Assembly: GCA_023663085.1 (NCBI GenBank)
Contig: JAMPIB010000040.1
Location: 1-35,737, forward strand
Source of the DNA: Ruminococcus sp.
Lineage (GTDB): Bacteria; Bacillota; Clostridia; Lachnospirales; Lachnospiraceae
Reading direction: 5' to 3'
Length of the DNA stretch: 35,737 nucleotides
Position numbers and translations under genes: made by a program. Below the pieces are notes generated by a model. The model saw only the letters and a list, made by a program, of their open reading frames with translations, was not told the origin of the DNA and searched no databases. Shown piece after piece: positions 1 to 35,737 of this stretch (the first letter of the stretch is position 1; every line of letters begins with the position of its first letter).

Positions 1-1
1 G

Positions 2-40
2 CCAGAAGAGTTTTGTGAATTGATGGAAAAAAGTAAATAG
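2..40 (+). CDS. 3' end of an upstream gene (partial)
   Basis: Frame 2 is open from the window edge and ends PEEFCELMEKSK followed by TAG at 38-40. A strong terminator starts 39 bp later, which supports a real gene end. Twelve residues are too few to name the family. Confidence 0.35.
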   Translation, partial: PEEFCELMEKSK

Positions 41-78
41 AGTGCGATAACGAATTAAAAAGATGTAGAGAAATTTAG

Positions 79-108
79 CCCAGAGGGAAATCCCCTCTGG
101 GTATTTTT
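79..108 (+). terminator. Rho-independent terminator
   Basis: A perfect 9-bp stem (79-87 pairs with 93-101, CCCAGAGGG/CCCTCTGGG) with a 5-nt loop is followed by TATTTTT. It ends the transcript entering from the left edge. Confidence 0.9.
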
Positions 109-133
109 GTGCAAAGAAAGGAGATTATGTGAT

Positions 134-452
134 ATGAGAAATACCAACTTTCAAAATCTTAGGGGACTTCTGAAAAACTATACGCCAAAATCTTTTGGAG
201 TTGCCACGGTTGAAGAATGTAACCTGATAAGGAGCAATCTGCAGTTAGAGGGAATGGGAATCATAGATCTTCGGAACGTGCGGGATTTTGTCGTTTTATT
301 CTTTTCAAAGAAAAACGAGGACAGATCAGAAGGCCGATTTATGTACATCGGTCGATAATACATTTGACGGAGAGCCAGATACAGGGATGAAATATTTAGA
401 AGCATATCAGAATGTTCTGGTGATATTTGTGCCTGGAAGAGATGTATGGTAA
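134..452 (+). pseudogene. Degenerate small hypothetical gene, probably frameshifted
   Basis: An ATG at 134 follows the ribosome binding site AAAGGAG (117-123) and opens a 74-codon frame that stops at 358. The peptide starts MRNTNFQNLRGLLKNY. Before that stop, a second frame is already open and runs to TAA at 450-452, encoding a natural-looking stretch (TFDGEPDTGMKYLEAYQN). Together they look like the N- and C-terminal parts of one protein broken by a frameshift or small deletion. I do not recognise the family. The position between a terminator and uvrB, next to another odd ORF, suggests leftover accessory DNA. The 74-residue frame could still be an intact small gene. Confidence 0.4.
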
Positions 453-479
453 GCAAAAAATAAATATGGAACTAAGACA

Positions 480-824
480 ATGAAAAAACCAATGACAACG
501 GAAGAACTGTTTGAGAAAATTCAAGGAATCCTGAAAGAGAAAGGCAGATTGCCGGATATTCTGGATTATGGATTGGCAACCCATAGACCTGTGCCGATCA
601 CGAATTATGAGTTTGATCTGAAAAGCAACCTTAATTACGGCGGCAAAGCATTATCCGGACAGTTCCGATATTATTTCAAGAGGAAGATTCAACGAAAGAG
701 AACAAAAGTTCGATTTTGCATCTATACAAATTCAGAGGTTTGTGATAAGATAATTAAGCATGTTTCGTCCTGTTTTGTCCATTTTAGAATATTCAGTTTT
801 AGGACATCCGGGAAATGGCTTTGA
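480..824 (+). pseudogene. Hypothetical ORF, intact N-terminus but degenerate C-terminus
   Basis: The first 58 or so residues (MKKPMTTEELFEKIQGILK and onward) have normal composition, with an amphipathic helix and a well-formed middle. After the GG at about residue 56 the sequence becomes basic and aromatic without clear structure (RYYFKRKIQRKRTK), and a neighbouring frame looks more protein-like there. This suggests a frameshift or junction near 640. There is no convincing ribosome binding site. The family is not recognised. With the ORF before it, this is likely a remnant of an accessory gene pair inserted ahead of uvrB. Confidence 0.35.
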
Positions 825-834
825 GTGAACGAAA

Positions 835-893
835 TTCGTCGTGGAGCTAAAATTTGAAAATTTCAGAAAAAACAGAATACTCGCCACGACGAA
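835..893. repeat. 10-bp perfect inverted repeat in the uvrB upstream region
   Basis: TTCGTCGTGG (835-844) is matched exactly by CCACGACGAA (884-893) across a 39-bp A/T-rich interval that itself contains smaller AAATTT palindromes. It could be a cruciform, an operator or the end of a small mobile element. There is no T-run, so it is not a normal terminator. Confidence 0.55.
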
Positions 894-929
894 AAACGGG
901 CTTATAGTAATCATTTTTGGGTATGAAAA

Positions 930-950
930 ATGCGGAGCAGGGCTTCGCAT
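930..950 (+). promoter_or_regulatory. Hairpin directly before the uvrB ribosome binding site
   Basis: ATGCGGAGC (930-938) can pair with GCTTCGCAT (942-950) over 9 bp with one G-U pair and a 3-nt loop. The arm ends where the Shine-Dalgarno AGGAGGTGA (951-959) begins, so the fold may affect uvrB translation. Confidence 0.35.
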
Positions 951-966
951 AGGAGGTGAAGGATTC

Positions 967-2982
967 GTGCAAAATTTTTCTGCGAAAAATACACAAAATT
1001 GTTTCAAACTTCATTCAGAATACAAGCCCACCGGCGACCAGCCGCAGGCGATCGAAGCACTTGTGAAAGGGTTCAAGGAAGGCAATCAATTCCAGACTTT
1101 ACTGGGTGTAACAGGTTCCGGCAAGACCTTCACGATGGCAAACATCATCCAGGCACTTAATAAGCCCACTTTGGTAATAGCGCACAATAAGACCCTCGCC
1201 GGGCAATTATACGGCGAATTTAAAGAATTTTTCCCTGAAAACGCAGTCGAGTATTTTGTCTCCTATTATGATTATTATCAGCCAGAAGCCTATGTGCCTT
1301 CTACAGATACTTATATTGCCAAAGATTCTTCGATCAATGACGAGATTGAGAAACTCAGACTTTCGGCTACAGCCTCGCTGGTAGAACGGAATGATGTCGT
1401 GGTGGTGGCCAGTGTTTCCTGCATTTACGGGCTGGGAAGTCCGGATGATTATGAGGAAATGATCGTATCCCTGCGTCCCGGAATGACGAAAGACAGAGAT
1501 CAGGTCATCCGTGAACTGATAGATATACAATACAGCAGAAATGATATGGATCTGGAAAGATCCTGCTTTCGTGTGCACGGGGATATACTGGAAGTGTATC
1601 CGGCGGAAGGCGGCGATTATCTGATCCGTATCGAATTTTTTGGAGACGAGATAGATCGTATCGCGCTGACAGATCCTTTGACGGGGCAGGTTCATGCGAC
1701 ATTGGAGCATGTGGCTATTTTTCCGGCCTCACATTATGTAGTACCGCAGGAAAAGATTAATACAGCCTGTAAAAATATTGAGATAGAACTGGAAGAGCGT
1801 GTAAAATATTTTAAGGGTGAAGATAAACTTTTAGAGGCGCAGCGGATTGCCGAGCGCACGAATTTTGATATTGAGATGTTACGTGAGACGGGATTCTGTT
1901 CCGGCATTGAGAATTATTCCAGACATTTAAGCGGCATGGCGCCGGGAGCGACACCGCTTACCTTAATGGATTATTTTAAGGATGATTATCTGATCATCAT
2001 TGATGAATCCCACATGACGATACCACAGATCAGGGGAATGTATTCGGGAGACCGTTCCCGCAAGACAACGCTGGTGGAATATGGTTTCCGTCTGCCTTCT
2101 GCATTGGATAACCGTCCGCTTAATTTCGAGGAATTTGAACAGCATATTGATCAGATGTTATTCGTGTCGGCAACCCCTTCGGAATATGAGGCGGCGCATG
2201 AACTGATGCGCACAGAGCAGATCATCAGGCCGACGGGACTTCTGGATCCGGAGGTAGATGTACGTCCGGTGGAGGGGCAGATCGACGATCTGATATCAGA
2301 AGTGAATAAAGAAGTTGAGAAAAAACATAAAGTGCTGGTTACAACGTTGACAAAACGTATGGCCGAAGACTTAACGGACTATATGAATGATGTGGGCATC
2401 CGTGTAAAATATCTGCATTCTGATATTGATACGCTGGAACGTGCCGAGATCATCCGGGATATGAGGCTGGATGTTTTTGATGTGCTCGTGGGAATCAATC
2501 TATTGCGGGAAGGACTGGATATTCCGGAGATTTCGCTGGTAGCTATCCTGGATGCTGATAAGGAAGGATTTCTACGTTCGGAAACGTCTTTAATCCAGAC
2601 GATAGGACGTGCGGCGAGGAATGCTGATGGACATGTTATCATGTATGCCGATATGATAACAGATTCTATGGAACGGGCGATTTCAGAGACTAACAGAAGG
2701 CGCACGATCCAGCAGAAATATAATGAAGAGCATGGCATAACGCCGCAGACGATCAGGAAAGCGGTGCGCGATCTGATCAGTATTTCCAAAGTGATCGCCA
2801 AAGAGGAAGTGCGTTTTGAGAAAGATCCTGAGTCAATGAACAGACAGGAACTTGAAAAACTGGTCAAGGATGTAGAGAAGAAGATGAAGAAGGCGGCGGC
2901 CAATCTGAACTTTGAGGCGGCGGCGGAGCTGCGCGACCAGATGGTGGGTCTGAAAAAAATGCTTCATGATATGGATGCTTAA
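967..2982 (+). CDS. uvrB: UvrABC excinuclease subunit B
   Basis: UvrB is the damage-verifying helicase-like subunit of nucleotide excision repair. It is loaded onto DNA by UvrA and then recruits the UvrC nuclease. The GTG at 967 was chosen because AGGAGGTGA lies just upstream and because the conserved N-terminus ([13 protein letters not shown]) then starts near residue 17; the frame is open back to 841 but that part is not UvrB-like. Seen in the 671 residues are Walker A GVTGSGKT (47-54), the beta-hairpin region [15 protein letters not shown] (100-114), the DESH motif II (about 346-349), helicase motifs ending QTIGRAARN, and a C-terminal UVR coiled-coil domain (about 625-671). Length is typical. 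uvrA follows 56 bp later in the same direction. Confidence 0.97.
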
Positions 2983-3038
2983 CAGAAAGACAGGGGAAAA
3001 ATAGAAACAGGTGAGCGACTGACAGAGAAAGGGGTAGT

Positions 3039-5921
3039 GTGACACAGATGAGCGACGCCATAAAAATGAGACCAAGGGAATATATTAAGATAAGAGGTGC
3101 AAATGAACATAATCTGAAACATATTGATGTGGATATTCCGCGTAATGAATTTGTCGTATTAACGGGGCTTTCCGGTTCCGGTAAGTCTTCACTGGCCTTT
3201 GATACGATTTATGCGGAAGGACAGAGAAGATATATGGAGTCCCTTTCATCATATGCAAGGCAGTTTCTGGGACAGATGGAGAAACCGAATGTAGATAAGA
3301 TAGAAGGGCTTTCTCCGGCCATATCCATCGATCAGAAATCAACGAACCGCAATCCTCGTTCCACGGTGGGTACGGTTACGGAAATCTATGATTATTTCCG
3401 GCTTTTGTATGCCCGGATCGGTATCCCGCACTGTCCAAACTGTGGAAAAGAGATCAGAAGACAGAGCGTAGACCAGATGGTAGACCAGATCTTTTCCATG
3501 CCGCAGGGGACGAAGATACAGCTTCTCGCACCGGTAGTCAGAGGACGAAAAGGCGAACATGCCAAAGTCTTTGACAGGGCCAGAAAAGGCGGCTATGTCA
3601 GGGTCAGAGTCGATGGAAATCTTTATGAATTATCAGAAGAAATTAAACTGGATAAAAACATCAAACATAATATCGAGATCATCGTGGACAGGCTTGTGGT
3701 AAAAGAGGGCATTGAAAGGCGCCTGACAGATTCTATAGAGAATGTACTGGCATTGTCGGATGGACTTTTAATTGTGGATGTCATTGATGGAGAACCTGTT
3801 GTTTTCAGTGAAAGTTTTTCCTGTCCGGACTGCGGTGTCAGTATCGGGGAGATCGAGCCGAGAAGCTTTTCTTTTAATAATCCTTTTGGAGCCTGTCCGG
3901 AATGTTTCGGTCTCGGCTATAAAATGGAGTTTGACGAGGATCTGATGATCCCGGATAAAAGCGTCAGTCTGCGTGATGGCGCAATTGTAGTTTTAGGCTG
4001 GCAGTCCAGCGGCAGCGATGGAAGTTTTACCAATGCGCTTTTACAGGCGCTTGCCAAAGAATATAAGTTCAGTCTGGATACGCCTTTTGGAGAACTGCCG
4101 GAGTCAATACAGCGGATGCTCATCCACGGAACGGATGGCAGAAAAGTGAACGTCCATTACGTAGGACAGCGCGGGTCGGGGGTATATCCGATTGCCTTCG
4201 AGGGTCTGATCAAAAACGTGGAACGCAGATACAGAGAGACGGCGTCCGATATCACCAAACAGGAATATGAAACGTTCATGCGTATCACACCCTGTAAGGA
4301 ATGTATGGGGATGCGTCTGAAAAAAGAATCTCTGGCTGTAACCGTATGCGATAAGAATATATATGAAGTCACCTCCATGTCCATTAAAAATCTGCATGAG
4401 TTTATCGGCGGTATGCAGTTGACGAAACAACAGCAGTTGATTGGAAAACAGATTTTAAAGGAAATCCGGGCAAGAGTAGGTTTCTTGATTGAGGTTGGCC
4501 TGGAGTATCTGGCGCTTTCCAGAGCGACCGCCACATTATCCGGCGGAGAGGCGCAGCGTATCCGTCTGGCAACGCAGATCGGCTCCGGTCTGGTGGGTGT
4601 CTGCTATATTCTGGACGAACCGAGTATCGGCCTGCATCAGCGGGATAACGATAAGCTGATAGCGGCCTTGAAGAATCTGAAGGATATGGGAAATACGCTG
4701 ATCGTGGTAGAACATGATGAGGATACCATGCTTGCGGCCGATCATATCGTGGATATCGGGCCGGGTGCGGGCTCGCACGGCGGCGAAGTTGTTGCAGAAG
4801 GCAGCGCAGAAGAGATCATGCAGGTGGAGGAATCTGTGACAGGGCAATATCTGAGCGGGAAACTGCAGATCCCGGTACCGGCAGTCAGAAAGAAACCGCA
4901 GGGTTATCTGACCATCAAGGGGGCGGAGGAAAATAACCTGAAAAAAATAAATGTCAGGATTCCTTTAGGTATTATGACCTGTATAACTGGCGTGTCCGGT
5001 TCGGGGAAGAGCTCACTCATTAATGAAATCTTATATAAGCGTCTGGCCAGAGATTTGAACAGAGCGCGGACTATACCGGGAAAACACCAGAACATTCTGG
5101 GGATTGATAAACTCGATAAAGTAATTAACATCGACCAGTCACCGATTGGCAGAACGCCGCGTTCCAACCCGGCCACATACACCGGCGTATTTGACCAGAT
5201 CAGGGAGCTGTTTTCGACGACGGCGGATGCCAAAGCCAGAGGATACAAAAAAGGCCGTTTCAGTTTTAATGTGAAGGGCGGGCGCTGTGAAGCGTGCAGC
5301 GGCGACGGTATCATCAAGATTGAAATGCACTTTTTACCTGATGTTTATGTGCCCTGTGAAGTCTGCGGCGGGAAACGCTATAACAGAGAGACGCTGGAAG
5401 TAAAATATAAAGGAAAGAGCATCTATGATGTATTGGATATGACGGTGGAAGAGGCGCTGCCCTTTTTTGAGAATCTTCCTTCTATCCGCAGAAAGATTGA
5501 AACTTTATATGATGTAGGACTTTCCTATGTGAAACTCGGACAGCCTTCCACAACACTTTCAGGCGGGGAGGCGCAGCGTATCAAACTGGCGACGGAATTG
5601 AGCAGGCGCAGTACTGGAAAGACTATTTATATTCTGGATGAACCGACGACCGGACTGCATTTTGCAGATGTTCATAAACTGGTTGATATCCTTCACAAAC
5701 TCGTGGAAGGCGGGAATACAGTAGTAGTCATTGAGCACAATCTGGACGTGATCAAGACGGCAGACTATATCATTGACTTGGGCCCGGAAGGCGGCGATGG
5801 CGGCGGTACTCTTATCGCGGAAGGTACGCCGGAGAAGGTGGCTGAAAACCCCGATTCTTATACAGGAATTTATGTCAAAAAAATGCTGGAAAGAGCCAGA
5901 AAAAATCCGGGAGAAGAGTGA
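3039..5921 (+). CDS. uvrA: UvrABC excinuclease subunit A
   Basis: UvrA is the ABC-type ATPase dimer that detects helix distortion and loads UvrB. The product of about 960 residues has two ATPase modules: Walker A GLSGSGKS (43-50) with [12 protein letters not shown] (about 501) and ILDEPS (about 525), then GVSGSGKS (about 651) with [12 protein letters not shown] (about 840) and ILDEPT (about 866). Zinc-binding cysteine pairs appear as CPNC (about 131), CPDC and CPEC (about 262 and 286), and CEAC and CEVC (about 750 and 773). GTG at 3039 is used because GAAAGGGG ends 4 nt upstream; ATG at 3048 is an alternative that removes three residues. It is probably cotranscribed with uvrB and ends at the terminator at 5951. 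Confidence 0.97.
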
Positions 5922-5950
5922 CGGGAAATGGATAAATAAAGGTGTTTCGC

Positions 5951-5987
5951 AAAACGCGCTGCCATTTACAATACGGCAGCGCGTTTT
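5951..5987. terminator. Bidirectional terminator between uvrA and the convergent minus-strand gene
   Basis: A perfect 13-bp stem (AAAACGCGCTGCC at 5951-5963 with its complement at 5975-5987) and an 11-nt loop carries A/T runs on both outer sides. It can therefore act for uvrA on the plus strand and for the gene ending at 6036 on the minus strand. Confidence 0.92.
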
Positions 5988-6035
5988 CCCACACTTAATA
6001 TAAATATTAAATATAGAATATTTTATAGCTTATGA

Positions 6036-6653
6036 TCACTGTGCGGCAGGTACCTCGATGAATGCGAAAGTACCAAGAGATGTCAGATCTACTACAACAT
6101 GGTCGTCTCTGACTTCTGCTACGTTGAGGCTGTTCCACTGTCCATCAACCAGTTGATAAACCTGAACATTATTTCCGGTTTTAACACCCGGCATGTAGAA
6201 GTTTACGGTTGCTGTGTCGAAAGAAACGGATGCGCCTATTCTTGATACAGTCAATACTGTACCGCCCAAAGCAGCAGCCTGATCTTTGGCGGAATTAACC
6301 TCTGACAGATACGGTTTTAAAGTTGAAAATACCTGATTGCTGGGAGCGCCGTTGATGATAACTTTGCCGCCCTGTCCGATCGGTGTGGAATCTGTCAGGC
6401 CGGGAACCTCTGTAACGGCATTGTTCATATACTCACCGACAGTTTTATTCTCGCTTGCAGCAGCGGCTGTGGTAGCCATAGGGATACCGGAAGCCTGTGC
6501 AGCAAGAGCTATCGCTTCGCCTTCACGGTCAAAAGTTACAGTTACAGCTGCATCGCTGATCGCGCTGACGGTCGGTGAATCCGCAGCCATAACAGGTACG
6601 GAAACAATCATGGCAGCAGCCAATGATAATGCAAATAATTTTTTGATTTTCAT
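6036..6653 (-). CDS. Small secreted protein of unknown function
   Basis: The product is 205 residues with a clear Sec signal peptide: KIKK, a hydrophobic core LFALSLAAAMIVSVPV, and a likely cleavage after MAA at about residue 24. There is no lipobox cysteine, sorting signal or membrane segment after that, so it is probably released or loosely wall-associated. The mature part is rich in Ala, Val, Thr and Asn and looks beta-rich, with a last segment (about 150-200) that reads like a small beta-sandwich. AAGGAGG lies upstream of the ATG. It is on the same strand as, and 106 bp downstream of, the sortase-like gene, so it may be part of that surface operon or a separate unit. I do not recognise the family. 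Confidence 0.8.
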   Translation of the reverse strand: MKIKKLFALSLAAAMIVSVPVMAADSPTVSAISDAAVTVTFDREGEAIALAAQASGIPMATTAAAASENKTVGEYMNNAVTEVPGLTDSTPIGQGGKVIINGAPSNQVFSTLKPYLSEVNSAKDQAAALGGTVLTVSRIGASVSFDTATVNFYMPGVKTGNNVQVYQLVDGQWNSLNVAEVRDDHVVVDLTSLGTFAFIEVPAAQ

Positions 6654-6759
6654 GATAATCCAGTCCTCCTTAATTTGTTATTGTACTAAGTGTGGTTATA
6701 TTTACGCCATCTGGCGAAAATATCATTGTGTATTTTTGGGAAATATCCATCCGGATGCA

Positions 6760-7515
6760 TCATTCATAGATGATCCGGTTGATATTGCCGGCGGTATCTT
6801 TTATTAATACGGCAACGACAACAAGCTGTGTATCCGCATCTTTTTCCTTCTGTGTCGTTAAGGTGATCAGAAAATGATATGGATTGACAAAACTCCACCC
6901 TTCACGCAATTTCATATTCATATCGCGCGTATCATATATCGTATCCAGAAATGTCTGGCAGCTGGCTGGATCGGTAAAGTCATAACTGCGCAGCAGGCTT
7001 GTATTTTCCCGTTCATAAACAGCAAAAATCTCATATGTCAATACATTATCTTCGAGATATAGATAAATCGGCTCATGCGTTTCAAAAAAATCCAGATCCA
7101 GAAACTGATACAAATCCCCGAATAAGCCTTCTTCGGAGACAGTGGAATCGCCGTGTATCACCGTATTAAAATCACACATATTAGTAAGATTGGCAATTTC
7201 TATATAAGCACTTCCGGCCATGTCCTCTTCCGCGTAAAAATTATGGGTTTCATAAAAAGTATCCGATTCACTGTTTTGCAGGATGGGACAGTCGATATCC
7301 GTGCCCGGAATATAAAGCCAGGCAAAAATATCAGGATTTATCTCTTTTAATGTTGCAAAATCGACATATGCGTCCTGTGCGCTCTCTTCGATACGTGGCA
7401 TCTTGGAAGATGCTCCTTTCTCAGTATTTCCGGCGCATCCGCAAAGCGAGACAGAGATAAAAATAAGGCCGGTAAATATAAATGAGAAACACAAGTTTTT
7501 GTTTTTTATAAGCAT
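6760..7515 (-). CDS. Sortase-B-like lipoprotein lacking all three catalytic residues
   Basis: The 251 residues begin with a lipoprotein signal ending in the lipobox L-C-G-C (24-27), so Cys27 is the likely lipid anchor. The rest follows the class B sortase fold in order: INPDIFAWLYIPGTDIDCPI (59-78), a YETHNFY segment (88-94), the strand before the active-site His, an LFGDLYQF helix (131-138), a YEIFAVY strand and the last strands. In active enzymes the His lies in Y-G-H, the Cys in T-L-S-T-C, and the Arg just before LVVVA. Here these read H-G-D (121-123), T-L-T-T-Q (218-222) and Q-L-V-V-V-A (230-235). His, Cys and Arg are therefore all replaced, so transpeptidation is not expected. The start lies 4 bp past the LCP gene stop with AAGGAG upstream, indicating translation from a shared mRNA. 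A structural or substrate-binding role is inferred. Confidence 0.85.
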   Translation of the reverse strand: MLIKNKNLCFSFIFTGLIFISVSLCGCAGNTEKGASSKMPRIEESAQDAYVDFATLKEINPDIFAWLYIPGTDIDCPILQNSESDTFYETHNFYAEEDMAGSAYIEIANLTNMCDFNTVIHGDSTVSEEGLFGDLYQFLDLDFFETHEPIYLYLEDNVLTYEIFAVYERENTSLLRSYDFTDPASCQTFLDTIYDTRDMNMKLREGWSFVNPYHFLITLTTQKEKDADTQLVVVAVLIKDTAGNINRIIYE

Positions 7516-7519
7516 AAAG

Positions 7520-8524
7520 TCAGGACTCCTTTTTTTCGTAAAATATTGTAAGTATCATTTCATATAGCGCATTTTCATCCACATAAAATTCTTCAAATTT
7601 TTCTCCGAGGACTGTTTCGCCTTCCAGCGTATAAAAACTGTTTTCGTCAAATGTATACTGGCTGTAAAGAGACAGTAAGCGGGCAGCTTCTATCAAAGAA
7701 ATATCCGTGACCATATGCGGTTCCAGCGCTTTATAGAGATCGAGGGCTGTGCGGGGGTTCTTTTTAACAGCATCTCTGGCAACATCAAGAAAGGCTGTCA
7801 GATACTGCTTCTGCCTCGCCAGACGCATATCCGCCGAAGCGAAGATGTCGGTATTCCTGTATTTGACATACCAGAAGGCACTTTCACCCATAAGATGAAC
7901 CTGGCTGCCTTTTACCAGAGAAGGGTCACGTAAAGTGATATCATCCAAAACTGTGACGTCAACGCCGCCAACAGTATCATTTAATGCCATAATGGCACTT
8001 AAATTGACTGCGGCATAGCCATGGATGGGAATATCATAAAAAAGATGTTCAACTGCTTTAAGCTGATACTCGCAACTTTGCTCGCGGCCATCACCGAAAC
8101 CGTGTTGTAGATTGATCTGGGCGCGCACGGTCTGCAAACAGGTACCGTCATCTGCGTATACGTCGATATCGGTCATGGTATTCCGGTTGATCGCAATGAT
8201 CCTGATACTCTTATCTCTGGGATTCAGAACGGCCAAAAATAAAGCGTCTGACTGTCCGCCGCCTTCGTCATCTATTTCATAAGTTTCTATGTCGATAAGA
8301 TCCCGGCCCTGGTCAATTCCCATAATCAGAAAAGTCATAATATCATCGTTGTATTCATAGATTTCATTCTGGTATCTGATCTGTGCGGCCGGCTGTCTGT
8401 CCATACGGCTCTTCAGGCGGCTGTTTCCGATACCGGCAATTACGCCGATGCCGCCGAAAACAAGAACAGACAGTACAACAGGAACAGCAATGATTATGTA
8501 AAAAAACTTCTTCTTAGTTTTCAA
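7520..8524 (-). CDS. LytR-CpsA-Psr (LCP) family envelope protein
   Basis: LCP proteins are membrane-anchored enzymes that move lipid-linked glycopolymers such as teichoic acids or capsule onto peptidoglycan. The 334 residues show a short basic N-terminus, one membrane helix (about 7-31) and an outside LCP domain: FLIMGIDQGRD (65-75), SDALFL (92-97), AINRNT (111-116), a middle segment with GGVDV (186-190), and YRNTD with DMRLARQKQYL (222-242). The start is TTG, with AAGGAG 10 nt upstream; no ATG fits. The leader overlaps one of the 27-bp inverted repeats flanking the recombinase, so expression may depend on inversion of that segment. The last 90 residues after the LCP core are not recognised. 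The pseudo-sortase gene follows directly. Confidence 0.88.
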   Translation of the reverse strand: MKTKKKFFYIIIAVPVVLSVLVFGGIGVIAGIGNSRLKSRMDRQPAAQIRYQNEIYEYNDDIMTFLIMGIDQGRDLIDIETYEIDDEGGGQSDALFLAVLNPRDKSIRIIAINRNTMTDIDVYADDGTCLQTVRAQINLQHGFGDGREQSCEYQLKAVEHLFYDIPIHGYAAVNLSAIMALNDTVGGVDVTVLDDITLRDPSLVKGSQVHLMGESAFWYVKYRNTDIFASADMRLARQKQYLTAFLDVARDAVKKNPRTALDLYKALEPHMVTDISLIEAARLLSLYSQYTFDENSFYTLEGETVLGEKFEEFYVDENALYEMILTIFYEKKES

Positions 8525-8541
8525 TTGTTGTCCGCTCCTTT

Positions 8542-8568
8542 TTTCGCAAAATATCTTCTTTTACGAAA
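8542..8568 (-). repeat. Left inverted repeat / recombinase core site
   Basis: Read on the minus strand this is identical over all 27 bases to 9940-9966 on the plus strand. It consists of a 10-bp arm TTTCGTAAAA, a 7-bp asymmetric centre GAAGATA and a nearly complementary 10-bp arm TTTTGCGAAA, the layout of a tyrosine recombinase crossover site. It lies about 20 bp upstream of the LCP start and directly abuts its ribosome binding site. Confidence 0.85.
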
Positions 8569-8624
8569 TCAGTAAAAAGGAGGCGTCAGAGCGGGAAAAC
8601 ACAATATTTTTACTAAGTGGACGG

Positions 8625-8636
8625 TCTTTTTGACGG
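8625..8636 (+). repeat. Candidate recombinase arm-site repeat, copy 1
   Basis: TCTTTTTGACGG matches copies at 9813-9824 and 9845-9856, in the same orientation. It sits just past the recombinase stop codon, near the left core site. The recombinase has an N-terminal domain of the type that binds such sites. Confidence 0.4.
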
Positions 8637-8637
8637 T

Positions 8638-9786
8638 TTAAAGAATTGCGGAAAAATGCTGTCTGCTGAGAACATCATACCGTTTCATGAGTTCTTTTTT
8701 CTGCTGCATGGAGGGATGGACATATAAATTTAATGTAATGCGGATATTGCTATGTCCGAGTATTTCGCTCAGACTTTTGATATCCAGTCCCATGGCAACG
8801 CATCTACTGGCAAAGGAATGACGTAGCATGTGGAAATTAAAATATTCGAGATGACATTTTTGTAAAATGCTTTTAAAACGATATTGGATCGTGCGTGGTT
8901 CTGCCCATGGTTTTTTCAGCCCGCTTATTATATAGCAGGAGTCTTTTTTCTGATATGTGTGCAGCAAAGGGAGCAGACAGGGCGGTATCGGGATAATCCT
9001 CGCGGAATCGGAAGTTTTGGGCGATTGCTCGATAATATGAGTCATATTCTGGTCATATGCCGGATCGTGGACAGTTCCTTTGACGCGCAGCATATTGTGT
9101 GTAATAGACAGAACACCTTCTTCTATATTAATATCACCCCATTTCAAAGCGCTCAATTCTCCGATACGAATTCCGGTATGTAGAGCGAGCAGGATACCGA
9201 GACAAGTATCGTTTTCGCGGTTATCATATAAATAGCGTTCCAGTATGGCCAGTGTGTTTTCTCCGGGAAGGATGATCTGGCGGGAATGTTCTCTGGTAAC
9301 GGGATTACAGGGAATGGGAAAACAGTTATCATATCGGCGGTTCATGTAAACAATGATCCTGCGGACGACGAGACAGATCTGGGATAAATAGTTTCTGGAA
9401 AGAGACTTTTCTTCTGCATTACCTGCGATCTGCCGGACAAAATTCTCCATGATCTCATGATTAAAACTGTCTATTTTTATATTTCCCAGACAGGGGATGA
9501 TATATTTATCCGTTATCTGATGATAAACCGCCAGAGTACTGTCTTTCCAGTTGTTTTTCTCTGCCTGCATCCAAAGGCGTACGGCTTCTGACATATTCGG
9601 ATAATGCGTAATAGATTCGTGTCTTTGCGCCTGTCTTGCAATATTTATTTTTTCTTTTACTTCGCGGTAGGTTTTGCCATAAACAGAACGATATTTCCTT
9701 CGTTCACCCGGCATGACTGTTATTTTGAACCGGCCCTCCCAGCGTCCATCTTTTCTTTTGTAAATATTTTCTCCTCTTTTAGCCAT
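8638..9786 (-). CDS. Tyrosine recombinase (phage integrase family), probably a DNA invertase
   Basis: The 382-residue product has the full three-part layout: an N-terminal arm-binding domain (1-50, NIYKRKDGRWEGRF), a SAM-like core-binding domain (about 60-165) and a catalytic domain. Catalytic residues are visible: Arg207 in HTGIRIGEL, Lys257 in SPKTSD, His319 and Arg322 in HMLRH, His345 in LGHSN and the nucleophile Tyr355 in LNLYVHP. The start follows GAAAGGAG. The gene lies alone between perfect inverted repeats with no excisionase, relaxase or phage genes nearby, which argues against an integrated element and for a self-contained inversion switch. A decayed integrative element that left only its integrase is the alternative. 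Confidence 0.93.
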   Translation of the reverse strand: MAKRGENIYKRKDGRWEGRFKITVMPGERRKYRSVYGKTYREVKEKINIARQAQRHESITHYPNMSEAVRLWMQAEKNNWKDSTLAVYHQITDKYIIPCLGNIKIDSFNHEIMENFVRQIAGNAEEKSLSRNYLSQICLVVRRIIVYMNRRYDNCFPIPCNPVTREHSRQIILPGENTLAILERYLYDNRENDTCLGILLALHTGIRIGELSALKWGDINIEEGVLSITHNMLRVKGTVHDPAYDQNMTHIIEQSPKTSDSARIIPIPPCLLPLLHTYQKKDSCYIISGLKKPWAEPRTIQYRFKSILQKCHLEYFNFHMLRHSFASRCVAMGLDIKSLSEILGHSNIRITLNLYVHPSMQQKKELMKRYDVLSRQHFSAIL

Positions 9787-9812
9787 GATATAAAACTCCT
9801 TTCAGTTGACGT

Positions 9813-9856
9813 GCTTTTTGACGGCCATGACAGCATAATGTGCAGCTTTTTGACCG
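9813..9856 (+). repeat. Candidate recombinase arm-site repeats, copies 2 and 3
   Basis: GCTTTTTGACGG (9813-9824) and GCTTTTTGACCG (9845-9856) are spaced 32 bp, about three helical turns. They lie between the recombinase start and the right core site, and the second overlaps the -35 box of the outward promoter. Recombinase binding could thus also repress that promoter. Confidence 0.5.
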
Positions 9857-9877
9857 TTCTTGTATAAAAGCTATTAT
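9850..9877 (+). promoter_or_regulatory. Outward sigma-A promoter inside the invertible cassette
   Basis: TTGACC (9850-9855), a 16-bp spacer and TATTAT (9872-9877) match the housekeeping consensus well, with a start expected near 9884. It points right, across the core site. On the opposite strand 9873-9878 reads TATAAT and could serve the recombinase, although its -35 is poor. Confidence 0.6.
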
Positions 9878-9937
9878 AAAGTAGGATGAGTTTATTGATT
9901 TTTTTAAAAAAAGGTTGTATCCTAAAATAGGTTTTTA

Positions 9938-9973
9938 CCTTTCGTAAAAGAAGATATTTTGCGAAAGGTTTTT
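9938..9973 (+). terminator. Hairpin with T-run containing the right core site
   Basis: CCTTTCGTAAAA (9938-9949) and TTTTGCGAAAGG (9957-9968) form a 12-bp stem with one G-U pair and a 7-nt loop, followed by five T. It would stop transcripts from the cassette promoter in the present orientation. The left copy of the core site lacks the T-run and leads straight into a ribosome binding site. Confidence 0.6.
9940..9966 (+). repeat. Right inverted repeat / recombinase core site
   Basis: This is the exact inverted copy of 8542-8568: arms TTTCGTAAAA and TTTTGCGAAA around the 7-bp centre GAAGATA at 9950-9956. Outside these 27 bases the two flanks differ, so the repeat has sharp ends. Confidence 0.85.
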
Positions 9974-9995
9974 ATTATAAATTTTTCATATCATC

Positions 9996-10022
9996 TTAAT
10001 TTTGTGCCTCGTTTCCCGATAT
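9996..10022 (+). promoter_or_regulatory. Candidate flagellar sigma-D/sigma-28 promoter
   Basis: TTAA (9996-9999), 15 bp, then CCCGATAT (10015-10022) is close to the TAAA-N15-GCCGATAT consensus. It precedes the gene at 10054, next to the flagellar cluster. Confidence 0.4.
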
Positions 10023-10053
10023 ACAATATAAAGAGACAATGGGAGGAAAGAAC

Positions 10054-10659
10054 ATGAATATAGATTTTCGCGGAATTGCAAATTCCTATTCGGGTGGCAT
10101 GCTGTTATCACACCGCGGGTTAAAAAGTACAGAAGAGAGATTAAAGCGTCAGGAAACGCGGGATAACCAGATTGCTTTTTATGAAAACCAGAAAGCAAAT
10201 TTAAAAAATATGAAATGTGATACGGTAGAAGAGATCGCCAAAAAATTGGAGATGTTTCATTCTTATGAGGACAGTATCGCGCAGGTGAAGGCGGTTTATA
10301 ATAATGAACAGATGATGCATATCATGGACGAAGCGCGCGAGATGAGCGAAAAGATTGCCAAAGCGGCAGAGAAAATGGAACCTAAAACGCCGGAGGAGAG
10401 GCTGGAAGAGCTTGTGGAAGAAGCTATGGGTATCGAAGAAGGCGGCGGTATGCTGGAAGAGGTTCTGGAAGAAGCGGCGCGGATGCAGGAGGAAATGCAG
10501 GAAGAGTTACAGGAAGAGATGCAGAAGGAATTACAGGAGGGAACTGCGGAAATGCAGGAAGATCTGCAGGATGTGTTGCAGGAGCAGATCGAGGCGGAGC
10601 AGAGTGCGGAAACGGAAGGCTTAATTGTTCCGGATAAAATTTTTATAGAAAATTCGTAA
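10054..10659 (+). CDS. Coiled-coil Glu/Gln-rich protein of unknown function, perhaps flagellum-associated
   Basis: The ATG at 10054 is used because GGGAGGAAAG sits just before it; the upstream in-frame ATG at 10039 lies before that site. The 201 residues have no signal peptide or membrane helix. An N-terminal motif (NIDFRGIANSYSGGML) is followed by predicted helices, and residues about 120-190 are an extreme acidic helix built from short repeats of E-E-M-Q and E-L-Q type, probably a long coiled coil. The repeat DNA also opens an Arg-rich frame that is only a shadow. I do not recognise the family. A sigma-28-like promoter and the flagellar-rod cluster next door suggest, but do not prove, a link to motility. 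Confidence 0.8.
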   Translation: MNIDFRGIANSYSGGMLLSHRGLKSTEERLKRQETRDNQIAFYENQKANLKNMKCDTVEEIAKKLEMFHSYEDSIAQVKAVYNNEQMMHIMDEAREMSEKIAKAAEKMEPKTPEERLEELVEEAMGIEEGGGMLEEVLEEAARMQEEMQEELQEEMQKELQEGTAEMQEDLQDVLQEQIEAEQSAETEGLIVPDKIFIENS

Positions 10660-10677
10660 AAAATTTGCCGACAGGGG

Positions 10678-10705
10678 TTAAGAGATTAAAACAATGTGCC
10701 GATAA
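10678..10705 (+). promoter_or_regulatory. Strong sigma-28-like promoter motif
   Basis: TTAA (10678-10681), 16 bp, and GCCGATAA (10698-10705) match the flagellar sigma factor consensus, with a start expected near 10712. A hairpin terminator follows only about 20 bp later. Confidence 0.5.
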
Positions 10706-10727
10706 ACACTACAGGCATGGAAGCTGA

Positions 10728-10758
10728 AACCAGAGCAGAAGGAACTGTTCTGGTTTTT
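10728..10758 (+). terminator. Terminator or attenuator downstream of the coiled-coil gene
   Basis: AACCAGAGCAG (10728-10738) pairs with CTGTTCTGGTT (10745-10755) over 11 bp with one G-U pair, and the T-run extends to 10758. It may end the gene at 10054, and also a short transcript from the sigma-28-like promoter at 10678. Confidence 0.75.
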
Positions 10759-10838
10759 GTGCCTTGCGGTATATGGCCGGTATTTACGCGGTTCGCGAGG
10801 AATATATGCTAATATTTGTAAAAAATTTGTGAAATCCC

Positions 10839-10867
10839 TTTGAAAAACTCTTTCTTTAGGTTATAAT
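10839..10867 (+). promoter_or_regulatory. Sigma-A promoter of the mbl-flagellar rod operon
   Basis: TTTGAA (10839-10844), a 17-bp spacer and a perfect TATAAT (10862-10867) lie about 110 bp before the mbl start. The rest of the 320-bp gap holds the sigma-28-like motif, the hairpin and A/T-rich sequence without ORFs. Confidence 0.7.
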
Positions 10868-10979
10868 GATAAGAAGCGAATTGCGCTATTCATTCCAGTG
10901 AACAGAAGTAAGATGTTTAGATTAAGGACAATTGGAAATTATGTAACTATAGAGGCCATAAGAAAGGGGTTCACACAAA

Positions 10980-11972
10980 ATGCAGTACACGGATATCGGA
11001 ATTGATCTGGGAACAGCCAGTATTTTAGTATATATCAGAGGAAAGGGCGTCGTTTTAAAGGAGCCCTCCGTTGTAGCTTTTGACAGAGATACCAATAAGA
11101 TCAAGGCAATCGGCGAAGATGCACGGTTGATGCTTGGAAGGACACCGGGGAATATCGTGGCGGTCAGACCATTACGGCAGGGGGTTATTTCTGATTATCA
11201 GGTAACGGAGAAGATGATGAAATATTTCATCCAGAAGGCCCTCGGAAAGAAGACCTTCCGGAAACCGCGTATCGCCGTGTGCGTGCCAAGTGGTGTTACG
11301 GAAGTTGAAAAGAAAGCAGTTGAAGATGCTACTTATCAGGCAGGTGCCAGAGAAGTATCCATTATAGAAGAACCGATCGCGGCGGCGATCGGAGCAGGGA
11401 TTGATATTTCCAAACCCTGCGGTAATATGATCGTCGATATCGGCGGCGGTACGTCTGATATCGCGGTTATCTCACTGGGCGGTACGGTTGTCAGCGCCTC
11501 CATTAAGATAGCGGGGGATGATTTTGACGAAGCGATCGTCCGCTATATGCGTAAGAAACATAATCTGCTGATCGGTGAAAGAACGGCGGAAGATTTAAAG
11601 ATCAGAATAGGTTCTGCTTATAAGCGTCCGGAAGTGGATTATATGGATGTCAGAGGCCGTAATCTGGTAACGGGTCTGCCGAGGACTGTTAAGGTATCAT
11701 CGGAAGAGACGGAAGAGGCGCTGCATGAAACGACGGTACAGATCGTGGAAACGATTCACAGCGTTTTGGAGAAAACACCGCCGGAACTGGCAGCGGATAT
11801 TGCCGACAGGGGTATTGTCCTGACCGGAGGCGGAAGTCTTCTGCGGGGACTGGAAGATCTGATCGCGGCGAAAACGGGTATCAATACGATGACGGCGGAA
11901 GATCCTATGACGGCAGTAGCGATAGGAACCGGTAAATATGTAGAATTTCTGGCAGGATACAGAGAAGAATAA
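10980..11972 (+). CDS. mbl: MreB/Mbl-type cell shape actin homologue
   Basis: MreB-family proteins form membrane-bound filaments that guide lateral cell-wall synthesis. The 330 residues contain the actin-fold nucleotide motifs: phosphate 1 IGIDLGTASILVY (6-18), connect 1 near 99-119, phosphate 2 IVDIGGGTSDIAV (about 151-163), and the adenosine loop VLTGGGSLLRGLE (about 280-292). Length is normal. AAAGGGG precedes the ATG. The choice of Mbl over MreB rests on the following pair of rod genes, the same order as mbl-flhO-flhP in Bacillus, and on the absence of mreC and mreD nearby. Confidence 0.92.
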   Translation: MQYTDIGIDLGTASILVYIRGKGVVLKEPSVVAFDRDTNKIKAIGEDARLMLGRTPGNIVAVRPLRQGVISDYQVTEKMMKYFIQKALGKKTFRKPRIAVCVPSGVTEVEKKAVEDATYQAGAREVSIIEEPIAAAIGAGIDISKPCGNMIVDIGGGTSDIAVISLGGTVVSASIKIAGDDFDEAIVRYMRKKHNLLIGERTAEDLKIRIGSAYKRPEVDYMDVRGRNLVTGLPRTVKVSSEETEEALHETTVQIVETIHSVLEKTPPELAADIADRGIVLTGGGSLLRGLEDLIAAKTGINTMTAEDPMTAVAIGTGKYVEFLAGYREE

Positions 11973-11996
11973 GGATAATAAGGATGGGAGATAAAG

Positions 11997-12773
11997 ATGC
12001 TTAAAGGTTTGTATACCGCCTATACAGGCATGATCCATGAACAGCACAGAATGGATGTTATGACGAACAATCTGGCCAATGCCAATACGAACGGTTTTAA
12101 GAAAGAGGGCGCGACCAGCCAGGCATTTGATGAGGTGCTGGCTTTCAAGATAAAGGATACCTCTCAGGCGGGCAATCTGCCGAAACAGCTGGGGAATGTA
12201 TCGCTGGGCGTCAAGATCGGTGAAAATTATGTGGATTATTCCGAGGGGCCGATCAAGGAGACGGGAAATGTTCTGGATCTGGCGCTTTCGTCCAACGGAT
12301 TTTTTACGATAGAGTATACGAATAAGGCGGGAGAGACTTCCACCAAGTATACAAGAGATGGTAACTTTACAATGACAGCCGAAGGATATCTGGTAACACA
12401 GGACGGGGATTTTGTATTGGGCCGTAATAACAGACCGATCCGTCTGAATACGGCGCAGGATATCCATATTGACAGAATGGGTAATATTTATCAGGATGCG
12501 GGACTGGCAGCGACGATCCGGATAACGGATTTTGAAGATTATGATTATCTGGAACGCTACGGCGAGAATTTCTTTGACGCGATAGAAGGTGCAACAGAAA
12601 TCCCTGCGGATACGGAAGTGTATTCGGGATATCTGGAACTTGCCAATATGTCCGTTGTTACGGAAATGGTAAATATGATAACCATCCAGAGACAGTATGA
12701 AGCCAATCAGAAAGTGATCACTACATATGATTCAACTCTGGATGATGCGGTAAATCAGACAGGCCGCGTATAA
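11997..12773 (+). CDS. flhO: Flagellar hook-basal body rod protein (FlhO/FlgF type)
   Basis: The 258-residue protein has the N-terminal rod signature MLKGLYTAYTGM with TNNLANANTNGFKK (23-36) and the C-terminal SVVTEMVNMITIQRQYEANQK helix (about 219-239), which pack as coiled coils in the distal rod. A D1-type beta domain lies between. Such proteins leave through the flagellar export machine without a signal peptide. It follows mbl by 24 bp and precedes a second rod gene, so cotranscription is likely. The symbol flhO is given by gene order; flgF would be equally acceptable. Confidence 0.9.
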   Translation: MLKGLYTAYTGMIHEQHRMDVMTNNLANANTNGFKKEGATSQAFDEVLAFKIKDTSQAGNLPKQLGNVSLGVKIGENYVDYSEGPIKETGNVLDLALSSNGFFTIEYTNKAGETSTKYTRDGNFTMTAEGYLVTQDGDFVLGRNNRPIRLNTAQDIHIDRMGNIYQDAGLAATIRITDFEDYDYLERYGENFFDAIEGATEIPADTEVYSGYLELANMSVVTEMVNMITIQRQYEANQKVITTYDSTLDDAVNQTGRV

Positions 12774-12807
12774 GAGGAAGTGTAAGTGAAAAAGGAGGAT
12801 AAATAAG

Positions 12808-13626
12808 ATGGTCAGAAGTTTATGGTCAGCAGCAACAGGCATGAATGCACAGCAGGTAAATGTCGATACGATCGCCAACAATCTTGCGAATGTCAACTCT
12901 GCCGGATATAAAGCACAGAAAGCACAGTTTAAGTCGCTGCTTTATCAGACATTACAGACAACAACGACAACAGCGAACGGAGACCCGAAGCCGACAACTT
13001 CTCAGGTGGGACTTGGTGTGAGGACTTCATCTATTAATAATATTTACACACAGGGAAGTTTGCTGGAATCTTCCAGCGATACTGCTTTTGCAATCGAAGG
13101 CGATGGTTTCTTCGCGCTGCAGGGTGAAGACGGAGAAACTTATTATACGAGAAACGGTGATTTTATCTGGGCCATGGGAGAAAATGGCGGAATGGTGCTG
13201 ACGAATCAGGATGGTCTTCCGGTACTCAGCGTTACGAACAGGCCGATTTCCTTGAACCGTACCTATATTGCCAGCAGACTTTCTATTTCACAGGATGGCG
13301 ATATCATGTATCCGGACGAGGATAATAATCCGCAGCCTATCGGCGTGAGGATCGGCGTGTTCCAGTTCAGCAATCCCAGCGGATTGGAGAGACATGGAGA
13401 TACGCTGCTTGAAGTGACCGGAGCGAGTGGAAATCCGATCAATGAAAATACGAATGCCAATGTACAGAAGAGCCGTGTCATTCAGGGATATCTGGAAGGC
13501 TCCAATGTTTCCGTAGCGGATGAAATGGTCAATCTGATCGTGGCGCAGCGTGCCTATGAGATGAACTCCAAAGCCATTACGACTTCCGATTCCATGATGG
13601 AAACAGCTAATAACTTGAAACGTTAG
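12808..13626 (+). CDS. flgG: Flagellar distal rod protein FlgG (FlhP type)
   Basis: At 272 residues with N-terminus MVRSLWSAATGMNAQQ, IANNLANVNSAGYKAQ (23-38) and C-terminal SNVSVADEMVNLIVAQRAYEMN, this is a clear FlgG-family protein. The middle carries a typical FlgG segment (TSQVGLGVRTSSI) and the SGLERHGDTLLEVT region. FlgG forms the distal rod below the hook. AAAGGAGG stands before the ATG. In Bacillus the matching neighbour of mbl and flhO is called flhP, so this may be the FlhP orthologue in a genome that has a second flgG elsewhere. Confidence 0.92.
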   Translation: MVRSLWSAATGMNAQQVNVDTIANNLANVNSAGYKAQKAQFKSLLYQTLQTTTTTANGDPKPTTSQVGLGVRTSSINNIYTQGSLLESSSDTAFAIEGDGFFALQGEDGETYYTRNGDFIWAMGENGGMVLTNQDGLPVLSVTNRPISLNRTYIASRLSISQDGDIMYPDEDNNPQPIGVRIGVFQFSNPSGLERHGDTLLEVTGASGNPINENTNANVQKSRVIQGYLEGSNVSVADEMVNLIVAQRAYEMNSKAITTSDSMMETANNLKR

Positions 13627-13682
13627 TCATAAAACGGAATCAGTAAAATAAGCAGTCTAAAGGAAAGGCATGGGGATAGGAT

Positions 13683-14054
13683 ATGGATATAGCAGGAATG
13701 TCCGGTTTGACCAATTATCTGGTTGACTCTAATAAAAATTCAACAGAAGCGCTGGAGAAAAAATTAAACAATGCCGCGGCGACAGATACGGCAGATGCTG
13801 AACTGCTTGATGCCTGTAAGCAGTTTGAGGCATATCTGTGGGAACAGATCTTAAAAGAGATGCAGAAAACGACCAAGATGTTCAGTGATGATGACGAAGA
13901 AGAAGGCTATGCAGGAAATATGGTCGATACTTTTATGGATACCTTCGTTCAGGACATTGCCGCGCAGATGACGGATGAGAGCCAGGGAGCCAATTCCCTT
14001 GCACAGACGCTGTATGAGCAGATGAAGAGGACTTACAGCGCGGAGAATTTATAA
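13683..14054 (+). CDS. flgJ: FlgJ-type rod-binding protein without muramidase domain
   Basis: The 123 residues contain the rod-binding signature ACKQFEAYLWEQILKEMQKT (about 44-63), an acidic loop (SDDDEEEG) and a last helix with NSLAQTLYEQM. It helps cap or chaperone rod assembly. The peptidoglycan hydrolase half known from enterobacterial FlgJ is absent, as is common in Firmicutes. It closes the mbl-flhO-flgG unit. AAAGGAAAGG lies some 18 bp before the ATG, which is a little far. Confidence 0.85.
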   Translation: MDIAGMSGLTNYLVDSNKNSTEALEKKLNNAAATDTADAELLDACKQFEAYLWEQILKEMQKTTKMFSDDDEEEGYAGNMVDTFMDTFVQDIAAQMTDESQGANSLAQTLYEQMKRTYSAENL

Positions 14055-14090
14055 AAGCGTATGGTGAGATCATTATGATAGAAGAGGATA

Positions 14091-14120
14091 AAATAGGCTG
14101 CTGATTCCGGCAGCCTATTT
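14091..14120 (+). terminator. Terminator-like hairpin after flgJ
   Basis: An 11-bp perfect stem (AAATAGGCTGC at 14091-14101 with 14110-14120) and an 8-nt loop ends in ATTTGTGT. The T-run is short, so some read-through into recD2 is possible. Confidence 0.7.
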
Positions 14121-14135
14121 GTGTACTGAAATGGT

Positions 14136-16382
14136 ATGGAAAAAATAAAAGGTTATATTGAACATATAATATATCGAAATAACGATAATGGATATACTGT
14201 TTTCAATCTTCGCCATGAAGATGGAGAGATAACCTGTGTGGGAACTTTTAAAGTGATCGATCAGGGCGAAACGATAGAAGCCGACGGGACTTATACGGCG
14301 CATCCAGTTTATGGCGAACAGTTTAAGGTAGAACAGTATCGTATCGTGGAGCCGGATGATGTCGTCAGCATGGAACGTTATCTTGGTTCCGGTGCCATCA
14401 AAGGCGTAGGAGAGGCTCTGGCAGCCAGGATCGTCAAAAAATTCGCTCAGGATACATTTCGCATCATTGAGGAGGAGCCGGAAAGACTGGCGGAAGTAAA
14501 GGGCATCAGCGAGCGGAAGGCCCGCGAGATCGCCGTGCAGGTCTATGAGAAAAGAGATGCCAGAGCGGCGATGACTTTTCTGCAAAAATACGGGATATCC
14601 AATACGCTGGCGATCCGCATCTATGAAGCGTATGGTATGGATCTGTACGGCATCATGAAAGAAAATCCCTATAAACTGGCGGAGGATATTGACGGCATCG
14701 GTTTTCGCATCGCGGATGGGATTGCAGCCAGGATCGGTATCCATACCGACTCCGATTACCGGATCAGGAGCGGACTGTTATATACTTTATTACAGGCGGG
14801 TTCCGAAGGGCATTGTTACCTGCCGGAGAATATCTTACTGCAAAAGACTGGCGAACTGCTAGAGTTGGAGCCGTCTTTATTAGAAGCGCAGCTGCAAAAT
14901 CTGGCCATGGATAAAAAAGTCGTTATCAAGATGCCCTGCGAGGGAGAGCAGGAGCGGAAAGTCTATGGTATGACTTATTATTATACGGAGTTAAACTGTG
15001 CGAAAATGTTGCATGACCTGAACATTTCGGTCAGCGAAGATGAATTTCCGCCTTCCGAAGAAGAAAGACTGCGAAGCAGGATAGAATGTCTGGAGAAAGA
15101 ATTGCAGATAGAACTGGACGATCTGCAAAAGAAAGCCGTTATGGAAAGTATAAGAAACGGTATCCTGATCCTGTCCGGAGGCCCCGGAACAGGTAAGACA
15201 ACAACGATCAATGTGATCATCCGCTATTTTTTATCAGAGGAAATGGATATTTTTCTGGCGGCACCGACTGGCCGTGCGGCCAAAAGGATGACGGAGACGA
15301 CCGGTTATGAAGCGAGGACTATCCATAGGCTGCTGGAATTAAACGGCGTCGTATCCGAGGGGACAAAGTCAGCGCGCTTTGAAAAAAACGAGGAGAACCC
15401 GCTGGAGGCGGATGTCATCATCATTGATGAGATGTCAATGGTGGATATTTTTCTTTTTCAATCGCTCTTAAAAGCCGTATCAGTCGGCACCCGCCTTATC
15501 ATGGTCGGCGATATGAACCAGCTTCCTTCTGTGGGGCCGGGACAGGTACTGCATGATCTGTTACAAAGCGGGCGCTTTCCAGTCGTACATCTGGAGAAAA
15601 TTTTCAGACAGGCGAGGGAGAGTGATATCGTACTGAATGCGCACCGTATCCATGCGGGGGAGGATATCGTACTGGATAATAAGAGCCGTGATTTCTTTTT
15701 TCTGGAAAGAAATGACGTGAACGTAATCTATAAACATATGATACAATTGATATTAGAGAAACTTCCGCCGTATGTGGGGGCACAGCCCTACGATATCCAG
15801 GTGTTGACGCCGATGCGCAAAGGGAAACTCGGCGTGGAGACTTTAAACGGCATTTTGCAAAGATATTTAAATCCGCCTTCCGATCAGAAAAAGGAATATA
15901 CGGGCGGCAATACCCTGTACCGGGAACACGATAAGGTCATGCAGATCAAAAATAACTACCAATTGGAGTGGGAAGTCGTCAGCAGATACGGGATACCTAT
16001 TGACAAGGGGCTGGGCGTTTTTAACGGCGATATCGGTACGATAACGGAGATAAACGAGTATGTGCGAAATGTGGTCGTAGAATATGACGAGCACAAAAGA
16101 GTGACTTATACGTTTGAGCAGCTGGAAGAAATAGAACTTGCTTACGCAATTACCATACATAAGTCCCAGGGAAGTGAGTATCCGGCCGTCATCATGCCGC
16201 TGCTGGCCGGCCCGAAGATGCTCTATAACAGAAATCTGCTTTATACGGGTGTGACAAGAGCGAGAAATTGTGTTACTATTTTAGGGAGCAGCAGCGTTTT
16301 GCGGGAAATGACCGCCAACACTTATCAGAACAGGCGCTATACGGGTCTGGCAGACAGAATAAAGGAAATGATACCAATATGA
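14136..16382 (+). CDS. recD2: RecD2-type 5'-3' DNA helicase
   Basis: RecD2 proteins are superfamily 1B helicases found in bacteria without RecBCD and act in DNA repair and fork maintenance. The 748-residue length fits. The N-terminal OB-like part and helix-hairpin-helix repeats (about 80-210, for example GSGAIKGVGEALAARI and IDGIGFRIADGIA) are followed by Walker A GGPGTGKTTT (about 348-357), Walker B IIIDEMSMVD (about 428-437), MVGDMNQLPSVGPG and the motif VI region YTGVTRAR (about 703-710). The ribosome binding site before the ATG is weak, so translation may be low. Its stop overlaps the comF start. Confidence 0.95.
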   Translation: MEKIKGYIEHIIYRNNDNGYTVFNLRHEDGEITCVGTFKVIDQGETIEADGTYTAHPVYGEQFKVEQYRIVEPDDVVSMERYLGSGAIKGVGEALAARIVKKFAQDTFRIIEEEPERLAEVKGISERKAREIAVQVYEKRDARAAMTFLQKYGISNTLAIRIYEAYGMDLYGIMKENPYKLAEDIDGIGFRIADGIAARIGIHTDSDYRIRSGLLYTLLQAGSEGHCYLPENILLQKTGELLELEPSLLEAQLQNLAMDKKVVIKMPCEGEQERKVYGMTYYYTELNCAKMLHDLNISVSEDEFPPSEEERLRSRIECLEKELQIELDDLQKKAVMESIRNGILILSGGPGTGKTTTINVIIRYFLSEEMDIFLAAPTGRAAKRMTETTGYEARTIHRLLELNGVVSEGTKSARFEKNEENPLEADVIIIDEMSMVDIFLFQSLLKAVSVGTRLIMVGDMNQLPSVGPGQVLHDLLQSGRFPVVHLEKIFRQARESDIVLNAHRIHAGEDIVLDNKSRDFFFLERNDVNVIYKHMIQLILEKLPPYVGAQPYDIQVLTPMRKGKLGVETLNGILQRYLNPPSDQKKEYTGGNTLYREHDKVMQIKNNYQLEWEVVSRYGIPIDKGLGVFNGDIGTITEINEYVRNVVVEYDEHKRVTYTFEQLEEIELAYAITIHKSQGSEYPAVIMPLLAGPKMLYNRNLLYTGVTRARNCVTILGSSSVLREMTANTYQNRRYTGLADRIKEMIPI

Positions 16383-17107
16383 GACAAAATCCGTTCAGGT
16401 TTTTCTATGGGACGCTTCTGGATCTTTTCTATCCAAGAAGATGTCCTGTCTGTGATAAGGCCGTCGGGCCTTTTGGAAACCTCATCTGTGAGGAATGTAA
16501 AAGTAAGATAAAATATATAAGGAGCCCGTATTGTCAAAAATGCGGCAAAGAATTAAAAGATAAGAGAGCTTATTTTTGTCATGATTGTGCACAGAAAGAG
16601 CATATCTATGACAGAGGGATGGCGCTTTTCGCCTATCCGGGTGTGGCGGATTCCATATACCGTTTCAAATACCGGGGAAGGCAGGAATATGCGGCTTATT
16701 ACGGGGAGCGGATGGCTTGTATTCTGGGTGAAAGGATACTGGCTCTGCAGCCGGACGCACTGGTGCCCGTACCGATTCATGATTCTAAAAAAAGAGAACG
16801 CGGATATAATCAGGCGGAAGTGCTGGCAAAAGAGATCGGCAGTCGTTTAAACATTCCGGTCAACACTACACTGATTAAAAGGGTGCGTAAAACCGTCCCT
16901 ATGAAAAATTTATCTGCACAAGAAAGACAAAATAATTTGAAAAGGGCTTTTAAAATCTGTCATAATGATGTAAAATTAAGTACGATTGTAATTATCGATG
17001 ATATTTATACGACAGGGAGTACGATGGATGCCATGGCTTACGAGCTGCGGCAGGCAGGTATCAAAAAAATTTATTTTGCAACTCTGGCAATAGGAAATGG
17101 AATGTGA
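16379..17107 (+). CDS. comF: ComF family amidophosphoribosyltransferase-like protein
   Basis: ComF proteins are needed for DNA uptake or related DNA transactions and pair a zinc finger with a phosphoribosyltransferase fold. The 242-residue product has four cysteine pairs (22/25, 37/40, 52/55, 67/70), a KKRERGYNQAEVLAKEI stretch and the PRPP-binding loop VIIDDIYTTGST (about 204-215). The ATG at 16379 overlaps the recD2 stop as ATGA, with AAAGGAAA inside recD2, so the two are translationally coupled. The longer upstream frame overlaps recD2 and is not ComF-like. The next gene is yvyF-like, the order seen in the Bacillus comF locus. Confidence 0.92.
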   Translation: MRQNPFRFFYGTLLDLFYPRRCPVCDKAVGPFGNLICEECKSKIKYIRSPYCQKCGKELKDKRAYFCHDCAQKEHIYDRGMALFAYPGVADSIYRFKYRGRQEYAAYYGERMACILGERILALQPDALVPVPIHDSKKRERGYNQAEVLAKEIGSRLNIPVNTTLIKRVRKTVPMKNLSAQERQNNLKRAFKICHNDVKLSTIVIIDDIYTTGSTMDAMAYELRQAGIKKIYFATLAIGNGM

Positions 17108-17121
17108 TAGGAGGAAAGGCT

Positions 17122-17529
17122 ATGAATGTACGAAATTGTAAGAAATGTGGAAGAATTTTTAACTATGTATCCGGACCGCCGATCTGTATGCAGTGTAGGG
17201 AGAAGATGGAGGAAAAATTTCAGGAAGTAAAGAAATATATCCAGGATAACCGTCATGCGTCGATTCCCGAAGTATCAGAAGCCTGCGACGTTTCCACGAA
17301 CCAGATCCAACAGTGGCTGCGTGAAGAACGTCTGGAGATCGCAGAGGGTTCCGGTATCACGCTGTTTTGTGAAAACTGCGAGGCGCCGATCTATTCAGGA
17401 CGGTTCTGTGAAAAATGTAAAAGTTCCATGGCTAATAAATTCAATGACAGCATCAAGAAGCCGGAAGCGCCGAAACCGCAGAAAAAGAAAGATCCTAAAG
17501 AAAATCCTAAGATGCGTTTCCTGAATTAG
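17122..17529 (+). CDS. yvyF: YvyF-like zinc-ribbon/HTH flagellar operon protein
   Basis: The start at 17122 follows AGGAGGAAA directly. The 135 residues begin with a zinc ribbon (C6, C9, C22, C25), then a helix-turn-helix-like segment SIPEVSEACDVSTNQIQQWL (about 50-69), then a second cysteine group (CENC and CEKC) and a lysine/proline-rich tail. This domain order and the place directly after comF fit the protein family next to flgM in Bacillus, which is linked to flagellar gene control. No flgM follows here. DNA or RNA binding is inferred from the motifs. Confidence 0.8.
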   Translation: MNVRNCKKCGRIFNYVSGPPICMQCREKMEEKFQEVKKYIQDNRHASIPEVSEACDVSTNQIQQWLREERLEIAEGSGITLFCENCEAPIYSGRFCEKCKSSMANKFNDSIKKPEAPKPQKKKDPKENPKMRFLN

Positions 17530-17548
17530 TCATGGGCGGAGGAATTCC

Positions 17549-17941
17549 ATGCTGAATGAAGAACGTGTGATCTTGATGACCAAGCTGGCCTCCTATGAGG
17601 CTAATGAAGGAAAGCGGAATGTAGCGATCGGCAGCTATTTTCGCAGCGATTATATAGGGTGGCAGATATTAAAATCCATTATAAGTGCAACGATTGCATT
17701 TGTAGTGGTTTTTGCCATGTACATTTTTTATGATTTTGAAGTCTTTATGATGGATATTTACAAGATGGATCTGTTAGAATTCGGTAAGAGCGTTTTGAAG
17801 AATTATATCGGTGCGGTACTCATATACTCGCTGATATCTTATGCCGTGTACGCTTACCGGTACAGCAGGGCGCGCAAGAGCCTGAAACTGTATCATTTGA
17901 ATCTGAGAAAATTATCGGGTATGTACAGCAATAAGCAATAA
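17549..17941 (+). CDS. Small two-helix membrane protein of unknown function
   Basis: The 130 residues have a soluble start, a first membrane helix (about 45-68, ISATIAFVVVFAMYIFY), a short loop with acidic residues, a second helix (about 90-108) and a basic C-terminus (YRYSRARKSLKLYH). The ATG follows GGAGGAATTCC. I do not recognise the family. It sits 24 bp before another unknown membrane protein and then cdaA, so the pair may be cotranscribed with the c-di-AMP operon. Confidence 0.75.
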   Translation: MLNEERVILMTKLASYEANEGKRNVAIGSYFRSDYIGWQILKSIISATIAFVVVFAMYIFYDFEVFMMDIYKMDLLEFGKSVLKNYIGAVLIYSLISYAVYAYRYSRARKSLKLYHLNLRKLSGMYSNKQ

Positions 17942-17965
17942 CTTTACATTTTGAGAGGATGAACG

Positions 17966-18913
17966 ATGACAACGTTACTTGTTGCAAAACAGTATATGAA
18001 GCTGTTTTACAGTAAATATGAAATTTACATCATGCCGTTTTTAAAGTTCCTGTTAGCGTTTACGGCTTTGCAGATGATCAATTCGCATCTGGGATACAGG
18101 GCCGGTATCACCAGGCTGACAGTTGTTCTGATCGTAGCGTTGATGTGTTCTTTTATGCCGACGAATTTTATCGTGGTCATGTCGGCGTTATTTATCATAC
18201 TGCATTTGTATGCTTTCAGTCTGGAATGCACGATCGTGATCGGTGTGGTCTTTCTGCTGATGTTTCTCCTGTATTTCAGATTTTCACCGAAGGATACGGC
18301 AGTTGTCGTGCTGACGCCGATCTGCTTTGTCCTGAAGATACCGTATGTGGTTCCGATCTCCATGGGACTGATCGGTACACCGGCATCAGCAGTATCGGTA
18401 GCCTGCGGTGTCATCGTGCATTACGTGCTCCATTATGTGACGGAAAATGCCACGCTGCTGCGCGGAATGGCCGAGGAAGAGACGGCGGCCAAATTTAAGA
18501 TCGTCATTGACGGGCTCTTGAATAATAAAGAGATGGTAGTTACGATTGTGGCCTTTGCGGTCACTCTGATACTGGTATATATCATCCGCAGGCTGAGTAT
18601 TGATTATGCCTGGACAATTGCCATGGTGGCAGGAGCGTTTGTCAATGTGATGGTCATTCTGATCGGCGATCTGATGTTTGATACCAATGTATCTTTGGGC
18701 GGTGTCATTATCGGCACCACCGTATCTTTCCTGCTTACGGTCGTATTACAGTTTTTTGTTTTCCATGTAGATTACAGCAGGACGGAAAAGGTACAATTTG
18801 AGGATGATGAATATTATTATTATGTAAAAGCAGTACCGAAAGTGACTGTAACGCGGCCTGAGAAACAGGTGAAACAGATCGCGGGACAGAAAAAGAGCAG
18901 AAATGTCAGGTAA
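17966..18913 (+). CDS. Polytopic membrane protein of unknown function
   Basis: The 315 residues form about eight hydrophobic helices between residues 20 and 270 with few charged residues. A soluble C-terminal tail holds an acidic/tyrosine stretch (EDDEYYYYVKAVP) and a basic end (KQIAGQKKSRN). GAGAGG precedes the ATG. There is no motif that names a transporter or enzyme. The cdaA start lies 18 bp downstream, so it probably shares the transcript. An envelope role linked to c-di-AMP is only a guess from position. Confidence 0.8.
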   Translation: MTTLLVAKQYMKLFYSKYEIYIMPFLKFLLAFTALQMINSHLGYRAGITRLTVVLIVALMCSFMPTNFIVVMSALFIILHLYAFSLECTIVIGVVFLLMFLLYFRFSPKDTAVVVLTPICFVLKIPYVVPISMGLIGTPASAVSVACGVIVHYVLHYVTENATLLRGMAEEETAAKFKIVIDGLLNNKEMVVTIVAFAVTLILVYIIRRLSIDYAWTIAMVAGAFVNVMVILIGDLMFDTNVSLGGVIIGTTVSFLLTVVLQFFVFHVDYSRTEKVQFEDDEYYYYVKAVPKVTVTRPEKQVKQIAGQKKSRNVR

Positions 18914-18931
18914 AAACAGGTAGGAACGAAA

Positions 18932-19801
18932 ATGCAGCAGATCAATACTCTGATTGAAAAATATTTATCCAAATTGCATATGCCAACCCTTCATTGGACT
19001 GATATTGCGGAGATATTTATCATCACTTTTGTGGTGTACCATGTTCTGCTCTGGATAAAAAATACGCGGGCATGGGCGCTGTTAAAAGGTCTTTTTGTGA
19101 TTGGCGCATTTTTACTTATAGCGGTCATATTTGATATGAATACGATCCTGTGGATCGTCACCAATCTGTTCAGTATTGCGGCGATCGCCATTGTTGTCGT
19201 ATTGCAGCCGGAGCTGCGAAAAGCGCTTGAAGAACTTGGACGAAAGAATCTGTTTTCATCCATACTGACGCTCGGTTCGTCCAAATCGGATATCGAGAGC
19301 CTTTCTGACCGCACGATCAACGAAATCGTCAAGGCTTCTGTAGAGATGGGTAAAGTAAAGACCGGTGCGCTTATCGTTGTCCAGAATGAACAGCCATTGA
19401 ATGAATACGAACGTACCGGTATCGACGTGGACGGTATCGTTTCCAGTCAGCTTTTAATTAATATTTTTGAGCATAATACGCCTTTACACGATGGCGCGGT
19501 CATTGTCAAAGATAACCGTGTTACCGCAGCGACCTGTTATCTGCCGTTATCGGATAATATGGCGCTCAGTAAGGAACTCGGTACAAGACACCGTGCTGGC
19601 GTCGGTATATCGGAAGTAACGGATTCCATGACAGTCATCGTTTCCGAAGAAACCGGAAAGATCAGCGTTGCCTATCTGGGGAAACTGAAACGCGGATTGA
19701 GCGCGGACGAACTACGGGAAATGCTGCACAGCATCCAGGGCAGGACGGGCGATGAGAAGAAGCGGAAGCTGTGGAAAGGCAGGTTCAGAAATGAAGAATA
19801 G
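18932..19801 (+). CDS. cdaA: Membrane diadenylate cyclase CdaA
   Basis: CdaA makes c-di-AMP from two ATP; the nucleotide controls potassium uptake and wall homeostasis. The 289 residues have three N-terminal membrane helices (about 25-42, 50-66, 70-91), a linker, and a DAC domain with the catalytic LHDGAVI (185-191) and TRHRAGVG (218-225) motifs. AGGTAGGA stands upstream. The order cdaA-cdaR-glmM is the standard Firmicutes operon. The gene overlaps cdaR by 11 bp. Confidence 0.97.
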   Translation: MQQINTLIEKYLSKLHMPTLHWTDIAEIFIITFVVYHVLLWIKNTRAWALLKGLFVIGAFLLIAVIFDMNTILWIVTNLFSIAAIAIVVVLQPELRKALEELGRKNLFSSILTLGSSKSDIESLSDRTINEIVKASVEMGKVKTGALIVVQNEQPLNEYERTGIDVDGIVSSQLLINIFEHNTPLHDGAVIVKDNRVTAATCYLPLSDNMALSKELGTRHRAGVGISEVTDSMTVIVSEETGKISVAYLGKLKRGLSADELREMLHSIQGRTGDEKKRKLWKGRFRNEE

Positions 19802-21080
19802 ATTAACCCGGAACTGGGGACTGAAAATTGGTTCTTTTCTGTTTGCGGCAGTTCTATGGCTTATCGTAACGAATATCAACGATCCAATCGGTACGATCAG
19901 AGTTTATAATGTGCCGGTCACGATCCAGAATGCCGATCTGATCACGAACAACGGGCAGGTTTATGAGGTGCTTGACCATACAGGCACGCTGGATGTAGTT
20001 ACCATTTCCGCGAAGCGTTCCATCATTGATGCACTGGATGCGAGCAATGTCATTGCCGTTGCGGATATGAATGACCTGACAAGTTTAAATACCATTCCCA
20101 TCAAACTTTCCACGAATAAATACAACGACAGACTGGAAAGCATCAGCGGGAATATAGATAATGTCAAATTGAACATTGAAACTGAGAAGACAAAGACTCT
20201 GCAGCTCCGTACAGAAACGACAGGAACCGTGAAAGAAGGATATATAGTCGGTGATATTACAGCCGAGCAGAACCTGATAGCGATATCCGGGCCGGAATCT
20301 GTTATTTCACAGGTAAAACGTGCGGTTGCTACAGTGGATGTTTCCGGTTTTACCAATAATATCGGTACGGACGCGGAGATTCGTCTGTATGATGAAGAGG
20401 ATAAGATCATCAATGCCTCAAGTATTGTGAAGAATATCAGTAAAGTACGTGTTACCGTGGAGATTCTGGAGGTCAAGACGGTGGATATCAACTGGAAAGT
20501 GAGTGGTGTTCCGGCAGGCGGATATCTGGCTACGGGCGAGGTTACAGCCGGCAGGAACAGCGTAATGATCGCGGGACGTTCTAAAACGATAGCGGATATC
20601 ACGACAATAGAGATTCCGGAGGGCGCTCTGGATATCAGCGGTGCAACGGAGAATTTTGAAACAATAGTAGATCTGACCAATTATCTGCCCGATGGCGTTA
20701 TTCTGGCGGAAGAGGATTTCCAGGGCAAGGTACGTGTGAACGTAGCCATAGAACCGGTTTCTGAGAGAGTCGTACACCTGCCGGTCAATCAGATACAGGT
20801 ACTGAATGTACCGGAAGGATTTACGATAGAGACGGCGGAAGAAAATCTGACATATCCCATTACGCTTGTGGGTCTGCAGACGGATATTGACGCACTGGAT
20901 CTCGGTACGCTGCGTCCTTCTATAGATATTGCGGAGTATATGGAGGAAGAGGGGCTGGAGACGATAGAGGAAGGAATCTATGCTATGGGAGTGGACTTCC
21001 AGCTTGAAAATGATGCGATCACCGTAAAGGATGCCGTCAGGATCCGGTTGGAACTGACAGCGGTAGGGACAGGAGAATAA
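19791..21080 (+). CDS. cdaR: YbbR-domain regulator of CdaA
   Basis: CdaR is a membrane-anchored extracytoplasmic protein that modulates CdaA. The ATG at 19791 lies inside the end of cdaA, preceded by GGAAAGGCAGG. The 429 residues show one N-terminal membrane helix (about 7-26, NWGLKIGSFLFAAVLWLIVT) followed by about four beta-rich YbbR repeats of 80-90 residues. Later repeats carry phrases such as GYIVGDI, GGYLATGEV and EGFTIE at equivalent places. The overlap with cdaA suggests coupled translation and complex formation. Confidence 0.94.
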   Translation: MKNRLTRNWGLKIGSFLFAAVLWLIVTNINDPIGTIRVYNVPVTIQNADLITNNGQVYEVLDHTGTLDVVTISAKRSIIDALDASNVIAVADMNDLTSLNTIPIKLSTNKYNDRLESISGNIDNVKLNIETEKTKTLQLRTETTGTVKEGYIVGDITAEQNLIAISGPESVISQVKRAVATVDVSGFTNNIGTDAEIRLYDEEDKIINASSIVKNISKVRVTVEILEVKTVDINWKVSGVPAGGYLATGEVTAGRNSVMIAGRSKTIADITTIEIPEGALDISGATENFETIVDLTNYLPDGVILAEEDFQGKVRVNVAIEPVSERVVHLPVNQIQVLNVPEGFTIETAEENLTYPITLVGLQTDIDALDLGTLRPSIDIAEYMEEEGLETIEEGIYAMGVDFQLENDAITVKDAVRIRLELTAVGTGE

Positions 21081-21152
21081 TGTGTAAAAGAAATTTTTCA
21101 CATGCGGATTTTACGGGACGGTTGACAGACAGGAAAGGAGCAGTATTTTGGT

Positions 21153-22502
21153 ATGAGTAGACTATTTGGTACAGATGGCGTCAGGGGGGTTGCCAATGAG
21201 GAATTGACGCCGCAGCTTGCCATGCAGCTTGGTCAGGCGGGAGCTTATGTGCTTTCCAGAGAAAATGAGCATAAGCCGACGATCATGGTCGGCTGTGATA
21301 CCCGTATTTCGGGAGATATGCTGGCGAACGCTCTGATGGCAGGGGCCTGTTCAGTAGGCGCCAATGCGGTGTATGTAGGTGTCGTACCTACACCGGCAGT
21401 TGCTTATCTGACGAGAAAATATAAAGTGGATGCGGGCGTTGTTATTTCTGCATCGCACAACCCGGTGGAATTTAACGGTATCAAGTTCTTTGACGGCAAT
21501 GGCTATAAACTGCCGGATTCTCTGGAAGACGAGATTGAAGAACTGATACGTAACGGTATGCAGGGCATCAAGTTTCCGATCGGTGCGGGCGTAGGAAAGA
21601 TCAAGTATCGTACTGATGCCAGAGAAGAATATATCAATCATGCCATTCAGGCTGTCAAGGTAGAACTGGAAGGAATGAAGATCGTGGTAGACTGTGCGGA
21701 AGGGGCATCTTTTTATACTTCCGTTGAGGCATTGAAGGAACTGGGAGCGGAGATCGTAGCCATCCATAATAATCCGGATGGAACGAATATCAATGCCAAC
21801 TGCGGTTCTACGCATATGGAAGAATTACAGGCCAGAGTCGTTTATGAAAAGGCCGATCTGGGTCTTGCTTTTGACGGAGACGCCGACCGTCTGCTGGCAG
21901 TAGACGAAACCGGAAATATCGTCAACGGCGATCAGATCATGGCGATTGTCGGCTGTCATATGAAAAAACAGGGCAGATTAAAACATGATACGATCGTGGC
22001 CACGGTTATGAGCAATCTTGGCTTTTTCCTGATGGGAGAAAAGAACGGACTGCATATCGAACAGACCAAAGTAGGCGACAGATATGTATTGGAAAGAATG
22101 CGCGAGATTGATGCCAGCCTCGGAGGAGAACAGTCCGGACACGTCATTTTTCTGGATGAGAATACGACGGGCGATGGCCTTTTAAGCGCCCTGCATCTGC
22201 TGCAGGTCATTGTGGAGACGAAGAAACCTTTATCAGAACTGGCAAAGATCATGGAAGTGATGCCGCAGGCACTCGTAAATGCCAAGGTGCCGAATCATAA
22301 AAAAGAAAAATATATGGACTATCCGGAGATCGCCGATGCCATTGCGGCGCTGGATCAGAAATTTGCCGGCGAAGGCCGTGTACTGATCAGACCTTCGGGG
22401 ACAGAGCCGTTAGTGCGTGTCATGATCGAAGGGAAGGATCAGAAAATGATAGAGGGAGAAGCAAAGAAGCTGGCGGAACTGATACAGAACTGCATGTTAT
22501 AG
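21153..22502 (+). CDS. glmM: Phosphoglucosamine mutase
   Basis: GlmM converts glucosamine-6-phosphate to glucosamine-1-phosphate on the way to UDP-GlcNAc for peptidoglycan. The 449 residues contain FGTDGVRGVAN (5-15), the phosphoserine loop VISASHNPVEFNG (97-109, Ser101), the metal-binding DGDADR (about 240-245) and the phosphate-binding RPSGTEPLVRV (about 413-423). AGGAAAGGAG precedes the start. Its place after cdaA and cdaR fits the reported inhibition of CdaA by GlmM in other Firmicutes. Confidence 0.97.
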   Translation: MSRLFGTDGVRGVANEELTPQLAMQLGQAGAYVLSRENEHKPTIMVGCDTRISGDMLANALMAGACSVGANAVYVGVVPTPAVAYLTRKYKVDAGVVISASHNPVEFNGIKFFDGNGYKLPDSLEDEIEELIRNGMQGIKFPIGAGVGKIKYRTDAREEYINHAIQAVKVELEGMKIVVDCAEGASFYTSVEALKELGAEIVAIHNNPDGTNINANCGSTHMEELQARVVYEKADLGLAFDGDADRLLAVDETGNIVNGDQIMAIVGCHMKKQGRLKHDTIVATVMSNLGFFLMGEKNGLHIEQTKVGDRYVLERMREIDASLGGEQSGHVIFLDENTTGDGLLSALHLLQVIVETKKPLSELAKIMEVMPQALVNAKVPNHKKEKYMDYPEIADAIAALDQKFAGEGRVLIRPSGTEPLVRVMIEGKDQKMIEGEAKKLAELIQNCML

Positions 22503-22539
22503 TTATTTTCGGGAAGTATATTTTGCAGACAACACCGGT

Positions 22540-22578
22540 TTTCTTATTTCAGTTTCTTATTTCAAGTTTTCTTATTTC
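22540..22578 (+). repeat. Three direct copies of TTTCTTATTTC upstream of ptsH
   Basis: Identical 11-mers lie at 22540-22550, 22553-22563 and 22568-22578, 13 and 15 bp apart, ending 13 bp before the -35 box. They may be a binding array or only a small tandem duplication. Confidence 0.7.
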
Positions 22579-22591
22579 GATAAATTTTTGG

Positions 22592-22620
22592 TTGAGATAT
22601 TATGCGAATAATGGTATAGT
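22592..22620 (+). promoter_or_regulatory. Sigma-A promoter of ptsH
   Basis: TTGAGA (22592-22597), 17 bp and TATAGT (22615-22620) lie 41 bp before the ptsH start. Confidence 0.75.
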
Positions 22621-22661
22621 AAAAAGGTGAATTGTGACTATGAATTGGAGGGTATGAGGGT

Positions 22662-22925
22662 ATGGTAAGTCAAAAAGTAGTCATCAAAAATCCAACAGGG
22701 TTACATCTAAGACCAGCAGGTATCCTATGCAAAGAAGCAATGAAATTTAAGTCATTGATTACATTTTCGTTTAAGGAAAATACAGCGAATGCTAAAAGTG
22801 TATTAAGCGTTTTGGGTGCATGTGTCAAATGTGGCGATGAGATCGAGTTTGTATGTGACGGGGAAGATGAAGAAGAAGCATTAAAGTCACTCATCAATGC
22901 GATCGAAAGTGGTCTTGGAGAATAA
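22662..22925 (+). CDS. ptsH: Phosphocarrier protein HPr
   Basis: HPr passes phosphate from enzyme I to the sugar-specific EIIA domains. The 87 residues contain His15 in NPTGLHLRPAG and Ser46 in NAKSVLSVLG, so both PTS transfer and HPr kinase control are possible; the His rules out a Crh-type protein. Unusually, the gene stands alone without ptsI, with its own promoter and terminator. GGAGGG precedes the start. Confidence 0.95.
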   Translation: MVSQKVVIKNPTGLHLRPAGILCKEAMKFKSLITFSFKENTANAKSVLSVLGACVKCGDEIEFVCDGEDEEEALKSLINAIESGLGE

Positions 22926-22936
22926 CACTATCCGAT

Positions 22937-22965
22937 AAGCCCGTTGTATTAACGGGCTTTTTTTA
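22937..22965 (+). terminator. Terminator of ptsH
   Basis: AAGCCCGTT (22937-22945) pairs perfectly with AACGGGCTT (22951-22959) over a 5-nt loop, and the T-run continues to 22964. Confidence 0.93.
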
Positions 22966-22988
22966 ATATGATGAGGGAGGAAGGGAAC

Positions 22989-24668
22989 ATGTTAAATTAT
23001 CAAAGATATAGAAAGAATCCGGTGGTGGATTATCCGGAGCGGGAGTGGCCGAATAAAGAGATCGAGAAAGCCCCTATCTGGTGCAGCGTCGATCTGCGTG
23101 ATGGAAATCAGGCATTGATCGATCCGATGCTCGTGCATGAAAAGATTGAATTTTTTAATTATCTGGTCAAATTAGGATTCAAGGAAATAGAAATAGGTTT
23201 TCCGGCGGCCAGCCAGATTGAATTTGATTTTCTGCGGCAGTTGATAGACCGGAAGATGATACCGGACGACGTGGTCGTGCAGGTGCTCACACAGTGCCGC
23301 GAGGAACTGATAGACCGGACATTTGAATCAATAGAGGGCTGTAAACAGGCCATTGTGCATATATATAATTCGACTTCCACGCTGCAAAGAGATGTGGTAT
23401 TCGGAATGGATAAAGAGCAGATTACCAATATAGCTGTAGAAGGTACGAAAATGGTCAAAGAGCGCGCCAAAAACTTTCCGGGTAAAATAATCCTTGAATA
23501 TTCTCCGGAGAGTTTTACAGGCACAGAGCTTGACTATGCGCTGGAGATCTGTACGGCGGTACAGGAAACGTGGGGAGCGACCAAAGAGGAACCTATCATC
23601 ATCAATCTGCCTTCTACGGTAGAGATGAATACGCCGAATGTCTATGCAGACCAGATCGAATGGATGAATAAACACTTTAAGAACCGTGAGAGCATTATTT
23701 TGAGCGTGCATCCGCATAATGACAGAGGAACGGGCGTAGCGAGCGCAGAACTGGCTATTCTGGCCGGAGCGGAGCGTGTGGAAGGGACACTTTTTGGCAA
23801 CGGGGAAAGAACCGGTAATGTGGATGTTCTGAACATTGCCTATAATATGTTTTCGCAGGGTATCGATCCCAAATTACAGATCGAGCATATCAATGAAAGC
23901 ATTGAGATTTATGAGAGATGCTGTAAGATTCCGATCCATCCCAGACATCCTTACGCGGGGAAAATGGTCTTTACCGCTTTTTCCGGTTCGCATCAGGATG
24001 CCATTAATAAAGGCGTAAAGGCTATGAAGGAACGTCAGAGCAAGATATGGCAGGTTCCCTATCTGCCGATCGACCCGGCCGATATCGGTAAGGAATACGA
24101 ACCGATCGTCAGAATTAATTCGCAGTCCGGTAAGGGCGGCGTGGCCTTTATCATGGATACTTATTTCGGATTCAAACTGCCGAAGGGGATGCACAAGGAA
24201 TTTGCCAATGTCATTCAGGAGATTTCCGAAAAACAGGGTGAGGTTTCCCCCGAAGAGATCATGGAAAGTTTCCGCAATGAGTATCTGAACAAAAAAGAGC
24301 CGATCCATTTCAGAAGACTGCGTGTGGATGATTTAAGCGACAGTACCAGATCAGAGTTTGATACTAAAGTAACGATTACTTATACGGATCATGGCGAGGA
24401 GAAAATATTTGAAGCGGTCGGTAACGGCCCTATCGACGCGGCCAAGAGAGGTCTGCGGGAAGAACTTTCTGTGGATATCAAGATACTGGATTATGAAGAG
24501 CACGCGCTGCAGAGCGGTTCCAACTCGCAGGCGGCGGCCTATATCCATCTGCTGGATGTGGACAGCGGCAAAGTCACCTACGGCGTCGGCGTAAGTTCCA
24601 ATATCACGAGGGCGTCCGTAAGAGCAATCTTTTCAGCGATCAACAGGCTGGAGATTGGCGGGAAGTAA
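22989..24668 (+). CDS. leuA: 2-isopropylmalate synthase
   Basis: LeuA joins acetyl-CoA and 2-ketoisovalerate in the first step of leucine synthesis. The ATG at 22989 follows GAGGGAGGAAGGG; an earlier in-frame ATG at 22968 precedes that site. The 559 residues have the TIM-barrel metal motif SVDLRDGNQAL (33-43), HPHNDRGTG (about 241-249), GNGERTGN (about 267-274) and a C-terminal regulatory domain with GNGPIDAA and the leucine-binding type end. The length and the early YRKNP context match the long LeuA form. No leuBCD follow, and no T-box or leader peptide is visible before it. Confidence 0.94.
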   Translation: MLNYQRYRKNPVVDYPEREWPNKEIEKAPIWCSVDLRDGNQALIDPMLVHEKIEFFNYLVKLGFKEIEIGFPAASQIEFDFLRQLIDRKMIPDDVVVQVLTQCREELIDRTFESIEGCKQAIVHIYNSTSTLQRDVVFGMDKEQITNIAVEGTKMVKERAKNFPGKIILEYSPESFTGTELDYALEICTAVQETWGATKEEPIIINLPSTVEMNTPNVYADQIEWMNKHFKNRESIILSVHPHNDRGTGVASAELAILAGAERVEGTLFGNGERTGNVDVLNIAYNMFSQGIDPKLQIEHINESIEIYERCCKIPIHPRHPYAGKMVFTAFSGSHQDAINKGVKAMKERQSKIWQVPYLPIDPADIGKEYEPIVRINSQSGKGGVAFIMDTYFGFKLPKGMHKEFANVIQEISEKQGEVSPEEIMESFRNEYLNKKEPIHFRRLRVDDLSDSTRSEFDTKVTITYTDHGEEKIFEAVGNGPIDAAKRGLREELSVDIKILDYEEHALQSGSNSQAAAYIHLLDVDSGKVTYGVGVSSNITRASVRAIFSAINRLEIGGK

Positions 24669-24733
24669 ACGGATTGAATAAAATAGTTGGCCTTGTGCTG
24701 ACAGCGGCATCAGGCAAAGAGAAAGGTGTGGTC

Positions 24734-25459
24734 ATGGCTATGGCAAATGAAATAGAAAAATTGGATGAGATCATCAAAAACAGCAATAATATCGTCTTTT
24801 TCGGCGGGGCGGGGGTCTCCACCGAGAGCGGCATTCCTGATTTCCGGAGTGTGGATGGTCTATATAATCAGAAATATGATTATCCGCCGGAGACGATATT
24901 GAGTCATACTTTCTACCGGAGAAATACGGCGGAGTTTTATCGTTTTTACCGCGATAAGATGCTGTGTCTGGATGCGAAACCGAATGCGGCGCATCTGAAA
25001 CTGGCCGAATGGGAGAAAGCCGGGAAATTAAAAGCGGTCATCACCCAGAATATCGACGGACTGCATCAGGCGGCCGGTAGCAGGGTCGTTCTGGAACTGC
25101 ACGGTTCGGTACTGCGCAATTACTGCGAAAACTGTGGAAAGTCTTACGACGCGGAATATATCCTGCATTCCGAGGGCGTTCCTGCCTGCGAATGCGGCGG
25201 CAGCATCAAGCCGGACGTTGTTCTGTATGAAGAGGGGTTGAATCAGAAGACATTGCAGGATGCGGTGCGCTATATCAGCGAAGCGGATGTCCTTATTATC
25301 GGGGGAACTTCACTGGCGGTTTATCCGGCGGCAGGGTTGATCGACTATTACAACGGCAATAAGCTGATCCTTATCAACAAGACGCCGACGCCGCGTGATG
25401 GTGCGGCGGATCTGGTCGTACAGGGCAGCATCGGAGAGATTTTCTCGAAATTATCATAG
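24734..25459 (+). CDS. cobB: NAD-dependent protein deacylase, sirtuin family
   Basis: Sirtuins remove acyl groups from lysines using NAD. The start at 24734 follows GAAAGGTG; earlier in-frame starts lack such a site. The 241 residues show GGAGVSTESGIPDFRS (24-39), TQNIDGLH (104-111), the catalytic His123 in LELHGSV, a zinc site C131/C134 and C152/C154, and the late GGTSLAVYPAA (about 190-200). The zinc site CxxC-x17-CxC is slightly unusual in spacing. It follows leuA by 65 bp and a DUF951 gene comes next. Confidence 0.94.
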   Translation: MAMANEIEKLDEIIKNSNNIVFFGGAGVSTESGIPDFRSVDGLYNQKYDYPPETILSHTFYRRNTAEFYRFYRDKMLCLDAKPNAAHLKLAEWEKAGKLKAVITQNIDGLHQAAGSRVVLELHGSVLRNYCENCGKSYDAEYILHSEGVPACECGGSIKPDVVLYEEGLNQKTLQDAVRYISEADVLIIGGTSLAVYPAAGLIDYYNGNKLILINKTPTPRDGAADLVVQGSIGEIFSKLS

Positions 25460-25479
25460 ATGAGAAAAGGACTTGGAAT

Positions 25480-25659
25480 ATGGAAATACAGGTAGGCGAT
25501 ATCGTGAAATTAAAGAAGCAGCATCCCTGCGGTTCCAAAGAATGGGAAGTTCTGCGGGTCGGAGCAGATTTCCGCTTAAAGTGCGCAGGCTGCGGGCATC
25601 AGATTATGATTGCGCGCAGGCAGGTGGAGAAGAATATAAAAGAATGTATAAGAGAGTAA
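25480..25659 (+). CDS. DUF951-type small zinc-ribbon-like protein
   Basis: A 59-residue frame starts at 25480 (MEIQVGDIVKLKKQHPCGS) with GAAAAGG upstream. It shows the family pattern: VGDIVKLKKxHPCGS, then WEVLRVGADFRLKC, then CxxC with GH (C35, C38), and a last helix. The family is widespread in Firmicutes and of unknown role; nucleic-acid binding is a guess. It overlaps the next gene by 16 bp in another frame. Confidence 0.88.
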   Translation: MEIQVGDIVKLKKQHPCGSKEWEVLRVGADFRLKCAGCGHQIMIARRQVEKNIKECIRE

Positions 25660-26771
25660 TCATAGCTGCTGTAACCGTTATTGCTTCACTCTGTATTTTC
25701 ACAGGCTGCATCCCCAATGACTATACCAGAGAAGAAGAAAATGCCCTTGTAAAAGAAGCGGAGAAAATCGCAGCGGATTATTTGGAATCTGCATATGACG
25801 GTGCAGTGATTAAAGAAATTAATGCGGAGACAAGCGTAGAGGATTCGGCATATGTATTGACAGAATTTGCCAGAGGGTGGTTTAGCTGGCAAGGACAGAC
25901 CTATGCCTTTGTAGTCAGTGTCGAAACAGGGGAGGTCTATACGTCGGTCTGTCTGAATGAGATACAAAAGGGGCTAAAGGAAGCGCTCATACAGGAGTTG
26001 GGAATTGACAGCCGTGAGGCGGAAGTGATAAATTATGAGATTTATTATCGGAAAGGATTAAAGGAGAAAAATGTTGAAAGAAGTACTTTTTTCTGCGTGT
26101 TTCCTGAGGGAGAGACGGCAAAAGATTTGCTGCAGGAAGTATTGACAGACGCAGAAGCATATTATTTTTCCATAATGATCCAATATAAAGGCGGGGATAT
26201 TCCACAGGAAATCATAAAAGGAGACGCACCCTTTCCGACTCTGTACGAAATCAGCATTTATCATATTGCTGAAGAATACGAACTTTATGAGGGGAGGGCG
26301 GCTGTGCGTGAGAATCTGCCTGTTTTGTCAAAAGAGATTCTACAACGTAATTACGGAAAGGATAGTGCAAAATATACCAAAAATCAGGTAATAGAGCGGA
26401 ATGGCCTTCGGGTAGTGTATGACGCATATGAGTGGAAGAGAGAGCAGGAGAGCGTTACAGAGGCGGTAATTGACGAAGAAGACATCAGTCTGACGATGAC
26501 AAAAGAGAGTATTGTTTTGGACTGCACAAAAGAGCATTTTTGCATGTATCTTTTGACTACGGATGGGAAAATAGCGGAAAAGTATCTCCATACCATACCT
26601 GTAAATTCAACAGGTAAGGAAACGTTGCGAAACGGAATATGGTATCCCTATGGGGATATTTATATCTATTCAGACATTTATCATGATACAGACATAGAGA
26701 ACAGAACAACTCATAAGTTCAACGATAACCAGAGAACGGCGAACATAATATATTCAGGGGACGGTGCATAA
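25644..26771 (+). CDS. Lipoprotein of unknown function
   Basis: The ATG at 25644 lies within the end of the DUF951 gene, with GGTGGAGAAG upstream. The longer open frame before it is a shadow of DUF951. The 375 residues start with MYKRVIIAAVTVIASLCIFTGC, a lipoprotein signal with F-T-G-C as the likely lipobox, then a charged mature part without membrane helices. About residues 25-100 look like an alpha/beta unit with a WQGQTYAFVVSVETG strand pair. The last 20 residues are polar and low in structure. I do not recognise the family, and the region seems more AT-rich than its neighbours, so it may be an acquired or fast-changing gene. Confidence 0.78.
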   Translation: MYKRVIIAAVTVIASLCIFTGCIPNDYTREEENALVKEAEKIAADYLESAYDGAVIKEINAETSVEDSAYVLTEFARGWFSWQGQTYAFVVSVETGEVYTSVCLNEIQKGLKEALIQELGIDSREAEVINYEIYYRKGLKEKNVERSTFFCVFPEGETAKDLLQEVLTDAEAYYFSIMIQYKGGDIPQEIIKGDAPFPTLYEISIYHIAEEYELYEGRAAVRENLPVLSKEILQRNYGKDSAKYTKNQVIERNGLRVVYDAYEWKREQESVTEAVIDEEDISLTMTKESIVLDCTKEHFCMYLLTTDGKIAEKYLHTIPVNSTGKETLRNGIWYPYGDIYIYSDIYHDTDIENRTTHKFNDNQRTANIIYSGDGA

Positions 26772-26827
26772 TAATAATTTTTCCAGAAAAATTTTTTCCC
26801 GAAAATATAAAAATTTTACAGAAAATC

Positions 26828-26856
26828 TTGAAAAATCAGGGAAATTATGATAATAT
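26828..26856 (+). promoter_or_regulatory. Sigma-A promoter of the rpsF operon
   Basis: TTGAAA (26828-26833), 17 bp and TAATAT (26851-26856), with an upstream TG one base before the -10, giving an extended -10 element. Confidence 0.75.
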
Positions 26857-26900
26857 GATTATCCGTGGTATTTTAATAACAAACAGTCAAAATTATCCTT

Positions 26901-26918
26901 GCTCCCGTAAAAAGGGGC
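26901..26918 (+). promoter_or_regulatory. Possible S6:S18 autoregulatory leader hairpin
   Basis: GCTCC (26901-26905) can pair with GGGGC (26914-26918), exposing an unpaired CG and A-rich loop next to a CCCG, 9 nt before the Shine-Dalgarno. Leaders of rpsF operons in many bacteria carry a CCG-containing structure bound by S6:S18. The match here is by eye and partial. Confidence 0.35.
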
Positions 26919-26943
26919 CAGAGACCAAAAGGAGGTAACAGGC

Positions 26944-27237
26944 ATGAACAAATATGAATTAGCCGTTGTTGTTAGTGCGAAGATCGAAGACGACGAGAGA
27001 GCTGCTACTGTAGAAAAATGCAAGGCTCTGATCGAAAGATTCGGTGGACAAGTTACGAACGTTGATGACTGGGGTAAGAGAAGATTAGCTTACGAAGTAC
27101 AGAAAATGAAAGAAGCATTCTACTATTTTATCCAGTTCGACGCTGAGAGCACTGTCCCGGCGGAAATTGAAAGCCGTGTTCGTATTATGGACAATGTGAT
27201 CAGGTACTTGTGCGTGAGACAAGACGAGAAGAAGTAG
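26944..27237 (+). CDS. rpsF: 30S ribosomal protein S6
   Basis: The 97 residues start MNKYELAVVVSAKIEDDER and contain VDDWGKRRLAYEV (about 40-52) and a final IRYLCVR, the standard S6 pattern. It pairs with S18 in the small subunit. AAAAGGAGGT precedes the ATG. It heads the rpsF-ssb-rpsR operon, 13 bp before ssb. Confidence 0.97.
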   Translation: MNKYELAVVVSAKIEDDERAATVEKCKALIERFGGQVTNVDDWGKRRLAYEVQKMKEAFYYFIQFDAESTVPAEIESRVRIMDNVIRYLCVRQDEKK

Positions 27238-27250
27238 AAAGAGGTACTTA

Positions 27251-27691
27251 ATGAATAAAGTGATTCTTATGGGGCGTTTAACGAGAGATCCCGAAGTAAG
27301 ATATTCCCAGGGGGAAAGCGCAACGGCAGTTGCCAGATATACATTAGCTGTAGACCGTAGATTCAACCGTAACGGAGATGAAAACACCGCAGATTTTATT
27401 AACTGTGTTGCCTTTGGCAGGGCAGGTGAATTTGCAGAGAAATATTTCCGTAAGGGTATCAAGATTGCAGTAACAGGGCGTATCCAGACAGGCAGTTATA
27501 CCAACAAGGATGGCGTCAGAGTATATACGACCGATGTTGTTGTAGAGGAACAGGAGTTTGCCGAGAGCAAAAACAGTTCTTCTTCGGGTGAAGGCGGATT
27601 TACCGGAGGAAACAGACCGGAACCGGCAGCAGCCGGCGATGGTTTTATGAATATTCCGGACGGAATAGACGAGGAACTGCCCTTCAACTAA
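27251..27691 (+). CDS. ssb: Single-stranded DNA-binding protein
   Basis: The 146 residues have the OB-fold start MNKVILMGRLTRDPEVRYS, the DFINCVAFGRAGEFAEKY core (about 45-62), a Gly/Pro-rich flexible region and the acidic tip DEELPFN that recruits partner proteins. It lies between rpsF and rpsR, the conserved bacterial order. GAAAGAGG is upstream of the ATG. Confidence 0.97.
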   Translation: MNKVILMGRLTRDPEVRYSQGESATAVARYTLAVDRRFNRNGDENTADFINCVAFGRAGEFAEKYFRKGIKIAVTGRIQTGSYTNKDGVRVYTTDVVVEEQEFAESKNSSSSGEGGFTGGNRPEPAAAGDGFMNIPDGIDEELPFN

Positions 27692-27718
27692 CAGAAATTT
27701 TGATAGGAGGTAATAGTT

Positions 27719-27982
27719 ATGGCTTATAATAAGACTGAAAAGCCGGATTTCCCTGCAAAGAGAAAAGGCGGTATCCGCAGAAGAAAGAAAGTCTGTGTAT
27801 TTTGCGGCAAAGATAATCTGATTGATTATAAAGATGTCAATAAATTAAAGAGATATGTATCTGAAAGAGGCAAGATCCTTCCCAGAAGGATTACCGGCAA
27901 CTGTGCGAAGCATCAGAGAGCGCTGACGGTAGCCATTAAACGTGCAAGACATGTGGCGCTTATGCCTTATGTTCAGGACTAG
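27719..27982 (+). CDS. rpsR: 30S ribosomal protein S18
   Basis: The 87 residues include [10 protein letters not shown] (21-30) and the conserved [27 protein letters not shown] segment (about 58-84, described here by its ends). Only C27, C30 and C62 are visible as cysteines, so a complete zinc site is doubtful. AGGAGGT precedes the ATG. It is the last gene of the operon, ended by the hairpin at 28032. Confidence 0.97.
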
Positions 27983-28031
27983 GCAGTAAGAACTGGCAAC
28001 AGTTTCATAAGATGTATAAGAGATCAACTTT

Positions 28032-28060
28032 AAGGGCGAAGCGGTGTGCTTCGCCTTTTT
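28032..28060 (+). terminator. Terminator of rpsF-ssb-rpsR
   Basis: AAGGGCGAAGC (28032-28042) pairs with GCTTCGCCTTT (28048-28058) over a GGTGT loop, with one G-U pair and a T-run to 28060. The 160 bp that follow hold only a weak TATACT box as a possible gdpP promoter. Confidence 0.92.
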
Positions 28061-28221
28061 AGATATCTGCGCAGGCACTATATCTGTCATATTATGGAGA
28101 AAAAGAACTATATATTGATGTAGCATGAATATCCAAAAAATGTTATACTTATGATGTTATGTAATCATAAAACTGGGAAAGTGTGTACATCTTTCATAAA
28201 AGATGTGGACAAGAGGTTATG

Positions 28222-30273
28222 ATGAAAAATAGTGTAAAATTAAAAGGAAGATTGAAGTCCTATTTACAATCTTCGTTATATCTGGGATTTTTATTAATAG
28301 CGATAGATGTTCTAATCTATTTTATAGATTATCGTGCAGGGCTGGTGTTAAGCTGTTTTATCATTTTTTATCTGGTGATCGTCCTGTCGCTGATGTTTTA
28401 TAATAAACCCATCATAATCAATGAACTGATCAGTTTTGCCACCCAATACGGACAGATACAGAGGCGTCTGCTCCGGGATCTGGATCTGCCGCATGCCTTA
28501 CTTGACGAGAGCGGCAAGATCATCTGGACAAACATAGCTTTTGAGAGAGCGGTTGATAAGGACAAAGGCTACCGGAAGTCCATAACCTCGCTTTTTCCGG
28601 CACTGACAAAGGACAAACTGCCGGGGAATACAGACGAAAACGAAGTGGAACTGGAAGTAGATTACGGTGGGAGTAATTATCTGGCCAAATTAAAGAAGAT
28701 CTCTTTAAAAGAGATGGCGGAAAACAGCGATATCATTGAGGCAAAGGGATACGACGGCTATCTGATAGCCCTGTATCTGTTTGACGAGACGGCTTTAAAG
28801 ATCGCCTTACAGGAAGTGGACGATCAGAGTCTGGCAGTCGGGCTTATTTATCTGGATAATTATGAAGAGGCATTGGAGAGCGTTGAGGAAGTAAGAAGGT
28901 CGCTCCTGATCGCCCTGATCGACCGGAAAGTCAATAAATATATTGCGGCGCTTGACGGTATCTGTAAGAAGATGGAAAAAGATAAATATCTGGTCGTTAT
29001 GCGTAAAAAAGCGATAGCTGTATTGCAGGAGAACCGCTTCGATCTTTTGGAGGACGTCAAGACCGTCAATATCGGTAATGAAATGGCGGTGACCATCAGT
29101 ATCGGTGTCGGTTTAAATGGACTTACTTATGCGCAGAACTATGAGTTTGCCAGAAATGCGATCGACCTGGCGCTTGGACGCGGCGGCGATCAGGCTGTTA
29201 TGAAGATGCCGGAGAGCGTTATGTACTTTGGCGGCAAGAGCCAGCAGGTGGAAAAGAGCACGCGTGTAAAAGCAAGGGTCAAGGCTCATGCGCTGAAAGA
29301 AATTATTTCCATAAAAGATGAAGTATACGTCATGGGGCACCGTCTGGGAGATGCGGACAGTTTCGGTGCGGCAGTCGGTATTTATCGGATCGCCAAGTCG
29401 TTGGAGAAACAGGCGCATATCGTTCTGGATAATGTAACAACTTCCATGCAGCCGATGGTGGAAATGTTTAAAAACAATGATGAATATGAAGACGATATGA
29501 TAATAAATGGTGTACAGGCCATGGAAATGATCGGCAGCAATGCGGTTCTGGTCGTTGTGGATGTCAATAAACCGAGTATCACGGAGTGTCCTGATTTGTT
29601 AAAGCATTGTAATTCTGTCGTGGTATTCGATCACCACAGACAGGGTTCGGAAGTGATTGAGAATGCAACGTTATCCTATATAGAGGCATACGCTTCTTCG
29701 ACCTGTGAAATGGTTTCCGAGATCCTGCAATACGTCAGTGATACGCTGCGGATCAGGCAGGAAGAGGCGGATTGTTTATATGCGGGCATCATGATCGATA
29801 CCAATAATTTTATGACTAAGACAGGTGTCAGAACTTTTGAAGCCGCGGCCTTCCTGCGAAGGAGCGGAGCGGATGTGACAAGAGTGCACAAGATGTTTAG
29901 GGATGATGCTGAAGAATATAAGACGAAAGCGGATGCAGTCAGCCAGGCGGAGATCTACAGACAGGCTTATGCGATCAGTATCTGTAAAGGAGAACGCGTA
30001 CAGAGTCCTACCGTGATAGGTGCGCAGGCGGCCAATGAATTGTTGAATATCAAAGGTATCAAGGCCAGTTTCGTTCTGACGGCATATAACGGCGTGATCT
30101 ATGTCTCGGCCCGCTCCACGGATGATATCAACGTACAGGTGGTCATGGAACGTATGGGCGGCGGCGGCCATATGAATGTCGCCGGCTGTCAGTTGGATGG
30201 CAGTCTGGAAGAAGGTATTGCCCAGATCAAGAAAACGTTAGACACCATGATAGAGGAAGGCGAATTAGACTGA
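28222..30273 (+). CDS. gdpP: GdpP-type c-di-AMP phosphodiesterase
   Basis: GdpP breaks down c-di-AMP and is the counterpart of CdaA. The product of about 683 residues has two membrane helices (about 17-34 and 38-56), a PAS-like domain (about 75-150), a degenerate GGDEF domain (about 165-290, with LGRGGDQAVM in place of the signature), a DHH domain with GHRLGDADS (about 371-379) and FDHHRQ (469-474), and a DHHA1 domain ending GGGGHMNVAG (about 646-655). ATG at 28222 lies 5 nt after AAGAGG; ATG at 28219 and GTG at 28183 are alternatives. rplI and dnaB follow, the usual order in Firmicutes. Confidence 0.95.
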   Translation: MKNSVKLKGRLKSYLQSSLYLGFLLIAIDVLIYFIDYRAGLVLSCFIIFYLVIVLSLMFYNKPIIINELISFATQYGQIQRRLLRDLDLPHALLDESGKIIWTNIAFERAVDKDKGYRKSITSLFPALTKDKLPGNTDENEVELEVDYGGSNYLAKLKKISLKEMAENSDIIEAKGYDGYLIALYLFDETALKIALQEVDDQSLAVGLIYLDNYEEALESVEEVRRSLLIALIDRKVNKYIAALDGICKKMEKDKYLVVMRKKAIAVLQENRFDLLEDVKTVNIGNEMAVTISIGVGLNGLTYAQNYEFARNAIDLALGRGGDQAVMKMPESVMYFGGKSQQVEKSTRVKARVKAHALKEIISIKDEVYVMGHRLGDADSFGAAVGIYRIAKSLEKQAHIVLDNVTTSMQPMVEMFKNNDEYEDDMIINGVQAMEMIGSNAVLVVVDVNKPSITECPDLLKHCNSVVVFDHHRQGSEVIENATLSYIEAYASSTCEMVSEILQYVSDTLRIRQEEADCLYAGIMIDTNNFMTKTGVRTFEAAAFLRRSGADVTRVHKMFRDDAEEYKTKADAVSQAEIYRQAYAISICKGERVQSPTVIGAQAANELLNIKGIKASFVLTAYNGVIYVSARSTDDINVQVVMERMGGGGHMNVAGCQLDGSLEEGIAQIKKTLDTMIEEGELD

Positions 30274-30339
30274 TAAAAGAGAATGCGTGAATAGCAGGAT
30301 GTAAGATTCGCAGAGGAAGAAAGGGGTATATGCAGCAAA

Positions 30340-30786
30340 ATGAAAGTGATATTATTACAGGATGTAAAGTCATTGGGAAAAAAGGGCGAGATCGTCAATG
30401 TCAGCGACGGATATGCCAGAAATTTCATAATGCCGAAGGGATTGGGATTAGAAGCCAATGCTAAAAACCTCAATGATCTGAAATTACAGAAGGCCAATGA
30501 GGTAAAAGTGGCTAAAGAGCAGTTAGAAGCGGCACAGGCGCTTGCCGGAGTATTAGAGACAAAAGAAGTCGTTGTTACTATGAGAACGGGCGAGGGCGGT
30601 AAAACATTCGGTTCAATTTCTTCCAAGGAGATTGCGCAGGAAACGAAAAAACAGTGCAAACTGGAACTGGATAAGAAAAAAATCATCCTGCCGGAACCGA
30701 TCAAGGCGCTGGGCGTTTATGAAGTGAGTGTGAAGCTGCACCCGAAAGTGACCGGAAAACTGAAAGTAAAAGTTGTCGAAGAATAA
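30340..30786 (+). CDS. rplI: 50S ribosomal protein L9
   Basis: The 148 residues start [19 protein letters not shown] and include [13 protein letters not shown] (about 24-36), a long connecting helix (about 40-72) and a C-terminal domain ending [16 protein letters not shown] lies 13 nt before the start, with an out-of-frame ATG in between, so initiation may be moderate. It is placed between gdpP and dnaB. Confidence 0.96.
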
Positions 30787-30808
30787 CGAAAAGAAATGAG
30801 GACGAAAG

Positions 30809-32152
30809 ATGCCGCAGTTAGTGGAAGAGGCATTACTTAAAAGAATATTGCCGCACAGTATTGAAGCGGAACAGTCTGTGATCGGTTCCATGATAATGGA
30901 CAGAGAAGCAATCGTGGTTGCTTCGGAGATCATTGTGGGAGACGATTTTTACAGCAGACAGTACGGTATTCTTTTTGAGACTATGGTGGAGTTGAATGAC
31001 GAGGGCAGGCCGGTAGATCTCGTAACGCTGCAGGATCGGCTGAAAGAGAAGGACGTACCCCCGGAAGTCAGCAGTCTGGAATTTGTCAGGGAGCTGATAA
31101 CAGCCGTGCCGACGTCAGCCAATATCAAGTATTATGCTAATATCGTGGCGGAGAAATCGACGCTGCGCAAACTGATAAAAATAAATGAGGAGATCGCCAA
31201 TACCTGTTATGTGGGAAAAGAAAGCCTGGAAGTGATCCTCGAAGAGACTGAGAAAAAAGTTTTCGACCTTGTACAGCACAGGAATATGGATGAGTTCGTA
31301 CCGATCAGACAGATCGTTATGAATGCCATGGACAGGATTGAGAAAGCCTCCCATAATAAGGGCAATGTAACAGGTGTGGCAACCGGATTTATTGATCTGG
31401 ATTACCGGACTGCCGGAATGCAGCCTTCTGACCTTATTCTGGTGGCCGCCAGACCGTCCATGGGAAAGACTGCCTTTGTATTGAATATCGCCGAATATGT
31501 GGCTTTCAGACAGCATCAGACGGTAGCGATCTTTAGTCTGGAAATGTCCAAAGAACAGCTGGTGAACAGGCTTTTCTCCATGGAATCCAAGGTTGATTCC
31601 CAGCATCTGCGTACCGGAAATCTTTCTGATGAAGAGTGGGAGAAACTGATCGAAAGCGCGGGTGTGATAGGCAAATCAAATCTGATCATTGACGATACGC
31701 CGGGTATCAGTATTTCGGAACTGCGTTCCAAATGCCGGAAATATAAGCTGGATTACCAGCTGGATATGATAATCATCGACTATTTACAGTTGATGTCAGG
31801 AAGTGGACGTAATACTGATTCCCGACAGCAGGAGATATCCGATATTTCCCGTTCGTTAAAGGCTCTGGCCAGAGAACTCAATGTGCCTGTTATCGCTTTG
31901 TCACAGCTTAGCCGTGCGGTGGAACAGAGGCCGGATCATCGGCCGATGCTTTCCGATCTGCGCGAATCGGGCGCTATTGAGCAGGACGCTGACGTTGTGA
32001 TGTTCATCTACCGTGACGATTATTATAATAAAGACACAGATCGGAAAAATATTTCGGAAATTATCATTGCCAAACAGAGAAACGGCCCGATCGGTACGGT
32101 AGAACTGGTCTGGCTGCCGGATTTTACCAAGTTCGGAAATCTTCAGAAATAA
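30809..32152 (+). CDS. dnaB: Replicative DNA helicase DnaB
   Basis: DnaB is the ring helicase that opens the replication fork. The 447 residues have an N-terminal primase-interacting domain (PHSIEAEQSVIGSMI at 13-27), a linker and a RecA-like core with Walker A ARPSMGKTA (about 214-222), Walker B IIIDYLQLMSG (about 323-333), LSQLSRAVEQRPDHRP (about 367-382) and the arginine finger region near the end. Length is typical. It follows rplI by 22 bp. Confidence 0.97.
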   Translation: MPQLVEEALLKRILPHSIEAEQSVIGSMIMDREAIVVASEIIVGDDFYSRQYGILFETMVELNDEGRPVDLVTLQDRLKEKDVPPEVSSLEFVRELITAVPTSANIKYYANIVAEKSTLRKLIKINEEIANTCYVGKESLEVILEETEKKVFDLVQHRNMDEFVPIRQIVMNAMDRIEKASHNKGNVTGVATGFIDLDYRTAGMQPSDLILVAARPSMGKTAFVLNIAEYVAFRQHQTVAIFSLEMSKEQLVNRLFSMESKVDSQHLRTGNLSDEEWEKLIESAGVIGKSNLIIDDTPGISISELRSKCRKYKLDYQLDMIIIDYLQLMSGSGRNTDSRQQEISDISRSLKALARELNVPVIALSQLSRAVEQRPDHRPMLSDLRESGAIEQDADVVMFIYRDDYYNKDTDRKNISEIIIAKQRNGPIGTVELVWLPDFTKFGNLQK

Positions 32153-32153
32153 G

Positions 32154-32245
32154 AAAAAAAGATTAAAAAATAAGATAAAAAATAAAAATAAGATAAAAAA
32201 TAAGAATAAGAATAAGATTAAGAATAAGATCAGAAACAGGATACA
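32154..32245 (+). repeat. Low-complexity AATAAGA-type repeat tract
   Basis: About 90 bp directly after the dnaB stop consist almost only of variants of AAAAATAAGAT and AATAAGA, with hardly any C. Copies differ in length by 1 to 4 bases, as expected for slippage. No ORF or promoter is seen inside. Confidence 0.8.
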
Positions 32246-32258
32246 AAATAAACATTAC

Positions 32259-32294
32259 AAAAGAGACAAGCCGTAGGAAGGTTTTGTCTCTTTT
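32259..32294 (+). terminator. Terminator-like hairpin after dnaB
   Basis: AAAAGAGACAA (32259-32269) pairs perfectly with TTGTCTCTTTT (32284-32294) around a 14-nt loop. The tail after the stem is TTTT then GCGC, so the T-run is short. Confidence 0.75.
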
Positions 32295-32322
32295 GCGCTT
32301 TTTAGAAAGGGGAATGAACAGG

Positions 32323-32916
32323 ATGCAGGAAACGTTATTGATCTCAGAAGCGGCGAAGCAGGTAGAGGTGGAGACGCATGTTTTAAGATACTGGGAAGAA
32401 GAATTACAGCTGCCCATCAAGCGTAATAATATGGGTCATCGCTACTATACCAGTGAGGATGTAAGCCGCTTCAGGGAGATTAAGATGCTGAAGGAGCAGG
32501 GATTACAGTTAAAGGCTATCAAAAGTATTCTGGAAAAAGAAAAACAGGATCCGGCAGCGGAAAGCGGAGAAGAAAAAGCCATGGATTATCTGATCGGTAA
32601 AAAGCAGAAATACATCGTTTCGCTGTCGGAGAAGGAGAGCCGGGAAGAGAAAGCCGGCAGATTACAGTATCTGTTACAGCACATGATCGCCGAGAGTGTT
32701 AAAAGCGCCAACAAAGAACTTTGTACGGAGATCAAGGAAAGTATTTTAAAAGAACTGGACTATCAGTTCCGTACAAGGGAAGAACGGGAGGAAGAGCATT
32801 GGAAAAAAGAGGAAGAGCATTTCCGCAAAGTGGATGAGATGCTGCGACTGCGCTATCGTTCCAAAGAAAAACCCCCGAAAAAAGAAAAGAAAGCGAATAA
32901 ATTTATCAAACGCTAA
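32323..32916 (+). CDS. MerR-like helix-turn-helix protein with coiled coil
   Basis: The ATG at 32323 lies 10 nt after GAAAGGGG; the ATG at 32314 is too close to that site. Of 197 residues, the first 70 form a MerR-type winged helix (LLISEAAKQVEVETHVLRYWEE, then GHRYYTSEDVSRFREIKML). Residues about 75-175 are a charged coiled coil (EKEKQDPAAESGEEK; REEREEEHWKKEEEHF), and the tail is lysine-rich. It lacks an effector-binding domain, so it may act as a chromosome-binding or architectural protein, as RacA-like proteins do, rather than as a ligand-responsive regulator. The function is not known. Confidence 0.82.
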   Translation: MQETLLISEAAKQVEVETHVLRYWEEELQLPIKRNNMGHRYYTSEDVSRFREIKMLKEQGLQLKAIKSILEKEKQDPAAESGEEKAMDYLIGKKQKYIVSLSEKESREEKAGRLQYLLQHMIAESVKSANKELCTEIKESILKELDYQFRTREEREEEHWKKEEEHFRKVDEMLRLRYRSKEKPPKKEKKANKFIKR

Positions 32917-32962
32917 AATCAGCGGTCGTATCAATATGTCCATAAGTATGTCCAAACGGTAA

Positions 32963-32995
32963 AAAAGCATCCAGCTTCGCGGGCCGGATGCTTTT
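32963..32995. terminator. Bidirectional terminator between the MerR-like gene and ferredoxin
   Basis: AAAAGCATCC (32963-32972) pairs with GGATGCTTTT (32986-32995) around a 13-nt loop, with A-run and T-run on the two sides. It serves convergent genes on both strands. Confidence 0.88.
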
Positions 32996-33033
32996 GTTCT
33001 TAAATTAGGAAATTTCTCACAAAGCGTGTTTGA

Positions 33034-33204
33034 TTAAGCCTGAGAAATAGCGCCTGTAGGGCATGTTCCTGCGCAGGAACCACAATCAATACATTTGTCG
33101 GGATCGATCTCAAATTTACCGTCTCCCATGCTGATCGCACCTACCGGGCACTGTGCTTCACAAGCACCACAAGCTACACAAGCATCACCGATTGCATAAG
33201 CCAT
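33034..33204 (-). CDS. Clostridial-type 2[4Fe-4S] ferredoxin
   Basis: A 56-residue frame starts at 33204 (MAYAIGDACVACGACEAQCP). It has two CxxCxxCxxxC clusters (C9, C12, C15, C19 and C38, C41, C44, C48) each followed by a proline, and ends GAISQA. It carries low-potential electrons. GGAGG lies 8 nt before the ATG; an earlier ATG is only 2 nt away. Reduced ferredoxin could supply electrons to the radical SAM activase encoded just upstream, which is inference from position. The A/T-rich 108-bp gap before it contains TATAAT-like boxes without a clear -35. Confidence 0.93.
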   Translation of the reverse strand: MAYAIGDACVACGACEAQCPVGAISMGDGKFEIDPDKCIDCGSCAGTCPTGAISQA

Positions 33205-33312
33205 AACCATATCCTCCTTTTATCATGTAAAGCATGTTGATATAGAATATCATTTCCACCTATATTTTAATATAAAAATAGGGATTATACAAGTTAAATC
33301 TTTTTACATTGG

Positions 33313-34074
33313 TCAATTCTGTTCCAGTTCGGCACGGCGTTTGCGGATACCGTTTAAGATTACTTCTTTTTTCTCAATTAGTTTATCTTTATCCATGGCG
33401 GGTACGCCTTTTAATTTGTATTCCATGCCTAACTTCTGGTATTTACTCTCGCCCATTGTATGGTAAGGAAGGGCATCCAGAGCCTTTAAATTCGTAAACT
33501 GGCCGATAAAATAGCCAAGTTGGAACAGATACTCATCCTCATCAGTAATGCCCGGAACGATGACATGGCGGATCCACATATCGACTTTTTTCTCATTCAG
33601 ATATTCGGCGAAAGCAAGAATGCCCTCATTAGGCTGTGAGGTGAGTTCCTTATGCTTCTCCGGGTCGATATGCTTGATATCGAGCATGACAAGGTCTGTG
33701 AGAGTCATTAGTTTGTCCAGTTTGGCCAGCCATTCCGGATTGGCATTCTTTTTATAAGCAATACCGGAAGAGTCGATACAGGTGTGGATGTTCTTTTTTT
33801 TCGCCAGAGTGAACAGATCGAGCAGAAAATCGACCTGCATAAGCGGTTCGCCGCCGGTCACTGTGATGCCGCCGCCTTTATAGAAACTGATGTTGCGTTC
33901 ATATTGTTCAATGATATAAGCCGGTTCCATTAACGTGCCGCCGTTCATCTCCCAGGTGTCGGGATTATGGCAGTAAGCGCAGCGCATGGGACAGCCCTGC
34001 ACAAAAACGACAAATCTGACGCCGGGGCCGTCTACCGTACCGAAACTTTCTAAGGAATGGATTCTTCCCTGCAT
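33313..34074 (-). CDS. pflA: Pyruvate formate-lyase activating enzyme
   Basis: PflA is a radical SAM enzyme that takes a hydrogen from the glycine of pyruvate formate-lyase to make the glycyl radical. The 253 residues contain GTVDGPGVRFVVFVQGC (12-28), the cluster motif C28-x3-C32-x2-C35, GGGITVTGGEPLMQ (about 66-79) and IDSSG (about 100-104). Length is normal. It lies downstream of the split formate-lyase genes, separated by two hairpins, so it may have its own promoter or depend on read-through. Confidence 0.96.
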   Translation of the reverse strand: MQGRIHSLESFGTVDGPGVRFVVFVQGCPMRCAYCHNPDTWEMNGGTLMEPAYIIEQYERNISFYKGGGITVTGGEPLMQVDFLLDLFTLAKKKNIHTCIDSSGIAYKKNANPEWLAKLDKLMTLTDLVMLDIKHIDPEKHKELTSQPNEGILAFAEYLNEKKVDMWIRHVIVPGITDEDEYLFQLGYFIGQFTNLKALDALPYHTMGESKYQKLGMEYKLKGVPAMDKDKLIEKKEVILNGIRKRRAELEQN

Positions 34075-34104
34075 GATCGTTCGCCTTCTTTCTGTATTTG
34101 GTAA

Positions 34105-34126
34105 AAGTGCGCTGCCGGACGCACTT
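34105..34126 (-). terminator. Second hairpin between the radical-domain gene and pflA
   Basis: On the minus strand AAGTGCG pairs with CGCACTT (34120-34126 with 34105-34111) and is followed by TTACC. It may be a back-up terminator or an RNA stabiliser ahead of pflA. Confidence 0.55.
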
Positions 34127-34134
34127 GGTAATTA

Positions 34135-34172
34135 GTAAAACAGGACTCTGAAATCGCTTTCAAAGTCCTGTT
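34135..34172 (-). terminator. Terminator of the split pyruvate formate-lyase operon
   Basis: On the minus strand a stem of about 15 bp (AACAGGACT and TGAAA with their complements, 34139-34172) with one weak pair ends in TTTTAC. It follows the 80-residue radical-domain gene. Confidence 0.85.
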
Positions 34173-34203
34173 ATCTTTAGCTGATCACTTCCTGCTTAGA
34201 GGC

Positions 34204-34446
34204 TTAGATGCTCTCATGGAAAGTACGGGAAATAACGTCAGCCTGCTGTTCCGGTGTTAATTTGATGAAGTTTACTGCATAACCGGAAACACGGATCGTC
34301 AACTGAGGATAATTCTCCGGATGTTTCTGAGCGTCTAATAATGTGTCTCTGTTGAGAACGTTTACATTGAGGTGATGTCCACCTTTGGTTGCATAGCCGT
34401 CCAATAAGGATACCAGGTTATCCACCTGAGCTGTATTTGCTGCCAT
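34204..34446 (-). CDS. grcA: Separate glycyl-radical domain of pyruvate formate-lyase (GrcA-like)
   Basis: The 80 residues match the last part of a normal pyruvate formate-lyase: [20 protein letters not shown] (8-27), NRDTLL, the [17 protein letters not shown] segment (44-60) with the radical glycine in RVSGYAV (Gly54), and an end like VITRTF. In standard enzymes this region is fused to the large catalytic part. Here it has its own ATG and AAAGGAGGA. In E. coli, GrcA is a spare copy that rescues a damaged enzyme; here the large protein lacks this domain, so the small protein seems essential rather than spare. Activation by PflA is expected. Confidence 0.93.
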
Positions 34447-34505
34447 TTTTCATTCCTCCTTTAATATTTACTGTAAAAAGATTTTTATTCAGATGTTTTT
34501 ATTCA

Positions 34506-34715
34506 TTAGTGGAAGTCGTCGAGACCCTGTTCCAAAGTCGGTACGCTGCATGCCAACGGGGTTCTTGAACAGTCCGTACATCCCATAGTCTGTACTTTCT
34601 TAGAACCGGCCGCTTCGTTATTTAAATCAACGTCTACATTGACGTGTCCGACTCCCTGCGCCATACCTGCATCCAACATTTTCACAAAGTCGTCAATCAT
34701 CTGTTTATCGTCCAT
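34506..34715 (-). CDS. Small cysteine-containing protein related to the start of the glycyl-radical domain
   Basis: The ATG at 34715 lies 5 nt after AAAGGTGG; a GTG at 34724 is possible. The 69 residues begin like the neighbouring radical domain: IDDFVKMLDAGMAQGVGHVN (7-26) aligns with [20 protein letters not shown] there. Then it departs: no radical glycine motif, but GCTDCSRTPLAC (about 46-57) and a short acidic end. It looks like a duplicated piece of the radical domain with a new cysteine-rich end. The cysteines could bind metal or act as thiols; neither can be seen from sequence. Its position between the two parts of the enzyme suggests a role in assembly, protection or regulation. I know of no named family. 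Confidence 0.8.
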   Translation of the reverse strand: MDDKQMIDDFVKMLDAGMAQGVGHVNVDVDLNNEAAGSKKVQTMGCTDCSRTPLACSVPTLEQGLDDFH

Positions 34716-34748
34716 ACTATCCACCTTTACTCATATTCATCTTTGCCC

Positions 34749-34775
34749 GGAAGAATTGCTATCAGCGATTCTTCC
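34749..34775 (-). promoter_or_regulatory. Intercistronic hairpin B in the pfl operon
   Basis: GGAAGAAT pairs with ATTCTTCC, with GCT/AGC extending the stem after one mismatch. It has no T-run and lies directly next to hairpin A, 33 bp before the small cysteine protein gene. Confidence 0.7.
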
Positions 34776-34836
34776 AGCCGAAACTTAGAAATTCTTAGGC
34801 TGCGTTTTTTAGCAGCCTTAGAATTTCTTTTCGGCT
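34776..34836 (-). promoter_or_regulatory. Large intercistronic hairpin A after the pfl large subunit
   Basis: On the minus strand an 8-bp outer stem (AGCCGAAA/TTTCGGCT), a small bulge and a 17-bp inner stem with one mismatch close an 8-nt A-rich loop. It starts within 3 nt of the tandem TAATAA stops. No T-run follows, so RNA processing, 3'-end stabilisation or partial attenuation is more likely than plain termination. Confidence 0.75.
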
Positions 34837-34838
34837 TA

Positions 34839-35737
34839 TTATTTGTTTAAGTCTAATTCGATATCGCCTGCGAATACCTTGTCTTCTTTACCAAGAGCGC
34901 CAGGGATAATGGTAAATGTATTAGAGATACCATCCTGTGCATCCTTGAACGGAAGTTTGGATACAGAAGATAAAGAAGCTACTGCACCATGCGTATCACG
35001 GCCGTGCATCGGGTTAGCGCCCGGAGCAAAAGGCTGTCCTTTTCTACGTCCGTCAGGTGTATTTCCGGTTGCTTTACCATAAGTTACATTAGATGTAATG
35101 GTAAGGATAGAAGTTGTCGGAACACCTTCACGGTAGGTATGATGTCTTCTGATCGCGGTCATGAACTTATGCACGATATCCTGTGCGATAGAGTCAACAC
35201 GGTCGTCATCATTACCATATTTCGGGAAGTCGCCGGTTGTCTTGAAGTCAACGATGATTCCGTCTTCATCTCTGATCGGCTCAACCTTAGCGTATTTAAT
35301 TGCTGATAAAGAGTCAGCTACGATAGACAGACCTGCAACACCTGTTGCGAAGTAACGTTTAACGTCTCTGTCATGAAGTGCCATCTCTGCTCTCTCATAG
35401 CAGTATTTGTCGTGCATGTAGTGGATGATGTTCAATGTGTTTACATATACATCCGCCTGCCACTCCAGCATATCCATGAATTTGTCATATACATCATCAT
35501 AGTCAAGCACATCGCCTGTAACCGGACGATATTTCGGGCCGACCTGTTTCTTAGTAACTTCATCAACACCGCCGTTCAACGCATAAAGCAGACATTTTGC
35601 AACGTTTGCACGAGCACCGAAGAACTGCATTTCCTTACCGATGACCATAGAGGATACGCAGCATGCGATACCGTAATCATCACCGTGTGTTACTCTCATC
35701 AGATCGTCGTTCTCATACTGGATGGAAGAAGTCTGGA
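34839..35737 (-). CDS. pflB: Pyruvate formate-lyase large subunit lacking the radical domain (5' part outside window)
   Basis: Pyruvate formate-lyase splits pyruvate and CoA into acetyl-CoA and formate. The frame is open to the window edge; the visible 299 codons include [12 protein letters not shown], the active-site cysteine pair in [53 protein letters not shown] (described by its ends) and [17 protein letters not shown]. The protein ends [22 protein letters not shown] followed by two stop codons. A fused enzyme would continue here for about 65-70 residues with the glycyl-radical domain; this is instead encoded at 34204-34446. The catalytic cysteines are present and the glycine is absent, so activity should require the separate domain. 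Confidence 0.95.

Follow-up and report, generated by a model that had tools for sequence, protein, structure and literature searches.

What does a complete tyrosine recombinase gene do when it lies alone between perfect inverted repeats, next to a cell-surface operon headed by a LytR-CpsA-Psr (LCP) gene in a gut bacterium? This question was raised by the window analysed here, i.e., the whole stretch of 35,737 nucleotides from Ruminococcus sp. (contig JAMPIB010000040.1), for which the original prediction proposed a self-inverting cassette that may switch the LCP operon by turning an outward promoter. The features on which the analysis was built are collected in Table 1.

Table 1. Features of the cassette and of the genes on both sides of it, with positions counted from the first letter of the window.
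Feature	Position	Strand	Basis or remark
Conserved secreted protein, third operon gene	6036..6653	-	Order X-srtB-LCP recurs in relatives
Pseudo-sortase B	6760..7515	-	TIGR03064 1.1e-31, under its cut-off; His, Cys, and Arg substituted at the catalytic positions
LCP (LytR-CpsA-Psr), head of the operon that is probably switched	7520..8524	-	PF03816 1.1e-18
LCP ribosome binding site AAAGGAG	8535..8541	-	Immediately outside the left site
Left recombination site	8542..8568	+	Dyad half-sites TTTCGCAAAA / TTTTACGAAA, 7-nt spacer TATCTTC
CCGTCAAA motif past the recombinase stop	8629..8636	-	Candidate arm-type binding site
Tyrosine recombinase, 382 aa	8638..9786	-	Sole long ORF between the repeats
CCGTCAAA motif right before the recombinase start	9817..9824	-	Candidate arm-type binding site
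Outward sigma-A-like promoter TTGACC-16-TATTAT	9850..9877	+	Recombinase 5' end; 10/12 consensus positions
Terminator-like hairpin from the right site, then TTTTTATTATA outside the cassette	9937..9969	+	Sequence
Right recombination site	9940..9966	-	Left site repeated exactly in inverted form, identical spacer
Glu/Gln-rich protein gene on the far side	10039..10659	+	No Pfam match above cut-off

The two arms of the repeat were identical at 27 of 27 positions and enclosed 1,371 nt, and 200 dinucleotide-preserving shuffles of positions 8000-10600 gave exact inverted repeats of at most 17 nt. Each 27-bp repeat was itself a dyad, with two 10-bp half-sites flanking a 7-bp spacer; a dyad of half-sites around a spacer is the form of a tyrosine-recombinase core site. 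The enclosed gene displayed the Pfam domains PF00589 (4e-24, 85.8 bits against a cut-off of 27.1) and PF14659 (4.6e-8), together with the motifs TGIRIGELS, HMLRHSFAS, LGHSNI, and LNLYVHPS, which we take to be the catalytic R, HxxR, H, and Y regions, and was assigned as a predicted tyrosine recombinase of the phage integrase family. The layout that had been described, a complete recombinase alone between perfect repeats with one repeat abutting the LCP ribosome binding site and the other preceding an unrelated plus-strand gene, was borne out by the exact arms, the single ORF, the AAAGGAG directly adjoining the left repeat, and the 72 nt between the right repeat and ORF 10039-10659; the outward promoter placed within the segment corresponded to the promoter-like site of Table 1. 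The segment thus carried the traits of an inverton, namely short inverted repeats at its bounds, an open tyrosine recombinase gene inside as the putative cognate enzyme, and a promoter, by consensus match, leading out of one end only. It did not fit an integrative (conjugative) element, its sites being inverted and the recombinase lying alone between them, nor an insertion sequence, as it encodes a tyrosine recombinase instead of a DDE transposase and occurs in one copy in the assembly.

The operon beside the left repeat encodes a sortase-like protein devoid of the catalytic residues. Alignment to solved sortase B chains placed Asp, Gln, and Gln in the His, Cys, and Arg columns, which we take to be the sortase B catalytic residues; with all three replaced, the window copy does not qualify as a class B sortase. 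The Cys column never held Cys, and the Arg column never held Arg, in the 29 copies covering these columns (the window's own and 28 others, from L038, L039, and loci between L114 and L142). An LCP gene and a gene for a secreted protein of no known family adjoined the pseudo-sortase wherever the sequence retrieved around it extended to them, L134 being unmatched for the secreted protein. Neither Pfam nor, at E <= 0.001, a fold search against the PDB gave a match for the third operon gene of the window, whose AF2 model had a pLDDT of 78.7. A second LCP homologue, 62% identical, was present in the same genome (G000:C3:37401-38240). On the far side of the cassette, the 10039 gene, for which 40 of 60 genomes from the genus had a homologue, is probably a bystander.

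As deposited, the promoter-like site points to the 10039 gene, a point that was absent from the original prediction, and it would point to LCP once inverted. Only 17 nt separate the edge of the left repeat from the LCP start codon, which leaves no room for another promoter, and therefore the LCP promoter must lie within or beyond the cassette. Because the cassette promoter faces away and the space before LCP is so short, the deposited orientation probably represents a low or OFF state for the operon. In this orientation the hairpin at the right site and the following TTTTTATTATA may stop the outward transcript. No terminator was found in the window from the recombinase stop to the left site (two of 79 family loci have one), so the OFF state may be leaky. 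We also considered whether the cassette orientation alters how strongly the LCP ribosome binding site is masked, which was rejected since the accessibility of GGAG computed by folding was 0.002 in the deposited orientation (70-nt leader) and 0.002 in the inverted one; with a 120-nt deposited leader the value was 0.05.

The cassette turned out to belong to a large family situated beside many different genes, which the original prediction had not noted. The sample comprised loci L004-L025, obtained by genome search, the best 80 of 573 confirmed related loci, and the window itself (L003), giving 103 loci; the weaker and mostly partial genome-search matches L026-L032 were left out. Removal of six duplicates (L034, L088-L091, and L093) left 97 loci, and removal of L107, whose flank was too short, left 96. 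An inverted pair around the recombinase scoring at least 15 was present in 79 of these 96 distinct loci, window included, and one scoring at least 20 in 60, as compared with 8 and 1, respectively, of 300 controls in which the flanks came from different loci. Direct pairs reached a score of at least 15 in 15 loci and of at least 20 in two. Among the 17 misses, L023 failed through a boundary artefact, its perfect 29-nt pair lying beyond the tested range, and the one-gene layout of about 1.4 kb between inverted dyads was consequently counted in 79 of the 96 loci plus this one. The segment between the repeats measured 1,241-1,678 nt in the family (median 1,385). A sigma-A-like promoter pointed outward at the recombinase 5' end in 66 of the 79 loci and at the 3' end in two, with a median of 35 nt from promoter to repeat; inward calls numbered six at each end, and coding windows gave 0.8%. 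These calls are consensus matches, and 13 loci, among them the LCP-linked L005 and L038, missed the threshold. An apparent subset with a promoter at the 3' end was an artefact of reading the wrong strand, and the corrected counts stand.

Comparison of the two sites within each locus pointed to what the enzyme may do with them. The spacers agreed at 7 of 7 positions in 73 of 78 loci, and yet the family contained 63 distinct spacers, with between-locus matches in 17 of 3,003 cases. The paired sites of a locus differed at 15/546 positions in the spacer, 165/1,404 in the half-sites, and 242/468 just outside, rates that in absolute terms are biased because the repeats were found by similarity, so that the spacer agreement is partly selected for. 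The telling part is the lower mismatch rate in spacers than in half-sites, which would fit strand exchange across a shared overlap. Of the 79 loci, 34 had the CCGTCAAA motif at the 5' end and 29 had it at the 3' end, with 17 loci carrying it at both; all its family occurrences but one ran in the gene direction, and coding windows contained it in 4 of 632 cases. These motifs are perhaps arm-type integrase sites.

Orientation was compared in 70 locus pairs with homologous flanks, 58 of which had the cassette in the same orientation and 12 in opposite ones, the latter falling into four groups: the window and L038 vs. L039, beside LCP; L064 and L068 vs. L069, beside a LytTR response regulator at L064; L049 and L051 vs. 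L102, beside a helicase-like gene at L049 and L102; and L012, L018, and L019 vs. L067, L099, and L109, beside a TnpB-like gene at L099. The last two groups could be paralogous. Opposite orientations that had appeared for L009 and L010 vs. L033 and L035, and for L015 vs. L016, were artefacts of wrong-strand reading. Three Enterococcus raffinosus plasmids shared one cassette orientation. The strongest case was L039, from Lachnospiraceae bacterium 28-4, where the operon of LCP, pseudo-sortase, and secreted protein corresponds to that of the window. Along this scaffold come LCP, a site, the cassette, 200 N, the inverted cassette, a site, and the other flank; the two cassette copies were 99.87% identical over 1,509 nt, and the gap opens within the second site, at the first base that differs between the outer half-sites (TTGCGAAA vs. 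GTACGAAA). This would fit what an assembler leaves when both orientations are present, and the scaffold could also be a real inverted duplication. Among 11 contigs that begin or stop close to the cassette, L037 ends at the site edge and L105 starts inside the site, which may likewise reflect mixed orientations; nine end elsewhere. Taken together, both parts of the original proposal, self-inversion and promoter switching, gained comparative support from the within-locus spacer match, the single outward promoter, the opposite orientations with homologous flanks, and the two apparent orientations on the 28-4 scaffold at the LCP operon.

The deposited orientations were unevenly distributed. In 62 of the 79 loci the nearest ORF past the 3' side of the recombinase (at least 90 aa, within 700 bp) pointed away from the cassette, and the same held for the promoter side in 35; loci with such an ORF on one side only had it on the 3' side in 31 cases vs. 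seven on the promoter side, which indicated that deposited genomes mostly carry the promoter away from the likely target. A run of T past the dyad was more frequent on the promoter-facing side (24/64) than on the other (10/64; sign test p = 0.007, post hoc), which suggests that transcripts may be terminated on the dead-end side. The 31 vs. 7 asymmetry would also agree with a former switch locked in one orientation in the window genome, its recombinase perhaps silent, and this explanation gains further from the agreement in orientation among copies of one cassette and from L041, a relative in a neighbouring clade, which is without repeats. Nevertheless, unused sites are expected to decay, whereas neither window site has a mismatch and the recombinase ORF is uninterrupted, catalytic motifs included, and we consider a locked switch rather unlikely.

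The genes adjoining the cassettes were diverse. There were 110 outward gene candidates (108 plus the two of the window), 87 of which were scanned with Pfam; these came from both cassette sides and in part from related loci, and the Pfam families among them included response regulator (9), LytTR (8), HTH_3 (7), LCP (4), and CpsB/CapC (2). In the tree, which was read for the neighbourhood of the window alone, with L017 and L019 entered in the wrong reading and other such loci absent, the window fell in a group of seven rows with support 99/95. Within this group L005 also adjoins an LCP gene and the outward neighbour of L033 had no Pfam match; therefore, like cassettes stand beside different genes. 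Relatives also differed at the insertion place: 10 of the 29 loci from relatives that have a 10039 homologue (L145 and L147-L155) had uvrA, this homologue, and mreB contiguous, too close together for a cassette or an operon to fit in, and the window has operon and cassette between uvrA and the 10039 gene. In genome G032, operon and cassette stand beside the 10039 homologue and mreB (L005 and L146; uvrA beyond reach), and in L144 a homologue of the third operon gene stands alone beside the 10039 homologue; uvrA and mreB were both beyond reach in 17 of the 29 loci. No sites or small invertons were found upstream of 28 cassette-free LCP loci over the 0.9-1.5 kb scanned, and the same scan recovered the sites in the positive controls, the window and L129.

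Matches were also present in 946 plasmid or phage records. Eleven of the 30 listed were examined, and 10 of these 11 had an inverted pair scoring 15-29; the direct-pair score equalled the inverted one in L180, and the eleventh record, an Enterococcus gilvus plasmid, scored 17 for the inverted and 11 for the direct pair. The megaplasmids of E. raffinosus and E. gilvus (L177-L181 and L187) kept the cassette layout with differing half-sites, and the E. gilvus plasmid carries WxL, DUF916/DUF3324, and LPXTG genes after the recombinase. The record of Ruminococcus albus 7 plasmid pRUMAL02 (L184) had five matching places and two genes for site-specific integrases with about 0.8 kb between them, adjoining a helicase-associated protein. 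One identical cassette was found in six genera (L087-L091 and L093) and at about 98% in a faecal "phage" record (L185), on an apparent mobile element and in one orientation in all seven copies; on the 3' side of the L087 recombinase stands an erm(B)-type methyltransferase. Exact copies in IMG/VR numbered zero for the window site and zero for the site of this erm(B)-linked cassette.

Such distribution bears on a second alternative, a minimal mobile element consisting of an integrase only, with the repeats as ends for insertion and excision instead of inversion sites. Related recombinases do adjoin different genes, one identical cassette is spread over six genera, arm-like motifs lie at both cassette ends, and the recombinase is similar to ICE and phage integrases, its catalytic domain resembling PDB 6emy, listed as an Int protein, which we take to be Tn1549 Int. 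An ICE-type integrase of this kind serves integration and excision, and the window segment differs from such a system in its inverted sites and in having no transfer genes. Excision requires direct repeats, whereas the window sites are inverted with matching spacers and high-scoring direct pairs were confined to the two loci mentioned above; moreover, the cassette is present once in the genome, and the conserved outward promoter would have no role in excision. This reading was judged unlikely. As for a recombinase acting elsewhere, in excision or resolution of another element, with the repeats as regulatory binding sites only, nothing direct favours it beyond the ability of integrases to bind sites near their own gene, and it is highly improbable, given that no third copy of TTTCGNAAAA-N7-TTTTNCGAAA was found beyond the two window sites in the assembly (3.44 Mb, 95 contigs), and that the spacers agree better than the half-sites, which strand exchange needs and binding alone does not.

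We therefore favour, with a probability of roughly 0.78, a self-inverting promoter cassette that controls the LCP operon. The recombinase would pair the two inverted dyad sites and swap strands across the shared 7-bp spacer, and this exchange would flip the 1.4-kb segment including the recombinase gene and its single outward promoter. With the promoter toward LCP, the LCP/pseudo-sortase/secreted-protein operon would be strongly transcribed (ON); in the deposited state, with the promoter toward the 10039 gene, the right site and its T run may terminate the transcript, and the operon would receive at most read-through from the recombinase (low/OFF). The family is very likely functional as a switch. 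For the window organism, represented by one assembly with one cassette orientation, we infer inversion and an effect on LCP expression.

Several known systems share part of this design. Hin of Salmonella is a serine recombinase that needs an enhancer. Its recombinase gene and an outward promoter lie inside the invertible segment, as in the window cassette, which in contrast has a tyrosine recombinase, dyad core sites, a single gene, and many unrelated loci; Hin and the H segment are named in the accessible part of PMC5903667. The same portion of that article gives a putative fimbrial invertible segment of Providencia stuartii that encloses a recombinase ORF and adjoins a surface operon, like the window cassette, but it measures 844 bp, has 14-bp imperfect repeats, belongs to an enterobacterium, and is one putative case there. 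The RecV switches of Clostridioides difficile (excerpts of PMC5903667 and PMC2784873) resemble the proposed switch in their tyrosine recombinase and its control of phase-variable surface genes in Clostridia, whereas their segments are of 154-230 bp, nearly all intergenic, and one recombinase serves several of them. According to the sections available of PMC11892184, which counts a recombinase if it intersects the inverton or lies within 5 kb, the Clostridia inverton group 139 is linked to nearby tyrosine-type recombinases (invertase group 35) and its orientation shifts were seen in reads; the link to a tyrosine-type recombinase in Clostridia is shared with the window cassette, although in the two examples whose coordinates are printed the repeats are only 205-227 nt apart. 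Invertase group 35 is possibly the same recombinase family as that of the window. In Bacteroidales, invertible promoters drive resistance genes and, as far as the text obtained of PMC8748976 goes, resemble what is proposed for the window cassette in promoter inversion, a local invertase, the OFF orientation favoured in most samples, and spread on mobile elements; they differ in the invertase, which lies outside and adjoins the invertible region, and in the phylum. Neither the family of one-gene cassettes nor a switch for an LCP/pseudo-sortase operon was found described in the literature searched, which included few subscription journals, so that the claim that no switch was known for such an operon held within that literature; PMC10939037 and the part at hand of PMC4859950 contained nothing bearing on an earlier report of the family, and PMC11868660 is, from the part at hand, a review.

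Since many similar cassettes stand beside quite different genes in relatives, the cassette looks like a reusable on/off switch. We lean, with some reserve, towards regarding it as a portable and self-contained switch class, in which a one-gene integrase-type recombinase has moved before many unrelated operons in Clostridia and enterococci, bringing along inverted core sites of its own, arm-type sites, and one promoter that leads outward; the operons in question are LCP/pseudo-sortase, LytTR and HTH regulators, capsule genes, and WxL/LPXTG surface operons. The programs commonly used for inverton surveys probably cap segments at less than 1.4 kb, and at this size the class is perhaps too long for short-inverton surveys. 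Enzyme, sites, and promoter in one gene cassette would make a complete plug-in phase switch, reused beside many operons of gut Clostridia, and the recombinase sequence together with its flanking dyads would predict phase-variable operons from genomes without reads. The locus offers a testable link between phase variation and an LCP/pseudo-sortase operon without assigned function, and the cassette family may show a route from integrases to invertases.
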